DNA of 64,000 nucleotides from Thioalkalivibrio nitratireducens DSM 14787. GTDB taxonomy: Bacteria; Pseudomonadota; Gammaproteobacteria; Ectothiorhodospirales; Ectothiorhodospiraceae. The DNA lies in NCBI RefSeq assembly GCF_000321415.2, contig NC_019902.2, positions 1,054,001-1,118,000 of the forward strand. The letters are read 5' to 3'. Positions within the stretch are counted from its first letter, which is position 1. Every line of letters begins with the position of its first letter. Shown piece by piece: positions 1 to 64,000 of this stretch. A program made the position numbers and the translations under genes. The notes under the pieces are model-generated. The model was not told the DNA's origin, ran no database searches, and saw only the letters and a program-made list of their open reading frames with translations.

Positions 1-2860
1 CGTCGATTGCGAGCGCCGCAAGCTCAGACTCGGTGGCGGCGGCACCGGAACCGGTCACGTCCAGCACCGCCGCTCCGCCTTCGACCGAGAGCACCCGAAT
101 GATCCGGCCGTTGTCGGATGCGATCCACGCCGCCTTGTCACGGTCGTACCAGCCAGCGGGCACGATCCCGCCCACCGGGAAGTCGAGGAAGTTTTCCACG
201 TACACCGGGACCGGTCGGTCGAAGCGAACCTCAGTGGCTCCCGCCGTCATCGCCTCGTCCACCGAGAGTTCCACGGCATAGGTATAACCCGATGTGGGCG
301 GCAGCTCTCCGGGCATGGCCGCGGCTCCGCTCTCCCCCACCGTGTACTCTGTTGCGCGAACACTCATGCGCGTGATGGGCTGCGAGCTGCCGTCGGCAAA
401 CCGCAGCTCCGCTGTGGTCCCCTGCGGAAACAGGATCGTGGCCTGCCGCGTGCCGTCGGTGTCGCTCACCACGCTGCCGCGGGCGGCCTGGACCGGTACA
501 TCGGCCGCGAGATCGATGCTGCTGACGGCCGGGTCGAGAGGGATCAGCACCACGTCGGGTGCCCAGACGTAGTCCAGCCAGGGCACCCGGACCTGCCTCT
601 GGACCGGAAGATAGCCCGGCTTGTCATATCGCACCGCGAGATGGCCTCCACCGTTCACGGCCATGTCGAAGCTGCCGTCCAGCCGGCTGAGGGTGTGGCC
701 GAGGTCATCGTGGTCCTTCACCGTGATGCGCACCCCGGCGAGCGGCTGCCCGTCCCGCGCGGTCACTCTGCCGCGCAGCACGGCCGCACGATGCTCGGTG
801 ATCGTTCCGGGCACCACTCCGCGCTGAATGGGATTGTCCCCGGTGTAGAGGAAGGCGGTCGCGGCCAGCAGCTCCGGAACGCCGCCTTCATCCAAAGCCG
901 GGGCGACCGTGGCCGGATCCGGCGGCAGAAGGCCTTGGTCTATGCCGGTTACACCGGGTACATCTAGCACGACGGGTGTGCTGCGGTTCTCGGCACGGTC
1001 GACCACGACGAGTTCAAGGCTCTCACCCGGTGAGGCGTCAACGATCAGCGCGAAGCTACCGTCGGCGGCGACTGGACTGCTGGCCACAGCGCCGGTGTGC
1101 GTGTTCTGCAGATGAATCCGCGCGTCCGCCTCGGCACTGCCCACGCCGCCGGTCACGGAGACCTGGCCAGCGCTGACATCGCCGACCCGGACCTGATCGG
1201 CCTCCACCGGAAGCGGGGGCACCGTATCGAGGACGATCGTGGCCTGCAGTTCGCCGACGTTCCCGGCGCGGTCGACCGCCACGAAGGACAATGTGTTCGG
1301 GCCTTCGACCAGCTCCACCGGGTGATCAAAGCGGTGCTCCAGCCCCAGCGCCACGGCCTCGCCTTCGATCGTCAGTTCCACCGGTTCGCTGACCAGCCCA
1401 TGCAGCCGGGTCTGCACCTGATTGGTGAAGCCACCCGGCTCTGGCGACGTCAGTGTGATCACCGGCGGGATGGTGTCGACCGTGAACCGGCGCTCCGCGA
1501 ACGCGGAGACGTTGCCGGCACGGTCCGCAACCACCGCCCGCAGCGTCACCCCCCCTTCGTGAACGGTCGACTCAGGGACGCACTCCGCGCCGTCGGCGGC
1601 GTGCGCACAGGAGGCCGGGAGATTCTTGTGGTCCACCGTAAGCGCAAGCGAGTCCGGGTCGACCCCGGATCCCACGTCGCTGTACCGCAGCACGATCGGC
1701 GGTCTCGCGGTGTTCTCGAAGCTGTTTTCTGCAGGCGCGACGATCGCGATTTCGGGAGGGGTCACGTCCGCATAAGCGGACAATGCCCAAACACGGCCCC
1801 GAAAGGACGGATGTGTACGCAGATCCAGGCTGACGCTCCAGTCACCATGGGCCGAGATCCGCTGCAGCGTGGAGGCACCCGCGACCCAGGCCGACCCATC
1901 CGCCGGATCGACCGCCAGCGCCAGCACCGTTTCCGTACCGTACAGGGGCTGCAGGGCGAAATGCTCGTGGCCCGAGGCATCCAGCAACCACAGCCAGGTC
2001 CCATCCGTTGCCCAAAGGGCCCCCGCCTGGTCGGCTGTGATAAGCCGGATGTCGCTGCCCTCCTGCGTGAACTGCAACGTGCCGTCGATCGCATAGCGGC
2101 GAAGACCCCCTGCGCCGCCCACCCAGACAGCGTCCAGGCTGGCATCGAATGCGATCGTGCGGGCATCGAATCCTTCGCCCAGAAGCACCTCTCCCGCAGG
2201 CTCTCCCTGCAGCGTCCAGGCACTGAGCCTGTCGGGGCCTGCGACCCACGCAGTCCTTCGCCCGGAATCCAGCGCCATGGCACGCAGAGGTTGCGCCAGC
2301 GGGTGGTGGAGCAACTGGACACCCCGCCAGTCAAAGACCGTCAAGCTGCCAAGACGCGCCAGCCAGATGTCGCCACTGGCCTCGTCGATCGCCAGATCGA
2401 GGTGCACTGGGTTGGCATTTCCCCGGCCGCCATGGTGAACGGGGATCGTCATCGAGACCTGCCCGCCGGGATCGAGCGCATACAGGCTGCCGCGGCCATA
2501 GGCCCAGGCGGTCCCCCGTCGCAGATCCACGGCCACGGCATTCAGTTTCCCTGTGCCGTAATCCGAGAAGAGGATCGCCCCGTCGACCGCGTCGACGAGC
2601 AGGGCACCGCCCGTGGCTCCCACCCACAAGGACGCGCCGGGCGTGGTGGCGCGATCCTCTTCCTGCACGCCAGCGCCGATGGGATCCGAGTCCTCGTTGC
2701 CCTGGGTGCCCACGGTCCACGCGGGGATCAGCAGCAACAGCGCGAGCGCATGGACCGCGGACCGCCATCCGCGCCGCCGCGCGGGACCACGATCACCGTC
2801 CGATTGACCCGCCGAGGTTTTTTCCTGCCCGCGCGTACCTGCCCGGTTCGTTCCTTCCAT
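1..2860 (-). CDS. Rhs-type large secreted protein, N-terminal part (runs off window)
   Basis: A continuous minus-strand frame runs from an ATG at 2860 to the left edge without a stop (about 953 codons seen). After a basic N-terminus there is a hydrophobic stretch (residues about 35-50, HALALLLLIPAW) that looks like a signal or anchor. Next comes a region of repeated short W/D-rich beta-propeller-like units (about 65-340), then two Ig-like units beginning PPEIAIVAP and PPVITLTSP, then a carboxypeptidase-regulatory-like unit (AVLRGRVTARDGQPLAG). The last part (YTVGESGAAAMPGELPPTSG) matches what I remember of the N-terminal region of proteobacterial Rhs/YD-repeat proteins. The Rhs repeats and toxin tip would lie outside the window. 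The Rhs assignment is family knowledge; the domains are read from the sequence. Confidence 0.75.
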   Translation of the reverse strand, partial: MEGTNRAGTRGQEKTSAGQSDGDRGPARRRGWRSAVHALALLLLIPAWTVGTQGNEDSDPIGAGVQEEDRATTPGASLWVGATGGALLVDAVDGAILFSDYGTGKLNAVAVDLRRGTAWAYGRGSLYALDPGGQVSMTIPVHHGGRGNANPVHLDLAIDEASGDIWLARLGSLTVFDWRGVQLLHHPLAQPLRAMALDSGRRTAWVAGPDRLSAWTLQGEPAGEVLLGEGFDARTIAFDASLDAVWVGGAGGLRRYAIDGTLQFTQEGSDIRLITADQAGALWATDGTWLWLLDASGHEHFALQPLYGTETVLALAVDPADGSAWVAGASTLQRISAHGDWSVSLDLRTHPSFRGRVWALSAYADVTPPEIAIVAPAENSFENTARPPIVLRYSDVGSGVDPDSLALTVDHKNLPASCAHAADGAECVPESTVHEGGVTLRAVVADRAGNVSAFAERRFTVDTIPPVITLTSPEPGGFTNQVQTRLHGLVSEPVELTIEGEAVALGLEHRFDHPVELVEGPNTLSFVAVDRAGNVGELQATIVLDTVPPLPVEADQVRVGDVSAGQVSVTGGVGSAEADARIHLQNTHTGAVASSPVAADGSFALIVDASPGESLELVVVDRAENRSTPVVLDVPGVTGIDQGLLPPDPATVAPALDEGGVPELLAATAFLYTGDNPIQRGVVPGTITEHRAAVLRGRVTARDGQPLAGVRITVKDHDDLGHTLSRLDGSFDMAVNGGGHLAVRYDKPGYLPVQRQVRVPWLDYVWAPDVVLIPLDPAVSSIDLAADVPVQAARGSVVSDTDGTRQATILFPQGTTAELRFADGSSQPITRMSVRATEYTVGESGAAAMPGELPPTSGYTYAVELSVDEAMTAGATEVRFDRPVPVYVENFLDFPVGGIVPAGWYDRDKAAWIASDNGRIIRVLSVEGGAAVLDVTGSGAAATESELAALAID

Positions 2861-3197
2861 GGAGACGCTACTCCCTTGCCTGATCGTTTCCGGATGCGCA
2901 GGGAGGCCGTTGGCGGCTAAACGCGGTGCGATCGAGGGGAGGGATACGTCTCCGCCCCAATCGGGCCGGACTAACACGGGTTTCAAGGCCACCGGCGGTG
3001 GCACCCGGACATCCAGACCCTAGCGATGCAGCCGTACGCACACTCCCTGTGCGACTAAAAGCGAAAAGAATTACCACAGCGCTGCCCGGGGGCACAAGCG
3101 CGGCGGCCGGAAGCATTCGCTCCGATGGTCTGAGGAATTGGCGAGGACACGGGATTTATCCGCAGGTCTTCGCCGCGTCAGAACGCGGAGAGCCGGT

Positions 3198-3425
3198 TCA
3201 CCTCGTGCAGCGCGCGTGCCAGCACAGCGCGGTGACCTCGGTCAGATCGTGCGCGGCGGTCTGCCTGCCGTTCGCGTCGAACAGGCAGAGCTCCACGCGC
3301 TCCGTGACCTCCGAGTACAGCGAGAAGTTCGTGCCCTTGCCATCGAACGTGGCCCCGAGCGGGTAGGGCTCACCCGGCAACGGCACCGCTGCTAACGGTT
3401 TGCTCACACTGGAATCCCGCTTCAT
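3198..3425 (-). pseudogene. glgX: glgX (glycogen debranching enzyme) N-terminal stub
   Basis: An ATG at 3425 opens a 75-codon frame containing [20 protein letters not shown] and [13 protein letters not shown], the start of the isoamylase/GlgX CBM48 domain. A full GlgX is near 700 residues, so about 90% of the gene is missing. In the next frame the same stretch ends [11 protein letters not shown]-stop, which could be the true C-terminus of the gene, joined out of frame by an internal deletion. The 337 bases between this stub and the Rhs-type gene (2861-3197) show no coding or structural signal that I can recognise. Confidence 0.6.
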
Positions 3426-3840
3426 CGTGCCCTCGCGATCCGGCCCGGCAACCGGGCGTGATATCGGACGCACGGAATCGCGGACCAGCAGGCAGCGGTG
3501 CACCGCCCACGCGATCCCGGACGCAAACCCGGAGTTCACTCCCGATCAGCATAGGCCGCGCAACGGGGGAATGTGTACCCCGCTGCGCGCAGCGGCATTC
3601 GGAAGGGTCGCATTGATCGGGTGCCGTGGCGAGTGCAGCCTTCAGCGAGGTCGTCACAAGGGCATTTCTGCGCAGGCAGAGTGACGGGCTCGTGCTAACT
3701 CTCATGGCCCCCGGGTCCCGCAAGCGGGAGAGGGGAGAGATGCGCGGCTTTCGCGTTAAATTAGAATGCAAGAATATGGCGGTCGTGTCGCCCCGCTTGG
3801 CAGGCTTGTGCCCCGGAAATAGAAGAACTTTAAAGCAGAA

Positions 3841-3854
3841 TTGATTGCAGTCAT
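3841..3854 (+). promoter_or_regulatory. candidate Fnr/Crp-type box upstream of the molybdoenzyme operon
   Basis: TTGATTGCAGTCAT lies 60 bases before the alpha-subunit start. The left half is a perfect Fnr half-site (TTGAT); the right half matches ATCAA at three of five positions. A better box precedes the Fnr-type regulator gene at 10839. The rest of the gap 3426-3914 shows nothing else I can name. Regulation by that regulator is inference. Confidence 0.3.
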
Positions 3855-3914
3855 TTTCCCCCGCTGCGGTATCGCTTTTACTGGTTCCCAGATCCAGAGG
3901 AGGAGGCTGTCGAC

Positions 3915-6900
3915 ATGGGTGACCGGTCCAAAGAATTTTCCAAGTCGCGCCGGCATTTCCTGCAGCTTGCAGGTGCGGCAGGATTTGGCGCCGTCGCAAC
4001 ACCTGGGGCTGTGCTGGCGCAGTTCCGGTATTTGGCGCCGACACGCGTCGAAAATCCACTTGCTCATTATCCGGACAGGAACTGGGAACACATCTATCGC
4101 GATATCTACCGCAGTGACGGCTCTTTTGTTTTTACCTGTGCGCCGAACGACACGCACAATTGTCTGCTTCGCGCCTTTTACAAGAACAAGGTACTGACAC
4201 GAATCGAGCCCACCTACGGTTATCACAAGGCGACCGATCTGGAGGGGAACCAAGCATCTGCGCGGTGGGATCCCCGCTGCTGCCAAAAGGGGCTCGTACT
4301 TACGCGGCGTCTGTATGGCGACCGTCGCGTCAAGGGAGCCTTCCTGCGCAAGGGGTTCAAGGACTGGGTGGACGAGGGCTTCCCGCGGGATGCGACGACC
4401 GGTATGCCTCCGAAGCACTTCCTCAATCGCGGCTGGGATTCATGGGTCAAGGTGTCGCACGAGGAGGCCGCCGATTATCACGCGCGGACGTTGCGGAGTA
4501 TCGCCGAAACCTATTCCGGCGAGCAGGGGCGGCGCCACCTGGAAGCCCAGGGTTACCACCCCTCGATGATCGATGCGATGGACGGGGCCGGCACGCGCAC
4601 GATGAAAGTGCGGGGAGGCATGGCCAAGCTGGGTGCGGCGCGCCTGCTTGGCACTTTCCGCATGGGCAACAGCCTGGCCCTGCTCGATCACCATGTCCGC
4701 GGCGTGGGACCGGATGAGGCCAAGGGCGCCGGCGCCTGGGATTCATATTCGTTCCACACCGATCTGCCGCCCGGCCACACCATGGTCTGCGGAGATCAAA
4801 CCAACGACTTTGAGTTCCACGACGCCGACAACGCCGAGATGATCGTCGTCTGGGGCATGAACTGGATCTGCACCAAAATGCCCGACAGCCACTGGCTCAC
4901 GGAGGCACGGCTCAAGGGGGCGAAGACCGTGGCGGTCACGGTGGAGTACTCGGCCACGGCCAACAAGTGCGACGAGGTTCTGGTCATCCGCCCGGGCACC
5001 GATCCCGCCCTCGCCCTGGGCATGGCCGGCGTCATCATTCGGGAGGGCATCTACGACAAGGATTTTGTTCGTCGCTACACCGACCTGCCGGCACTCGTGC
5101 GCATGGACACACTGGAAGGTCTGAAGGCACGGGACGTTTTTCCCGGCCACGTGGAACGTCAGCTGGACAACTGGACCCACGTGCTGGGTGCCGGGGAGGA
5201 GGAGCCACCGGTGCATCAGCAGAACGGCCGCTATATCCCCCATGCGCTGAAAGGTGAGTTCTCCGATTTCGTGGTCTGGGACAAGGCCACGGGAGAGCCG
5301 GTCGCCGTTGGTACGGATCAGCTCGGCGACCACTTCGACAAGCTGGGAATCGATCCGGCGCTGGAGGGGAGCTTCCGTGTCCGAACCGTCGATGGCAAGA
5401 CGGTCGAGGTGCGCCCGGTGTTCGATCTTACCCGGCAGTACATCGACGACAACCTGACTCCGGAGCAGGTGGAGGCGATCACCTGGGCGCCGCGGGGATC
5501 CGTGGAAAGCGTCGCGCGGGATATCGCCAAACATGCCGGAAAGACGCTGGTTCCCTGCGGCATGGGTCCGAACCAGTTCTGGAACAACGACAACAAGGAC
5601 CGCGCGATCTTCCTGTTGGTGGCACTCACCGGTAACGTCGGCCGGCATGGTGGCAACATCGGCAGTTACGCCGGCAACTACCGGGTCAGCCTGTTCTCCG
5701 GCGCCGGGCTCTGGACGGGAGAAGATCCCTTCAACGTCCAGATCGATCCCGAGGGGCCGGTTTCCCGGAGAAGCACCCTGCGCTACGAATCGCTGCACTA
5801 CTGGGCAAACGGCGAGCGCATCATGATGGCCGGCGACAAAGTGATTACCACGGGTAATCATGTCCCGACCCCTACCAAGGCCATCTGGCAAACGAACTCC
5901 AACTCCAGTCTGGGCAACCAGAAGGGCCATTACGATGTTGTGAACAACACCCTTCCCAAGTGCGAGCTGGTCGTTTACAACGACTGGTGGTGGACGGCGT
6001 CGTGTGAATACAGCGATATCGTCTACGGGGTGGACTCCTGGATGGAGTTCAAGCATCCGGACATGACGGCGTCCAACACCAATCCTTTTCTGCAAATCTT
6101 CCCGGCAACCCCGCTGCGACGCACCTACGGAACGGTGCACGATCTGGAAACCTATCTACTGGTGAGCCGCGCTCTGAGCGATCTGACCGGAGACCGGCGC
6201 TTCGTGGACCTGTGGCGGTTCGTCGAGGAGAACCGGGTCGACGTCTATCTGCAGCGCATCCTCGATCACTCCGCCAACCTCCGCGGTTACCAGTTCCACC
6301 ATCTCAACGGGCTGGCACGGGCCGGCATCCCGGCGCTGGTGAACAATCGTACTTACCCGCGGGTGTTCAGCTACGAACAGGTCGCCGAGTCCAAACCCTG
6401 GTACACGAAAACGGGGCGGCTGGAATTCTACCGGCCCGAGCCCGAGTTCATCGAGGCGGGCGAGAACCTGGCGGTCTACCGGGAACCTTCGGAAGCCACC
6501 TTCCACGAGCCCTGCGCGATCCTGGCCAAGGAGCACCCGGCGATTCGGCCCAAGCGGCCGGCGGACTGGGGCATCCCGGCCGACGACCGCAGCCACCAGA
6601 ACCGGCAGATGCGCAACACGACGATGGACGGGGCCTCGCTGCTGGCATCGAAGCATCCGCTGATCGAAGCGGGCTACCGCTACGTGTTCCACACGCCGAA
6701 ATACCGGCACGGCGCGCACACCACTCCGATCGACACCGATTACATGATGATGCTGTTCGGACCGTTCGGGGACATCTACCGCCGTGACAAGCGCATGCCC
6801 GGCACCAGTGAAATGTACGTTGACATCAATCCCTCCGATGCGAAGGAGCTCGGTATTGCCGACGGCGATTACGTCTGGATCGACGGAGATCCGGAAGAGC

Positions 6901-7418
6901 TCCCTTTCCGCGGCTGGCAGCAAGAGGGCCGGGAGGACGCGTACAAGGTCGCGCGACTGATGGCCCGGGCCCGCTACTACCCGGGGACGCCCCCAGGCAT
7001 CACCCGCATGTGGTTCAACGGATACATGGCGACGCCCGGCTCCGTGCAAGGGCACGAGGGCCGTGAGGACGGCATCGCCAAGAGCCCGGAGACCAACTAC
7101 CAGGCCATGTTCCGCTATGGCGGCCACCAGAGCCTTACCCGGTCATGGCTCAAGCCTACGCACCAAACCAACAGCCTCGTGTGGCGCAGGCTCTTCAGCC
7201 ACGTGCAGGGGCAAGGTTTCGCCGCGGACGTGCACTGTGTCACCGGTGCCCCGCGCGAGTCCATGGCCAAGTTCACCAAGGCGGAACCGGGCGGCATCGG
7301 CGGCGAAGGGCTTTGGCGGCCGGTGAGCCTCGGGCTTCGACCCGCGGCCGAGAGCGAGGCGCTGCAACGATATCTCAAGGGCGCCTACGTCCTTGCATCC
7401 GACAAAGAACAGTCCTGA
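3915..7418 (+). CDS. NXR/Nar-like molybdopterin oxidoreductase, catalytic alpha subunit
   Basis: 1167 residues, type II DMSO-reductase family. The N-terminus has a Tat motif SRRHFLQ (11-17) followed by a hydrophobic stretch to about AVLAQ, so the folded subunit should be exported to the periplasm. The FS0 cluster motif is C75-x3-D79-x3-C83 with C122; Asp occupies a position that is Cys in NarG. The wording CAPNDTHNC, RWDPRCCQKGL, HTDLPPGH and VVWGMNW is, from memory, very close to NxrA of Nitrospira and anammox bacteria. The length also fits the periplasmic NXR clade (about 1150) better than selenate, chlorate or dimethylsulfide enzymes (about 910). A strong ribosome site AGGAGGAGG (3898-3906) sits 8 bases before the ATG. 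It could oxidise nitrite, reduce nitrate or act on another oxyanion; sequence alone does not decide the direction. Confidence 0.88.
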   Translation: MGDRSKEFSKSRRHFLQLAGAAGFGAVATPGAVLAQFRYLAPTRVENPLAHYPDRNWEHIYRDIYRSDGSFVFTCAPNDTHNCLLRAFYKNKVLTRIEPTYGYHKATDLEGNQASARWDPRCCQKGLVLTRRLYGDRRVKGAFLRKGFKDWVDEGFPRDATTGMPPKHFLNRGWDSWVKVSHEEAADYHARTLRSIAETYSGEQGRRHLEAQGYHPSMIDAMDGAGTRTMKVRGGMAKLGAARLLGTFRMGNSLALLDHHVRGVGPDEAKGAGAWDSYSFHTDLPPGHTMVCGDQTNDFEFHDADNAEMIVVWGMNWICTKMPDSHWLTEARLKGAKTVAVTVEYSATANKCDEVLVIRPGTDPALALGMAGVIIREGIYDKDFVRRYTDLPALVRMDTLEGLKARDVFPGHVERQLDNWTHVLGAGEEEPPVHQQNGRYIPHALKGEFSDFVVWDKATGEPVAVGTDQLGDHFDKLGIDPALEGSFRVRTVDGKTVEVRPVFDLTRQYIDDNLTPEQVEAITWAPRGSVESVARDIAKHAGKTLVPCGMGPNQFWNNDNKDRAIFLLVALTGNVGRHGGNIGSYAGNYRVSLFSGAGLWTGEDPFNVQIDPEGPVSRRSTLRYESLHYWANGERIMMAGDKVITTGNHVPTPTKAIWQTNSNSSLGNQKGHYDVVNNTLPKCELVVYNDWWWTASCEYSDIVYGVDSWMEFKHPDMTASNTNPFLQIFPATPLRRTYGTVHDLETYLLVSRALSDLTGDRRFVDLWRFVEENRVDVYLQRILDHSANLRGYQFHHLNGLARAGIPALVNNRTYPRVFSYEQVAESKPWYTKTGRLEFYRPEPEFIEAGENLAVYREPSEATFHEPCAILAKEHPAIRPKRPADWGIPADDRSHQNRQMRNTTMDGASLLASKHPLIEAGYRYVFHTPKYRHGAHTTPIDTDYMMMLFGPFGDIYRRDKRMPGTSEMYVDINPSDAKELGIADGDYVWIDGDPEELPFRGWQQEGREDAYKVARLMARARYYPGTPPGITRMWFNGYMATPGSVQGHEGREDGIAKSPETNYQAMFRYGGHQSLTRSWLKPTHQTNSLVWRRLFSHVQGQGFAADVHCVTGAPRESMAKFTKAEPGGIGGEGLWRPVSLGLRPAAESEALQRYLKGAYVLASDKEQS

Positions 7419-7430
7419 GGAGGTTTTGCT

Positions 7431-8558
7431 ATGCCGAGCGTTTACAACTGGCAGCTGGGGCGGACGATGGAGTACCCCTTCGAAGGCGTGCGGCCCAAGC
7501 GGCAGTTTGCGATGATTCTCGATACCAACAAGTGCATCGCCTGCCAGACTTGCACCGTCGCGTGCAAGACCGCCTGGACCGCCGGCCGCGGGCAGGAATA
7601 CATGCTCTGGAACAACGTCGAAACCAAGCCCTACGGGTACTACCCCCTGGGCTGGGACGTCAATATCCTCGACCGCCACGGTGTGCAGGACGTCAACGAG
7701 GCCGTGTACAAGGGCAAGACCCTGTTCGAGGCAGCGCCGGACGGCGAGATCGTGCTGGGGTATCGACCCAAGGATGAGGACTACGCCTACCCGAACATCG
7801 GCGAGGACGACTGCACCGGTGAGATGGGGCAGGGCGCCTGGATGCAGATGCCGCACATGCAGTGGATGTACTATCTGCCCCGAATCTGCAACCACTGCAC
7901 CTATCCCGCGTGTCTCTCGGCCTGCCCGCGGCAGGTCATCTACAAGCGCGAGGAGGATGGGATCGTGCTCCTCGATCAGGAGCGCTGCCGCGGCTACCGC
8001 GAATGCGTGACTGCCTGCCCGTACAAGAAGGTGTTCTTCAACCCGATGACCCGGGTTTCGGAGAAGTGCATTGGCTGTTACCCGGCGATCGAGAACAATC
8101 GGCAAACCCAGTGCACCATCACCTGTATCGGCAAGATCCGGCTCCAGGGCTTCATCACCACGCCGGACGAGGCGCGCGAAGACAACCCGCTGGACTACAT
8201 CATCCACTTCGCCAAGGTTGCCAAGCCGCTGTATCCGCAGTTCGGGCTCGAGCCGAACACCTATTACATTCCGCCGGTGCACGTCCCCCCGCGCTACCTG
8301 CGGCAGATGTTCGGCTGGGGCGTGGAACAGGCCATCGAGACCTATCGCCGCGCCTACGAGGACCCCAAACTGCTCGGAGCGATGCTGCTGTTCGGTGCCA
8401 CCTCGGCGATCATCCATCGCTTCAAGCTGGAGGGCGGCAAAGTAATCGGCTACGACGACAAGGGCGCCGAGCTGGTGCGCGTTCCGATGGTCGAGCCCAC
8501 GTATGTGCGGGATGCCTACGACGCGCGCTTCGACACCTATCGCACCAACGTGACCTGA
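7431..8558 (+). CDS. NXR/Nar-like iron-sulfur beta subunit
   Basis: 375 residues that should carry four Fe-S clusters and pass electrons between the alpha subunit and the heme-b gamma subunit. Cysteine groups are CIACQTCTVAC (near 37), CNHCTYPACLSACP, CRGYRECVTACP and CIGCYP with a later CTITC. In the third group Tyr replaces one Cys, as Trp does in NarH, which predicts a [3Fe-4S] cluster. The N-terminus MPSVYNWQLGRTMEY and the WNNVETKPYG segment match NxrB of Nitrospira as I remember it. There is no signal peptide, as expected for a partner carried out with the Tat-exported alpha subunit. It starts 12 bases after alpha with its own AGGAGG site, so the genes form an operon. Confidence 0.9.
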   Translation: MPSVYNWQLGRTMEYPFEGVRPKRQFAMILDTNKCIACQTCTVACKTAWTAGRGQEYMLWNNVETKPYGYYPLGWDVNILDRHGVQDVNEAVYKGKTLFEAAPDGEIVLGYRPKDEDYAYPNIGEDDCTGEMGQGAWMQMPHMQWMYYLPRICNHCTYPACLSACPRQVIYKREEDGIVLLDQERCRGYRECVTACPYKKVFFNPMTRVSEKCIGCYPAIENNRQTQCTITCIGKIRLQGFITTPDEAREDNPLDYIIHFAKVAKPLYPQFGLEPNTYYIPPVHVPPRYLRQMFGWGVEQAIETYRRAYEDPKLLGAMLLFGATSAIIHRFKLEGGKVIGYDDKGAELVRVPMVEPTYVRDAYDARFDTYRTNVT

Positions 8559-8572
8559 CAGGAGGCATGCTC

Positions 8573-10207
8573 ATGTGGCAGAAAACATTGGCTTCCGGCG
8601 CGGTGGCGCTGACTGCGGCGCTGATCGTCACCACGGCGATGGCCGCCGACATGATTCGGGCCGTTCCCGTCGATGCCGACGGGCCGCTGAAGGATCCCGA
8701 TGCGGCGTTCTGGGAGGGCATCGAGTCGGTGCGGGTGCCTCTGCAGCCACAGATGGTGGTCCCGCCACGGCACCTGCAGCCGGCGGTGACCGAAATCTCC
8801 GCGCGAGCGGCACACAACGGTCAGTGGATCGGTGTGCTGATCGAATGGCCGAGCGCCGGTCCGAGGGACACCATCGTCTCGGATACTTTCGGTGACCAAG
8901 TGGCTGTCCAGTTCCCCGTGCAGGGCGAGGTGCAAAGCAGCCCTATGATGGGTCACGCGGGTGCCCAGGTGAACATTCTTCAATGGCGGGCCGCATTGCA
9001 GCGGGATCTCGCCAAGGGTGAACCGGACATACGCGATCTCTACCCTTACGCTTTGGTCGATGTCTACCCCGACGAGGTGCTGAGGCTCACCGACGCCCGC
9101 GCGTATACGGGTGCGCTCGGGCTGGACAACCCGGTCGCCAGGCCGTTCGAGAGCCCGGTTCTGGATCAGATGGCGGAAGGCTGGGGCACGCTGACGGTTC
9201 GGCCACTGCAGATGGCGGATGGCTGGGGTGTGTGGGAAGACGGAACCTGGCGCGTGGCCATTACCCGACCCATGCGGTATCTGAGCCCGGGGGATCCCGA
9301 TCGGTTGACGCCAGGAAATACCAGCCGAGTGGCCTTCGCCGTGTGGGATGGCAACAACAACGAGGTGGGCGCCCGCAAGAGCTGGTCGAACTGGACTCCG
9401 TTGCGGATCGAGGAATGGCCCATGAGCATCGAACCGAACGCCGTGATGGACGAAAAGGTCGGGGATATTCTGACCCGAGCCCACCGTTTCCAAACGCTCG
9501 CCGCCCTGTTTTCCTACCCGGATTCCGGCGGGTACGAGGCTTTGTGCCGATCCCTCGAGTCGCTGGGCAGAGCGGGCCGCGGTGTACGCGGAGCGGCCGA
9601 GCGCGATGCCATCGACGCGGTGGCGACAGCCTGGCGGCAGGCCGACGCTGCTCTGCTGCAGGCGGAGTACGGACGCCTGTTCCTTGGCCGGACTCCGTGT
9701 TCGCTGCATTCGGCGGCGTACAGCGGGGCGGGTAGCCTGGCGGGTCCGGCGGCCGAGATTGCCGACATCAGCGGCTTCTACCAGGCTTTCGGCGTCGATA
9801 TCCGGGATGACCAGCCGGAGCGTCCCGACCACCTCGCCGCCGAACTGGAATTCTACGGCACCTTGCTCATCAAGCTTGCCTACGCCCAGCTCAGCGACTG
9901 GGTGGAAGCGTCCGACGTCACCGCAGCGGCGGCGCGCAGCTTTCTTTCAGACCATCTTGGCCGCTGGTCCGGTGTGCTAAGCGAGCGGCTGCAGCGGAAC
10001 GACGCAGCCGCTCCGTTCCGCACGCTGGCCGCATGGCTGGACAGACTGCTCGATGACGAGTGTCAGCGTTTCGGTGTCAAAGCCGAACCCTTCGGCGAGC
10101 CGATCACCGATAGCGAGAGCGCCGACTCGATGATCTGTCCGCACGACGGGGCCGCTGTCCCCACGGGGCAGGCCCAGCCAGTGCATTTTCATCGCGCGCG
10201 GCATTGA
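8573..10207 (+). CDS. heme-b gamma subunit fused in frame to TorD-type chaperone
   Basis: One open frame of 544 residues. Residues 1-25 form a Sec-type signal peptide (ALIVTTAMA|AD). Residues about 26-282 are an ethylbenzene-dehydrogenase/SerC-like heme-b gamma subunit that ends in the usual way (FAVWDGNNNEVGARKSWSNW). From about 284 the frame continues into a TorD/DmsD chaperone (EYGRLFLGRTP, SAAYSGAG, FYQAFGV, PDHLAAELEFYGTLL). An internal ATG at 9422 has GAGG 8 bases upstream, so the chaperone may also be made alone. In the +1 frame this ATG overlaps a TGA (ATGA), the usual layout of coupled separate genes. The fusion may therefore be recent, or a one-base sequence error. The start at 8573 is preferred because AGGAGG (8560-8565) is 7 bases upstream. 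Confidence 0.8.
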   Translation: MWQKTLASGAVALTAALIVTTAMAADMIRAVPVDADGPLKDPDAAFWEGIESVRVPLQPQMVVPPRHLQPAVTEISARAAHNGQWIGVLIEWPSAGPRDTIVSDTFGDQVAVQFPVQGEVQSSPMMGHAGAQVNILQWRAALQRDLAKGEPDIRDLYPYALVDVYPDEVLRLTDARAYTGALGLDNPVARPFESPVLDQMAEGWGTLTVRPLQMADGWGVWEDGTWRVAITRPMRYLSPGDPDRLTPGNTSRVAFAVWDGNNNEVGARKSWSNWTPLRIEEWPMSIEPNAVMDEKVGDILTRAHRFQTLAALFSYPDSGGYEALCRSLESLGRAGRGVRGAAERDAIDAVATAWRQADAALLQAEYGRLFLGRTPCSLHSAAYSGAGSLAGPAAEIADISGFYQAFGVDIRDDQPERPDHLAAELEFYGTLLIKLAYAQLSDWVEASDVTAAAARSFLSDHLGRWSGVLSERLQRNDAAAPFRTLAAWLDRLLDDECQRFGVKAEPFGEPITDSESADSMICPHDGAAVPTGQAQPVHFHRARH

Positions 10208-10221
10208 CCTTGGGGCGGTGG

Positions 10222-10249
10222 CCCGGGTCGGTGTGGCACCGCACCCGGG
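10222..10249 (+). terminator. GC-rich hairpin after the molybdoenzyme operon
   Basis: CCCGGGTCGGTG, a short loop, then CACCG-C-ACCCGGG: a 12-pair stem with one bulge, 14 bases after the stop. There is no T tract, so it may be a weak terminator or an mRNA-stabilising hairpin. The following stretch to 10838 shows no gene that I trust. Confidence 0.45.
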
Positions 10250-10838
10250 ACCCCTGCCCCAGGCAGTTGGCCTTGCCGACGCCTGCAGGCGAGCACCGTG
10301 CTGCTCGCTAACCTGAACGCCCCCCGGTACCGGACGGCCATCACCGCAATCGCTAACTCGCTCGATCTCGGCCATGCCCACGCTCCCGCAAGTGGGTGAC
10401 CGACGGCACGGGTAGTTGGCGCCGACCAACCGCTCTCCACGTGGCCCTCTAGTGGGCGCTGCGGGAAACGACCTGGGCCCGCGCCCTGTGCTCGTCAGTG
10501 GCATCGGTCCCGACGTGAATGATCCGCCGGCTTGCTCTGATGCCGACCAGTCGGCTGAATGGTGCGCTACCCTTACAACCAAACCCGCCACCCTCGATCC
10601 TCCCACGGGAGCGAGGGGTGGCGGCGATGCCAGCGGGTGCCAGCCCGTAAGGCAAGCGGCCCGATTCCGGTGCCACGACGGCGCGATTTTCGGCGCAACA
10701 GCCGGCATCGCGCGGGTTACCGATGAGGTCGATGCCCGAGGCATGGGCCGTGGAGGGAATGCTGGCGCTGAAAAATCCGTCCGTATCCCTGGAGTGCCGC
10801 GCCAGATGGCTGTGTATAGCGTGCAGCGATGGACTGGC

Positions 10839-10852
10839 TTGATTCCGATCCA
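10839..10852 (+). promoter_or_regulatory. Fnr-type box before the crp/fnr gene
   Basis: TTGATTCCGATCCA matches the Fnr consensus TTGAT-N4-ATCAA at nine of ten defined positions and lies 52 bases before the regulator's start. This suggests autoregulation. The molybdoenzyme operon has a weaker copy at 3841. Confidence 0.5.
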
Positions 10853-10903
10853 GCCACAACGCGGTGTGGTCTTCAGCCGAAACAGGAATCACCGACGGGT
10901 TTT

Positions 10904-11653
10904 ATGACAATGGCGAGCCTTTCCAAAACCATAGTGTTCGAAGACAAGCCGCAGATCTTCGAGGGTCTCAGCGAGGAGAGCCTGGAAAGAATCATTGCGA
11001 ACTCGACCCTGCATGGCATCGATGCCGGTGTCATCCTGGTCCATCAAGGTGATGCACCGGCCAGCATCTACGTCACCGTCAGGGGTGCGCTGCGAACTTA
11101 CCGCAGCAACAGCAATGGCAACGAAGCGACCATTCGTATGCTGAAGCCTGGCGACAGCTGCATGGAGGCCGTCATGTTCATGGGCGGTCCGTCGCCTATC
11201 AATGTCGAGGCCGTCGAGAACTCTGTCGTGCTGATGATTCCGGAACGAGTCGTGAAGGCCCAGGTGCTCGATGACGCACAGTTCGCGACGAACCTGTTGA
11301 GAATCGTCGCGCGGCACTACAAGAACACCATGCATCAGGTCGATGGCATGAACATGAAAACCCCTTTGCAGCGTGTCGGATATTATTTCCTGCTGCGCCA
11401 TATCGAAGCAGGGCACGATACGTTGGATGTCGATCTTCCGTTCCAGAAAAAGCTGATTGCAAATTATCTCGGCATGACGCCGGAGACTTTTTCGCGTGTC
11501 CTGAAACAGATGCGGGAGTACGGAATCGACGTCGGAAGCAGCCGGATCCGGCTCCGTGACGCCTTCACGCTGTGCCATTTCTGCGATACCGACTCGGCAG
11601 CCTTGTGCCCACATGGGAGCGATGCGGTGTGCAGCAGATGCCCTCCGCATTGA
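10904..11653 (+). CDS. Crp/Fnr-family transcription regulator with C-terminal cysteine cluster
   Basis: About 249 residues. The N-terminal half is a cyclic-nucleotide-binding-type fold (IFEGLSEESLERI, VLVHQGDAPASIYVTVRGAL, MLKPGDSCMEAVMF). The C-terminal half is a Crp-type winged helix (LIANYLGMTPETFSRVLKQMREYGI). There is no N-terminal Fnr cysteine set. After the helix-turn-helix comes a tail with five cysteines, C-x2-C-x8-C-x7-C-x2-C, ending CSRCPPH; this could hold an Fe-S cluster or zinc. Its position beside the molybdoenzyme operon and the upstream Fnr-like box make it the likely local regulator. The start is MTMAS at 10904 or the ATG at 10910; the longer frame from 10829 has no family-like sequence. 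Confidence 0.82.
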   Translation: MTMASLSKTIVFEDKPQIFEGLSEESLERIIANSTLHGIDAGVILVHQGDAPASIYVTVRGALRTYRSNSNGNEATIRMLKPGDSCMEAVMFMGGPSPINVEAVENSVVLMIPERVVKAQVLDDAQFATNLLRIVARHYKNTMHQVDGMNMKTPLQRVGYYFLLRHIEAGHDTLDVDLPFQKKLIANYLGMTPETFSRVLKQMREYGIDVGSSRIRLRDAFTLCHFCDTDSAALCPHGSDAVCSRCPPH

Positions 11654-11694
11654 GTGACGGCCTTCGGCCTACAGTGCTTCTGCGATTTGGGGGG

Positions 11695-12315
11695 TCAATA
11701 CAACACCACTGTCGGATCCAGGCTGCGCCACAAGTACCACGTGGCAACCGTGCGCCACGGTGCATGCCGCTCGCCGTGGCGCCGCAGGGTCCGGGGCGTG
11801 GGGCGTTCATTGTCGAGGTAGTGCAGCGCGACCGCCTTCTGCAGCCCGATGTCGTCGACCGGCCAGACGTCCGGCCGCAGCAGGTTGAAGATCAGGAACA
11901 TCTCGGCGGTCCAGCGGCCGATCCCGCGCACATCGACGAGCTCGGCGATCACCGCCTCGTCGGTCATATCCTGCCAGCGCGCCGGCTGAATGCGGCCATC
12001 GACGAAGTGGCCGGCCAGATCCCGCAAATACTCGGCCTTGCGCCGCGACAGGCCGCAGGCCGCCAGCGACTCCAGCTCCAGCGCCACGATCTGCTCCGGC
12101 CGGACCGAGACCACAAATGCCGCGAAACGCTGCCAGACGCTGTCGGCGGCCTTCACCGAAATCTGCTGCCCGACAATCGCGCGCGCCAGCGTCTGGAACG
12201 GGTCGCCACGGGTCGTCAGCACCGCGTCGGGATAGCGCGCGATCAGCGCGGCCATCACCGGGTCAGTCCCGGCAAGATCGGCGCAGGCGCGCTTCCAGTA
12301 CTCGGGTATCGGCAT
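11695..12315 (-). CDS. alkA: DNA-3-methyladenine glycosylase II, AlkA/HhH-GPD family
   Basis: 206 residues that should excise alkylated purines from DNA. The helix-hairpin-helix is DVRGIGRWTAEMFLIF, followed by the catalytic Asp in WPVDDIGLQKAV. The N-terminal GDPFQTLARAIVGQQIS is the usual family signature. The length fits the short bacterial form that lacks the E. coli AlkA N-terminal domain. It is convergent with the crp/fnr gene, with 41 bases between stops. Confidence 0.88.
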   Translation of the reverse strand: MPIPEYWKRACADLAGTDPVMAALIARYPDAVLTTRGDPFQTLARAIVGQQISVKAADSVWQRFAAFVVSVRPEQIVALELESLAACGLSRRKAEYLRDLAGHFVDGRIQPARWQDMTDEAVIAELVDVRGIGRWTAEMFLIFNLLRPDVWPVDDIGLQKAVALHYLDNERPTPRTLRRHGERHAPWRTVATWYLWRSLDPTVVLY

Positions 12316-12841
12316 CGTGCTCCATCAGTCAAGGGTACGAATCGGGGTTGGGCGGCTCGGAGTCTTCAACCCGCGGCGGGCGCGGGCCGTAGGCCGGCAT
12401 GCATGGTAGAGGCGAGCTTCCTGCCAAAACACCATCTCCCAGCGGCACTTTCCACCCGGTCGATACTGGAACGCAAATGCCGGCATTGGCACAGTTCCAT
12501 GCCCGCCGCTCCAGGCCGCGTAGCGGCGCGGTACGACACGCTGCTCCCGCTGGATCGAGGACCGCAGGAAGCCCTTGATGGCAGCTCCCGGACTGCCGGG
12601 CTCGCTCATTCAACGTCCCCGCTCAAGGAAGAGACCATCGCATGCCCATGCCCGCTCGACGCAGCGCGACACGACGTGGTACCAGGGGGGGGGGGTGTAG
12701 CTCAGGCTGACCTGAGCGAAGCGGGGTTGCCGCATGTCCTTACCTCCGGCTCCGAAGCACTTCCGTGGGAGTATGACCTGGAGGCTTCCCGGGACGGCGG
12801 GTGGGGATCAAGAAAGGTGGGTGCCCAGATTCTTGGCCAGG
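12316..12841. other. gap without a recognisable gene; G10 run and short repeat
   Basis: No frame here resembles a protein that I know. A run of ten G sits near 12685. The stretch around 12612-12665 (GCTCAAGG, then GAGACCATCGCATGCCCA) recurs almost unchanged at about 15673-15728, near the integron integrase. Confidence 0.4.
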
Positions 12842-12974
12842 TCAGCGGAAATCCCAGGGGTTCAGCAGTACAAGTTCTGGAATCATCTGGAAATCCGCGA
12901 TGTTCCGGGTCGCCAGCACGCCGCGGTTGACGATCGTGATCGCCGCGATCATGCCATCCTGTACGCTTAGCGTG
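12842..12974 (-). pseudogene. vapC: vapC 3' fragment, separated from its 5' half
   Basis: Minus-strand codons read SVQDGMIAAITIVNRG, VLATRNIADF and LVLLNPWDFR-stop, the typical end of a FitB/VapC PIN ribonuclease including the late acidic residue of the catalytic pocket. The 5' part lies at 14658-14952. Joining the halves at the shared TTAGCGTG (12967-12974 and 14658-14665) restores a continuous PIN protein, so the 1.7 kb between them is an insertion. Confidence 0.75.
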
Positions 12975-13068
12975 AAAGAACCCGAGGTCGGGACGAGCGA
13001 GATTCTGGCGTGACGCATGCCGGTGCGCAAATACCTGCTTGCGGGACTCGAAGAGCCTGTGTGGCGGC

Positions 13069-14309
13069 TCAGGTGGCGGTGAGATAGCCGTGCTTTTCCA
13101 GCATCTTCAGCCAGCGCGGCGCGTTGCGCTGCACGACGAGAGCCTCGTAATCGACGGTGCGGTCCTGGTAGGGGGTCGCATGATTGAGCATGGCGTAGAC
13201 GATGCGCAGGAGCTTGTGCGCCAGGGCCACGATGGAGCGCTTGTGTCCCTTGCGGATGGACAAGGCCGAAAACTTGTCCTTGAGCGCACAGCGGGTGCGG
13301 GAGGCGGCTTGCGCGAACTCGCACAGCAGGCGACGGACCCAGGCGTTGCCCTTGCGCGTGCGTCCGCTCTTGCGTTTACCGGCGCTCTCGTGGTTGCCGG
13401 GGCAGATGCCGACCCAGGAAGCCAGGCGTTCCGCGTTGCCGAAGCTCGCCATGTCGGTGCCGATTTCGACGAGCAGCATGGCGGCGCCAATGCGGTCGAT
13501 GCCGGGCACGGTTTCCAGCAGGCACACCTGCGGTTCCCAGGGGGCCAGACCCGCAAGCAGTTCCTGTTCGAAGCGGGCGATCATGGCCTCGAGGTACTCG
13601 ATGTGCGCCAGAACCTCGTTGAGCACGAAGCGGTGCCTGGTGCTCAGTTCCTCCGGTTGCAGGGCTTCGAACAGTTCTTCGCGGGAAGCCCGCAGGCGGC
13701 CGGCGAGGTCGAGGATCGCGTGCATGGGGGCATCGGCGAGCAGGGCCTTGATCATGGCCCGTGCCGACGCGCCGTGTACGTCGGAGACCAGCACGTTCAG
13801 GCGAATCCCGGCATCGGTCAGCACCTTGTGCAGCCGGTTCTTCTCCGCGGCCAGCATCCCGACCAGCTTCTGGCGCTGCCGGGCGATCAGGCGCAGATGG
13901 CGGATCTCGGCCGGAGGAATGAACGAAGCCCGCAGCAGACCGGCACGGGCCAGCGTGGCCAGCCACTGGGCATCGGAGAGGTCGGTCTTGCGGCCAGGCA
14001 CGTTTCGGGCGTGACGGGCATTGACCACCCAGGCCATGACGCCCACACGCTCAAGGGCCGCATAGGGGCTCTTCCAGTAGATCCCAGTGCTCTCCATCAC
14101 CACGACCTCGGGTCAAACCCGCGAACCCACTCGGCCAACGCCCGCCGATCGCGCTTGAAACCCCCGAATTCCCGGTGCTCCACCGCCACACTGCCATCGG
14201 GCTGCTCGATCAGCGCACAGGCCGTGATCTTGCTCTGGTGCACATCCAGACCGACAACGCGCCGGTGAATCGGGGTAATGTCCATGCTGACCTCCTCGGG
14301 CAAACGCAC
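13069..14309 (-). pseudogene. IS110-family transposase, frameshifted
   Basis: Two overlapping frames make one IS110/IS1111 transposase. The N-part (ATG 14282) has VGLDVHQSKITACALI, the DEDD nuclease start. The main part has VVMESTGIYWK, DLSDAQWLATLARAG and the C-terminal transposase_20 region (LLETVPGIDRIGA, FASWVG-like segment, ICPGNHESAGKRKSG). The frame breaks near 14100, where the N-part stops at DPRSW instead of continuing into the MESTGIYW region. The element has no obvious inverted repeats, as is usual for IS110. It sits inside the TTAGCGTG-bounded array that splits vapC; IS1111 relatives are known to target attC-like hairpins. Confidence 0.85.
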
Positions 14310-14452
14310 TATCCTTCACGATGTGCTGTCGCCAAGGGCGCCGTCCTTCAACGGCCTGTCGGGACTCGACGGCTCTTTTTAGCGTGCGCTGTCCATGACC
14401 CTTCCAGGCCATGCCAGGCAATCCGGGTACGAGTGAAGGGCAGCGGGTCGAG

Positions 14453-14665
14453 TTAGCGTGCGCGGTCAGGCGCCATCAAGAATTATCGCGACCTCAGCCC
14501 GACGCGACAGCACGCCCATTATCTTTCATCATCGGGGGTGCCGCGCGCCCGGCGGCATGACAGTTAGCGTGAAAATACGCCGCCCTAGAATCGTATGTCT
14601 CTGATTTATAATCGTAGTTTCATCCTTCGGGGTGCCTCGCGGCCGAGGGCATGACAGTTAGCGTG
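14453..14665 (+). repeat. tandem array of short units bounded by TTAGCGTG
   Basis: TTAGCGTG occurs at 12967, 14453, 14564 and 14658. It delimits a unit with the IS110 element (12967-14452), a 111-nt non-coding unit (14453-14563) and a 94-nt non-coding unit (14564-14657). Both short units end in a GC-rich imperfect hairpin (TCAT..., GGGGTGCC, ...GGCATGACAG). A near-identical 94-nt unit lies at 25037-25130, starting exactly at the crossover point of an integron attC. Unit edges (TT...G) are those expected of integron cassettes. Confidence 0.6.
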
Positions 14666-14952
14666 CGGCCGTGGCGCCTGGCCTCACCCATGAGGGTCCC
14701 GTACGCGAGCGCCGCGGATTCTGTGAACGGAAAGATGCGGTCGGCGAACCGGGTCCGCCATGCATCGAGGCCGCGCGCCAAGCGTGCCGCACGCTGGTCC
14801 GGATGGAGCTTCTGGATTCCGAAGGCGATCTACGCGATGGTCACGGTCGGGAGGGCGACCTCCGCGTCGAAACGAATCAACCAATCCAGGACATGTCGAT
14901 CCGGCGCCTTGCGCAGCGTTTCGGACACCACGTTGGTATCCGCGAAGATCAC
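14658..14952 (-). pseudogene. vapC: vapC 5' half, with in-frame stop
   Basis: GTG at 14952 overlaps the vapB stop (GTGA). The frame reads VIFADTNVVSETLRKAPD, the PIN-domain start with its first catalytic Asp, up to LPTVTIA, then an amber codon (14830-14832) where Glu is usual. It continues IAFGIQKLHPDQRAARL to RHGRTLT at the TTAGCGTG junction. The toxin is thus inactivated twice, by a stop and by the 1.7 kb insertion, while the antitoxin gene is intact. Confidence 0.8.
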
Positions 14953-15197
14953 AGGTCGATGCCCGTATGCGGTTTGCGCTCCTCGCGGATCAGTGCCTCG
15001 AGATCGATGTCGGCCGCACAATCTCGCGCCAGCCTCTCGTAGAAGGCATGCGCCGGCTCGTTGCCGAGCTGCCGGGCCTGGTACATCTCCAGTGCCCGCT
15101 CCACCACTTCCGCCACGGAGCGGCGTTCGTAGCGGGCCAGCCGGTGGGCCAGTTCGCGCGCCTTGGCGCTGCGCACGGAAAGCTGTGGTTCGGCCAT
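14949..15197 (-). CDS. vapB: VapB-like antitoxin (intact, partner of split vapC)
   Basis: 82 residues: MAEPQLSVRSAKARELAHRLARYERRSVAEVVERALEMY and so on, a ribbon-helix-helix or PSK-type antitoxin that would repress its own operon and neutralise VapC. The stop overlaps the vapC start by four bases, the normal coupled arrangement. The partner toxin is a pseudogene. Confidence 0.8.
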   Translation of the reverse strand: MAEPQLSVRSAKARELAHRLARYERRSVAEVVERALEMYQARQLGNEPAHAFYERLARDCAADIDLEALIREERKPHTGIDL

Positions 15198-15783
15198 GCG
15201 ATCGGCTCCTGAAGCCCGGGATACCCGCGGGGCCAGCCAGCATAAGCCGGAGCGTGGCAGCCGGCAAGATGGCTGAAGATGGCAGTGCGGCCAGCCGTGG
15301 CTCCTTGTGCATGGAGAAAGATGGGTGTCATCGTCATCGCGGTCGACAAACGCGACCGCCTGGCGGCGTACAAGGCGGCGGTGAGTCGCCGCTCGAAGTG
15401 ACGAACGACGAGGGGTAGAACCTGCTGTCCTCTAGTCGCGGTACCTGACCGCAGGTCATGCCGCCCGCGTCTCGAACAGCACGCGCGCCGCGCGCATTCC
15501 GCGCAGGTACGCCCGGTTGCGGGCGACCCAGTGCTGCATCAGGTGCTCCCGGCGCCCGCCGCAGCCGAACGCCGGGCGCGGTCGCGAGCCATGTCAGGGC
15601 CACGCCGGGAGGTGGGCGGTGACCGCAGGAGGCCTGTGTTTGCCACCCTCGGCAAACCGGACTAAATTTCCAACAATGTCCCTCGCTCAAGGATGAGACC
15701 ATCGCATGCCCAGCCCCGCTCGTCAGCGTCGAAGCGACCCCGATAGGAACGGCGGCAGCGTGAACCGCGGTGCATCCTGGGTT
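15198..15783. other. gap with orphan C-terminal coding fragment and short repeat
   Basis: No complete gene. On the minus strand a short frame ends HWVARNRAYLRG, MRAARVLFETRAA-stop near 15460, which looks like the tail of a real protein that I cannot identify. The second copy of the 12612 repeat lies at about 15673-15728, just beyond the integrase C-terminus. Confidence 0.3.
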
Positions 15784-16759
15784 TCATCCGCCTGCATCCA
15801 ACGGACTCAAGACCCCGCGACCGCCACGATTGAGCACGTGCGTGTAGATCTGTGTAGTCGAAACGTCCTTGTGCCCCAACAGCTCCTGCACCGTGCGTAT
15901 GTCGTAGCCCGCCTCGAGCAGATGTGTCGCGAAGGAATGGCGCAACGTGTGGCTGCTGGCCGGCTTCAGAATTCCGCTCGCGCGCACGGCCGAGCGGATG
16001 GCACGTTGTACCGCAGACTCGTGCAAATGGTGCCTTCGCCTGACCCCCGTTCGCGGGTCGACTCCAGGCTGCGCTGCCGGAAACAGGAATTGCCAGGCCA
16101 GTTCGCGCCCCGCGTTCGGGTATTTTCGTTCCAGCGCATGTGGCAGCCACACGGGCGCGAGGCGTTCGGAGCGGTCGGCCGAATGCAGCAGCCGAACACG
16201 CCCTTGCTGCACCCGCAGCGGCTCGGTCAGCGATGCAGGCAGGAGAGTGCGCCGGTCCTTTGCTCCCTTACCCTCGCGCACCGTGATCTCGCGCCGTTCC
16301 AGGTCCACGTCCTTGACCCGCAGACGCAAAGCCTCCATCAGCCGCAACCCCGACCCGTACATCAAGGCTGGCCAAGAGCCAGTGGACACCATCAAGGCGC
16401 GCCAGCAGCGCACGCACTTCCTCGCGCGTGAGCACGACCGGCACCCGTGGCGGCTTTTTCGCGCGTGTTACGCCGTCGAGCCAGGGGAGGTCCGTTCCGA
16501 GTACCTCACGATACAGGAACAAGATCGCTGCGAGTGCCTGATTCTGCGTGGAAGGAGCCACGTTCTCATGTACCGCAAGGTGACTGAGGAACGCCTCCAC
16601 CTCCGGAGCGCCCATCTCGCGCGGATGCCGCTTCCCGTGAAACACGATGAACCGGCGAATCCAATGAACGTAAGCATGCTCGGTGCGCAGGCTGTAATGC
16701 TTGACACGGCAGCGCTCGCGAACCTGATCGAGCAGCCGCGGTAGACGGGGCGTTTCCAT
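15784..16759 (-). pseudogene. intI: integron integrase IntI, one-base frameshift
   Basis: Tyrosine recombinase, start METPRLPRLLDQVRERC at 16759. The N-terminal core-binding domain (HYSLRTEHAYVHWIRRFI) is in one frame. The catalytic domain is in another: [17 protein letters not shown] (first Arg), [17 protein letters not shown] (HxxR), [16 protein letters not shown] (Tyr nucleophile). The insert [20 protein letters not shown] is the extra helix diagnostic of IntI as opposed to XerC/D. The break is near 16366-16372, between WLLASL and MYGSG. Total length about 325 codons is normal. Divergent orientation from the cassettes at 16924 onward is the classic integron layout. Confidence 0.92.
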
Positions 16760-16837
16760 GGCCACGTTTCCTCCCTGAGTTACCGCCACGTATCCTGGGG
16801 CCAGGGCCCGAAAAACAGGACCCTACCCTGCGTGTGC

Positions 16838-16908
16838 CGGGATTATATGGCATTATCGGCGCATTGCGATCCGCCGCTTTTGCGGTCGCCTGAGCCGGCG
16901 CGTTAGCC
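16838..16908 (+). other. candidate attI / first recombination site
   Basis: Between divergent intI and the first cassette lies a palindromic stretch with CCGC-TTTT-GCGG at its centre, ending in GCGTTAGCCC, where GTTAGCC (16902-16908) fits an integron core site (G^TT). The first cassette gene starts 15 bases later. Whether it is attI proper or an attC of a lost cassette cannot be decided by eye. Confidence 0.5.
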
Positions 16909-16923
16909 CAATCAAGTGATGCC

Positions 16924-17340
16924 ATGAGGCAGAAAATAGTTCTCATTTCTTGTGTAAGCCAAAAATTGCCTCATCGAGCAAAGGCAAGAGATCTGTATGT
17001 GAGTACGCTCTTTAAACTCAATCTCAAATATGCAAATAGTTTGAGCCCAAATGAAATCTATGTTCTTTCCGCAAAACACGGGCTTTTGGAATTAGAGCGA
17101 GAACTTGAGCCATACGAGCAAACACTCAACAATATGCGAACCGCTGATATCAAAGAGTGGGCAAACAACGTCTTGCGGCAATTTAGGTCCGTTGCCTCTT
17201 TGGAAGAAGCGGAGTTCATATTTCTTGCTGGCGATAAATATCGAAAATATTTGTTGCCACACATCAAAAATGCTGTTGTCCCCCTCGAAGGGCTACGAAT
17301 TGGCGAACAGCTCCAGCGCCTCAAGGATCTGACTGCATGA
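16924..17340 (+). CDS. DUF6884-family protein, cassette gene 1
   Basis: 138 residues, clearly AT-richer than the flanking genome, which points to recent acquisition. VLISCVSQKLPHRAKARDLY at the N-terminus and IYVLSAKHGLLELERELEPYEQTL are the conserved DUF6884 features (Ser-Cys near 9-10; AKHG near 50-53). DUF6884 is loosely similar to the YaaA fold, but I know no established biochemical role. The stop overlaps the start of the next gene (ATGA at 17337-17340), so the two are translationally coupled and probably act together. Confidence 0.75.
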   Translation: MRQKIVLISCVSQKLPHRAKARDLYVSTLFKLNLKYANSLSPNEIYVLSAKHGLLELERELEPYEQTLNNMRTADIKEWANNVLRQFRSVASLEEAEFIFLAGDKYRKYLLPHIKNAVVPLEGLRIGEQLQRLKDLTA

Positions 17341-17972
17341 GCAAGGAATGTGAGGCCATACATGTATTAGCCAGAAAGCTTGAAAGGCATAACTTCCCTT
17401 TTTCTGAATCACATATCCCGGTAAATGGAATCTATATCTTGTTTGAAAAAGGGGAGCATGGCCATGGTGGAGAGCGCATAGTTAGAATAGGCACTCATAC
17501 GGGAGAGAAGCAACTCCGCTCTAGGCTTAAACAGCACTTTCTAAATGAGAACAAGGACAGGAGCATCTTTAGAAAACACATCGGTCGCTCATTACTCAAC
17601 CAGAGCAATGATCCGTTTCTTGAGTTCTGGGAATTGGATCTTACGACTAGAAAGGCCAAGGATAAGTATGCACATTTAATTGACTTTGAGTATCAAAAAT
17701 CAATCGAATTTCGCGTCAGTCAGCATATTCAAAGCAACTTCTCATTTTGCGTGTTTGAGGTAAATGATAAGACAGAAAGACTAGAAATGGAATCAAAGAT
17801 AATTTCTACCGTTTCATGGTGCAAGAACTGTGGACCATCAGAAAACTGGCTTGGCAACTATTCCCCAAAACAGAAGATCGCGGAAAGTGGTCTGTGGTTG
17901 GTTAATGAGCTATATAAAACACCCTTTGATGCTTCGGGTATTGAAGGTTTTTCAGAGATAATAAAGGGCTAA
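17337..17972 (+). CDS. GIY-YIG-like nuclease, cassette gene 2
   Basis: 211 residues, low GC. GIYILFEKGE (31-40) and RIVRIGTHTG (47-56) form a GIY...RIG pair, followed by basic residues R61 and R63 and H67 in LRSRLKQHF. Later come Glu150/152 (ERLEMESKII) and Asn in NWLGN (170-174), the right order for a GIY-YIG active site. A two-gene low-GC cassette of nuclease plus unknown protein resembles defence modules found in sedentary integrons; that role is inference. A plain endonuclease or restriction-like gene is the alternative. Confidence 0.6.
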   Translation: MSKECEAIHVLARKLERHNFPFSESHIPVNGIYILFEKGEHGHGGERIVRIGTHTGEKQLRSRLKQHFLNENKDRSIFRKHIGRSLLNQSNDPFLEFWELDLTTRKAKDKYAHLIDFEYQKSIEFRVSQHIQSNFSFCVFEVNDKTERLEMESKIISTVSWCKNCGPSENWLGNYSPKQKIAESGLWLVNELYKTPFDASGIEGFSEIIKG

Positions 17973-18049
17973 CAATCACATGCACTCGGACAGCAAAAAG
18001 CGTCGCTCGTTCCTCGCTCTGCTTTTTGCTGCCGGTGATGCGTGGTGTT
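17967..18049 (+). repeat. attC site of the DUF6884/GIY-YIG cassette
   Basis: It begins GGCTAACA over the stop codon and ends GTGTTATCG. Between are long inverted arms: CAGCAAAAAGC pairs with GCTTTTTGCTG, flanked by CACATGCACTCGG and CCGGTGATGCGTG. Length about 83 bases. This is a standard attC architecture. The group II intron begins directly behind it. Confidence 0.85.
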
Positions 18050-20060
18050 ATCGCGCCGAGCAAAGCTCGGCGTATCTTGCGGGGTGGAAGTCCCCGTCGG
18101 GTAAGGGTTAGCCACCCACCCGTATCGAGTCTTGGACCTGTGGCGGAGTAAAGGAGGACGAACAAGGCAGGTTAAGCGTAGACAGAGAATCCTGTAGGCC
18201 ACAGGGGTGATCGCGCACCCTGAAGTGCTGGTACAGCTTCGACAAGCTCAGTTCCGGGCGCCGAGGGTTTTAACGCACACCGAAGGCAACACAGAAGCAC
18301 CCGTCAAGGCGAGGGTGTGGAGGTCCGGCGGAGTCCACAGGTCGTGGCTGCGAGGCAAGAGATACGTCGTAGAACTCGGGAAGCCCCGATGGGCTCCTGG
18401 ACGGACTTGCCACCGACAGGGCATGCGGTTATTGAGGCACGCAAGGGGAAACCCGGAGACAGGGTTAGACCGAAGCCTAAAGCGGTGGGATGGGAGTCTG
18501 GACCAGGGAGGGCGCTGGAAGGCGTCCGTATGCGCTTGGGGTGTCTTATGGGGCATAGTAGTCGGCGGTCGGGAAAGCCGGCCACAGGGCGAAGGACCCC
18601 ACGGAAGTACGTAGCCCGCAAAGGAAACTCGATGCCGGACACAGACGGACTGGGAGTACACGAGCCAACCGCCCTGCGGGGAATAGCCATGCGGGCGCGC
18701 GCCCGTAAGGACCACCGTTTTCGGGATTTATACCGGGAACTGAACGCCGAACTCCTGCACGCATGCTGGCGCGATCTGAACAAGAACGCGGCCAGTGGTG
18801 TGGATCGGATGACGGCGCAGGTGTACGAGACAGGACCTCGACACCCGCATACAGGACCTGGTGGAACGCCTGAAGACGAAGCGCTACCGGACCAAGCTGG
18901 TCCGACGCTGTTACATCCCCAAGGAGAACGGCCAGGAACGGGCGCTGGGGATACCGGCTCTGGAAGACAAGCTGGTGCAGCTCGCCTGCGCCAAGCTGCT
19001 GACGGCCATTTACGAGCAGGATTTTCTGCCTGTGAGCTATGGTTATCGGCCGGGTCGGGACGCCAAGGAAGCGGTGGGAGACCTGGGGTTCAATCTGCAA
19101 TATGGCCGGTTCGGGCATGTCGTGGAAGCGGACATACAAGGCTTCTTTGATCATCTTGACCATGACTGGCTGCTGCGGATGCTGGCCCTGCGGATCGACG
19201 ACCGGGCCTTTCTGCACCTGATTCGCAAATGGCTGAAGGCGGGGATTCTGGATACGGACGGGCAGGTGTTGCACCCGGACGCCGGGACTCCGCAAGGCGG
19301 CATCGTTTCTCCGATTCTGGCCAACGTGTACCTGCACTATGCGCTGGATCTCTGGTTCGAGCGGGTGGTGCGGCCGCGTTGTCGCGGCCAGGCGCTGCTC
19401 ATCCGCTATGCGGATGATTACGTCTGCGCGTTCCAGTATCGCGAGGAAGCCGAGGGGTTCTACCGGGTTCTGCCCAAACGGCTGGCGAAGTTCGGCCTGG
19501 CCGTGGCACCGGAGAAGACCCGCATCCTGCGCTTCAGCCGATTTCATCCCGGGCTGCCTCGGCGGTTTGCGTTTCTCGGCTTCGAGCTGTACTGGAGTCG
19601 GGATCGCCGCGGCGACCTGCGGGTGATGAAGCGCACGGCGCGCAAGCGTCTGCAACGCGCCAAGCAGCGGATCAAGGAGTGGATCAAGGGCCATCGGCAC
19701 TTGCCGGGGCGCCGGTTCATCCGGGAGTTGAACCGGAGATTGGGGGGGGCACTACAACTACTATGGGCTGCGCAGCAACGAGCAGGCGTTGCACAGCTTC
19801 TACCAGTGGGCGATCGGCTGTGCCTTCAAGTGGCTGAATCGTCGCGGTGGCAAGCGGAGCAGCTTCACCTGGGCCCAGTTCAATCGGGCGCTGAAGCGGT
19901 TGGGTGTCGCCTTCCCCCGAACCACGGAGAGACAGCACGCGCATGTGGCCTTTACGTAAGGGAACGTCCGTCGCGAAAGCGAGTACGACCGAGGAACCGG
20001 ATGCGGGAAAACCGCACGTCCGGGACTGTGCCGGGGGCGCCGGGTAACCGGTGTTCCTAC
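18050..20060 (+). mobile_element. group II intron inserted behind an attC
   Basis: The segment starts right after the attC with a structured, non-coding 580-base 5' region (stems such as GCCGAGC-AAA-GCTCGGC and GGGGTGGAAGTCCCC). It then encodes a reverse transcriptase/maturase and ends in a domain V-like stem (GGAACCGGATGCGGG-AAAA, then CCGCACGTCC) and a domain VI-like stem (CGCCGG-GTAA-CCGGTG) finishing CCTAC at 20060. A second copy of this 3' end at 24450-24587 diverges just after the following GGCGGA, which fixes the 3' boundary. The 5' boundary is approximate. Group IIC-attC introns are known to use attC sites; the class here is not certain. Confidence 0.78.
18632..19959 (+). pseudogene. 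ltrA: group II intron reverse transcriptase/maturase, two frameshifts
   Basis: ATG at 18632 follows AAGGAA. The N-part FRDLYRELNAELLHACW...NAASGVDRM is in one frame to about 18830. The RT core is in the next frame: QERALGIPALEDKLVQ, SYGYRPGRDAKEAV, VEADIQGFFDHLDHDWLL, GTPQGGIVSPILANVYL and the catalytic LIRYADDY. A G8 run near 19741 shifts the frame again before the maturase tail (HYNYYGLRSNEQALHSFYQW ... HVAFT-stop). The two breaks leave no full-length protein unless they are sequence errors; the G8 run is a likely place for one. Confidence 0.88.
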
Positions 20061-20091
20061 GGCGGAGGCGCAATTGACCCACCCGAAATCA

Positions 20092-20103
20092 GGGGGGGGG
20101 GGG
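20092..20103 (+). repeat. G12 homopolymer upstream of the lactonase-like gene
   Basis: Twelve consecutive G between the intron 3' end and the start at 20117. It could change length by slippage and alter translation initiation, or be an assembly artefact. Confidence 0.5.
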
Positions 20104-20116
20104 CGAATAGGGAGAA

Positions 20117-21037
20117 ATGTCACGAATGACCGAGAAACATAGCCCTATTGGAGGACTGCACGTTTTTTCTACGGGTACCGGGAGCATCCACACGGAACAT
20201 CGATATGGAACCAGACTCCCGCAGATGTGGTGGGTCCTGTTCTCGCGCAACTGGGTCGAAGTGCCACTCAACGTCTTTGTGCTCGAGCATCCCAAAGGTT
20301 TGATTTTATTCGATGCCGGGCTGGATACAGCCGTGCTGACGAACCCGACGTATGTGGATAGCCGTATCGGGCGTTTTTTTATGCGCAGGTTGTTTCGGCT
20401 CAAGATGCGAGCAGAGGAGACGATAACAAACAAGCTTGCGGGTTTGGGGTTCGACGCCGCCGACGTCCGCAAGGTCGTCGTCTCGCACTTGCACTTTGAT
20501 CATGTCGGAGGCATTGCAGAGGTCCCGCAGGCAGATCTTCTTGTCAGTCGCAACGAGTGGGCTCAACTCTCCGGGCCTCACCCGGAGAGAGACTTCATCT
20601 TCGGGGAGCATGTGCAGCGTCCCGGCGCCCGGTGGCAGGTCGTGGATTTCGAGCACACTCATGATCCTCTCCTGGCACCGTTTGGAGGCTGTCATGACGT
20701 CATGAATGACGGTTCGCTGATCCTACTGCCGACGCCTGGGCACACGCCAGGGTCGATTTCCATGCTGGCAAGAATCAAGGGCAGAGCACCAGTGCTGCTG
20801 ATCGGTGACCTGGCGTACGAAGCGGAGTTGCTGATGAAGGATCAACTACCTGGTACGGGAAACAAGGCTCAACTTATTGACTCGTATGAAAAGGTACGTG
20901 ACCTCAAGCAGCATTTGCCGGAGCTCGTTATCTTGCCGTCGCATGACTTCGCGGCTCAGGAGTACTTGTCGTCCAGTCCCGCCCAACAAGGTGCTCCAGC
21001 CGACCGCTCAACCGCTGCGCGGTTCAGCGTCGGCTGA
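20117..21037 (+). CDS. metallo-beta-lactamase-fold hydrolase, AHL-lactonase-like (cassette)
   Basis: 306 residues. The zinc motif is VVVSHLHFDHVGGIAE (HxHxDH), followed by the downstream His in LPTPGHTPGSIS and the bridging Asp in LLIGDLAYEAE. N-terminal VPLNVFVLEHPKGLILFDAGLD resembles AiiA-type N-acyl-homoserine lactonases, so quorum-signal hydrolysis is a reasonable guess; other lactones or thioesters are possible. The last about 20 residues are encoded by the attC, as is common for cassette genes. The start is at 20117 or at 20126 (MTEKHS); the upstream GGGAG suits the second better. Confidence 0.78.
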   Translation: MSRMTEKHSPIGGLHVFSTGTGSIHTEHRYGTRLPQMWWVLFSRNWVEVPLNVFVLEHPKGLILFDAGLDTAVLTNPTYVDSRIGRFFMRRLFRLKMRAEETITNKLAGLGFDAADVRKVVVSHLHFDHVGGIAEVPQADLLVSRNEWAQLSGPHPERDFIFGEHVQRPGARWQVVDFEHTHDPLLAPFGGCHDVMNDGSLILLPTPGHTPGSISMLARIKGRAPVLLIGDLAYEAELLMKDQLPGTGNKAQLIDSYEKVRDLKQHLPELVILPSHDFAAQEYLSSSPAQQGAPADRSTAARFSVG

Positions 21038-21051
21038 GCGCTACGTTGGGC
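20981..21051 (+). repeat. attC site of the lactonase-like cassette
   Basis: GCCCAAC (20981-20987) and GTTGGGC (21045-21051) are perfectly complementary end cores. The inner part AAGGTGCTCCAGCCGACCGC / GCGTCGGCTGAGCGCTAC is palindromic. Length 71 bases. This is a textbook attC of the 70-bp class common in Pseudomonas and Xanthomonas integrons. Confidence 0.95.
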
Positions 21052-21093
21052 TTCGTGCCCCGAAGCACTAGATTTCTTTCAAGGAGCAAGCTT

Positions 21094-22005
21094 ATGAAAG
21101 CAGTTCCTCCACTCGTTCTCGTCGCCGGGCTGGCGCTTGCCGCGCCGACGATAAATGCCTCCGGTGCCGGTGAGAAGAGCTATACACCGCATAGCGTCAC
21201 CGCTCCGGATGACGTCACGCTGTCCGTGCAGGAATGGGGCAACTCGGAGGGTCAGACTATTCTGTTCATCCACGGATTTAGCCAGGCGCATATGAACTGG
21301 GAGCAGCAGGTTGAGGATCCGGAGCTTGCCAAGGAATTCCGGATGATCACTTTCGACCTGCGTGGTCACGGCATGTCGGACAAGCCCGAGGAGGCGGGTT
21401 ATTATCGGGACAGCAAGCGGTGGGCCGGTGATGTGGCGGCCATCATCGAGAACCTGGATCTGGTGGATCCGGTGCTCGTGGCTTCTTCGATGGGTGGACG
21501 CGTCGTCGGCGACTACGTGGCCTATTACGGTGAAGCAGGGATCGGCGGGCTCATGTTCGTCGGTGCGATCCTCATGGATGACGCAGCCCGGTGGTTCGGG
21601 CCAGCTACCAAGCATCTGGTGCCCATGACCTCGGCGGACCTGGGTACGGCCATCGACGCGACCAAGCACTTTATCGATAGCTTTTTCGTGAACGCGCCGT
21701 CCGAGGATGAGGTTCGCACCTTGATTGCCTACAACATGATGACACCGCGCCATGTTCGCAAGGCGCTGCTCGGTCGGGAGGCGGATTACGAAAGGCATTG
21801 GCGCGAGCTCACCGTGCCGGTGCTCCTCTTTCATGGCGTCGAGGATCAGGTCATCGAATTGGGAATGTCTGAAAGTGCCGCCGAGCTGATCGAGCACGCG
21901 CAGACGTCGTACATAGATGGCATTGGCCATCTCCCTTTTCTGGAGGTCCCAGAACGGTTCAATACCAAGCTTGCGGAGTTCGTCCGGAAAGTCGGGGAAG
22001 ATTGA
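21094..22005 (+). CDS. secreted alpha/beta hydrolase (cassette)
   Basis: 303 residues. ATG at 21094 follows AAGGAGC (21081-21087). A Sec signal peptide is clear (PPLVLVAGLALAAPTINASG). The hydrolase core has TILFIHGFSQAHMNWEQQ (oxyanion strand), TFDLRGHGMSDKP, the nucleophile elbow ASSMGGRV, and the late Asp (GVEDQVIELG) and His (GIGHLPFLEVP). An esterase, lactonase or haloperoxidase-like enzyme is possible. Together with the preceding lactonase-like cassette it may degrade signals or esters outside the cytoplasm. No attC is seen after it; the ISKra4-like element begins 64 bases past its stop. Confidence 0.82.
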   Translation: MKAVPPLVLVAGLALAAPTINASGAGEKSYTPHSVTAPDDVTLSVQEWGNSEGQTILFIHGFSQAHMNWEQQVEDPELAKEFRMITFDLRGHGMSDKPEEAGYYRDSKRWAGDVAAIIENLDLVDPVLVASSMGGRVVGDYVAYYGEAGIGGLMFVGAILMDDAARWFGPATKHLVPMTSADLGTAIDATKHFIDSFFVNAPSEDEVRTLIAYNMMTPRHVRKALLGREADYERHWRELTVPVLLFHGVEDQVIELGMSESAAELIEHAQTSYIDGIGHLPFLEVPERFNTKLAEFVRKVGED

Positions 22006-22170
22006 TGCGGATCTGGACGTCGCGCTGTCGATGGGACTCGATGCGAATAAGACCTCATGTTACCGTGAATGGGGAGCATTACGCTTTTGTCCCGGCAGAG
22101 TTCCGGTGCTGGACATCTGGGCCGGCGTTGAGTAGGGTGGCGCTGGAGACAACCGCCCACGGGAAACGCG

Positions 22171-23056
22171 ATGCCCCCAGTCCGCACCCCTGCCGCGTTT
22201 TTGCGGCCATGTCGTCGAGGAACCGCACACGGATTTGATCCAGGGGCTGGTCGCCCGCTATCCCGGGCTCAGCCGCACGGAACTGGCCGCGACCGCCTGT
22301 GAGCTGCTGGGATGGCTGCGCGCCAACGGCAAGCCGAAGACCGTCGAGTGCAGGGCCTTCCTCGACACCCTGGAGGAACAGCAGCGGATCGTGCTGCCGG
22401 CGCGGCGGCAGAAGCGGGCCAAGCGGGTGGCCGTGGCGATCGCCACCGAGGACCGGCCGGCGCCGGTGCCGATCCAGGGGCCGCTCGCGGCGCTCGGTCC
22501 GCTGCAGCTGCACGCGGTCACCAGTGCCGAGCAGCGCCGCCAGTGGCGCGCTTTGGTCGAGCAGCATCACTATCGGGGGCATCGCATTCCCTTTGGCGCC
22601 CATCTGCGCTATCTCGCCGTGTCCGCGCAGGGGGTGGTCGGCTGCCTGCAATACTCGAGCCCCGCCTGGCGGCTGCAGGGCCGGGATCGCTGGATCGGCT
22701 GGAGCGACGCGCAGCGCCAGGAACGCTTGCAGCATGTGCTGTGCAACAGCCGGTTTCTGATCCTGCCCTGGGTGCAGGTCCCGAACCTGGCGAGCCACCT
22801 CCTGGCCCGGGGTGCCCGGCAGGTGGTGGCGGACTGGCCAGCGCAGTATGGTGTCACCCCCTGGCTGCTCGAAACGCTGGTGGACTCCCGCTTTCGCGGC
22901 GCCTGCTATCGGGCCGCCAACTGGATGGCGCTGGGTGAGACCACCGGCCGCGGCCGCGACGACCGCCGCCACCGCCGTCATGGCGCCGCGCCCAAAAGCG
23001 TGTGGCTCTATCCCCTGCACCGGCACAGCCGGCGCTGGCTGCGCGGGGAGGGCTAG
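22171..23056 (+). pseudogene. DUF4338 (DruA-like) IS passenger, N-terminal frameshift
   Basis: Main frame 22235-23056. HHYRGHRIPFGAHLRYLAVS, GCLQYSSPAW, IGWSDAQRQERLQHVLCNSRFLILP and SRFRGACYRAANWMALGETTGRGR are the DUF4338 core known from IS elements and from DruA of Druantia defence. The second IS copy at 41647 shows that the true start is MPQSAPLPRFC; here one extra C near 22175 (five C instead of four) shifts that start out of frame. The protein could only be made from an internal TTG or GTG. In this IS context it is more likely a transposition accessory than an anti-phage gene. Confidence 0.7.
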
Positions 23057-23059
23057 GCG

Positions 23060-24441
23060 ATGGGCTGCGCTGCCGCACGGGTGCTGGAGTTCGACCCGCT
23101 GGAGGAGGTCCGCCGCATGGCTCATGAACAACTCGATCAATGGCTGGAGCAGATGCGGCCCCTGTTCGAACAGGAAAAGCCGCCCACGCTGCTGGAGCTG
23201 AGCCAGCATTTCACCCGCACCCGCCCGCAGCTGCTCGGTGGCGTGCTGCAATCGCTGGCCGATGCGCTCTACGCCCATCTCCAGGACCAGCGCCAGGCCC
23301 CCTGTCCGTGCTGCGGCAAAACGATCCGGCGCAAGCGCCGGGATCCCAAGCGCTGCAACACCCTGCAGGGGCCGGTCGACCTGGAACGCGGCTACTTCTA
23401 CTGCACCGATTGCCGGGTCGGCTTTCACCCGCTGGATCAGGCGATGGAACTCAGCCGCGCCTTTCACCAGTACGACGTCGAGGAAAAGGTCCTCAAGCTG
23501 GCCACCGAGATGCCCTACGAACGCGCGGCGGAGCTGGTCAGCGATCTGACCGGCGTGCCGGTCAGCAACCGCCATGCGCATCAGCGGGTCGAGCAGGTGG
23601 TGCAGCTCGCCGACCTGGAAACCGTGATTCCCGATCGCCAGGAAATCCGCCGACGCATCGCGCAGGCGAAGAAGGATCCCGACGACCGGCCGGTGCTGGT
23701 CGTGGCGCTGGACGGCGCCCATGCCCCGACGCGGTCCCGGGCCAAGCGCAACACTAAACGCGGGCCGGGCAAATGGCGCGAGGTCAAAGGCGTGCGCCTC
23801 TACCTGGCGCCGGAAGACGGCCGTATCGTTCCGCTGGCCAGTTGGCACCAGATCCAGGATGCCGAAGCCATGAAACAGGATCTCCAGCAGATCGCCGCCC
23901 GCATCCCGCAGGACCAGGTGCGCATCGCCTTGCTGGGCGACGGCGCGGCCTGGGTCTGGAACACGCTCGAGACCTGCTTCCCCGAAGGCCGGCCGGTCCT
24001 CGACTACTACCACTGCGCGGAACACGTCCACAAAGTGGCCGATGCCCACTACGGGAACTGCGCCCGGGCCATCGAATGGGTGGAAGCCACCCTGGCGCGG
24101 CTGGCCGCGAATCAGGTCGACGCGGTGATCTGGGGCCTGCAACGGCTCCAGGCCGATGCGTTCGCCCGAGCCGAGATCGACAAGCTCATCACCTACCTGC
24201 AGAACCACCGCCAGCGCATCGACTACGACGCCTGCAAGGCCGAAGGCCTGCCGATCGGCAGCGGCGCGATCGAATCGGCCAACAAGTTCATCAGCCACGC
24301 CCGGCTGAAGCGCTCCGGTGCCTGGTGGCAAACGGCAACGGCATGCTGCGCCTGCGCTGCGCGCTGTACAACGGCACTTTCGACCGGGTGTTCCAGAAAT
24401 ATCGGTCGCAGAAGGTCAGAATTTTAGGGACAAAAGCGTAA
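23060..24441 (+). pseudogene. ISKra4-family transposase with C-terminal frameshift
   Basis: About 455 residues. An N-terminal zinc region (PCPCCGKTIRRKRRDPKRCNT, FYCTDCRVGFHPLDQ) is followed by the DDE part: VVALDGAHAPTRSR, LLGDGAAWVWNTLETCFPEG with DYYHCAEHVHKVADA, and GSGAIESANKFISHARLK. Near 24325 the frame is lost after GAWW; the expected tail (NGNGMLRLRCALYNGTFDRVFQ) continues in the next frame to the right inverted repeat. The truncated form still has the DDE residues, so activity is uncertain. Confidence 0.85.
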
Positions 24442-24449
24442 TGCTCCCC

Positions 24450-24587
24450 CACGGAGAGACAGCGCGCGCATGTGGCCTTTACGTAAGGGATCGTCCGTCG
24501 CGAAAGCGAGTACGCCCGAGGAACCGGATGCGGGAAAACTGCACGTCCGGGACTGTGCCGGGGGCGCCGGGTAACCGGTGTCCCTAC
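24450..24587 (+). mobile_element. 3' remnant of a second group II intron copy
   Basis: Almost identical to 19923-20060: the maturase tail coding sequence (CATGTGGCCTTTACGTAA), the domain V-like stem and the domain VI-like stem, ending CCCTAC. It abuts the right end of the ISKra4-like element, so the rest of this intron was removed or displaced by the IS. The exon after it (GGCGGAGCTTTC) leads into the VOC cassette gene. Confidence 0.85.
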
Positions 24588-24612
24588 GGCGGAGCTTTCA
24601 GGGAGAGGCACT

Positions 24613-24990
24613 ATGACAACGGACCTGCTCGGTAGTGTTCCAGTGCTGCATATCTCCAATGCGGAGCGAAGCTGTGAGTTCTATTGCAACAAACTCGGCT
24701 TCCAGAAGAACTGGCAGCACCAGTTCGAACCAGGGTTTCCGTTGTTTGTCTCCATTAGCCGTGGGTCGGTCACCTTCTTCCTCACCGAGCATCCAGAGAG
24801 CAGCGCTGGGGCGTTCGTCTATATTCATGCGGAGGATGTGGACGCGCTAGCGCAGGAGCTTCAGGCGCGCGGAGTGACTCTCGGGCAGGGGCCGGTGAGC
24901 CAGCCTTGGGGCATGAGGGAGATACAGCTTGAGGATCCTGATGGAAACCGCTTGCGGTTCGGGCAGGACATCGAAGAGAAAATAAGCTAA
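24613..24990 (+). CDS. VOC/glyoxalase-fold protein, bleomycin-resistance-like (cassette)
   Basis: 125 residues, one VOC domain. VPVLHISNAERSCEFYCNKLGFQ begins the first beta-alpha-beta-beta-beta unit and EIQLEDPDGNRLRFGQ ends the second. FVYIHAEDVDALAQELQARGV is typical of the Glo-EDI/BRP antibiotic-binding subgroup. It may bind or modify a small toxic compound; the substrate cannot be read from sequence. GGGAGAGG (24600-24607) precedes the ATG. An attC overlaps its 3' end, so it is an integron cassette. Confidence 0.85.
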   Translation: MTTDLLGSVPVLHISNAERSCEFYCNKLGFQKNWQHQFEPGFPLFVSISRGSVTFFLTEHPESSAGAFVYIHAEDVDALAQELQARGVTLGQGPVSQPWGMREIQLEDPDGNRLRFGQDIEEKIS

Positions 24991-25042
24991 CACGTCGGTG
25001 GAGCCGATGGCCGGATGCCCGCGGCTCACCTCTGCGTTAGCG
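24985..25042 (+). repeat. attC site of the VOC cassette
   Basis: AGCTAAC (24985-24991) pairs with GTTAGCG (25036-25042) except at the last base. Inside, GGTGGAGCCG...CGGCTCACC forms a clean stem. Length 58 bases. The following 94-nt repeat begins at the TT of the right core. Confidence 0.88.
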
Positions 25043-25130
25043 TGAAAATACGCTGCCCGAGAATCGTATCTCTCTGATTCATAATCGTAGTTTCATCCTT
25101 CGGGGTGCCTCGCGGCCGAGGGCATGAAAG
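25037..25130 (+). repeat. 94-nt non-coding unit, second copy of 14564-14657
   Basis: Same length and nearly the same sequence as the copy inside vapC: TTAGCGTGAAAATACGC, an AT-rich middle, then CATCCTTCGGGGTGCC and CGCGGCCGAGGGCATGA. It starts at the attC crossover point and ends before TTAGC, so it has cassette-like edges but no gene. Confidence 0.8.
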
Positions 25131-25145
25131 TTAGCCGGGCAAGCC

Positions 25146-25174
25146 TTGACGCCGTGGCGTTATGACGCTACAGT
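25146..25174 (+). promoter_or_regulatory. sigma70-type promoter of the CopG/RelE module
   Basis: TTGACG, a spacer of 17 bases, then TACAGT, 31 bases before the antitoxin ATG. Spacing is ideal and both hexamers are near consensus. Confidence 0.6.
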
Positions 25175-25204
25175 GCTAAGATGTCAGCATATGTGGAGAC
25201 TGCC

Positions 25205-25438
25205 ATGAGCGAGACATCGAAGCGTTCTACGGTTTATTTTGACCCTCAGTTACACGCGGCGCTGCGGCTGAAAGCTGCGCATACGCATCGATCGTTATCA
25301 GATATCGTCAACGATGCTGTTCGTGCGGCATTGGCTGAGGATCAGGAAGATTTGGCGGCGTTCGAGGAACGGGGTTCTGAGCCAACCATGAGCTATGAGG
25401 CTTTGCTGGACGATTTGAAGGCTCATGGCAAACTATAA
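25205..25438 (+). CDS. CopG/RHH antitoxin
   Basis: 77 residues: STVYFDPQLHAALRLKAAHTHRSLSDIVNDAVRAALAE is a ribbon-helix-helix DNA-binding domain, followed by an acidic tail (EDQEDLAAFEERG) that would wrap the toxin. The ATG at 25205 follows GGAG by 6 bases and suits the family better than the earlier ATG at 25181. It overlaps the toxin gene by 14 bases. Confidence 0.88.
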   Translation: MSETSKRSTVYFDPQLHAALRLKAAHTHRSLSDIVNDAVRAALAEDQEDLAAFEERGSEPTMSYEALLDDLKAHGKL

Positions 25439-25679
25439 GCTTGTATTCAAGAAATCTGTCTCTAAAGACCTTCGTTCAATCCCAAACAAAGATGTTGCCC
25501 GCATTCTTCAGCGCATAGAGGGGCTGCAGGAAAATCCCCGCCCTGTCGGCAGTGAAAAGCTTTCAGGACAAGAGCGGTACCGAATCAGACAGGGTGCGTA
25601 CCGAATCATATATGAAGTGGAAGATGAGCTTCTTGTCGTAACGGTTGTGAAGGTTGGCCATCGAAAGCATGTCTACTGA
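25425..25679 (+). CDS. relE: RelE/ParE-type toxin
   Basis: 84 residues, full length for the family. YKLVFKKSVSKDLRSIPNKDV, RILQRIEGLQENPRP, KLSGQERYRIRQGAYRIIYEVEDELLVVTVVKVGHRKHVY has the RelE fold with basic active-site residues (R in RYRIRQGAYR, K/R near the end). It would cleave ribosome-bound mRNA, or inhibit gyrase if ParE-like. Intact, with an intact antitoxin. Confidence 0.9.
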   Translation: MANYKLVFKKSVSKDLRSIPNKDVARILQRIEGLQENPRPVGSEKLSGQERYRIRQGAYRIIYEVEDELLVVTVVKVGHRKHVY

Positions 25680-26886
25680 AGTTTCCGTATTCCAGTGTAC
25701 CGTTATATAGTGCCTGCACGAGAAGCCAATAAAACGTGCAAAATCAATGGGGTGGACGATTGTCGCGGCGTGAAGCGGGAGCCGGAGGTAGCGCCTTGCG
25801 CTGCGGTGTGGAGACGGTAACATGCTGATCGGCAATGGGTCCCGGTGCGCCGGGTCGCGACGACGGGGGCGGTGGCCTGTTCCCGCTTCGGTTTCCAACA
25901 CGATCTTCCCCGGATGAAAGCACGATGCGCAAGGTGATCGAACCGCAAATGCAGTTGGGAGAACTCCCGATCGGCGGAATTGAACTGGATCCCCGATCCC
26001 GCGATGACATTCCCCAGATCCTGCGCGGACTGCAGCACCTCTACACGACCCCGGAGGTGCGTGCGGAGGTTTTCGCCATTCTGGAGGAGCTGGTACCCGA
26101 GCGCAGCACCGAGACGGGCCCCGAGAAGGTCGACGTCGAGAACGGCCGGCCGGGGATGTCGCAGTGGAACCTGCTGGTGCTCGGGGTGTTGCGCCTGGGC
26201 TTGAATGCCGATTACGACCGGATCCGGGAACTGGCGAATGAGCACCGGACGATTCGGCAGTTTCTCGGGCACAGTGGCTGGGACGACGACACGTCGTACG
26301 GCTTGCAGACGGTGCGCGACAACCTGAGCCGGTTCACCCCCGAGGTGCTGGACCGGATCAACCAGGTGGTGGTACGGGCCGGGCACCGGGCGCTAAAAAA
26401 AAGCCTGGCGGACGGTCTCGTCGGGCGCTGTGACTCGTTCGTGGTGGAGACCGATGTCCACTACCCGACCGACACCAACCTGCTGCTGGACGCGATTCGC
26501 AAGGTGATTGGGCTGAGTGCTGAGTTGGCCGCGGCGAACGCTCGGACCGAGTGGCGCCAGCATGCCTACCACCAGCGGCAGTTCAAGCGCGCCTACCGCC
26601 GGCTGACGCGCCTGCGGCATTCGACCTCGCAGGATCCGGAGCGGCAGCAGGCGCGGACCGAGGCGATCGCGCAGGCGTGCCGGGACTACCTGGCGGCGGC
26701 GGAGCTGCACCTGCAGCGCTCAGCCGCGACCGGTGCGGGCGTGGCCGCGGTCGATCCCGCCAATTTCGTGCTGCTGCAGGAGATTGCGGTGTTCAGCGAC
26801 CATGCCCGGCGCCAGATCGACCAGATCCGCCGGCGTATCCTGGAGGGCGAACGCATCCCGCATGAGGAGAAGGTGTTTTCCCTGTT

Positions 26887-27934
26887 CCTGATTAGCAACG
26901 AGAGTCCGCCAGGATCACTCTGTGAGCCACCACCGGGCGTACGCTGAGGCTACACGTCGAGCGGAGGGTGGCACCATGGCACAGAATCGGATCCAGTTTC
27001 AGGCTGGGATGTCGATGCCGGAGTTCCTTGCGCAGTACGGGACGGAGGCCCAGTGCGAAGCGGCGCTGGAGCGGGTCCGCTGGCCGGATGGCTTTCGCTG
27101 TCCGCGCTGCGGCGGTGACGCGCACTGTGTCCTGCGCAGCAGCCCGCGCAAGGTGTTTCAGTGCAATGCCTGCCGGCATCAGGCCTCGCTGATCGCCAGC
27201 ACCGTGATGCAGGGGACGAAGCTGCCGCTGACCACATGGTTTCTGGCCATCTACCTGGTCAGCCAGGCTAAGACCGGGATCGCGTCGTTGGCGCTGGAAC
27301 GGCACTTGGGCGTCAGCTACCCCACCGCCTGGGCGCTGAAGCACAAGCTGATGCAGGCGATGACCGAGCGGGAAGAGCGCTACACGCTCAGCGGCACCGT
27401 GCAACTGGACGACGCCTACCTGGGAGGTGAGCGGACCGGTGGCAAGGCCGGGCGAGGCTCGGAGAACAAGGTTCCGTTCGTGGCGGCGGTGTCGCTGACC
27501 GACGCGGGCCGTCCCCTGCGGGTCAAGCTGACGCCGGTGGCGGGGTTCAGCTTCCAGGCCATCACCGAGTGGGCCCGCGCGTATCTGACCCCGGGCAGCA
27601 CGGTCCACTCCGATGGTCTCGCGTGTTTCAACGCGGTCACGATGGCCGGTTGCCGGCACCAACCGACGGTCGTGGCCGGGCGCAAACCCAAGGACCTGCC
27701 CGAATTCCACTGGGTCAACACAGTGCTCGGCAACCTGAAGACCAGCCTGAGCGGGAGTTACCATGCCTTTGCGTTCTCCAAGTATGCCCCCCGCTACCTC
27801 GCGGCTTTCGCCTACCGGTTCAACCGGCGCTTTGATCTGGCCGCATTGCCGGGACGCCTCCTGGTTGCCGCGGCGCACTGCAGGCCGCTGCCCGCGCAGT
27901 CCCTGCGGCTGGCTGACTCTCGTTGCTAATCAGG
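26887..27934 (+). mobile_element. IS1595-family element, apparently intact
   Basis: Inverted termini CCTGATTAGCAACGAGAGTC and its complement at the right end; 8-bp target duplication TCCCTGTT at 26879-26886 and 27935-27942. Length 1048 bp. One transposase gene fills it. Its ends are shared by the 154-bp MITE copies at 40727 and 52894, which it could mobilise. Confidence 0.95.
26976..27929 (+). CDS. IS1595-family (ISXO2-like) transposase
   Basis: 317 residues. An N-terminal zinc ribbon (FRCPRCGGDAHCVL, FQCNACRHQASL) is followed by the ISXO2-like DDE domain: GTVQLDDAYLGGERTGGKAGRG, PGSTVHSDGLACFNAV, FHWVNTVLGNLKTSLSGSYHAF (the His/Asn-type third position is typical of IS1595). The stop lies inside the right inverted repeat, which is why the protein ends RLADSRC. 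ATG at 26976 follows GGAGGG. No break is seen. Confidence 0.93.
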   Translation: MAQNRIQFQAGMSMPEFLAQYGTEAQCEAALERVRWPDGFRCPRCGGDAHCVLRSSPRKVFQCNACRHQASLIASTVMQGTKLPLTTWFLAIYLVSQAKTGIASLALERHLGVSYPTAWALKHKLMQAMTEREERYTLSGTVQLDDAYLGGERTGGKAGRGSENKVPFVAAVSLTDAGRPLRVKLTPVAGFSFQAITEWARAYLTPGSTVHSDGLACFNAVTMAGCRHQPTVVAGRKPKDLPEFHWVNTVLGNLKTSLSGSYHAFAFSKYAPRYLAAFAYRFNRRFDLAALPGRLLVAAAHCRPLPAQSLRLADSRC

Positions 27935-28759
27935 TCCCTGTTTGAGCCGCACACGGAGTGGATCAGCAAGGGCAAGGCGGGGGTCCCGGTGGAGCTGGGC
28001 CTGCGCGTATGCGTGATGGTCGAGGCGGACGGGTTCATCCTGCACCACCGGGTGATGGAACGCTGCACCGACGATGCGGTCGCGGTGCCCATGGTCCAGG
28101 AGACCCGGGACCGCTTCCCGCTGGTGCGCGCGGTGAGCATGGACAAGGGGTTCCACAGCCCGAGCAACCAGACCGAGCTACGCCAGATCGTCGGGACCGT
28201 GGTGTTGCCGAAGAAGGGGCGGTGCACCCAGGAAGAAGCGGAACGGGAGCGGGATCCCGAGTTCGCGACCTTGCGCCGGCAGCATGCCGCGGTCGAGTCG
28301 GCGATCAACGCGCTGGAGGTGCACGGCCTGGACCGCTGCCGGGATCACGGGATCGACGGCTTTCGTCGGTACGTGGGCCTGGCGGTGCTGGCCCGTAACA
28401 TCCAGCACCTCGGTGCCATCCTGCGGCGCCAGGAGCGGGACGCGGAGAAACGACGACGTGGCCCCTACCGCAAAGCGGCTTGATCGACGCCGAACATCGC
28501 ACAGGGCTGGCCACACCCAGGGCTTCCTGTGCCCGCGAATCGCCCCCGTTGCGAGCGACTCTCATCCAGGTGCCCAACACAAACCTCAGCCTGGCGATTC
28601 CTGAGCACTCCGGCCGCCCGTGGATTTGCGGCGGTCCAGCAATTTTAAAATTAGCAGGGTTTCCGTGCTGGCACTACACTACAAAGCCGCGCGTGCTGCG
28701 GGCGTTACACCACAGAATGAGAGTAATATGGCGTTCAGCGAACCTGAGTATGGGTTGAG

Positions 28760-30088
28760 ATGAAGGACATCGGTAAAAATCGGAAACCTGATGAACTGCG
28801 CCAAATGCTGGATTACCTTGGTGTCGCGGCTTTTGTGATTGATGTGGCCTCGGCCGGTGAGTTCCGTCTGGCCGCTATCAATGCTCGTCACGAACAGCTT
28901 ACCGGGATGAAACACAGTGTGGTGGCCGGGCGTAGTATCGATGAGTTGCTCTCGCCCGAGATGGCAGTCGATGTAAAATCCAGGTATCGCGGCTGTGTCG
29001 AGAGCAAGGTCGTCACTGCTTATCGCGAGTCACTGGACCTTCCCATTGGCAAGACTTTCTGGCAGACGAGTCTGGTACCTTTTTTTGATGAAGCGGGAAA
29101 CGTTATCCGACTACTTGGCACGGCTAACGAGATCAGTGCCCAGGTGAACTTGGAACTGGAAGCGCGCTATCAATCCACCGTGATGAGCGCCTATCTGGAT
29201 GAATCACTGGACGGCATAGTAGTAGTAGATGCCAGTAACAGGATCAAGACATGGAATCGCCGTTTTCTGGAGATATGGGATATACCCGAGGAAATTATGA
29301 ATGCCCGTGACAAGGATGCGGCACTGCAGGCTGTTGTCGATCAACTACAAGATCCTGCGGGATTCGTTGAAAAGGTAATGGAGCTGTACGTGGACCTGGA
29401 TAAGGAGGAGCACGGGGTTCGTATCGACATGAAGGATGGTAGAGTCCTGGAACGGCACTCTCGCGGATTGCACGGTCCTGAAGGCGACTATTGGGGGCGT
29501 ATCTGGTTTTACCGTGATGTGACGGAACTGCATCGCATGACCGAAGAGTTGCGGCGCATGTCGAAGACCGATGCGCTCACGGGAATCGCCAATCGGCGAG
29601 CGATAATGGAGGCCCTGGAAAAAGAGTTCGGTGGGGCGCGGCGACTGGATCATTTACTTAGCGTGTTAATCATGGATCTGGACCACTTCAAACAGATCAA
29701 TGACCGCTATGGTCACGCAACTGGGGATGCAGTGATCAAGGAGTTCGTGCAGATTGTAGCTCCAGAAATTCGGGTTAGTGACGATTTTGCGCGACTGGGT
29801 GGCGAAGAGTTCGTCATAGTCTTGCCGGAGACTGGTTTGGGCCCGGCTCGCCAACTGGCCGAGCGATTGTGCCAGGCTGTGGCCTCCCATGCATTTGGTG
29901 GTCCAGAAGCTCAATTTCAGGTCACGGTAAGTATTGGCATCGCGACCATTCGTGATCACGACTCGAGTCCGGAAGATCTGCTTGGGCGCGCTGATCGGTG
30001 TTTGTATGCGGCTAAATCTGAAGGGCGGAACAGAGTGCGTCCGAAGGGAGATATAGAAGACTGTGAGAGCTTAGTATCACGGCAATAG
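28760..30088 (+). CDS. PAS-PAS-GGDEF diguanylate cyclase
   Basis: 442 residues, no membrane segment, so a soluble sensor. The first PAS is about 15-130 (GVAAFVIDVASAGEFRLAAINARHEQLTG). The second is about 145-265 (LDESLDGIVVVDASNRIKTWNRRFLEIW). The GGDEF domain runs from about 278 (TDALTGIANRRAIMEAL, MDLDHFKQINDRYGHATGD). The active site is GGEEF (347-351), with an inhibitory RxxD site RVSD (338-341) five residues before it, so it should make c-di-GMP with product inhibition. It follows the ISNCY end by 80 bases. Moderate GC, lower than its neighbours. Confidence 0.93.
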   Translation: MKDIGKNRKPDELRQMLDYLGVAAFVIDVASAGEFRLAAINARHEQLTGMKHSVVAGRSIDELLSPEMAVDVKSRYRGCVESKVVTAYRESLDLPIGKTFWQTSLVPFFDEAGNVIRLLGTANEISAQVNLELEARYQSTVMSAYLDESLDGIVVVDASNRIKTWNRRFLEIWDIPEEIMNARDKDAALQAVVDQLQDPAGFVEKVMELYVDLDKEEHGVRIDMKDGRVLERHSRGLHGPEGDYWGRIWFYRDVTELHRMTEELRRMSKTDALTGIANRRAIMEALEKEFGGARRLDHLLSVLIMDLDHFKQINDRYGHATGDAVIKEFVQIVAPEIRVSDDFARLGGEEFVIVLPETGLGPARQLAERLCQAVASHAFGGPEAQFQVTVSIGIATIRDHDSSPEDLLGRADRCLYAAKSEGRNRVRPKGDIEDCESLVSRQ

Positions 30089-30179
30089 CTGGAAAAGTGA
30101 AATTTTACCATCCGTGATCGGACATGTATCGGAATCGTTTCACCAACTTCCTGCGGGAAGAGCAAGGTGCAATTGGGTA

Positions 30180-30362
30180 AGGGCGGGTCTTTAACCCGCC
30201 CTCCGCACACCACCCGGCATGCGGGCCCGCACCGGGCGGTTCATGAGAAAGGAGCACACGGGGAGATCAAGCGTAACCATGGGCCTTGATCCACAGATCG
30301 CGGACGCTGATCAGCCCTTGGCGTGGCAGCCACTCATTCACTGCTCTCCCACTTAATGCAAC
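30180..30362 (-). mobile_element. group II intron 3' remnant with maturase tail
   Basis: On the minus strand a short frame reads ALSGRAVNEWLPRQGLISVR then DLWIKAHGYA-stop (stop at 30267-30269), the standard C-terminus of group II maturases. It is followed by a domain V-type stem GAACCGCCCGGTGCGGGCCC / GCATGCCGGGTGG and a domain VI-like hairpin (GGGCGGGTTAAAGACCCGCCC region). The rest of the intron is absent. It is a different intron type from the one at 18050. The bases 30363-30556 show nothing recognisable. Confidence 0.8.
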
Positions 30363-30556
30363 GAGATGGCCCGATTCCTGCGAGGCATGGGGTCAGGTCT
30401 CGCGTTGCAATCGTCCAGGTCTGGTACCGGCGCGCCTGCGCGGGCCCGGCCGTCAGGGCCGGGGATCCGCGGGGCCGCCCCGAGACTCGCTAGATGCGCT
30501 TGCGCCGTGGGCGCTCTATCGATCAAAGCGAGTTCGGCAGGCGTCGGGGAAACCAC

Positions 30557-31408
30557 TCACTTCCTCTTGCCTCGCGCCTCCATGTAGAGGTACATCGCAG
30601 GGACGCCGATAGAGAAGACGATCACCACATGGAACGCAATGACCCAGGTGAGCGGATTGCCGGTATCGAAGTCGTCCCATGAGGCCACCATGGCTACGAG
30701 GAACAGCAGAGGCGCAGCCAACTCAGCACGCAGGACGTAGCGCAGGGATTGCCAGCGGGGATCCAGGTAGGCCGCAAGCGCGAACAGGCTGAACACCACG
30801 AACTGTGCGGCCAGGACACGGGCGGTCAGGGGACTCAAACGCCAGGGCCAGATCTCCATCATCAGGGTCGGTGTAACGAACAGAAGCAAACTGGCCAGCA
30901 CTCCGACGAGCCCCACAATGCCCACGAGGAGTCGAACGGGTGGCGGTAAGGTATGATCATCCGGCTGCGGCGGACCCAGGCGCGCGCTGCGCGTGTTCCG
31001 TATCCAGATCCCGACCACCAGGAACGGCGTCGTGGCATACAGAACGACCCATATCCAGGTGGTCGGATGACTGTGATTGAATGCGGGCCAATGCAAAATG
31101 GTCGCGACACCCATCAACGCGGCAAATGAAGCCACCGGGATCAAGCCGAACTTGATCTGCTGCCAGCGACGGGCGAAAAGCGCGGCCGTGAAATAGAGCA
31201 CGCCCGCGAGGTAGGTCGCCCCGAGCATCATGGCATTCATCTGGGGCCCGATCGGCCATGCAAAAAGGCGCTCGGTCTCGTCGGATCTGAGAAAGAGAAT
31301 GACAAAAGCCGCCAGCAGAAACGGGATGATGATGGCGGATACTGCTCGGGTTTCCGGGAGAACCTTGTCCTCCCCAGGATATCGGGAAACCGGCTCGTGT
31401 CGGGACAT
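30557..31408 (-). CDS. polytopic membrane protein of unknown function
   Basis: 283 residues from MSRHEPVSRYPGED. About seven to eight hydrophobic helices are visible (AIIIPFLLAAFVILFL, MMLGATYLAGVLYFTAALF, LIPVASFAALMGVATILH, TWIWVVLYATTPFLVVGIWI, LLVGIVGLVGVLASLLLFV, VLAAQFVVFSLFALAAYL, LLFLVAMVASW, WVIAFHVVIVFSIGVPAMYLY). I recognise no family. It lies 83 bases after an epimerase/dehydratase gene in the same direction and may share its transcript. Confidence 0.75.
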   Translation of the reverse strand: MSRHEPVSRYPGEDKVLPETRAVSAIIIPFLLAAFVILFLRSDETERLFAWPIGPQMNAMMLGATYLAGVLYFTAALFARRWQQIKFGLIPVASFAALMGVATILHWPAFNHSHPTTWIWVVLYATTPFLVVGIWIRNTRSARLGPPQPDDHTLPPPVRLLVGIVGLVGVLASLLLFVTPTLMMEIWPWRLSPLTARVLAAQFVVFSLFALAAYLDPRWQSLRYVLRAELAAPLLFLVAMVASWDDFDTGNPLTWVIAFHVVIVFSIGVPAMYLYMEARGKRK

Positions 31409-31491
31409 CACGCCCTCCTGAACGATCAGAGGATTGTTGCATCTGCGTTCCAAGCAGATCGCATATGACATATCGCAACACATAGGGATCG

Positions 31492-32514
31492 CTAACGTGT
31501 TGTCGCAAGCCGCCCCACGCGGTGTCGCGAGATCCATCCGCGACAGTACGCCCAGTGGCAGGTGTCGGCAAGGGTGTCATGGAGATCCCGTGGCGAGAAT
31601 CCGAGGTCGCAGGCGGCTGCGCTATCATCGGGCCGCGCATTCCGGACGACGGTGTCGAATCCCTCCTCGCTCAGAGGTAGCCTGACGGGGAGGAGGCGCT
31701 GCAGGTGGCCAGCCAGCCGAACACCCGGACGAAGGGCCCATGGCGGCAGAACCCATCGGCGGATCCTCCTGCCGGTAACCTCCGCGACGAGATCGACCAG
31801 ACCGGCCAAAGATACCTGAATGCCACCGAGCAGGTAGCGCCTGGGACCTTGCCGAGCCTCCAGCATGGCAGCGAAGGCCGCCGCGAGATCACGCACATCC
31901 ACGATGCAAATGCCGCCGCGTGGAATCACCGGCATTCGACCGGCGAGCACGTCACAAAGGAATCGGGTACTTTCCCCCAGTCGCATATCGTGCGGACCGA
32001 ACACCGCTCCGGGATAGCCGATCACGACGGGAAGGCCCCGTTCCTGCAAGCTTCGCGCCGCCCGCTCGGCGTCCGCCTTGGATGCGGAATACGCCCCCAA
32101 GGGTGACGCGACCGCAGCATTCGCGGTGAGCAACCCGTCGTGCGTCGGGGACAAGGTCACATGACTCGACACATGGATGATGGGATCCAGACCGCGGTCC
32201 CCGGCCGCGTTCAGCACGTTCAGGGTGCCGACTGCATTGATCCGGCGCATGGCGTCAGCGTCACGCACATCAAGCGAATAGACGGCGGCCGCATGAAGGA
32301 CCGCATCGCAGCCCGCCATGGCACGTTCGACCGAAGCGCGGTCCGACACGTCACCGACGCTGTACGCCGGTGTCTCCTTCTGCAACGGAGCCGACGACCT
32401 TGCGACGCGGGCCGGGTTGCGCACCAGCAGCCGCACCGCGTGGCCACGTCCCAAGAGCTCCGCCACGCAATGCGACCCGATGAAGCCGGTGCTCCCAGTC
32501 ACCAGAACACGCAC
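31492..32514 (-). CDS. NAD-dependent epimerase/dehydratase (extended SDR)
   Basis: About 340 residues from GTG at 32514: VRVLVTGSTGFIGSHCVAEL has the Rossmann GxxGxxG at the N-terminus. Other marks are DVSDRASVERAMAGCDAVLHAAAVYS, HVSSHVTL, and the YSASK catalytic pair (GAYSASKADAERAA), then GYPGAVFGPHD. It probably reduces or epimerises a sugar nucleotide, or acts on a ketone like dihydroflavonol reductase relatives. A longer frame from 32631 exists but the extra residues have no SDR character. The GTG start has only a weak ribosome site. Confidence 0.85.
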   Translation of the reverse strand: MRVLVTGSTGFIGSHCVAELLGRGHAVRLLVRNPARVARSSAPLQKETPAYSVGDVSDRASVERAMAGCDAVLHAAAVYSLDVRDADAMRRINAVGTLNVLNAAGDRGLDPIIHVSSHVTLSPTHDGLLTANAAVASPLGAYSASKADAERAARSLQERGLPVVIGYPGAVFGPHDMRLGESTRFLCDVLAGRMPVIPRGGICIVDVRDLAAAFAAMLEARQGPRRYLLGGIQVSLAGLVDLVAEVTGRRIRRWVLPPWALRPGVRLAGHLQRLLPVRLPLSEEGFDTVVRNARPDDSAAACDLGFSPRDLHDTLADTCHWAYCRGWISRHRVGRLATTR

Positions 32515-32740
32515 GGTCCCGTACCCATTGACAGCGAACCCCTCGATTGCCCTACTGGTGTCAGCGTCCTGCTCCTGGTCTGGCCAGGGTATCGCACAGC
32601 TGGGTCGAATCGGAATCCGGACGAGACGCATTCCTCAGGTCCGCGTCGGAGCGAGACCGCGTGATTTGATGTGGGGGTAGCACAAAAACGAAAGGTTTCC
32701 TGATCTACCGAGCGAACTGTCACAGGACGTCACCCGCACC

Positions 32741-33481
32741 ATGGTCGACGCCGTGCCCTGGCCCGACGGCAACCCCAGCGCACCGCTGGCCGACTACGGC
32801 ATGTTGGCGCGCGACGGCATCTCCTGCACCTCCTGCCACCGCATGGCGCTGGGACCCGATTCCGCCGGCCTGCTGGCGGAGCCTCAGAACACCTGCGTCG
32901 AGGAGCGCCAGGCCCTGCTGAACCCGCACAACAGCGGCTTCGCACGCACCTTCACCGGCAGCTTCCCGGTCGGCGCGCCCGACCGCCTGATCGGGCCTTT
33001 CGAGGATCCGCGGGTGAAGCCGATGGAGAACGCGCTGGGCAACACGCCCGAGCACCACGCCAGCATCACCAGCTCCGAGGTCTGTGGCAGCTGCCACACG
33101 GTGCACTTGCCGATCCTCCAGGCCGGACAGATCATCGGCTATACCTACGAGCAGACCACCTATCCGGAGTGGGCCTTCAGCGCCTACCGCACCGGCGAGA
33201 CGCCCGACGGCGAGCTGCCGCACGGCGCGGACGCGGACGCGCAGTCCTGCCAGGACTGTCACATGCCCTCGCGCACCGCCGACGGCACGCCGTTGCACAG
33301 CCGCATCGCCAGCATCCAGGAGTACAGCCGGTTCCCGCAGGCCGAACACAGCCTGGGGCCGGAGGAAACCGACCTGCCGGTGCGCGACGGCTTCGCCCTG
33401 CACACCCTAGTCCTCAACGCCTTTCTGGTGAAGATGGCGCAGCAGTTCCCCGACGTGCTCGGCATCCGCACGAAGCTGTAA
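32741..33481 (+). pseudogene. multiheme cytochrome c, N-terminally truncated
   Basis: The frame is open from about 32677 and contains three heme-binding motifs: CTSCHRMALG, CGSCHTVHLP and CQDCHMPS. The text around them (LADYGMLARDGISC, TTYPEWAFSAYRTG) resembles large periplasmic multiheme proteins. No signal peptide or proper start is present, so it cannot be exported as it stands; it is the inner or C-terminal part of a larger gene. The end FLVKMAQQFPDVLGIRTKL-stop may be original or truncated. Confidence 0.7.
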
Positions 33482-33644
33482 GGCACCCATTTTGTTGACC
33501 GGAACCTTTGCGCTCGGACTTCCTTCAGACATCCCCTCACGGGTTTGCCCTTGCCGTCGTCTAGTAGTTACATTCGTCCGTACTTCGGACACTACAGGTG
33601 CTCCTACAGGGGACTTTCACCCCATCAGTTCATGCCCATGTCGG

Positions 33645-33720
33645 GCGTACACAAGGCGCTGCACTGGACGGCAATTCCGCTGCGCTCCATTGCCGCCGGT
33701 GATCTTGGTCGTTGTGCGAT
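33645..33720 (+). repeat. degenerate attC-like sequence
   Basis: ACAAGGCGCTGCACTGGACG followed by GCGCTCCATTGCCGCC and GGTCGTTGTGC has the inner layout of the Pseudomonas/Xanthomonas-type attC seen at 20981 (AACAAGGYGCTCCA...). The end cores are eroded. It lies just before hicA. Confidence 0.45.
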
Positions 33721-33745
33721 TGAATGAATCAGCTGGGGAGACGTC

Positions 33746-33943
33746 GTGCCACCAAAAGTCAGAGACCTGATTAAGTCGCTTAAACAAGCGGGCTTCGAAG
33801 ATCGTGGAGGCAAGGGGAGCCACCGGAATTTCGTCCATCCAAACGTGTCGAAGCCTGTGACGATTTCTGGCAAACTCGGAGACGATGCCAAGAAATACCA
33901 GATAAGGGCCGTTGAGAAGGCGGTCCAGGAGGCTCAGAAATGA
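33746..33943 (+). CDS. hicA: HicA-type mRNA interferase toxin
   Basis: 65 residues with the dsRBD-like HicA fold: LIKSLKQAGFEDRGGKGSHRNFVHPN carries the catalytic His in GSHRNF, followed by VTISGKLGDDAKKYQIRAVEKA. Start GTG at 33746 with GGGAG five bases before. It overlaps hicB by ATGA (33940-33943). Confidence 0.92.
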   Translation: MPPKVRDLIKSLKQAGFEDRGGKGSHRNFVHPNVSKPVTISGKLGDDAKKYQIRAVEKAVQEAQK

Positions 33944-34179
33944 AGGAAAGTGCCCTTTACGCCAAAATTGTCGAGTGGTCCGAGGAGGATCAATGCTTTG
34001 TGGGTAGCGCCCCAGGTCTGCTCTATGGGGGTTGCCACGGCCCTGACGAAAAGCAAGTTTTTGCGGAGCTCTGCAAGATCGTAGATGAAGCCATCGAGCT
34101 CTATCAGCAAGAAGGAAAACCCCTTCCTCCTCCTACCGCTGGCCGCGATCTTGCCAATACCTTGCAGCACATCGCTTAA
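33940..34179 (+). CDS. hicB: HicB-type antitoxin
   Basis: 79 residues, a short HicB: YAKIVEWSEEDQCFVGSAPGLLYGGCHGPDEKQVFAELCKIVDEAIELYQQEGKPLPPP. It has the RNase-H-like antitoxin fold without a long C-terminal DNA-binding domain. Order toxin then antitoxin with four-base overlap is normal for hicAB. Confidence 0.9.
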   Translation: MKESALYAKIVEWSEEDQCFVGSAPGLLYGGCHGPDEKQVFAELCKIVDEAIELYQQEGKPLPPPTAGRDLANTLQHIA

Positions 34180-34299
34180 CGAATAAAACTAGATCGTGTG
34201 AGCCAAGCGAGCGACGATCTGAGCCGTTTGTTGGACAAGCCCGGTTTCTGGGGTGGGTGGCAGAGATCTGAAAACAGCTTTTCGGCGGGCGGGTGTCGC

Positions 34300-34590
34300 T
34301 GCCGATGGTCAACGTGTCACGGGCGCGCACGCACGGGCGCCGGCATCGGCACGGGGCGCAACCTGAGCAGCACCTGCAGCAGGTGGATCAGACGTTTGCG
34401 GTTGGGATGCAGGAAGCCGTAGTTCCTTGCCCGCCGGAAGCCCTTGGGGAGGACATGGCGCAGGAGGTGCCAGAGGAATGCGGCGCCCGAGAGGGTGCCG
34501 TCTGGAGGAAGAAGTCCGTCGCCCGGTGGCGTGACGGGCACCGGATTTACCTTGGTGGCGGGCTGCTCGAGAAGCTTTCCGGTCGCTCAT
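34300..34590 (-). pseudogene. IS91-like transposase C-terminal remnant
   Basis: Minus-strand codons read FLWHLLRHVLPKGFRRARNY and GFLHPNRKRLIHLLQVLL, the characteristic end of IS91/ISCR-type Y2 transposases (RxRxYGFLHP). Nothing of the catalytic part remains. It ends beside the RES toxin gene. The gap 34180-34299 shows no other feature. Confidence 0.65.
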
Positions 34591-35333
34591 GCCGGCAGCG
34601 GCAGGCGGCCGCAGTGCAGGAACTGCTCGAGCGCGAAATCCTGCAGCGTACCGTCGCCGGTTTTCCGGAAGCGCACGTGCTCGGCGGTCAACTGGCAGAG
34701 CCAGGCATCCTGCCGGGTGGGTGTCTTTCGAGTGAACGGGCGCGGATGGTAGAGCGCAAGGTTGAGGCCCGCCTCCGTATCCCGCGCCGAGCGGTACTCG
34801 AACAGGTCGATGCCGGCCTCGCGCATCGCGGTGCCCAATGCCTGGGTGGCGCTGTAGTCGGCGGGATGGCGGAGCAGGGGGGTGCTGTCCTCGAACGGAG
34901 GCTGATGGAGCAGGATGCCGTCACGCCCCTGGTACCGGGCGGCAAACAGCGTGTGCTGGGTGTCGAGCTTGCGCAGCGGCGGGGTGGCCATCCCGTACCA
35001 GAAGACGAACCGGTAGTAGGCGGCTTCCGCCAGTACCGTGCGTTCGCCCAGCGCCCCGTAGAACAGGCTCGGTTCATGGCGCCGACCGAAGCGCGAGCCA
35101 TGGCGTAGCGGCGGATAGCGAAACGGCGTCGCCAGCAGGTAATGCAGCCGCTCGGTGCCCGGACGCAGCGGCGGTTTGGTCGATTCCAGCATCTCTTCCA
35201 ACACCGCCTGGCGTTCCAGCGAGGACACCAGTTGATTGGTGGCGACCTGCTCCTGGCTCTCGACGAGGCGCAGGACTTCTCCTTTCAGGGCCACCCGGGG
35301 TGCGGCTTCGATGCGTGCCGCCCAATCGGGCAT
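34587..35333 (-). CDS. RES-domain toxin (NAD-depleting)
   Basis: 248 residues. The RES core is clear: PGTERLHYLLATPFRYPPLRHGSRF, FYGALGERTVLAEAAYYRF, and the C-terminal HP-rich end. RES toxins of the MbcT/ParT family consume NAD+, by phosphorolysis or related chemistry. The N-terminal about 60 residues (ALKGEVLRLVESQEQVATNQ) are typical of the longer proteobacterial form. The ATG at 35333 is one base after the antitoxin stop, so translation is coupled. Confidence 0.88.
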   Translation of the reverse strand: MPDWAARIEAAPRVALKGEVLRLVESQEQVATNQLVSSLERQAVLEEMLESTKPPLRPGTERLHYLLATPFRYPPLRHGSRFGRRHEPSLFYGALGERTVLAEAAYYRFVFWYGMATPPLRKLDTQHTLFAARYQGRDGILLHQPPFEDSTPLLRHPADYSATQALGTAMREAGIDLFEYRSARDTEAGLNLALYHPRPFTRKTPTRQDAWLCQLTAEHVRFRKTGDGTLQDFALEQFLHCGRLPLPA

Positions 35334-35334
35334 C

Positions 35335-35694
35335 TCAGATCTTGCCCCGGATCGCGTCGAGGTATTCGAGCACGCCCACCAGGCCCTGCACCGAGCGGAT
35401 CTGCTCGGCCGGCACGCCCCCGGTGTGGTGGTTGGGCGTGTGCATCCAGTGCTTCATCGCACCGGCGTCCCCTCCGGTCAGCACGTACAGGGCGCGATAG
35501 CAGCGGATCAGCAGCAACGCCAGTTCTCCCGGCTTGCTGTCCGGATCGACGTTGCCCCTGCTGATGTCCGTGCGCCCGCGCCCGATCACCGCGCCCAGTT
35601 CCGCCTGGGTCAGGCCCAATGCCTTGCCGGCATTGACCAGCGCCTCGCGCAGGACCTCCGCGCGCTGAGGAGCCAGAGCCGTAACACTACCCAT
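35335..35694 (-). CDS. Xre/MbcA/ParS-type antitoxin
   Basis: 119 residues from MGSVTALAPQ at 35694. An N-terminal helix-turn-helix (LGLTQAELGAVIGRGRTDISRG) is followed by the MbcA/ParS toxin-binding domain (ALLLIRCYRALYVLTGGDAG, MHTPNHHTGGVPAEQIRSVQGLVGVLEYLDAI). It should neutralise the RES toxin and repress the operon. The longer frame from 35730 would run into the operator-like repeats. Confidence 0.88.
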   Translation of the reverse strand: MGSVTALAPQRAEVLREALVNAGKALGLTQAELGAVIGRGRTDISRGNVDPDSKPGELALLLIRCYRALYVLTGGDAGAMKHWMHTPNHHTGGVPAEQIRSVQGLVGVLEYLDAIRGKI

Positions 35695-35722
35695 CGGCAT
35701 CTCCTTCGGCAGGGTGTCTATA

Positions 35723-35756
35723 GTGCACATTGTACGGAGAAACGTGCTTTATGCAC
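35723..35756 (-). promoter_or_regulatory. operator-like palindromes and -10 of the RES-Xre module
   Basis: Two imperfect palindromes in tandem, GTGCACATTGTAC (35723-35735) and GTGCTTTATGCAC (35744-35756). On the minus strand TACAAT overlaps the first and could be a -10 box. Likely autorepression site of the antitoxin. Confidence 0.45.
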
Positions 35757-35859
35757 ATCAAGAAACCATCGTCGGCCGTTGCGCTTGCACATCGACCACG
35801 CGAACCACGATCCGCGACAAACTTGCCGCGACCCGAGTCTCTGTCATCACGCCGGCCCC

Positions 35860-36441
35860 TATCAGGGCAAACTGGTGAAGCCCTACGGCTGGGGCACCGT
35901 GCTCTCCAACATCACCCACCAGCAGTTCGCCAATGCAGGACCGGAGGATAGCCGGGAAATCCTGCTGCCCGACCACCTCGCGATCTTCAAAGGCGATTTT
36001 GCCGAAGAACTCGACTTTGCCGCCGCGTGCCTCCGCAAATGGCAGGCCAACGGCGTAAACCTTCAGGAGGTCGCGGTTCTGTACAACAGGTATGCCCAGG
36101 GCGAACGACTCGCCCGCCGGCTGCAGCACGACGGCATACCGCATCAATGGCTGTGCGACAGCGCGCGCAAGAAGGCGTACGACAGCGAGGCCGACAGCGT
36201 TGCACTGATGACGCTGCACAGCAGCAAGGGCCTGGAATTCGAGCGCGTGATCGTGATCGGTATCGGAGAACTGGACGCCGGTGACGAGGGGCGTCAGCAA
36301 TCCGCCCGGCTGCTGTACGTGGGCATGACACGGGCCAAACGATACCTGGTGATGACCAGCTCCGGCGCCGGCGGATTCAGCCGGGTACTCGGTGATGGGC
36401 AAGACGCCAGCGCCGGTGCAGAGCACACGCAAGCGCGTTGA
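35860..36441 (+). pseudogene. UvrD/Rep-like helicase, C-terminal fragment
   Basis: The frame contains AVLYNRYAQGERLARRLQHD, VALMTLHSSKGLEFERVIVI (motif V) and ARLLYVGMTRAKRYLVMTSS (motif VI) of superfamily 1 helicases. Walker A and motifs I-IV are missing. The upstream part of the same frame is antisense to the RES-Xre locus and not homologous. A truncated defence or repair helicase gene is likely. Confidence 0.8.
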
Positions 36442-36483
36442 ACCACGGACTTGCCGTCGCCTTGAACCGCGACGCCAAGGGTA

Positions 36484-36900
36484 TTACCCGTGCAACCAGT
36501 TGGTTAACACCAATGGTGCGTCGATGCGCTCGAAATGCCTGGTGTTGTTGCTCACCAATACAGCGCCGACAGCGAGCGCGTGGGCAGCGATCATCATGTC
36601 CATTTCACCAATCGGCTGGCCCGATCGGGTCAACTGGTATCGGATATCTGCGTAGTAGTCCGCCGCGTCAGCGCCCCAGGCAGGTACGCGCACGATCTTG
36701 AGAAACTGGCCCACCGCCAGATGCAGCCGATGAGCGGGTGCCAATCGCTTGAGGCCGTACATCAGCTCAGTGCGTGTGACGGCGGATATGCATACCCGAT
36801 CGGGCGGTATTTCGGCGAGTCTCGACTCGAGGACCGGCGAATGCCCCTTGATGATGTAGCTCGTCGTATCCGTATGGAGCATGTGCAAAACGCTGGTCAT
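36484..36900 (-). CDS. vapC: VapC PIN-domain toxin
   Basis: 138 residues. Acidic PIN residues appear in LHTDTTSYIIKGH, CISAVTRTELMYGLKR, and GEMDMMIAAHALAVGAVLVSNNTRHFERI. Expected to cleave tRNA or rRNA. It overlaps vapB by four bases. Complete, with no damage seen. Confidence 0.9.
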   Translation of the reverse strand: MTSVLHMLHTDTTSYIIKGHSPVLESRLAEIPPDRVCISAVTRTELMYGLKRLAPAHRLHLAVGQFLKIVRVPAWGADAADYYADIRYQLTRSGQPIGEMDMMIAAHALAVGAVLVSNNTRHFERIDAPLVLTNWLHG

Positions 36901-37166
36901 GCTTCGTCCTGAAAGAGGTCGCGTTCATGGGGAACGATGTTCATTGGACGCTCTGCCATGAAGTCGTCCGGGATATCAACGGTCCGTATCAGTGCAAAAA
37001 ACTCAGCCCAGATCCTGGCCCCTGGCCGGGTGGACAGCACGACGTCGCCAGACGCATCGTCCCTGGTGGCGTAAATCTCCTCGTTCTCGAAACGAAACTC
37101 AGCCGGCAAGCGGACAGCCTGACTCGCACCATTCTTGAACAGCTTGACACGTCGGGTTTCAGTCAT
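36897..37166 (-). CDS. vapB: VapB/AbrB-type antitoxin
   Basis: 89 residues from MTETRRVKLFKNGASQAVRLPAEFRFENEEI, the swapped-hairpin AbrB DNA-binding domain, with a C-terminal toxin-binding tail (MNIVPHERDLFQDEA). The start at 37166 is the family start; the longer frame to 37229 has no homology. Confidence 0.9.
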   Translation of the reverse strand: MTETRRVKLFKNGASQAVRLPAEFRFENEEIYATRDDASGDVVLSTRPGARIWAEFFALIRTVDIPDDFMAERPMNIVPHERDLFQDEA

Positions 37167-37285
37167 GGCGATTTTCCCGTAAGCGGAGAATATATATGGC
37201 AGTATATACTCGCGTTGACTGCGCTGCATCCCTCCAGACGAAGCCGAGTCGCACCGTGCGTATTTCCCCTTCGGTCGTCGTGCGG

Positions 37286-37480
37286 ACCAGAGGCAAGGAG
37301 CTGCCGGCCGAGTTTCGTGAACAGCATCCCGAGGTGGAGTGGGGGCCGATTGCTCGGCTGCGGGACCGCCTCATTCACGGCTACTTCGGTATCGACTATC
37401 AGATCGTTTGGGACATTGTCCAGACCAAGATTCCGCCCCTGCGTCGTGACATCGGCCGGATTATCGGCCTACTCGGCTAA
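37286..37480 (+). pseudogene. HepT-like ribonuclease toxin, C-terminal fragment
   Basis: LPAEFREQHPEVEWGPIARL then RDRLIHGYFGIDYQIVWDIV includes the Rx4HxY motif (RDRLIHGY) of HepT/DUF86 toxins. The first half of the protein and the MntA-type partner are missing. It directly abuts the vapB promoter side. The bases 37481-37714 contain no further gene. Confidence 0.72.
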
Positions 37481-37714
37481 CGGTCATGCTCGCGAGCGGC
37501 CACCCCGAACCATGAAGGACGTGTAGGGCTGAAGGTCGTCATCCGCCATTCCCACTCTGGGGTTGCCAAGGGATACTCGGGCGCTACGAACGTTCCACGT
37601 CGGATGCCACGCTGCTCTCTCCGGGGCTGGACGCTTCCGCGGGGATGCCTTGGTCAGGTTGGCCAGATTGGCCATGATGACAAGTCTTCCAAGCTTGGGT
37701 GCGGAGGACTGGCC

Positions 37715-37951
37715 GTGCAAGTCAATATGCTTGAAGCAAAGAACCAGCTCTCGAAACTGGTAAAGGCGGCTGTCGCGGGTGAGGAGGTTATCATCGCCAG
37801 TCACGGTGAGGCCCAGGTGCGGCTGGTTTCCTGCGCGGCAGCTCCGGGGTTGCAGCGCTGGGGGGTCTGGGCAGACCGTCACATCGATGTCGATGCCGCG
37901 TTTGGCGAGCAGGTCGATGAAGAGGTCGGCAGGCTCTTCGGCCTCCCGTGA
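37715..37951 (+). CDS. Phd/YefM-type antitoxin
   Basis: 78 residues from GTG at 37715, preceded by GGAGGA (37703-37708) at six bases. VNMLEAKNQLSKLVKAAVAG, EEVIIASHGEAQVRLV is the Phd fold; the tail binds the toxin. The long upstream extension of the same frame lacks homology. GTGA overlap with the toxin gene. Confidence 0.88.
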   Translation: MQVNMLEAKNQLSKLVKAAVAGEEVIIASHGEAQVRLVSCAAAPGLQRWGVWADRHIDVDAAFGEQVDEEVGRLFGLP

Positions 37952-38322
37952 AGCTGCTGCTGGATACCCGGATCATCTTGTGGTGGCTGCTGGGCGATTC
38001 GCGCTTGCGGCAGGAGACGCGCGATCTCATGGGGGCAAACCCCTGCGTGGTGTCCGTGGCAAGCATTTGGGAAGTGGCGATCAAACACCGGCTAGGCAAG
38101 CTCGCTGTCGATCCGGCCAGCTTTCGTGACGAGAGCCTTGGCGCAGGCGCGACACTGCTCGCGATCAATGATGCCCATGTCACCGAGACGCCAAGGCTTC
38201 CCGGTATTCATGCAGATCCGTTCGACCGGCTGATGATCGCGCAGGCACGTATCGAGGCGCTGGTAGCGGTCTCGTCGGACCGGCGCTGGAGCGATTACGG
38301 CATCCCACTGCAGCGGCCATAG
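37948..38322 (+). CDS. VapC-type PIN toxin (Phd partner)
   Basis: 124 residues, GTG start. LLLDTRIILWWLLGD, SVASIWEVAIKHRLGKL, DPFDRLMIAQARIEALVAVSSDRRWSDYGI have the PIN acidic residues in order. It belongs to the subgroup usually paired with Phd antitoxins. Intact. Confidence 0.9.
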   Translation: MKLLLDTRIILWWLLGDSRLRQETRDLMGANPCVVSVASIWEVAIKHRLGKLAVDPASFRDESLGAGATLLAINDAHVTETPRLPGIHADPFDRLMIAQARIEALVAVSSDRRWSDYGIPLQRP

Positions 38323-38327
38323 CGCCG

Positions 38328-38456
38328 TTCCGGGGACAGTGCGATTGCGTGTGCGATGGCCGGGGTGATGCGTGGTCAGTCGAGGCTGCTCGCATGGCCG
38401 GTGCCAAAGAGCAACAGTCGGCGAGAGAACATTCTGTAAGCATACTGTCCCCGGAA
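38328..38456. repeat. inverted-repeat-bounded 129-bp remnant
   Basis: TTCCGGGGACAGT (38328-38340) and its exact complement ACTGTCCCCGGAA (38444-38456) bound a short non-coding stretch. Sequences of this type border REP-associated or IS200-like transposase genes in many gammaproteobacteria; the gene is gone. A related decayed copy may lie at 39820-39945 (GCGATGGCCGGG..., CTCCCCGGAA). Confidence 0.55.
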
Positions 38457-38524
38457 TCCAGGGCTATTGATCCCCGGCAATAGCTGGCGGGATACTGCAG
38501 TTCCAGGCGAGCGAGGACGGAAAG

Positions 38525-39085
38525 ATGGCTGAGGCGGCGCCCCGGATCCCGATGACCCACGAAGAATTCCTGCGCTGGGAAGAGACGCAGGAAGGTCGTC
38601 ACGAGTTCCTGGAAGGCGAGGTGTTCGCCATGACCGGTGGCACCGACCGGCATAACACGGTAGCCATCAATCTGACTCTCCTCCTGCGCCAGCACCTGCA
38701 CGGCAAGCCCTGCCGGGTGTTCATGGCGGATGTGCAGGTTCGCGTCGAGGCCGCGGACGCCGCTTTCTACCCCGACGTGATGGTGACCTGCGCCCCCGAG
38801 GATGCGGAAGATCGGCGGGTGAAGCGCCACCCCAGTCTCATCGTCGAGGTTCTGTCCCCGGCGACGGCGAGCTTCGATATCGGCCGTAAGTTCGCCTGTT
38901 ACCGGCAGATCGAAAGCCTGCGCGAATATGTGCTCGTCGACCCCGACGAGATGGGCATCGAGATCTTTCGCCCCGATCCGGACGGCCGCTGGGTGCTCTA
39001 CCCTGTCCGGCCCGGAGAGAGGCTCCGGCTGGACAGTGTCGGACTCGATGTGCCCATCGAGGCAGTGTACGAAAACATCGATTGA
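38525..39085 (+). CDS. Uma2-family (DUF820) endonuclease-like protein
   Basis: 186 residues, full length. MTHEEFLRWEETQEGRHEFLEGEVF, then FYPDVMVTCAP, PSLIVEVLSPATASFDIGRKFACYRQIESLREYVLVD carry the PD-(D/E)XK elements (D, ExLS, K). The family is abundant in cyanobacteria and sulfur bacteria; its role is unknown, perhaps toxin-like or linked to mobile DNA. It stands alone between TA modules. Confidence 0.88.
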   Translation: MAEAAPRIPMTHEEFLRWEETQEGRHEFLEGEVFAMTGGTDRHNTVAINLTLLLRQHLHGKPCRVFMADVQVRVEAADAAFYPDVMVTCAPEDAEDRRVKRHPSLIVEVLSPATASFDIGRKFACYRQIESLREYVLVDPDEMGIEIFRPDPDGRWVLYPVRPGERLRLDSVGLDVPIEAVYENID

Positions 39086-39289
39086 GCAGCGCGAGCGGCT
39101 ATGCCCGGAGTGCAGTGCCGAACCTTGGTCACCCACCTACGTACCTACGCGGTCACGGACATCAGTTCGATCGCCGGATCGCGCAGAACGGTTGGCCGGG
39201 TACGCGGAGCCCCACCGTAAGCGTTCGTTTTGACGTACGTACGGAAAAGCGTACCCTGTTGGACCATTGAACCTGCATCGAGATGCGCC

Positions 39290-39532
39290 ATGCCCGGAAT
39301 TACCGCCACTGAAGCACGCAGTAACCTGTATCGGCTGATCGACGAAGCCGCCGAGTTCCACCAGCCGATCGTCATCACTGGCAAACGAAACACGGCGGTA
39401 TTGGTGGCTGAGGAAGATTGGGCGGCCATTCAGGAGGCGCTGTTCCTGTTGTCCGTGCCTGCCATGCGCGAGTCGATCCGCGAGGGCATGGATACCCCGG
39501 TTGAACAATGCGATGAGGAACTGGATTGGTGA
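39290..39532 (+). CDS. Phd/YefM antitoxin
   Basis: 80 residues: MPGITATEARSNLYRLIDEA, AEFHQPIVITGKRNTAVLVAEEDWAAIQE, the YefM form. The start ATG at 39290 is the family start. It overlaps the YoeB-type gene by GTGA. The 204 bases before it show no gene. Confidence 0.92.
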   Translation: MPGITATEARSNLYRLIDEAAEFHQPIVITGKRNTAVLVAEEDWAAIQEALFLLSVPAMRESIREGMDTPVEQCDEELDW

Positions 39533-39792
39533 CATGGAAGTTGGTCTACACCAGGCAAGCCCAGAAGGACGCCAAGAAACTCGCCGCCAGCGGCCTGAAG
39601 CCGAAAGCCCAGGAATTACTGGCGCTGATCGCGGAAGACCCGTACCGAAAGCCGCCTCCGTTCCAGAGGCTCGTCGGTGATCTTGCAGGAGCCTGTTCAC
39701 GCAGGATCAATATCCAGCATCGTCTGGTGTACCAAGTGCTCGAGGAGCAGCGTGTAGTGAAAGTCCTCCGGCTCTGGAGCCACTACGAATGA
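39529..39792 (+). CDS. yoeB: YoeB/Txe-type toxin
   Basis: 87 residues from GTG at 39529. WKLVYTRQAQKDAKKLAASG, YRKPPPFQRLVGDLAGACSRRINIQHRLVYQV, VVKVLRLWSHYE end with the His-Tyr pair diagnostic of YoeB ribosome-dependent RNases. Complete, coupled with the YefM-type antitoxin. Confidence 0.93.
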   Translation: MTWKLVYTRQAQKDAKKLAASGLKPKAQELLALIAEDPYRKPPPFQRLVGDLAGACSRRINIQHRLVYQVLEEQRVVKVLRLWSHYE

Positions 39793-39867
39793 TGCATTGT
39801 CGGAAACACTACACCCATTGCCTGAGCGATGGCCGGGACGACTCGTGTTCAGTCGAGCCGGATCGCA

Positions 39868-40299
39868 TCAATTGGGGAGCGCATCAATTGGTGAGAGAAA
39901 GCGATATCGGTGTACGCTCCCCGGAATTCCCGGGGCGCGCTGCCGTGCCGTGGTCGCGTGCTGCTCTTCCAGTGTCCTGGCAGAATCGCGCCAGAACGCC
40001 CAGTCGACATCTATGGCCCATTCTGTGCCGACGATGCTATGCAGATTCCGTATAGCGTCGAGAGCCTGCCGGAACTGCTGGGGTTGCAGCCCCGAATCCT
40101 GCCCCAGGCGACCGGGGTAACTGTCCATATCCTGTCGAAACAGATTGGCCAGGCGTCGTCCGGAAACCGACAGAATGAACTGCTCCGCACGCTGTATGTG
40201 CCAGCGTACTGCGGTGGGCATAACGCCTTGCTTGATACGCAGATTTTGGCAACGGTCCCAGAAACGACGCTCCGCGTCGCCGCGACTTCCCGTCGCCAT
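39868..40299 (-). pseudogene. tyrosine recombinase, N-terminal fragment
   Basis: ATG at 40299. FWDRCQNLRIKQGVMPTAVR, WHIQRAEQFILSV, GLQPQQFRQALDAIRNLHSI resemble the core-binding domain of integron-type or phage tyrosine recombinases. The catalytic domain is missing. It overlaps antisense the beginning of the truncated HigB-like toxin, so a deletion joined two gene stubs here. Confidence 0.55.
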
Positions 40300-40321
40300 G
40301 AGCCAACCTCCTGTGAGCCGA

Positions 40322-40590
40322 TGGAAAAATCGCAGCCACATGGCGCCGCACCGGCTGTGCGCGCTCGTGCCCGAGTTTTGGCGAGAGTCGAGCGCTTGGC
40401 AGCAGGGAATCCTGGAGACGCCGCGGAAGTAGGTGAAGGAGTCTCTGAGTTGCGAATCAACTATGGCCCCGGTTACCGGGTGTACTACAAACAGCAAGGG
40501 CGTGAGTTGGTGATCCTGTTGGCTGGCGGTGATAAGAGGACCCAGTCAAGAGACATCAAGACCGCTCTACGCCTTGCCCGCAATCTGTAG
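40322..40590 (+). pseudogene. higB: HigB-like toxin, N-terminus replaced
   Basis: From about ARARVLARVERLAAGNPGDA the sequence is a normal HigB/Gp49-like toxin (EGVSELRINYGPGYRVYYKQ, LVILLAGGDKRTQSRDIKTA). The usual first about 25 residues (strand and WFxxLKD helix) are absent and the frame instead enters unrelated sequence. Probably inactive, which would explain how its antitoxin could be lost. Confidence 0.75.
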
Positions 40591-40598
40591 GATAGTCC

Positions 40599-41111
40599 AT
40601 GAAAAAGACAGTTACGTCCCGTTACGATGTTGCTGAGCATCTACGTACGCCTGAAGAAATGGCGGCATATCTAGAGGCCTGTTTGGAAGAGGCAGAAGGT
40701 GACGCCGCATTTATAGCAAAGGCTCTCCTGATTAGCAACGAGAGTCAGCCAACCGCAGGGACTGCTCGGGCAGTGGGACTTTTATTGCCATGCTGTCACC
40801 CTCCGCTCAAAGCGTAGCCTCAACGTATGGCCGATGGTGGCTCAGAGAGTGATCCTGGCTGACTCTCGTTGCCAATCAGGAAGGCTCTTGGTGATATTGC
40901 CCGTGCGAGAGGTATGTCGCAAGTGGCACGCGATGCAGGTGTATCACGTGAAAGCCTATACAAGGCGCTTTCTGGGGAACGAACTCCAGGGTTCGATACA
41001 ATCCTAAAGGTCATGGCAGCGCTGGGCCTGAAGCTGCATGCGGAAGCGGTGCATATCCCAAATCATGCCCAACAAGGCGCTCCATCCGACGCTCGTACCT
41101 CGCGCGGTTGA
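40599..41111 (+). pseudogene. higA: HigA-type antitoxin interrupted by a MITE
   Basis: The 5' part reads SRYDVAEHLRTPEEMAAYLE, ACLEEAEGDAAFIAKAL to 40726. The 3' part resumes at 40881: GDIARARGMSQVARDAGVSR, ESLYKALSGERTPGFDTILKVMAALGLKL. Deleting the 154-bp MITE and one AAGGCTCT restores a perfect HigA2-type helix-turn-helix antitoxin. The C-terminal codons run into an attC. Confidence 0.9.
40727..40880. mobile_element. IS1595-derived MITE, copy 1
   Basis: 154 bp with inverted ends CCTGATTAGCAACGAGAGTC and complement, flanked by the 8-bp duplication AAGGCTCT (40719-40726, 40881-40888). Read in reverse it equals the left end of the IS at 26887 up to the transposase ATG, fused to the last about 40 bp of its right end. 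It is an internal-deletion derivative. Confidence 0.95.
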
Positions 41112-41126
41112 GCGCTGGCGTTCGGC
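41067..41126 (+). repeat. attC-like site after the higBA remnant
   Basis: GCCCAAC (41067-41073) and GTTCGGC (41120-41126) bound AAGGCGCTCCATCCGACGCTC...GAGCGCTGGC. Same layout as the attC at 20981 with some decay, so the HigBA locus was once a cassette. Confidence 0.75.
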
Positions 41127-41155
41127 AGTAACAAAACTAGTGTGAGAGGTGGCCT

Positions 41156-41380
41156 ATGAGGATCAAAGACCTTATTGATGAAGCAGAGGCTCTCCCAGTG
41201 GAAGAGCGTGCGCTAGTGGTCGATTCGCTTCTGCGCAGTCTCAACCCGCCCGAATCCAGGATCGATAAAAAATGGGCTTCGGTGGCGCAGGAGCGACTAC
41301 AGGAGTTTCGTTCCGGTGATGTGGAGACGGTCCCCGGAGAAGAGGTGTTTGCGAAAATCTGGGGCGAGCAATCTCAATGA
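41156..41380 (+). CDS. addiction-module antitoxin (PF09720-type)
   Basis: 74 residues: MRIKDLIDEAEALPVEERALVVDSLLRSLNPPESRIDKKWASVAQERLQEF, the small helical antitoxin usually paired with ParE/RelE toxins. ATG at 41156 follows GAGAGG. ATGA overlap with the toxin gene, which is truncated. Confidence 0.85.
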   Translation: MRIKDLIDEAEALPVEERALVVDSLLRSLNPPESRIDKKWASVAQERLQEFRSGDVETVPGEEVFAKIWGEQSQ

Positions 41381-41546
41381 GCTTCCGTTTTCACCCTGAA
41401 GCTGAGCGCGAACTTCGTGAGGCTGTCGGCTACTATGAAGAGATCGAGCTTGGCCTCGGATACGATCTTTCTGTGGAGGTGTATTCCGCAGTTCAGAGGG
41501 CTGTATCGTATCCAAAGGCCTGTCCAGTGCTTGACGGTGATATCCG
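41377..41546 (+). pseudogene. ParE/RelE toxin truncated by IS insertion
   Basis: FHPEAERELREAVGYYEEIEL, YSAVQRAVSYPKACPVLDGDIRG is the first about 55 residues of a ParE-like toxin. The GGGGAGC end of the ISKra4-like fragment begins at 41547 and cuts off the last third, including the conserved R-x-F/Y-x-Y strand. Confidence 0.82.
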
Positions 41547-41955
41547 GGGGAGCATTACGCGTTTGTCCCAGCCGAGTTCGGGCGCTGAACATCTGCGGCG
41601 GTGTTGAGTAGGGTGGCGCTGGAGACAACCGCCCACGGGAAACGCGATGCCCCAGTCCGCACCCCTGCCGCGCTTTTGCTGCGACGTCGTCGAGGAACCG
41701 CAACTGGATCTGATCCGGGGGCTGGTCGCCCGCTATCCCCAGCTCAGCCGCACGGAACGAGCCGCCACCGCCTGTGAGCTGCTGGGGTGGCTGCGCGCCA
41801 ACGGCAAGCCGAAGACGGTCGAGTGCAGGGTCTTGCTCGACACCCTGGAGGAACAGCAGCGGATCGTGCTGCCGGCGCGACGGCAGAAGCGGGCCAAGCG
41901 GGTGGCCGTGGCGATTGCCGATCCAGGGGCCACTCGCGGCACTGGGCCCGCTGCG
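41547..41955 (+). mobile_element. left-end fragment of the ISKra4-like element
   Basis: About 90% identical by eye to 22069-22505: the inverted repeat (with one or two changes), the non-coding leader and the DUF4338 N-terminus from MPQSAPLPRFC. A short internal deletion is seen after GTGGCGATTGCC. It ends abruptly where HsdR sequence begins. Confidence 0.88.
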
Positions 41956-42871
41956 ACTGAGCGAAACCGATCGCGAGACGCTGCAGCGCGAGGTCGCGGG
42001 CCTGCCGTCGGAGATCGCGACCGACGACATCGAGTCGCGGCTGTTCGATCTGACCGCGCTACGGATGCAACTGGCGCTGGTCGAGGCGGACGAGAACGCG
42101 TTCGAGCCGCACCGCAAGCGGGTGGTCGAGATCGCGATGCTGCTGGAGGAGAAGGCCACGATTCCGGCGGTCGCGGCCCAGCTCGAATACCTTGCCGGTT
42201 TGCAGGAAAGCGCGTTCTGGGAAGGCATTTCGCTTGCAGGGCTGGAGGAGCTGCGCCTGCGCCTGCGCGGGCTGGTTCCGTTTCTCGACAAGAAGAGTCG
42301 CACGATCGTCTATACCGACTTCAAGGACGAAGTGCTGGGCGTGCGGGACGGGGAGGCGGTTTCCATCCCGAAGATGACCGGCGCGCAATACGAGAAGAAG
42401 GTCAACGATTACCTGCGCCAGCATCTGGATCACCTCGTGATCCGCCGCCTGCGGACCAATCAGCCGCTGACCGCAATGGACCTGAAGGGGCTCGAAACGA
42501 CGCTGGTCGAGATCGGCGAGGAGGACGGGGAGACGCTGCTCTCGGCTCTGCTGGCCCGCAGCGAGTCGCCGTCGCTCGCCCATTTCGTGCGCGGTCTGGT
42601 CGGCCTGGACCGCACGGCAGCCCAGGCGGCGTTCTCCCGGTTCCTGAACGACCGCAGCCTCACGCCGCAGCAGATCCGCTTCGTCGAGATGGTGATCGAC
42701 CAGCTCACCGCGCGCGGCGTGATGGACGCCTCCGCGCTCTACGAGCCGCCGTTCAGCAGCCTGCACGCGGGCGGCCCGGACGAACTGTTCGCGGGCAGGG
42801 AGAACGTGATCGATGCCGTGTTTCAGACCCTGGCGTCGCTGGAGCCCCGGATACGGGACACCGCAGGCTGA
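41956..42871 (+). pseudogene. hsdR: type I restriction enzyme HsdR, C-terminal fragment
   Basis: About 300 residues: FDLTALRMQLALVEADENAF, IPAVAAQLEYLAGLQESAFW, TIVYTDFKDEVLGVRDGEAV, YLRQHLDHLVIRRLRTNQPL, FVEMVIDQLTARGVMDASAL match the EcoEI-type R C-terminal domain. Nuclease and helicase parts are missing, as are hsdM and hsdS. The frame is open through the IS fragment, so an IS-HsdR hybrid could be read, but it would have no restriction activity. Confidence 0.85.
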
Positions 42872-42903
42872 GCGGTATTCACAGAGGCGCCGCGGTGGTC
42901 GCG

Positions 42904-43149
42904 TTATTGTGATTTGCTGGCCTGGTCGGACGCCTTTCCGGACGAACCGCGGATCCAGGACCGTACCAGGGATACGACCGCACCACCCGTGACCAAGCCC
43001 AGAAAATAGACGAGGATGATCAGGGCAGAGAGGGGCAGCGTGAGGCGCAGGGTCAGAAACTGGACGGTCACGGCGCCCAGGTTCTGGAAGGTGAATACCA
43101 GCACCACGACCGTGAGAAGGATGATGAGGGCGATGTAGATGTAGCGCAT
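42904..43149 (-). CDS. lapA: LapA/DUF1049 small membrane protein
   Basis: 81 residues from MRYIYIALIILLTVVVLVFT, two membrane helices (second: LSALIILVYFLGLVTGGAVV) linked by QNLGAVTVQFLTLRLTLPL, the LapA signature. In E. coli LapA works with LapB in lipopolysaccharide control. Here no lapB is adjacent. GGAGGAAGAAC lies before the ATG; the longer start at 43170 is less likely. Confidence 0.88.
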   Translation of the reverse strand: MRYIYIALIILLTVVVLVFTFQNLGAVTVQFLTLRLTLPLSALIILVYFLGLVTGGAVVSLVRSWIRGSSGKASDQASKSQ

Positions 43150-43256
43150 GATGTTCTTCCTCCTGTCCATTGTTTAGACCCGTGTGATTGTGCGTTCAAC
43201 CCGACAGCGCGGAGAGGTTGTTTGGGTGTACTGTCTGCGGAAATCCAAGACGGGAG

Positions 43257-43912
43257 ATGACGGTGCCTTCACTCGTATCCCACCTACGAACACTCGCCAC
43301 CCACGCGGTCGAGCCGCTGCAGACCGAGACCGCGATGCACGGGTTTCTCACTGCCTGCGCGCTGACGCCGGAGGAGGAGGTGCCGCTGGCGGACTGCGTG
43401 GAAGCGGGTTTCGGTATCCCCAGTCCGGAGAAACTCCCCGAGGAAGCCCGGCAGGCGCTGGAGGGGGCGCTGGATGAAATCCGGGCGACGCTGCACGCGG
43501 GGAACTTCCGTTTCGATCCGCCGCTGTCGGTACCCGAGGGCGAGCGCTGCTTCATGCGCTGTTCATCCTCGGCGCGCTCCGTGGCGAGGCGGCGGGCCGC
43601 GCGTTTGCCGCGGCAGTCGAGCGCTTGCGCACGCATCCCGAAGATTCCCTCTGGGAGTGGATCAGTACCGAGTTTCCACAGCTCTGCGCGGGCAAGGAAG
43701 ACTTCATCAGGCCGGTGCTCCTCGTCATTCGGATTTTCCGCGGCTCACCCTGCGGGCAGCGTTCGTTCGGCGGTTCCGATCGAGGCGTCCGGCCGGTGCG
43801 TCAGACCAGCCACAGCCACCAGATGCCGATGCTGGTGACCACCATGAGCAAGAGGTTCAGTGGCGCACCGACCTTCGCGAAGTCGGTGAAGCGGTACAGG
43901 CCGGTGCCGTAG
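43257..43912 (+). pseudogene. frameshifted gene of unknown function
   Basis: The N-part MTVPSLVSHLRTLATHAVEP, LACALTPEEEVPLADCVEAG-like text runs to GERC near 43548. The natural continuation LLHALFILGALRGEAAGRAF, AAAVERLRTHPEDSLWEWIS is one frame over and runs into the 3' end of the convergent SLC13 gene. No family recognised. Confidence 0.5.
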
Positions 43913-45618
43913 ATCATCGTGTTGGTCTGGTAGCCGATCGGCGACAGGAAGCTGGTCGACGCGGCGAACATCACGGCCAGCACCAGCGCGAAGAAATCGA
44001 TCTGCAGGATATGCCCCAGCGAGACCGCGACGGGCACGAGAATCACCACCGAGGCATTGTTGCTGACCAGTTCGGTGAGCAGCGTGGTCAGCAGGTACAG
44101 CGCCATCAGCACGAGAATCGGGTGCCAGTCGCCCGCGTGTGTCGCCAGCAGCCCGGCGAGCAGGTCGGCGGCGCCCGACTTGGTCATCGCGATGCCCAAT
44201 GGAATCACCCCCGCGAGCAGGAAGATCACCGGCCACGACACCCCGGTGTACATGTCCTCCTTGTCGACGCAGCCGGTCGCGACCATCGCCACCACGCCCA
44301 GCAGTGCCGTGACCACGATCGGCAGCGGTGTCAGTGCCGCGCCGAGCACCACGGCGGCCATCACACCGCCGGCGATCCACATGCGCCGGCGGTCGAATTC
44401 ATCGTGGCTTTCCTCCAGGATCATCAGGTCGTCCGCATCTCGGAGGCGAGTCAGCGCAGTGCGCGAGATTTCCAGCAGGGCAACCCCGCCGACTTCCAGC
44501 GGCTCATCGGCAATGCGGCGCTCTTCCAGCGCCCCTTTTTCCAGACCGATCAGCCGCGCCTGATAACGGTCCCAGAATTTCGCGGCACGAACCTCCCGGC
44601 CCTCGAAGCGCCGGGCGTCGCGGAGCAATACACGCACCAGCTTGCCGTCGCTGCGCACCCGGCTGGACTCGCCGGAGACCGAGAGAACCTCGACCTTGTC
44701 GGATTTGATCAGATCCATTACCTGCCGCAACTCGGCATGGACCTGGATGATGTCGTCGGGGTGTACCCGGATTTCTTCAGCGCGCTTGATGTGGACGATG
44801 TCGCCGCGGACGAGCTTCAGCACCTGTACCGATGCCTTGAGCGCAAATTTGTACTGTCTCAGCGTTTGGTCCACCAGCGGGCTGTCGGCCGGGACGCCCA
44901 GTTCGATCACGAAGCGGTTCTCGTCATCGCCCAGCCGGACCAAGTCCTTTTTCGGCATCAGCCAGCGGCCGATGGTCACGAAGTAGACCAGGCCGACACC
45001 GAGCACGATCAGGCCCAGGTGGGTGAACTCGAACATGCCGATCTGGCGGCCGAAGTCCTCGTGGTCCGCGAGGATCGCCGAGGCCAGAATGTTCGTCGAC
45101 GTGCCGATCAGCGTCAGCGTGCCCCCGAGCATGCCGAAGAAGCTGACCGGCATCAGCAGTCGCGAGGCCCGCAGTTTCAGCCGCCGCGCCATGTCGAGGA
45201 CCAGCGGGATGGCCACCGCGACCGCCGCGGTGTTGTTGATGAATCCGGAGATCAGCCCCACCAGCGCCGCGATGATCAGGATCATGCGCAGTTCGGATTT
45301 CCCCACCATCGGAAACAGGCGCTGGCCCAGCACGTGCACCAGCCCGGAGCGCTGGATGCCGGCCGACAGAATGAACATCGCCAGCACCGTGACGGTAGCG
45401 GTGCTCGACAGGCCGGAGAGGCCCTCGCTGACCGTCGGGAATGCCGCCTGGAGGTCGACGCCCCGTTCCAGCAGCCACTGGGAGTGGAACAGCTGCGGGA
45501 TGGCGATCAGCGTGACCATGATCAGGATCGCGGTGATGTCCAGCGGCAGTTTCTCGCTGGCGAACAGGTACAGCGCCGCGGCGATGAGAGTGAAGACCAG
45601 CGCGATTTCGACGGTCAC
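43801..45618 (-). CDS. SLC13/DASS-family permease with two TrkA-C domains
   Basis: 605 residues from GTG at 45618 (VTVEIALVFTLIAAALYLFA). Membrane half one (about 1-185) includes GFINNTAAVAVAIPLVLDMA. Two RCK/TrkA-C regulatory domains sit at about 200-365 (VIELGVPADSPLVDQTLRQY; VRVLLRDARRFEGREV). Membrane half two contains SWPVIFLLAGVIPLGIAM and LTELVSNNASVVILVPVAV, with the SNN motif for sodium and anion. Relatives move sulfate, phosphate or dicarboxylates; sulfate/sulfite efflux would suit a sulfur oxidiser, but that is inference. Confidence 0.9.
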   Translation of the reverse strand: MTVEIALVFTLIAAALYLFASEKLPLDITAILIMVTLIAIPQLFHSQWLLERGVDLQAAFPTVSEGLSGLSSTATVTVLAMFILSAGIQRSGLVHVLGQRLFPMVGKSELRMILIIAALVGLISGFINNTAAVAVAIPLVLDMARRLKLRASRLLMPVSFFGMLGGTLTLIGTSTNILASAILADHEDFGRQIGMFEFTHLGLIVLGVGLVYFVTIGRWLMPKKDLVRLGDDENRFVIELGVPADSPLVDQTLRQYKFALKASVQVLKLVRGDIVHIKRAEEIRVHPDDIIQVHAELRQVMDLIKSDKVEVLSVSGESSRVRSDGKLVRVLLRDARRFEGREVRAAKFWDRYQARLIGLEKGALEERRIADEPLEVGGVALLEISRTALTRLRDADDLMILEESHDEFDRRRMWIAGGVMAAVVLGAALTPLPIVVTALLGVVAMVATGCVDKEDMYTGVSWPVIFLLAGVIPLGIAMTKSGAADLLAGLLATHAGDWHPILVLMALYLLTTLLTELVSNNASVVILVPVAVSLGHILQIDFFALVLAVMFAASTSFLSPIGYQTNTMIYGTGLYRFTDFAKVGAPLNLLLMVVTSIGIWWLWLV

Positions 45619-45923
45619 CTGATTTCTCCATGCAGTGGCCGGAAGGATCCCGGTTCCGGGCTTGGGGGTGCGTGCGTGGAGGCTCCATTGCGGGTGGCCG
45701 TCCGAGGCGTCGATAGTGTCGCGCAACGGCAGCTCGGCCAGAAGGGGTCTTGATGTTCGGTAATATCCCGGCCACATCCTCTCTCGCTTGGCCTGTGTTC
45801 TGGCGGGGCAACGATGCTAGTGACATTCGGCAGCGCCCCCACGGTGATGAAGCGAGTCCCTGATGATCTATGCTCAGCGCAAGGGGGGGTGCACAGGGCA
45901 TCTCAACGGGAATCGGAGCCGGC

Positions 45924-46424
45924 GTGGCAAGCAACGCGATCATTCGACACGCGCACAGGGGCGACGCCGAGGCGGTGGCGGCGATCTGGAATCCACAGAT
46001 CCGGGATACCGTTTTCACCTTTGACCACCACGAATACCCGGTGGAAGAGGTTGCCCGGATGATCGACGCACGGGAGACGGCGGGCCTAGTCTGGCTGGTC
46101 GCGGAGGAGGACGGTGCCGTGACCGGGTTTGCGACCTACGCGCCTTTCCGCGACGGCGAGGGTTATGCCCGGACCATGGAACACACGATTTTTCTGGATC
46201 CGGAGGCGGCTGGCGACGGGCTGGGAGAGTTGCTGATGGATGCGCTGGTGAACGAGGGTCGCGCGCGTGGGGTGCATTCCCTGATCGCCTGTGTGACCGG
46301 GGAGAACGAGGTGGGGCTGAAATTTCACCGCGACCAGGGTTTCGAGGTCGTCGGGTCGATCTCCGAGGCCGGGCGCAAGTCTGGGCGCTGGATGGATCTG
46401 CGAATTCTGCAGCGGCGCTTGTGA
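45924..46424 (+). CDS. GNAT N-acetyltransferase, phosphinothricin-acetyltransferase-like
   Basis: About 166 residues from GTG at 45924 (IIRHAHRGDAEAVAAIWNPQ), with GGAG seven bases upstream; an ATG at 45870 is possible. TVFTFDHHEYPVEEVARMID, GFATYAPFRDGEGYARTMEH, the acetyl-CoA loop LDPEAAGDGLGELLMDALV and HRDQGFEVVGSI are PAT-family marks. It probably acetylates an amino acid analogue or a similar amine. Confidence 0.88.
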   Translation: MASNAIIRHAHRGDAEAVAAIWNPQIRDTVFTFDHHEYPVEEVARMIDARETAGLVWLVAEEDGAVTGFATYAPFRDGEGYARTMEHTIFLDPEAAGDGLGELLMDALVNEGRARGVHSLIACVTGENEVGLKFHRDQGFEVVGSISEAGRKSGRWMDLRILQRRL

Positions 46425-46546
46425 CGGGGGCGGTGGAGCTTTGTCGAGGCCTTGGACTTTCTGCATCCCCGGCCTTCCGCCGAAAGCGGGGGAGGCCCTT
46501 ATCGCTCTTCGCCGATGACCGACCGGCGAATCCTCGATCGTCGAGG

Positions 46547-47380
46547 TCAGCGAATATCGTAGGAGGCGAAGAACTGGCCGACCCCGTCGCTGCCCAGGGT
46601 ATCGTAGTACAGCGTATGGGGAATAAAGGCTGCGGGCGGGTCCAGCGCCAGTCCTTCGAGCAGGGTATCGAAGGACTGGCCGCCGAGCAGGCGGTGGAAG
46701 TGGGTCAGATAGATCCGGTGGAGGACGCGATCCTTCAGCAGGGCGTGTAGCACACGTGGTCCCGCCATCGAGTAGATGCGCCGGAACCCCTCGCGTCCCA
46801 GTGCGTCGATCAGGGGCTTTCCTTCCACGTGCTCGCCGTCGCCGGCGATCAGGATACGCACCCCGGTTGTTTCCACCGCCTCGCGATTACCCAGGTCCGC
46901 TTTGCGTCCCAGCGCGAAGTAAACGGGACGCTCCAGCAGGCTGCAGCGTTCGGCAAGGTTCGGGTCGAGGCTGCGGCTTAGGACTACTAGGGCGGGTTGC
47001 GGCGGCAAGTCCCGGGCCTTGCGCCAATCGTGAAGATCCTGGAACCGGGGGTCGCGTTCCACCGGGAGCTTATCCTGCAACTGGCGATCGGGAATCTGGC
47101 GCAGGAACGCGGCGCTGACGATCAGCGCATCGGCGCGCGCGGCGAGTTCCTGGAACAGGCGCCAGTCCCGGGGGTTGGTGATCGCGGGCGGCGCGGTGCG
47201 CCGGCCCTTGCGCGGGTTTTCCACCGCGATCCGGCCATCCAGGCTGGAGATGAAGTTGGTATAGACGAAGGCCCGGCCGGAAGCATCAATCGGTCCGATC
47301 GCGTCTGCCAGATAAAGCCCTTCGAGATCCTGCTCCTGCTGTGGAGCAGGGAACAGCCTTAATACCTTGCGTTCGCTCAT
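46547..47380 (-). CDS. RibD C-terminal-domain (DHFR-fold) reductase
   Basis: 277 residues from MSERKVLRLFPAPQQ. FVYTNFISSLDGRIAVENPR is the N-terminal strand-helix of the RibD reductase domain, followed by LAARADALIVSAAFLRQIPD, YSMAGPRVLHALLKDRVLHR. It has no deaminase domain, so it is a stand-alone NADPH reductase of pteridine/riboflavin-like substrates or a paralogue of unknown substrate. Convergent with the GNAT gene. Confidence 0.85.
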   Translation of the reverse strand: MSERKVLRLFPAPQQEQDLEGLYLADAIGPIDASGRAFVYTNFISSLDGRIAVENPRKGRRTAPPAITNPRDWRLFQELAARADALIVSAAFLRQIPDRQLQDKLPVERDPRFQDLHDWRKARDLPPQPALVVLSRSLDPNLAERCSLLERPVYFALGRKADLGNREAVETTGVRILIAGDGEHVEGKPLIDALGREGFRRIYSMAGPRVLHALLKDRVLHRIYLTHFHRLLGGQSFDTLLEGLALDPPAAFIPHTLYYDTLGSDGVGQFFASYDIR

Positions 47381-47584
47381 CTGAAGTGCCCTTGCATCGT
47401 CGCTTCGCGCTGTACGAAGCGGTAAACACTTCTCACCGGTTCGACACCGGGACGCAAGTGCTGGTACCGCACTGTATTCAGTGCCAGGTTCCCAGCACAA
47501 GGCAGGAAGCGCGATACAACCTCGCTACTAATGTGGCTATTGGGATCAATACCGCAGCCACTAGGGAAGTCCAGATTGATTCGT

Positions 47585-47782
47585 TATCGCGAGGAGCGAA
47601 GCCTTTAGCCTCGAGCGCATCATGGCGGGACCTGGAGATCCATGAGGTACGGATTTCGTGGGCGCCGCTTGGATTAGTCGCTGCGCTCACTGCGGGCCAG
47701 CCTGCGGCTGTCCAATGCGCTACGCGCATTAGTGCCGCGCTTCGGGCGCAATGATAGGGCCCCTTGTTCAGTGTTTCCCTAG
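47585..47782. repeat. 198-bp intergenic repeat, copy 1
   Basis: Shares its length and most of its sequence with 60340-60537: TCGCGAGGAGCGAAGCC at one end, TGGGCGCCGCTTGGATTA in the middle, GCGCTACGCG and CGCAATGA near the other end, then TTTCCCTAG. The ends are partly complementary (CGAGGAGCGAAGC / GCTTCG-type), as in widespread hairpin repeats of Proteobacteria. The remaining gap to 48207 holds no secure gene; a minus-strand or plus-strand fragment near 47958-48182 could be a gene tail. Confidence 0.8.
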
Positions 47783-48207
47783 CGGTCGAGGCGGTTGGTT
47801 GAATCAGCCGTTTCGAGGCACGGAGGCGAGGTTCTCGCTCAGATTCTGCCAGTTCTTGAGGTTCGGCGGCCAGACACCGATAATGCCCCGCTGTCTGGCT
47901 ACAGATCGAAGCAGTGAGCAACCATGAAGAGCGGCGTCGCAACAGAGTCCCTGTCCGATGAGACGCAGGTGGCGGCCACGCCGGAGGTGGTGCACAGGTA
48001 TGCCCGGAAGAGGCTCCCTGTCCTGGTGCAGTTCGGTACCGGTTTTCTGGCCAACCACCTGGGGCGACGCCTATGCCGGCTACGGTGTGGCGGTGGTCCC
48101 ACCCTTGCGCACAAGGATGTTCAGCGACCCGAAGGGAGCCATCGGGGACATGGCAAGCGCCCTCGGGGACGGTAGTGGTTGATGTCCCGGATCACCGGAA
48201 TCGCCCT

Positions 48208-50202
48208 ATGTGGGAGGGGGATATTCTGCCGTACCAGGCGCTGGAGCGGCTCGGCGAGGGCGATGCACTGGTCCTGGCCCCGCATCCGCAAGATGAGGTG
48301 CTGGGCTGCGCGGGCGCGATCCTTTCGCATCTGGAGGCCGGTGACACGGTCTCCGTCGTTATCGTTACCAACGGCCGCCCCTTGGAGGGTGACGATGTTG
48401 CACGGGAAGCCCACATCCACTTGCGCCGCGAGGAATCCGAGGCGGCCGCGCGGGTACTGGGCTATGGCGCGCCGCGGTTTCTGAACGAGCCGGATTGGCG
48501 TCTCGAGTACGGCGAGCGCCTCGTACGGCTACTGCTCGGGTTGATCGAGGAAAAGCGGGCCGGTTGGGTCTACGCGCCGTCCCACTATGAGGTGCATCCG
48601 GACTATCGGGCGATGGCACTGGCGGCCATGGAGGCAGTGCGCCGGGTGCAGCGCCCGGTCCATCTGGCGCAGTATGAGATTGGTAACCCGCTGATGCCCA
48701 ACCGGCTGCTCGATATCAGCCGCCACATCCAGACGAAGCGGCGGGCGGCGTCCTGTTTTCCCTCGCAATTGGCGTATCAGCCGTACGACCGCCAGATCAT
48801 CGACGGCCTCAATTGCTTCCGAACCTGCACGCTCCCCAAGGGGATACGGGCGGCGGAGGCGTATCAGGTCATCAGCGCCGACGAATTGCGCCAGGAACGG
48901 CCTGGTCTCTACGCAGCCCTGCTGCGACCCTGGCGGCCCGTGCGCAATCAGCTGGTCGCGGCGGACACTTTGGTGTCCGTGATTGTCCGCAGCGTCGGCC
49001 GGCCGCAGTTGGTCGAGGCGCTGCGCTCAATCGCGGCCCAGACCTATCCATGGATTGAGGTCGTCCTGGTTGATGCCGCCGCGCAAGGTGATCTGGGCAG
49101 CTCCGACTGGGTGGGTCCCCATCCCGTCCGCCGGGTGGGCGGCGACAGGCGATTGTTGCGAAGTGCTGCGGCAAACGCTGGGCTGGATGCGGCCCGGGGC
49201 GCCTACATCGCCTTCCTGGACGAGGATGATTGGTACGAGCCGAACCATATCCAGCGGCTGGTGGATGCGCTCGAGGAGCAGTCCAATGTAGTGATCGCTT
49301 ATTCGGGGGTGCGCCGGATCCGGACCACTGAAGAGGGTCGGATCGAAGATCTCGGCGTCTTCGACGAGCCCTTTGACGCCTCCCGGCTTTGGCTGGAGAA
49401 CATCATCCCGATCAACGCAGTGCTGCTCCGGGCAAACGCCATTCGTGGTCATTGCCGCTTTGACGAGAACTTGGATCTGCACGAGGACTGGGACTTCTGG
49501 TTGCAATGCCTGGACCGCGGGGACTTCGTTCGCCTCGGTGGATCGAGCGCGGCGTACCGCATCGGGGCCGCGTCGACGTCGGGCGTATGGGAGGACGCCG
49601 ATCGTGTCCAAGAGAGCGCGCAGCGCCTGCTGGAGAAATGGTGGCCGAAGCTGGAGCCCGCTGTGATCCGCCACGGTTTCGAAATCGTGCGTGAGAAACT
49701 CAGTACCGCGCATGAGGCCTTGCGCGAATCCCATCGGGCGGCGGCGCGCGAGCAGGAGGGCCTCCGTGGGGCCCTCGAGGTGAGCCGGCGCTACACCGAC
49801 GACTTGTTGCGCCATTTGAACGGTCAGGACACACGGTTGCAGGCCATGGATGCGGCCTTGCGCGAATCCCATCGGGCGGCGGCGCGCGAGCAGGAGAGTC
49901 TGCGTGAGGCCCTTGAGGTGAGCCGGCGCTACGCCGACGACTTGTTGCGCCATTTGAACGGTCAGGACACACGGTTGCGGGCCATCGAGGCATCACTGAG
50001 AACTCTCGATCAGCGGCTCGATCACCTTACCCGCTCCCTGGAGCAGTTGGTTGGCCAACACCATGAAGGTCACCGCTACCTGGTGGACAAACTCGCCGAG
50101 AATCGAGCGGAAATCGATTCCATAAAGGAACTTCTCGATCCGTTGCAGCGGTCGCCGGGCCGCCTCGGGATGGGCGGTTCCGCAGACTCAGAATCCGGTT
50201 GA
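48208..50202 (+). CDS. PIG-L-like domain + GT2 glycosyltransferase + coiled coil
   Basis: 664 residues from ATG at 48208; the exact start is uncertain. The N-terminal PIG-L/LmbE fold (about 20-230) has ALVLAPHPQDEVLGCAGAIL and SHYEVHPDYRAMALAAMEAV. In the catalytic motif, usually HPDDE, the first Asp is Gln (HPQDE). The GT2 domain follows (SVIVRSVGRPQLVEALRSIA, AYIAFLDEDDWYEPNHIQRL with the DxD-like EDD). The C-terminus is coiled coil with a 46-residue unit repeated twice (DNA period 138 at 49717 and 49855). The end overlaps the next gene. Probably surface polysaccharide or glycoprotein synthesis. Confidence 0.85.
   Translation: MWEGDILPYQALERLGEGDALVLAPHPQDEVLGCAGAILSHLEAGDTVSVVIVTNGRPLEGDDVAREAHIHLRREESEAAARVLGYGAPRFLNEPDWRLEYGERLVRLLLGLIEEKRAGWVYAPSHYEVHPDYRAMALAAMEAVRRVQRPVHLAQYEIGNPLMPNRLLDISRHIQTKRRAASCFPSQLAYQPYDRQIIDGLNCFRTCTLPKGIRAAEAYQVISADELRQERPGLYAALLRPWRPVRNQLVAADTLVSVIVRSVGRPQLVEALRSIAAQTYPWIEVVLVDAAAQGDLGSSDWVGPHPVRRVGGDRRLLRSAAANAGLDAARGAYIAFLDEDDWYEPNHIQRLVDALEEQSNVVIAYSGVRRIRTTEEGRIEDLGVFDEPFDASRLWLENIIPINAVLLRANAIRGHCRFDENLDLHEDWDFWLQCLDRGDFVRLGGSSAAYRIGAASTSGVWEDADRVQESAQRLLEKWWPKLEPAVIRHGFEIVREKLSTAHEALRESHRAAAREQEGLRGALEVSRRYTDDLLRHLNGQDTRLQAMDAALRESHRAAAREQESLREALEVSRRYADDLLRHLNGQDTRLRAIEASLRTLDQRLDHLTRSLEQLVGQHHEGHRYLVDKLAENRAEIDSIKELLDPLQRSPGRLGMGGSADSESG
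49717..49992 (+). repeat. 138-bp tandem duplication inside the coiled coil
   Basis: Two near-identical 138-bp units (49717-49854 and 49855-49992), each encoding ALRESHRAAAREQE...RRY(T/A)DDLLRHLNGQDTRL. In frame, so the duplication lengthens the coiled coil by 46 residues. Near identity at DNA level points to a recent event. Confidence 0.95.
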
Positions 50203-52811
50203 AAATTATGCGAGAAACTCCCGACAGGCGCTCGAGTGACGCCTGCGCGTTCACCATTGTCTCCAGGAACTACCTGCACTTCGCCCTGACCCTGCTGCGC
50301 AGTGTCCAGGAGCACTCGCCGAGGGTAGACCGCTGGGTGTGCCTGTGTGACGAGCCCGGGGGGGTGAACGCGGCGGAGTTGCCGTTTCAGTTGCTGAATA
50401 TCCGCGATCTGCCGCTGGGGGACGTGGACGCCTTCATCTTTCAGTACACGATCCTGGAGTTGAATACGGCGATCAAGCCGTACGTGTTCGAGGCCCTCTT
50501 CGAGCGCGGCTACGACAAAGTCGTGTACATCGATCCGGACATCCGCTTCTACGCTCCCCTGGACGGGATTCTGGACTTGCTCGACCGGTGCCAGATCCTG
50601 CTGACCCCGCACCTGACGGGGCAGCTGGATGACGGGCGCCACCCCAATGAGTTGGCGATCCTACGCAGCGGCACCTACAACCTTGGATTCCTCGCGCTGC
50701 GTCGAGCGCAGGACAGCATGGAGATGCTGCGCTGGTGGCAGGGCAAGCTGGCGCGCGAGTGCGTGGTAGATTTGCCGCGGGGTCTGTTCGTGGACCAGAA
50801 GTGGATGGAACTGGTGCCCAGCATGTTCCCGGAAGTCTACATCAACCGGGACCCGGGCTGGAACGTCGCCTACTGGAACATCAATCACCGCCGTGTGGAG
50901 CGCACCGCGGAGGGCTACCGGGTCGACGGCCGCCCCCTGCTGTTTTTCCACTTCTCCGGGGTGAGCATTGATGGCAAGGTGTTCAGCAAGCATCAGGACC
51001 GCTTCACTATGGTCTCGGTGCCTGCGTCGGTACGTGAGCTGGTCCGGGATTACGTCGCGGCTCTCAACGGGAACGGCGCGGCCAACTTCGCGAAAATTCC
51101 GTATGGCTTCGCCACGTTCGCCAACGGCATCCGGATACCCGATGAGGCCCGCGAGATCTTCCGCCGGAATCGCCGGGAATTGCGTCTGTCGGCGCCCGTG
51201 TACACTGCGCAAGGGGCCTCCGAGGTGATCCATCAGCTCAACAAGCCGGCCACCCTGGCAGGGCGCAAGTCGCCGCTGGTGACCCGCGTCGCCTACCGGT
51301 TGTACGAGAAGCGCCCCGACCTGCAAGCAGCGTTCCCCGACGTGTTCGGGGCCCATGCAGCGGCTTTCGCGGAGTGGTTCGTGCGCAGCGCCACCGAGCA
51401 GGCAGGCATCGGCGAGCCGTTCGTCCGCCCGATTCGCACGCGACTGGAGTGTGACGGGGGGGGCGCGGCGGTGGAGCAGGCCGTTACGACCCCGATGGTA
51501 AGCGTGGCGCCCCGGCGGTCAAGGGCCATGAAAGGGATCGCCGCCGGCGCCTACAGGATCGCCTGGCGGGCGCGGCCCATGCTGCGCCGCTTCGTCCCCT
51601 ACAACACGCGCCATCTGCTGCATGGCTGGCTCGTCCGGCACGCGTTCCGCACCGCGGAGAGCGGCCCAGCGCAGGGCGCGGTGGATTGCGGTGCGAGGCT
51701 GCCGAGCGGGGTCAATGTCCTCGGTTATCTGCACGCGGCCTCTGGGGTCGGCGAGTCCGGCCGCACCATGCTGCGGGCCTTGCAGGCAGCGGGTTACCCG
51801 GTGGCTGCGCTGGATTTTCGTGTCGGCAATGTCTCGCGGATGCAGGAGGAGCCGCCGCTCGAACCGGTCGACGAACAGGTCTACCGGATCAATCTGCTGC
51901 ATGTGAACGCGGACCAGGTCCCGGTGGCCCACAAGACCCTTGGCGCCGGATTCTTCGCCGGCCATCGCAACATCGGCTATTGGGCCTGGGAGCTGCCGGA
52001 TTTTCCGGAACACTGGCGCTCCTCTGCGGACGTGCTCGACGAGGTCTGGGTGCCCTCGCGCTTCTGTCAGGAGGCCATCGGCCGGGCGCTGCGGGTGCCG
52101 GTGCTGCGGATCCCCCATGCCATCGACCTTGGCGAGCCGCCACCTGTAGACCGCGATACCGTCGGCCTGTCGCGGGACCGGTTTCTGTTCCTGTTCCAGT
52201 TTGATCTGCTCAGTATCGCCGCGCGGAAAAACCCCCAGGCGGTGCTGCGGGCGTACCGGAAGGCTTTCGGTGAGCAGCCCAAGGACGTGGGGCTGGTGAT
52301 CAAGCTCGCCAACGCCGAGCACGACCCCGAGACTCTGGGCGAGCTGCGACGTTTGGCGGAGGACGATCCGTCGGTACGGCTCATCACGGGCTACCTGAGC
52401 CGCGCGCAGGTCATCGGCTTGATGAACGCGGTGGACTGCTTCGTCTCCCTGCACCGCTCGGAGGGCTTTGGGCTTGCACTGGCGGAGTCGATGTATCTGG
52501 GTAAGCCGGTCATTGCTACCGGCTGGTCCGGCAACATGGACTTCATGAACTCCTGGAATTCGCTGCCCGTGCGCTTCCGGTTGCAGCGCCTCGAGAGCTC
52601 GGCCGGCCCTTACCCCAAGGGGAGCCACTGGGCCGATCCGGACGTGGCGCATGCTGCCGAATGCATGCGCCGGTTGGTGGACGATGCAGCCCTGTGCGTC
52701 CGCATCGGGGAGGCGGCGCGGGAGACCATCCGCACGAACTTCTCGCCGGCGGCGGTGGGGCGGATCGCCGCGCAGCGCCTGCGTCTGTTGGAGCCGGCAT
52801 CTGGTGATTGA
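50199..52811 (+). CDS. two-domain glycosyltransferase (GT-A + GT-B/GT4)
   Basis: 870 residues. The N-terminal GT-A domain has FTIVSRNYLHFALTLLRSVQ and KVVYIDPDIRFYAPLDGILD (metal-binding DPD). After a linker comes a GT4 domain: GVNVLGYLHAASGVGESGRT, NIGYWAWELPDFPEHW, LFLFQFDLLSIAARKNPQAV, VSLHRSEGFGLALAESMYLG with the ExxxxxxxE donor motif (EGFGLALAE), KPVIATGWSGNMDFM. It should transfer two sugars to a surface glycan. Start TTG at 50199 overlaps the upstream stop; ATG at 50208 is the alternative. Coupled to the preceding gene. Confidence 0.88.
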   Translation: MKIMRETPDRRSSDACAFTIVSRNYLHFALTLLRSVQEHSPRVDRWVCLCDEPGGVNAAELPFQLLNIRDLPLGDVDAFIFQYTILELNTAIKPYVFEALFERGYDKVVYIDPDIRFYAPLDGILDLLDRCQILLTPHLTGQLDDGRHPNELAILRSGTYNLGFLALRRAQDSMEMLRWWQGKLARECVVDLPRGLFVDQKWMELVPSMFPEVYINRDPGWNVAYWNINHRRVERTAEGYRVDGRPLLFFHFSGVSIDGKVFSKHQDRFTMVSVPASVRELVRDYVAALNGNGAANFAKIPYGFATFANGIRIPDEAREIFRRNRRELRLSAPVYTAQGASEVIHQLNKPATLAGRKSPLVTRVAYRLYEKRPDLQAAFPDVFGAHAAAFAEWFVRSATEQAGIGEPFVRPIRTRLECDGGGAAVEQAVTTPMVSVAPRRSRAMKGIAAGAYRIAWRARPMLRRFVPYNTRHLLHGWLVRHAFRTAESGPAQGAVDCGARLPSGVNVLGYLHAASGVGESGRTMLRALQAAGYPVAALDFRVGNVSRMQEEPPLEPVDEQVYRINLLHVNADQVPVAHKTLGAGFFAGHRNIGYWAWELPDFPEHWRSSADVLDEVWVPSRFCQEAIGRALRVPVLRIPHAIDLGEPPPVDRDTVGLSRDRFLFLFQFDLLSIAARKNPQAVLRAYRKAFGEQPKDVGLVIKLANAEHDPETLGELRRLAEDDPSVRLITGYLSRAQVIGLMNAVDCFVSLHRSEGFGLALAESMYLGKPVIATGWSGNMDFMNSWNSLPVRFRLQRLESSAGPYPKGSHWADPDVAHAAECMRRLVDDAALCVRIGEAARETIRTNFSPAAVGRIAAQRLRLLEPASGD

Positions 52812-52893
52812 GCCGTCCGAGCGGGGCCATTGTGGTCCTCTCGCGCTTGCGGGGGATGGAGTAAGGCAACGATTGCCGTGCTTCATAAGCGAT

Positions 52894-53046
52894 CCTGATT
52901 AGCAATGAGAGTCAGCCAACTGCAAGGACCGCTTCGGGCAGTGGGATTTTTTGCCATGGTGTCACCCTCCGCTCAAGGTGTAGCCTCAGCGTACGGCCGG
53001 TGGTGGCTCAGAGAGTGATCCTGGCTGACTCTCGTTGCTAATCAGG
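52894..53046. mobile_element. IS1595-derived MITE, copy 2
   Basis: 153 bp, ends CCTGATTAGCAATGAGAGTC and complement, duplication TAAGCGAT at 52886-52893 and 53047-53054. About 90% identical by eye to copy 1. Inserted between the glycosyltransferase and DUF1028 genes. Confidence 0.95.
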
Positions 53047-53103
53047 TAAGCGATTGTTGTCTCTCGGGGTGCCATGTGGCGCGATGATCGTTAGGCTGGG
53101 CCG

Positions 53104-54093
53104 ATGAGACGCCTGCACTCCGTCCGCAACGTTTGCCCGCCGCGCGCAGTCTTCGGCAGTGCCGAACTCGGGCCAGGGCCGCTGCCCGTTGCGACCTATT
53201 CGGTGGTGGCACGCGACACGGAAACCGGCCAGCTCGGGGTGGCCGTGCAGTCGCATTATTTCGCCGTCGGCAGTGTGAGCCCGCATGCGGAAGCCGGCGT
53301 GGCCGCGATGACCATCCAGTCCTTTGCCAAACCCCGTTATGCGGTGGAAGGCCTACGGCTGATCCGCGAGGGGGCGTCGGCTCAGGAGGCGCTGACAGCG
53401 CTGCGTCGCGGCGACACGCATGCGGAGTACCGCCAGTCGGCGATAGCCGATACCCTGGGCGGGGTCGCGGTCCACACGGGTGAACGCTGCATCCCGGAAG
53501 CGGGTCACCACTCCGGGGACGGGTATGCCTGTCTGGGGAACATGCTGCTCGAGGTCGGCATCTGGGAGCGGATGGGAGCGGCCTTCGAGGCGGCGGACGG
53601 CGAACTCGTCGACCGGTTGATCGTTTCGCTCGAGGCGGCGCAGTCGGCGGGGGGCGACCTGCGCGGCCGGCGTTCTGCCGCGGTCATCGTCGTCAGTGCA
53701 GAGGCATCGGGGGATCCGGCAATCGACGTGCTGTTCAATCTTCGGGTCGAAGACCACGAGCAGCCGCTGCAGGAACTGAACCGGCTGGTGACCCTGAAGA
53801 AGGCGTTTCACCATAACAGCCGGGGCGACCATCACCTGCGCAATGGCGACGTGCACGCGGCGTTGTGTGAGTTCTCCACGGCCGTGTCGATGGCCCCGGC
53901 CCACGAGGAGCTGGTTTTCTGGCAGGCCGTGGCGATGGCGATCGCCGGGTTCGAGAAAGAGGCGGAACCCCTGTTCCGGGAGCTGTTCGACGCCTCCCGG
54001 AACTGGCGGCTGCTGGCGGAACGTGTCGCCCGGTCCCGGTATCTGCCCGAGGGGTCGCACGCGCTCGATTCGGTCCTGGAATCCGCGCCTTGA
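53104..54093 (+). CDS. DUF1028 protein with C-terminal TPR-like region
   Basis: 329 residues. ATYSVVARDTETGQLGVAVQ, SHYFAVGSVSPHAEAGVAAM are the DUF1028 N-terminus (Ntn-hydrolase-like fold). ECIPEAGHHSGDGYACLGNM-type text follows. Residues about 225-320 look like TPR helices (FHHNSRGDHHLRNGDVHAALCEFSTAVSMAP). A peptidase or amidase activity has been proposed for the family but is not established. The first about 25 residues have no family match, so the start could be later. Confidence 0.85.
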   Translation: MRRLHSVRNVCPPRAVFGSAELGPGPLPVATYSVVARDTETGQLGVAVQSHYFAVGSVSPHAEAGVAAMTIQSFAKPRYAVEGLRLIREGASAQEALTALRRGDTHAEYRQSAIADTLGGVAVHTGERCIPEAGHHSGDGYACLGNMLLEVGIWERMGAAFEAADGELVDRLIVSLEAAQSAGGDLRGRRSAAVIVVSAEASGDPAIDVLFNLRVEDHEQPLQELNRLVTLKKAFHHNSRGDHHLRNGDVHAALCEFSTAVSMAPAHEELVFWQAVAMAIAGFEKEAEPLFRELFDASRNWRLLAERVARSRYLPEGSHALDSVLESAP

Positions 54094-54268
54094 CGACGGC
54101 GGGACGCGGGCCGCGAGCGGGTCCGCCCGGGACAGGGTATTTCGACACCGCGGCAGTCCGGTTGGCCGCCGGCAGGGTTTCGGGGGCGGGGGGTGTTGGC
54201 CGGTGGCGCCAGGCTCAGGGGATTGCCGGTAGTGTCCCCGGCTCGCAGTGCGACAGAGGAAACGAGAG

Positions 54269-55066
54269 ATGTGGTTACGCGTGAGTTGCCATCTGGAGAT
54301 GCAGTTTGCTGTGGCGAGTCCGATGATCCTGTTGTTGCGCCCGCACAGCGATACCCGGCAGTGGGTGGCCCGGGATCACTATGCGGTTTGGCCCGGCCTC
54401 CCGATCGCGGAATACACCGACATGTACGGCAACCGCTGCCAGCGCCTGCTGGCACCCGCTGGATCGTTCCACCTGGAAGCCTGTTCGGACGTCCAGGTAC
54501 CCAGTGGCGTCGAGCAGGCCCCGGGGGCACCGTTCGTGGAGGTGCAGGATCTCCCCGCCGAGACGCTGATGTACCTCGCGCCGAGCCGCTACTGCGAGTC
54601 CGACAGGCTGGGCGGACTCGCCAGCGAGATCACAGGTGACTGCCTGCCCGGATACGACCAGGTGCACGCCATTTCGGCCTGGATCCGCCGCACCCTGGCC
54701 TACCGGGCGGAGTCCGATCCGACCCCAGTCTCCGCGGTGGAGGCGCTGAATCGTGGCGACGGCGTCTGCCGCGACTTTGCGCATCTGGGTATCGCGCTGT
54801 GCAGAAGTCTGAGCATTCCGGCCCGGATGATCGTCGGCTATCTGCACGGGCTCGAGCCGATGGATCTGCATGCCTGGTTCGAGGCCTTCGTCGGCGGCAG
54901 GTGGTATGTGTTCGATCCGACCCGTGCGACGCTGGGCGGCGCACGGGTGTGTCTCGGTCACGGCCGCGATGCAGCCGATGTGCCCGTGTTCACGCAGTTC
55001 GGTCCACCCGTGATCCCCTCCTGCATGAAGGTGTCGGTCGAGGAGATCGCCGGCTCCCAGCACTGA
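54269..55066 (+). CDS. transglutaminase-like cysteine protease superfamily protein
   Basis: 265 residues from MWLRVSCHLEMQFAVASPMI. A beta-rich N-terminal domain precedes the transglutaminase core. Catalytic Cys is in RGDGVCRDFAHLGIALCRSL, His in DLHAWFEAFVGGRWYVFD, Asp in FDPTRATLGG. Bacterial members often act on peptides or sit in gene pairs with alpha-E proteins. No signal peptide, so cytoplasmic. Confidence 0.9.
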   Translation: MWLRVSCHLEMQFAVASPMILLLRPHSDTRQWVARDHYAVWPGLPIAEYTDMYGNRCQRLLAPAGSFHLEACSDVQVPSGVEQAPGAPFVEVQDLPAETLMYLAPSRYCESDRLGGLASEITGDCLPGYDQVHAISAWIRRTLAYRAESDPTPVSAVEALNRGDGVCRDFAHLGIALCRSLSIPARMIVGYLHGLEPMDLHAWFEAFVGGRWYVFDPTRATLGGARVCLGHGRDAADVPVFTQFGPPVIPSCMKVSVEEIAGSQH

Positions 55067-55179
55067 CCTGGACGAGGCTGGGAGATGCTACGCTTCGAGT
55101 CTTGTCGTTCGCCTGGTGTTGCGTCCAGCGCGGTGGTGGGTCGCGCAGCGCCCTGGCGCGCCACACCGTGGAGCATGCG

Positions 55180-55794
55180 ATGATCCCGCTCTGGTTCAAG
55201 CTTGCCTATCTCGCCTTTATCGTGGTGCTCGTTCCCGTGTATAGCGTGGAGCACGGGCTCGTGAATTTTCTCTGGCTCTCGAACGTGGCGTTGCTCGGTG
55301 GCCTGCTGGCGGCGTGGTTGGAGAGCGCGCGCGTTGCAAGCATGGTGTTGCTGGCGGTTCTGTTGCCCGAACTCGGTTGGATCGTCGATTTTCTCGGCAG
55401 CCTCCTGCTGCTGGGTCCCACGCCGCTGGGTGTCGTCGATTACATGTACAACCCCGAGATCGCGCTGTTCGTGCGTCTGCTCTCCCTCTACCACCTGCTG
55501 TTGCCGTTCGTGCTGCTGTGGCTGGTGTGGAGGCTGGGGTACGACCGCGCGGCCTGGAAGCTCTGGATTCCGATCGGGTTGTCGATCCTGCTTTTGAGTT
55601 TCCTTTTCTCCAGCCCCGAGCGGAACGTGAACTGGGTCTGGGGCCCGGGAGGCGAGCCGCAGGAGTGGATGTCGCCCCATGCCTGGCTGATGGTGGTCAT
55701 GGTGTTCTGTGCCGTGTTGTGGTGGGCTACCCACGTACTGGTGGGGCATGTACTGCGGCGAGTGGCAGACCGGGCGCCGCCACGGGTCCGCTGA
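55180..55794 (+). CDS. polytopic membrane protein, unknown function
   Basis: 204 residues from MIPLWFKLAYLAFIVVLVPV. About six hydrophobic segments (FLWLSNVALLGGLLAAWL, MVLLAVLLPELGWIVDFLG, LLPFVLLWLVWRLGY, LWIPIGLSILLLSFLF, AWLMVVMVFCAVLWWATHVL). WVWGPGGEPQEWMSPHAWL is a distinctive loop. I have seen similar hypothetical proteins but no function is known. No clear ribosome site. Confidence 0.75.
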   Translation: MIPLWFKLAYLAFIVVLVPVYSVEHGLVNFLWLSNVALLGGLLAAWLESARVASMVLLAVLLPELGWIVDFLGSLLLLGPTPLGVVDYMYNPEIALFVRLLSLYHLLLPFVLLWLVWRLGYDRAAWKLWIPIGLSILLLSFLFSSPERNVNWVWGPGGEPQEWMSPHAWLMVVMVFCAVLWWATHVLVGHVLRRVADRAPPRVR

Positions 55795-55840
55795 TGGCGT
55801 CGCGTCGCGTCTCGGACAAGGGGCAACGCCCGGTGAAGCA

Positions 55841-56896
55841 ATGGCTTTGCTGACCTGGATCGGGATCCTGATCTGCCTGTCGCAATCGGCGATGCTTTCA
55901 GGCCTCAACCTGGGGCTGTTCTCGCTGAGCAAGCTGGAACTCGAAATCGCGGCGCGCAAGGGCGATCCCCGTGCACGGCGGGTGCTGCATCTGCGCGAGG
56001 ATTCCAACTTCGCGCTGGTCACGATCCTCTGGGGCAATGTCGGCGTGAACGTGCTGCTGGCGCTGCTCTCGGGCTCGGTCCTGAGCGGCGTGGTCGCCTT
56101 CCTGTTTTCGACCGTGGTAATCACCATCTTTGCGGAGATCATCCCGCAGTCCTATTTCACCCGCAACGCGCTGCGCATGGCTGCGCTGCTCGCGCCGGTC
56201 CTGCGCGGCTACCAGCTACTGCTGTACCCGGTGGCACGACCGACTGCCTGGGTCCTGGATGCATGGCTGGGTGGCGAGAACGTGCGCTATTACCCGGAGC
56301 GGGATCTGCGCCAGGTGATCCAACTGCACATGGAGGCGACCGAGTCGGAGATTGCGCGGGTGGAGGGCCAGGGGGCGTTGAATTTTCTCGAGCTCGATGA
56401 TGTTCCGCTGGACGCGGAAGGCGAACCCGTTGATCCGTCCAGCGTGCTTCAGCTCGAGTTCGACGGTGCGTATCCGGTGTTTCCGCCGATCTCCCCGCGC
56501 GCGGACGACCCCTTCCTGCAACGAGTGAATCGCTCCGGAAAGAGCTGGGCCGTGATCGTCGATGCCCGCAACGAGCCGAGGCTGGTGCTCAGCACCAACG
56601 ACTTCATCCGCGAAGCGATGTTCGAACCCGCGCGGTTCAACCCGCTGCGGCATTGCCATCGCCCGATCCTGGCGCGCAGCGGCGAGCGCAGGCTGGGTGA
56701 TCTGATTGCGCGGTTTCGGCTTTATTCCGGGGAGGCGGGCGATGACATCGTGATGGACGACGTGGTGCTGCTGTGGGGGCCACAGCCGCGGGTGATGACC
56801 GGGACGGACATCCTCGGGCGCCTGCTGCGGGGGATCGCCGCCAGCGAGCGTAACGGGATGACCGCGGACGTCGAACTGGCCCGGCGGTTGTCCTGA
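55841..56896 (+). CDS. DUF21/CNNM-type transporter-like protein
   Basis: 351 residues from MALLTWIGILICLSQSAMLS. The DUF21 membrane domain (about 1-160) has GLNLGLFSLSKLELEIAARK, NFALVTILWGNVGVNVLLAL, FAEIIPQSYFTRNALRMAAL with the conserved EIIPQ. A degenerate CBS-pair-like region follows. Relatives (CorB/CNNM) handle magnesium or other divalent cations. Complete. Confidence 0.88.
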   Translation: MALLTWIGILICLSQSAMLSGLNLGLFSLSKLELEIAARKGDPRARRVLHLREDSNFALVTILWGNVGVNVLLALLSGSVLSGVVAFLFSTVVITIFAEIIPQSYFTRNALRMAALLAPVLRGYQLLLYPVARPTAWVLDAWLGGENVRYYPERDLRQVIQLHMEATESEIARVEGQGALNFLELDDVPLDAEGEPVDPSSVLQLEFDGAYPVFPPISPRADDPFLQRVNRSGKSWAVIVDARNEPRLVLSTNDFIREAMFEPARFNPLRHCHRPILARSGERRLGDLIARFRLYSGEAGDDIVMDDVVLLWGPQPRVMTGTDILGRLLRGIAASERNGMTADVELARRLS

Positions 56897-56933
56897 TCGG
56901 GAATGCCTGGCGCCGGTGGCATCAGCCCGCGTA

Positions 56934-57611
56934 TCAGGCGCCGTACAGCCAGTTCCATGCCCGGCGCGTCAGGTACCAGAGAAGCATCGCGGTCAGGAAC
57001 ACGGCCAGCAACAGTGCCAGGGCCTCGCCGGGGGTCGGCATGCGGCCCACCTGCAGCAGCAGGTGCGTCGCCAGCGTGACCATCGCCGTTGGCGGCAGAA
57101 TCCCGATCACGCTGCCGACCAGGAAATCGCGGAAGCGGATGTGCGTGGTACCTGCCAGCAGGTTGATCAGCGTCTGCGACACGACAGGAAGCATGTTGAT
57201 GACCACCATGCTCTGGATCCCCCGCCGCGCCAGTGAACGGCTCAGGCGTTTCATGCTGGGCCCGGACAGGCGCCGCACCGGGCGGCGCCCCAGGTAGCGC
57301 CCTGCCAGGTAGCCGACGACCGCGCCGGCCACCGTGCCCAGGTAGGCGATTGCGAATCCGGACCAGGGACCGAGCACGATGACCGCCACGGGCACCAGCA
57401 CCAGCTGCGGAATCGCGACCTGCAGGCCGATCACGGTGCCCGCGAACACGGCCCACGGCAGCCAGGCGCGGTCTTCGAAACGTTCGGCGAGCGCCCGTAC
57501 ACGGGTCGGCCCCCAGTCCTCGTCCTGTAACGCGATTCCCCAGACCAGCGCCATCACGGCCAGTATGACGAAGACGCCAAGGAACAGCAGGAGCCGGAAT
57601 CGCGGGCTCAT
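56934..57611 (-). CDS. TVP38/TMEM64 (VTT-domain) membrane protein
   Basis: 225 residues from MSPRFRLLLFLGVFVILAVM. The VTT domain includes AGTVIGLQVAIPQLVLVPVA, GPWSGFAIAYLGTVAGAVVG, INMLPVVSQTLINLLAGTTH, RFRDFLVGSVIGILPPTAMV. DedA-superfamily flippase-like proteins share this fold; lipid scrambling is a family hypothesis. Convergent with the DUF21 gene. Confidence 0.87.
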   Translation of the reverse strand: MSPRFRLLLFLGVFVILAVMALVWGIALQDEDWGPTRVRALAERFEDRAWLPWAVFAGTVIGLQVAIPQLVLVPVAVIVLGPWSGFAIAYLGTVAGAVVGYLAGRYLGRRPVRRLSGPSMKRLSRSLARRGIQSMVVINMLPVVSQTLINLLAGTTHIRFRDFLVGSVIGILPPTAMVTLATHLLLQVGRMPTPGEALALLLAVFLTAMLLWYLTRRAWNWLYGA

Positions 57612-57744
57612 AACGCATCGGCCCGAGCCGCGCCTTCCGGCAGGCAGCGGCGTTCGGCTGTGATGCCCGGCTTGCAGGTCAATCGAGTTCTCATGGCGGC
57701 TTTGTCCGGCGTTGGTGGTGCGCTTCCCGTCACGGCCCGCGTCA

Positions 57745-57790
57745 GGTGCACTATGCTTCCGGGATCCATCGTTACGAAGGATAGTGCACC
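57745..57790. promoter_or_regulatory. long inverted repeat in the VTT / coiled-coil gap
   Basis: GGTGCACTAT and ATAGTGCACC are perfect complements; TTC and GAA extend the stem after a two-base mismatch, with about 16 bases between. It could be an operator or a hairpin in the leader of either divergent gene. The rest of 57612-57993 shows nothing recognisable. Confidence 0.5.
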
Positions 57791-57993
57791 GGGGAAGTCC
57801 AGCGGCTCCGGCGTTTGGACGCATCCTGGGATCGGAACCGCGTGCAGGCGGCCAAGCGATCATGACGATACGCTCCACCGCGAGAGATGAACGTGGACGC
57901 GTAGCGTGATGATCGCTCTCCGTCGCGCGAGGGGGCGATCTCGACCGCGCCACGCGCGATTTTCACGTTCAGGATGATATTGGAGGAGTGCTA

Positions 57994-58281
57994 ATGAGTG
58001 ATCGTGACGCCTATCTCGAGAAGATGAAGGCCAGGATCGACGAGTGGAACGCCGAGGTCGCCAGACTCGAGGCCAAGGCCCGGGAAGCCGAGGCCGACAT
58101 GAGGCTGAAATACGATGCGCAGCTCAAGGAAATGCGGGAGCAGCGCGACGCGCTGGAGGAAAGGCTCCGCGACATGCAGCGTGCGGGCGAGGAATCCTGG
58201 AGGCGGGTGCGCGACGGGATGGAGGCCGCCTGGGACGAGATGACCCGGGCCTTCCGGGAGGCCGCCGACCGCTTCCGGTAA
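57994..58281 (+). CDS. small coiled-coil protein
   Basis: 95 residues, MSDRDAYLEKMKARIDEWNAEVARLEAKAREAEADMRL then KYDAQLKEMREQRDALEERL and WRRVRDGMEAAWDEMTRAF. Fully helical and heptad-rich, similar to small proteins often annotated as sll1863-like stress-response proteins. The ATG at 57994 has GGAGGAG upstream. No partner is evident. Confidence 0.85.
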   Translation: MSDRDAYLEKMKARIDEWNAEVARLEAKAREAEADMRLKYDAQLKEMREQRDALEERLRDMQRAGEESWRRVRDGMEAAWDEMTRAFREAADRFR

Positions 58282-58467
58282 CGAGGCCTGCTGCGACCCG
58301 CCCGGGAAACCGGGGCCGCCCAGCCATCCCGGAAACCGGCCCTCGACCACGGCCGCGCGAGGATCGGGAAGGGGAACCGATCCCCGCTGCGCTACGCCGA
58401 TGCCGAGCGCTTCAAGTGGTGCGGGACGCGGCGCCCGTCGACACGGGTCTGTCGCGTCACCTCGCCG

Positions 58468-59184
58468 TTAGGCCGGATCAGGCGTGGCCCCGCAGCATTT
58501 CTTGTATTTCTTGCCGGAGCCGCAGGGGCAGGGGTCGTTGCGGCCGATCTTCGGCCCTGCGCGTCGAACGGATTTCGTACGCTGCTCGGCGAGCTGTTTC
58601 TGAAACGGTGCGAAGTAGTCCTGCAGTTGTTGCACACTCTCCACGATCTGATCCGGGGCGTCGCGGAGCAGGGCCTCCGTCTCCTCGGTGAACTCCTCCA
58701 GGGTTTCGAGGCCTTCGTCGGTGCCGTGCAGCAGGATCGGTGCCAGCAGGTCGGGCGCCTGTTCCTGCAGCTGTGTCCACCAGGGGTCTGCGAAGGTCGA
58801 CATTCCGAACACGAAGCCCTCCGCCCATTCCTCGACGATGGTGAAGGATCCGCCCTGCGCCGCGATAGGCTGGCCGAATATCGGTTCCGGGAACCCGGCG
58901 CTGACCATCGTCAGCACGTGATTGTAGTGGCGCATGACCAGGCCCAGTATCCACTCGGCCTGCGCCCTGTCGTTGAACGCCGGGTCGTCGTTTCCCGCAT
59001 CCATGTCCCAGACCCACGGGAGCCAAACGCTGGGCGGGATCAGTTCCGGGTTCAGCGCGATAGCGGTCAGGTAGCCGTCCAACATCGCCAGATCCATCGC
59101 CGCTTCGGGCACGGCGTGGGACATGAAGAACGCGTCGAGTTCGTCGAGTTCGTCGTCGGAGAGACCTGCGGTAGGGTTCGTCAT
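58468..59184 (-). CDS. YecA-like UPF0149 protein with SEC-C zinc motif
   Basis: 238 residues from [20 protein letters not shown]. The UPF0149 domain has [31 protein letters not shown] and WAEGFVFGM. The C-terminus is a SEC-C motif [20 protein letters not shown] that binds zinc and, in YecA/SecA, the ribosome. The function of this branch is not settled. Confidence 0.92.
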
Positions 59185-59236
59185 CGGGGCTCCTGGAACG
59201 CCTGAGAGAGCAGCGGGCTTCGATGTGCGTTCAGTA

Positions 59237-60274
59237 TTATCTGTCGACAAGCCGCCAGGCAATGGTTTCTCCGGCGCGCAGCGGTACACCGGGCCGGTTT
59301 CCGAACGGGAGTTCGTCCGGAACCGCCCAGGCCTGCCGCTCCAGGGTTACGGTCTCCCGGTTGCGCGGAAGGCCGTAGAAATCGGCACCGTGAAAACTGG
59401 CGAAAGCCTCGAGGCGCTCCAGCTCGCCGGCCGCCTCGAACACTTCGGCGTAGAGTTCGAGGGCCGCGTGCGCGGTGTAGATGCCCGCGCAGCCACAGCC
59501 CGACTCCTTGGCATGGCGAGGATGCGGCGCACTGTCGGTGCCCAGGAAGAACTTGGGACTGCCACCGGTGGCGGCCGCGACCAGCGCCTGGCGATGCGTC
59601 TCGCGCTTGAGTAGCGGCAGACAGTAGTGGTGCGGGCGCATCCCCCCGAGGAACATCGCGTTGCGGTTCAGCAGCAGGTGATGCGCGGTGATGGTGGCGC
59701 CGATCCAGGCCGGGGCGGCGCTGACGAACTGCACGGCGGTACGGGTGGTAATGTGCTCGAGCACGATCCGCAATTCGGGAAAGTCGCGTACCAGGGGTTC
59801 CAGCGTACGCTCGATGAAGACCGCTTCGCGGTCGAACACGTCGACGGACGGATCGATCGACTCGCCGTGCACCAGCAGCGGCAGCCCGTGGCGCTGCATG
59901 GCCTCGAACACCGGGTAGCAGCGTCGCGGGTCGGCGACCCCGCTGGCGGCATTCGTCGTCGCGCCCGCCGGGTAGTATTTCACCCCGTGAACGATCCCGC
60001 TGGCCTGCGCGCGCACGATTTCCTCGACCGGCATGGCCTCGGTCAGGTACAGGGTCATCAGGGGTTCGAACGCAACCCCCGCCGGAAGCGCGGCGAGAAT
60101 GCGGTCGCGATAGGCTCGGGCCTGTTCGGTGTCGACCACCGGTGGCTTCAGGTTGGGCATCACGATGGCGCGTGCAAACCGCCGTGCGCTGTCGGGCAAC
60201 ACGGTCCGCAGCACGTCGCCGTCGCGCAGGTGCAGGTGCCAGTCGTCAGGTCGGGTGAAGGTCAGACGATTCAT
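59237..60274 (-). CDS. pyrC: dihydroorotase
   Basis: 345 residues from [23 protein letters not shown] (18-20 region) binds zinc. Other marks are [17 protein letters not shown] (carboxylated Lys), [39 protein letters not shown] and FLGTDSAPH with the catalytic Asp. It cyclises carbamoyl aspartate in pyrimidine synthesis. Class II, E. coli-like length. Confidence 0.96.
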
Positions 60275-60339
60275 GGAATTCCCGTCGGTCGTGGGAGGCG
60301 GTTCGGCGACATCATTAAGGAAGCGCTGAACACTCGTCA

Positions 60340-60537
60340 TCGCGAGGAGCGAAGCCCTTGGTCGCGGGTGCAGCGCGGCGGGACGTGGCGATCCTCTACG
60401 CACTGATTTCGTGGGCGCCGCTTGGATTACCCGCGCCGCTCGCCCTTGCGGGCCAGGCTGCCGCTGGTCAACGCGCTACGCGTGTTGGTGCCGCGCCTCG
60501 CTCGCAATGAAGGGTCCTTTGTTCGGTATTTCCCTAG
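60340..60537. repeat. 198-bp intergenic repeat, copy 2
   Basis: Second copy of the 47585-47782 repeat, better preserved at its ends: TCGCGAGGAGCGAAGCCC and CGCCTCGCTCGCAATGA. It separates pyrC from the porin gene. A TTGACA at 60658 with a weak -10 follows in the leader of the porin gene. Confidence 0.82.
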
Positions 60538-60803
60538 TCGTGAACCGCTTGGCTATCTTACCCGGGGTTGCCCGAAGTGTCGCGGGCGGCGCCGATAACG
60601 TCAAACAATTTTCACCGCCCGGACAACAGGGTAGCGCACACCCTGCCCTGGTGCATATTGACATCCAGGCCGGCGCGCGGGTAACCATGTTCGCTTTTCG
60701 TGAAGCTGTCGCCCGCGATGCGGACCGGCAGCAACGCACTTCGCCGGCGCCGATCGCGGCCGGCCTACATCAGGAAGTTCGCATGCATAGGAGGAAGGAT
60801 CTG

Positions 60804-62117
60804 GTGGCAAGTTCCATTCGAAGGACCGCGTTGGGTCTCGCGCTGGCGGGGCTGGGGCTCGGGGGCGTACTGGTTGTCCCGCAGACTGCGGAGGCTACGT
60901 TCGGGTATTACGGCTACGGTTACGGAACCCAGAGCAAGGGCATGGGGGGGGCCGGGACGGCCCTGGCCCAGGATCCGCTGGCGGGGATGACCAATCCCGC
61001 CAGCCTCGTCCATCTCGGGGACGTCTGGGCGGTGGGGGCCACGCTGTTCAATCCCAACCGCAGCTACACCGCGGACGACAACTTCGAATCGCCCCCGTTT
61101 GCCTTTATTACCCCCGGCCGTATCAAGAGCGGATCGGAGTGGTTCCTGATTCCCAACTTCGCCCGCAACTGGGTGCTCGACGAGGACAGTTCCCTGACGC
61201 TGTCGCTAGCCGGAAACGGCGGAATGAACACCGACTACAAGACCGCGGTATTCGAGAACTTCGCGCCGCCGGACGCGCCGGAGCAATTCCAGGCGAGTTC
61301 TCCCACCGGGATCGACCTGGTGCAACTGGCGATCGGCCTCAGCTATTCGCGTCGCCTGAACGAGCACCACAGCTTCGGTGTCACGCCGATCCTGGCCGTC
61401 CAGGGCTTCAAGGCCACCGGCCTCGAACCGTTCCGTCCGGTATCGATCCACCCGGACAAGGTCACCAACAACGGCCGTGACTATTCCTACGGTGCGGGCG
61501 TCCGTATCGGCTGGCTCGGCCAGATCACCGACGAGCTCAGCCTGGGTGCGTCCTACCAGAGCAAGCTCAAGATGAGCCGCTTCGACAAGTACCGCGGGCT
61601 GTTCGCAGAGGAAGGCAAGTTCGACATCGCGGGTACCTGGAACGTCGGGCTCGCCTACAAGGTTACGCCGGATGTGACGGTGGCCTTCGACGTACAGCGC
61701 TACCTGTATTCCGACGTCAAGTCGATCAACAATCCCAACGACCTGCCGATCGCACCGGGCGCATTGGGCGGCAGCGACGGGGTCGGCTTCGGCTGGAAGG
61801 ACATCACCGCCTACAAGCTGGGTGCGCAATGGCGGGTCGACCCGGACCTGACGCTGCGCGCAGGCATGGCCTACGGCGATCAGCCGGTCCCGGACACCCA
61901 GGCGCTGTTCAACATTCTGGCCCCGGGTGTGACCCGCCGGCATTACACGGTGGGTCTGAGCTATCGTCTCGACGACCGCAGCGAGATCAGCGGCTTGTTC
62001 ATGCATGCGCCGAAGGAGCGGGTCAGCGGCACCAATCCGAACACCGGTCCCCAGACGGGTTTCATCCAGATGGACCAGAACGAGTTCGAATTGACCTATA
62101 CCCGCTACCTGCGCTGA
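60804..62117 (+). CDS. OmpP1/FadL-family outer-membrane porin
   Basis: 437 residues from GTG at 60804, chosen because AGGAGGAAGG (60789-60798) precedes it; an ATG at 60783 overlaps that site. A signal peptide (ALGLALAGLGLGGVLVVPQT) leads to FGYYGYGYGTQSKGMGGAGTALAQDPLAGMTNPASL, the FadL/TodX hatch start (GxGG..A...D.....NPA). The rest is alternating beta strands, ending FELTYTRYLR with an aromatic near the end. FadL proteins let hydrophobic compounds through the outer membrane. Just upstream of SOR, a sulfur-uptake role is plausible. Confidence 0.92.
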   Translation: MASSIRRTALGLALAGLGLGGVLVVPQTAEATFGYYGYGYGTQSKGMGGAGTALAQDPLAGMTNPASLVHLGDVWAVGATLFNPNRSYTADDNFESPPFAFITPGRIKSGSEWFLIPNFARNWVLDEDSSLTLSLAGNGGMNTDYKTAVFENFAPPDAPEQFQASSPTGIDLVQLAIGLSYSRRLNEHHSFGVTPILAVQGFKATGLEPFRPVSIHPDKVTNNGRDYSYGAGVRIGWLGQITDELSLGASYQSKLKMSRFDKYRGLFAEEGKFDIAGTWNVGLAYKVTPDVTVAFDVQRYLYSDVKSINNPNDLPIAPGALGGSDGVGFGWKDITAYKLGAQWRVDPDLTLRAGMAYGDQPVPDTQALFNILAPGVTRRHYTVGLSYRLDDRSEISGLFMHAPKERVSGTNPNTGPQTGFIQMDQNEFELTYTRYLR

Positions 62118-62146
62118 GCTCGGTGGCGGCCGGCACGAGGGAAATC

Positions 62147-63088
62147 ATGAGTACGGACATCAAGGCATTGTTCGACGCCGAGCCCGAATCTCCGTTGTAC
62201 GTGGCGATCAACCGCGTACTGGTCGAGAACAACCCCAACCTGATGCGCATGATGCGTCAGGCCAGTTCCGAGATGTGTCTGGCCACCGCGCTGACCCCCG
62301 GCTTCCGGGGGTTCGACCTGATGCGCCAGACCGGGAGCTGTCCGATGGGCATGCGCTGGGGTGCCAGCACCGACATGACGCAGGAGCTCTCGCACATCTG
62401 GATCGACCAGTTCACCTACTGGGACACCCTGGACGCGCACGAGGAGTTCCACGAGACCTTCGAGGACGTGGTGGTCACCGCCTGCGATAAGTGCGGCAAC
62501 GTACTGCTGGATGGACCCGAGGAGCCGGTCTACCGGATCGTCGCAAGCCACCTGCCCAGGCTGGTTTCGCTGAACCAGTTCGAACAGGCGCGGGCGCAGG
62601 AACGCGACATCGGCCACCTGGCAGTGGATTCGGGAGAGACCGTCACCGTGCTCGCAACGCATATCGTCCGGCCTGGCAAGGAGGCCGAGTTCGAGGAGGG
62701 CGAGATCCGGACGATGGAGTTGCTGCGCGAGAGCAACGGCATGATCGGCTACCAGATCCTGAAGCGGGTGGGCATCTCGACCCTGGGATCGGGACATGCA
62801 ACCGTCGAGTCGATCATGGAACGCATGAAGGACACGCCGGACGCGAAGCTGCAGCGCACCGCCGAGGTCTGGGAGGGCTATACGATCCCGGCCGAGTACC
62901 TGGTGATGGTCGAATGGGAAAGCCTCCACGCGGCCCAGCGCGGCATGCCGCATGTGAACGTGAAGCCAGACATCCTGTTCGTGCATGGGCCGAAGGTTTT
63001 CAACAACTGTGTGCGCATGCCGACCGTACGCATGGCTGTCTCCATGTTCGCCGAACAGACGTACCGGGAGGTGCTACAACAGGTGTAA
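62147..63088 (+). CDS. sor: sulfur oxygenase reductase
   Basis: 313 residues, cytoplasmic. It converts elemental sulfur with oxygen to sulfite, thiosulfate and sulfide without a cofactor other than mononuclear iron. The catalytic Cys is C44 (SSEMCLATA). Iron ligands are H98 and H102 (DAHEEFH) and E126 (DGPEEPVY). C113 and C116 (ACDKCG) match the secondary cysteines of archaeal SOR. PGFRGFDLM and EWESLHAAQRGM are further family marks. GAGG lies six bases before the ATG. It starts 29 bases after the porin gene and precedes the flavoprotein, suggesting one transcript. The bacterial branch occurs in Thioalkalivibrio and relatives. Confidence 0.95.
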   Translation: MSTDIKALFDAEPESPLYVAINRVLVENNPNLMRMMRQASSEMCLATALTPGFRGFDLMRQTGSCPMGMRWGASTDMTQELSHIWIDQFTYWDTLDAHEEFHETFEDVVVTACDKCGNVLLDGPEEPVYRIVASHLPRLVSLNQFEQARAQERDIGHLAVDSGETVTVLATHIVRPGKEAEFEEGEIRTMELLRESNGMIGYQILKRVGISTLGSGHATVESIMERMKDTPDAKLQRTAEVWEGYTIPAEYLVMVEWESLHAAQRGMPHVNVKPDILFVHGPKVFNNCVRMPTVRMAVSMFAEQTYREVLQQV

Positions 63089-63262
63089 ACGCTGATGGAT
63101 GCCCCCTCCCGCGCAGGGTCGGGGCCCGAGGACAAGGTAGGCGAGGGTGCCAGCGTGCCCGCACCCGAGGTGCATCGCTGCAGCCGATCCTGCCGGATAT
63201 TGGCAAGGGCGGCTTCGCAGCCGGCGCGTCACCACCACTCCGCGCAACCGGGAGGGTCCTTA

Positions 63263-64000
63263 ATGCAGAATCGAAAGCTGGTCGTGATCGGCGGCGATGC
63301 CGCCGGAATGAGCGCGGCGTCCAAGGTCCGGCGCGAACACCCCGGCCGCGAGATCGTGGTCTTCGAGCGCGGTCCTCACACCTCCTACGCCGCCTGCGGC
63401 ATGCCCTACTTGATCGCCGGGATGGTCGACTCCCCGGACAGGCTGATTGCACGCAGGCCCGAGGTCTTCCGCGAAAAGCAGCAGATCGACGTGCGCATCC
63501 GGCACGAGGTCGTCGAGATCGATCTCGCTGGCAAGCGACTGCGGGTCACGGATCTCGACCGGGGCGAAGGCTTCTGGGAGGCCTGGGACGACCTGCTGAT
63601 CGCCACCGGCGCCTCCCCGGTCGTCCCTGACGTGCCAAACGTGCAGTCGGACGGTGTGTTCAGCCTGTCGACACTGCAGAGCGGCATCGAGGTCTTAGAA
63701 GACATCGAGCAACACCCGCCGCGCACCGCGGTCATCGCTGGTGGCGGGTACATCGGTATCGAGATGGCCGAGGCCCTGCTCGAACGTGGAATCGACGTCT
63801 CGCTGATCGACATGGCCCCGCAGGTGATGACCACGATGGACCCGGACATGACCGAGGGCATCGTCGAGGCGATGCGCGATGCCGGGGTGCATGTGTTCCT
63901 GAACGAGAAGCTCGAACGCATCGACACCGACGGTGACGGGCGGGCATCTTCGGTGTCGACCGACAAGCGCCGTCTCGACGCCGACATCGTGATCGTCGGG
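63263..64000 (+). CDS. CoA-disulfide-reductase / NAD(P)H sulfur reductase-like flavoprotein (partial)
   Basis: 246 codons seen; the gene runs off the right edge. ATG at 63263 follows GGAGGG. FAD-binding KLVVIGGDAAGMSAASKVRR begins the protein; HTSYAACGMPYLIAG holds the single redox Cys typical of CoA-disulfide reductase, Nox and Npsr. The NAD(P) Rossmann region is TAVIAGGGYIGIEMAEALLE. With SOR upstream, reduction of sulfane or CoA-persulfide products is a reasonable role. NADH oxidase is the alternative. Confidence 0.9.
   Translation, partial: MQNRKLVVIGGDAAGMSAASKVRREHPGREIVVFERGPHTSYAACGMPYLIAGMVDSPDRLIARRPEVFREKQQIDVRIRHEVVEIDLAGKRLRVTDLDRGEGFWEAWDDLLIATGASPVVPDVPNVQSDGVFSLSTLQSGIEVLEDIEQHPPRTAVIAGGGYIGIEMAEALLERGIDVSLIDMAPQVMTTMDPDMTEGIVEAMRDAGVHVFLNEKLERIDTDGDGRASSVSTDKRRLDADIVIVG

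Follow-up and report, generated by a model that had tools for sequence, protein, structure and literature searches.

The window analysed here is a stretch of 64,000 nucleotides from the genome of Thioalkalivibrio nitratireducens DSM 14787 (NC_019902.2, positions 1,054,001 to 1,118,000; coordinates below are those of the window), in which genes for alpha, beta and gamma subunits and for a chaperone stand together in one operon, as in a periplasmic NXR-type set. The alpha (molybdopterin) subunit is NxrA-like and has 1167 residues (3915..7418, + strand), and it is followed by an NxrB-like beta Fe-S subunit of 375 residues (7431..8558, +; Fer4_11). The Shine-Dalgarno sequence AGGAGG of the gamma gene (8560..8565, +) then precedes a single frame of 544 codons (8573..10207, +), which runs from an ATG without an internal stop within an open frame of 794 codons from stop to stop. 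The first part of this frame (residues 1-281; 8573..9415, +) is a heme-b gamma subunit of the NxrC/EbdC-like kind and the last part (residues 284-544; 9422..10207, +), which has an ATG of its own, is a TorD/NarJ-type chaperone. Between the halves lie only Trp282 and Pro283 (TGG CCC; 9416..9421, +), where the nearest relatives have a gamma stop codon and spacer. The fused frame is confirmed as real in the sequence as given. Downstream of the chaperone half are a neighbouring Crp/Fnr-type regulator (10829..11653, +; PF00027 and PF13545, with FtrB models below cut-off), an IS110-family transposase (13069-14103, -) and a reverse transcriptase (RVT_1; 18861-20129, +).

The best solved relative of the alpha subunit is NxrA of Kuenenia stuttgartiensis nitrite oxidoreductase (7b04_B, 881 bits over residues 11-1159), and the next family is 4ydd (193 bits), which we take to be the perchlorate reductase PcrA. 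All four proteins score below the NCBIfam curated cut-offs for DMSO reductase type II families: alpha at 308.6 bits (TIGR03479, cut-off 984.75), beta at 259.3 bits (TIGR03478, cut-off 480.7), gamma at 109.6 bits over residues 33-278 (TIGR03477, cut-off 169.85) and the chaperone at 73.7 bits over residues 302-499 (TIGR03482, cut-off 152.3). By eye, the alpha N-terminus carries the twin-arginine stretch SRRHFLQLA, with TAT_signal (TIGR01409) at 13.6 bits against a cut-off of 16.7, and the protein contains the Mo-site pattern Y-4x-D-11x-QT. Judged by the full-length similarity of alpha to NxrA, which exceeds that to other type II enzymes, the operon is an NXR-type alpha-beta-gamma-chaperone operon of the type II DMSO reductase family. 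Because the closest structure of alpha, the motif and the gene set match NXR, its products are predicted to work like a periplasmic NXR-type enzyme, in the direction of either nitrite oxidation or nitrate reduction. The presence of such an enzyme in Thioalkalivibrio and Methylonatrum may bear on which sulfur oxidisers carry out periplasmic nitrite oxidation or nitrate reduction.

Several known systems resemble the operon. In 'Ca. Nitrotoga fabula' the NXR operon has the same gene set, with a Tat-type NxrA, NxrB, a Sec-type NxrC and a putative chaperone; in the passages that describe that operon the chaperone is a separate item, likened to the one here by description (PMC6050957). The Mo-site pattern reported for that organism also occurs, by eye, in the alpha subunit here, with QT at its end versus QM in Nitrotoga and QN in Nitrospira defluvii (PMC6050957). 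Nitrospina gracilis has an NxrC3 gene adjoining a TorD-like chaperone gene, a likeness to the present gamma and chaperone, whereas in the account given of them these are two genes and the gamma subunit has a predicted membrane helix (PMC3578206). The Kuenenia structure 7b04 is the best solved relative of gamma as well as of alpha; its C chain is a gamma subunit of 322 residues, and no chaperone part is named in the structure listing. Ethylbenzene dehydrogenase (EbdABC/EbdD; 2ivf) has a similar gamma fold and a similar type of chaperone, although the proteins here fall far below the equivalog cut-offs (NF042980, NF042981) and its alpha subunit scores only 131 bits to the present alpha, against 881 for NxrA. 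Part of NarX, the 'fused' nitrate reductase of Mycobacterium tuberculosis, is NarJ-like, while to our knowledge NarX is not a periplasmic heme-b gamma subunit. NarX joins Nar-type subunits in one chain, as here, and its function is described as unclear in the accounts consulted (PMC7759655, PMC7816997).

Domain content and predicted fold of the fused chain

Pfam recognises two domains in the one chain, EB_dh (PF09459) at residues 45-270 scoring 94.4 bits against a cut-off of 33.3, and Nitrate_red_del (PF02613) at residues 346-468, scoring 68.6 bits against 22.2, and the N-terminus of the gamma half is, by eye, a Sec-type signal peptide. This bears out the original prediction of a TorD-type chaperone and a gamma subunit with a Sec-type signal in the same frame. 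When aligned, the gamma subunits of Thioalkalivibrio strains ALJ3 and ARh2 cover residues 1-281 from end to end, and the chaperones of the same strains cover residues 284-544. Profile searches matched the gamma half to 7b04_C (NxrC, 1e-19) and 2ivf_C (EbdC, 2.9e-16), and the chaperone half to the reductase assembly protein 2o9x (2.5e-4). Within its own genome, the fused protein has a full-length match at this locus only, with one weak partial match elsewhere (E 0.0058).

The AlphaFold model, one half a beta-sandwich and the other helical, has a mean pLDDT of 64.5 and a pTM of 0.49 from an input alignment of 15 rows, only three of which cover the chaperone half. Confidence is low at residues 284-289, and falls below 50 at residues 371-416 and 507-544 of the chaperone half. 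Foldseek placed 7b04_C first (6.5e-16) and 2ivf_C second (8.5e-13), and its other matches at E <=0.001 are carbohydrate-binding modules. Weak matches to NarJ (8jzd, 9.9e-3) and TtrD, which were listed without aligned ranges, presumably belong to the helical half of the model. The gamma half is thus an EB_dh member by the Pfam cut-off with an agreeing fold, and the chaperone half is a TorD/NarJ member by the Pfam cut-off with a weak fold match.

Separate genes in relatives and the origin of the junction

A fused gamma-chaperone frame was found in none of 38 relatives, which comprise 18 loci from a genome scan, one locus in genome G411 and 19 loci from a phylum sample. The scan, a pattern-based search of a species-genome collection with an alignment of gamma and a reach of close relatives, gave 96 candidates, of which 18 loci were confirmed. 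At all 18, gamma has its own stop at or before the chaperone start and a chaperone match follows downstream, with alpha and beta upstream where the contig reaches. The gamma stop lies 0-28 residues beyond the end of the match, and the gamma end is therefore fixed in near relatives, though some distant ones depart from it. A search of the family, over 47 genomes, returned nine with a match, four of them full-length (this genome, G005, G020 and G411); G005 and G020 were already counted among the 18 scan loci, and G411 was added as unfused. In the phylum sample of 398 genomes, 20 had a homologue at E <=1e-20, one of them the present genome. At each of the other 19 loci, including those with open frames of 434-585 codons (G444, G434, G544, G461 and G453), the gamma stop comes 1-3 residues after the end of the model, and a chaperone lies downstream at 18 of the 19, with none in the 1.5 kb examined downstream in L195. 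No stretch of 150 nt common to the sets of relatives was found.

A survey of the class with the chaperone family matched 68 of 369 genomes, this one included. The longest open frames (G248, G155:C97, G207 twice, G395:C79, G098 and G157) and two shorter ones (G097 and G395:C157) were examined, a selection that takes in every place with an open frame of >366 codons. No gamma-chaperone fusion is among them, and the length of the long frames looks like out-of-frame overlap with neighbours. Six plasmid records matched, all below 60% identity and none covering 80% of the query. A conserved gamma-chaperone fusion family, with the fusion in more than one lineage, was not found among the 38 relatives. 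Separate genes in relatives, which the original prediction had both named as a test and taken as the ancestral layout, are what the survey returned, and since all 38 are unfused the fusion either arose in this lineage alone or reflects an error in base calling.

The four nearest relatives (T. thiocyanoxidans ARh2, Thioalkalivibrio ALJ3, Methylonatrum kenyense and G411) have the same gene order where it was read and a stop between gamma and chaperone in every case. Their beta subunits are 82-89% identical to the one here, their gamma subunits 64-72% and their chaperones 46-51%. The alpha and beta subunits are 88 and 89% identical to those of M. kenyense, compared with 79-82% for the congeners ALJ3 and ARh2, and the congener G011 has no match; horizontal transfer of the operon is possible on these similarities. 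Homologues of the operon occur in M. kenyense, two other Thioalkalivibrio, metagenome-assembled genomes (MAGs) of Rokubacteria, Methylomirabilota, Betaproteobacteria and Binatia, a Thiomargarita, and others.

The junction in this genome reads GAGGAA TGG CCC ATG. In the four nearest relatives gamma ends at the same aligned residue, straight after a conserved Glu-Glu (Gly-Glu in G411), and its stop lies 3-4 nt before the chaperone start. The corresponding letters are GAGGAA TAG CAG ATG in M. kenyense, where both genes share one frame with a single stop between them, and GGGGAA TGA TCC GTG in G411, where the chaperone GTG is likewise in the gamma frame behind a single stop. ALJ3 has GAGGAG TGA GCAC ATG, and ARh2 has GAGGAG TAA GCCC ATG with a 7-nt spacer (TAAGCCCATGAGC). 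A fusion common to this genome and Methylonatrum is ruled out by the TAG between the two genes of the latter.

Trees of beta, gamma and chaperone were built from ten taxa (this genome, Methylonatrum, G411, ALJ3 and ARh2, together with the further loci L062, L063, L066, L067 and L070). In these, the present genome pairs with Methylonatrum (ultrafast bootstrap 77, 97 and 94 for beta, gamma and chaperone, respectively), and the pair groups with G411 (98, 52 and 95, gamma reaching only 52). This grouping makes a 6-nt same-frame spacer the likely ancestor, and because the genes already share a frame in Methylonatrum and G411, a single base exchange in the stop codon would be enough for fusion. Conversion of the stop codon to the tryptophan codon TGG by one substitution on this branch, which the trees favour, is the simplest origin. 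A second route is kept open, the deletion of one base from a 7-nt spacer such as ARh2 has, whose letters the junction resembles more. The original prediction had instead proposed an ATGA overlap in the +1 frame as the path to fusion. The TGA of that frame is present at 9423, and 8 of the 18 relatives from the scan have stop and start overlapping as ATGA, but Methylonatrum, ALJ3 and ARh2 do not, and the start in G411 is GTG in the gamma frame. With stops 3-4 nt before the start in all four nearest relatives, and two of them already same-frame, the ATGA overlap was rejected as the immediate ancestor.

Proposed translation of the fused frame and competing explanations

A ribosome starting at 8573 would run through the signal peptide, the gamma subunit, Trp-Pro and the chaperone, giving one chain of 544 residues. 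The Sec-type signal, identified by eye, would send this chain towards the periplasm, where the chaperone half would at best be useless ballast and may be clipped off. In none of the 38 relatives does gamma carry such a tail of 263 residues, and we know of no work for a cytoplasmic Mo-enzyme chaperone outside the cytoplasm. The two halves have their places on different sides of the membrane. An ordinary chaperone would have to be translated separately, in agreement with the original prediction. Ancestral ribosomes that terminated gamma 3-4 nt short of the chaperone start could have re-initiated there; after loss of the stop, a free chaperone could come from direct initiation at 9422 only.

The internal start that had been proposed, an ATG with a ribosome site at 9422, is upheld by the sequence and by its conservation. 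The ATG (9422-9424) is in frame, and a Shine-Dalgarno-like GAGGA within codons of the gamma half (9410..9414, +) sits 7 nt 5' of it. The same GAGGA is present in Methylonatrum (also at 7 nt), ALJ3 and ARh2, and G411 has GGGGA. As a yardstick, 36 of 1510 in-frame internal ATGs in sampled open reading frames (ORFs) of this genome carry a similarly spaced 5-mer Shine-Dalgarno, a set in which some ORFs are spurious and ATG 9422 itself is probably included. The case does not rest on chance, since the chaperone genes of relatives start at the position aligned with this ATG. Predicted RNA folding around 9422 is close to that of shuffled sequence (z -0.43; -0.67, -1.05 and 1.19 for the same stretch in three relatives), gives no positive sign of openness, and neither helps nor hurts internal initiation. 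The working chaperone would be made separately, from ATG 9422, by means of a Shine-Dalgarno kept in the codons of the gamma half.

We lean towards the explanation that an NXR-type operon has had its gamma stop converted to TGG by one base change and gives both a fused chain and, from 9422, a separate chaperone. The cell most likely makes both products, and the loss of the stop was probably recent and near-neutral or mildly harmful, not an adaptation. The fuller description, of a dual-product gene in a sulfur-oxidising soda-lake bacterium that supplies a heme-b subunit, exported by Sec and carrying a chaperone as its tail, and also, from an internal start, the chaperone free in the cytoplasm, is put forward more tentatively, at slightly short of even chances.

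Relative rates bear on whether the chaperone half still works. With ALJ3 as outgroup, the chaperone has 17 private changes here versus 34 in Methylonatrum (chi-square 5.67) and 19 versus 28 in G411 (chi-square 1.72), and gamma has 16 versus 24 and 26 versus 27, respectively. The chaperone half is not accelerated and, if anything, has fewer changes than its sisters. Values of dN/dS against Methylonatrum are 0.20/1.42 for gamma and 0.45/1.62 for the chaperone, with dS near saturation. The chaperone appears to have been under selection for most of the branch, and a recent fusion would leave no trace in these rates.

Substitution errors are rare in finished genomes. A base-call or assembly error at 9416-9418, with a normal gamma stop and two genes in the cell, nevertheless has to be weighed, because a single base difference would suffice and all 38 relatives have the stop. 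Gamma and chaperone are without relaxation, as this explanation would have it, and such an error would likewise show up as a stop lost here and in none of the 38 relatives, one genome of the species having been compared. Against it, the tree favours substitution over indel and the sampled assembly is not rich in frameshifts. In a sample of 400 kb plus the window, compared with 1.6 Mb of G011, non-overlapping ORFs gave 6 frameshift-like splits and 51 intact cases here, as against 4 and 61 for G011 (reverse direction), fusion-like ORFs numbered 0 of 30 and 0 of 28, and a test of overlapping ORFs gave 17 splits with 183 intact and 14 with 179; both frameshift tests include spurious ORFs, and so small a sample is weak evidence that cannot clear one base. 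The assembly is not visibly in excess of errors. In our judgement an error is unlikely yet deserves a real share of the probability, because substitution errors are rare per site and stop losses on long branches need not be.

The stop loss could also be an early lesion in a decaying operon whose enzyme is no longer needed. A separate NarG is encoded in the genome and exceeds its cut-off (2253 bits), the transposase and the reverse transcriptase lie nearby, and the congener G011 lacks a match, all of which would suit decay. However, the frames of all four operon genes are open in other respects, rates are not raised, and alpha and beta keep their high identity to Methylonatrum, so we consider decay improbable. 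Still further down the scale, and very improbable, is an adaptive fusion in which a single working protein ties the supply of chaperone to that of gamma, or in which the chaperone half acts on the still nascent complex, ahead of its export. Both halves are conserved, a linker of two residues keeps them in frame, and fusions of Nar-type subunits exist in the form of NarX, as far as described (PMC7759655, PMC7816997). The fusion nonetheless occurs in one of the 39 operons examined, its halves belong on opposite membrane sides, and neither rates nor linker suggest selection for it; no sign that it is adaptive was seen.

The one-base fusion, if real, would be a snapshot of gene fusion between same-frame operon neighbours and a clean test of how a cell copes with an exported subunit and a cytoplasmic chaperone in one frame. 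If two products are indeed made, the locus would show in nature how internal initiation can rescue the loss of a stop codon, with proteins bound for opposite sides of the membrane. Two further observations concern MAGs. In an alphaproteobacterial MAG (L066, 6745-6759) gamma and chaperone share a frame, with one TAG and an ATG 9 nt after it. In a Rokubacteria MAG (L073, 710-1739) the beta subunit matches in two frames, over residues 1-258 and 294-375, a split that is likely a frameshift.
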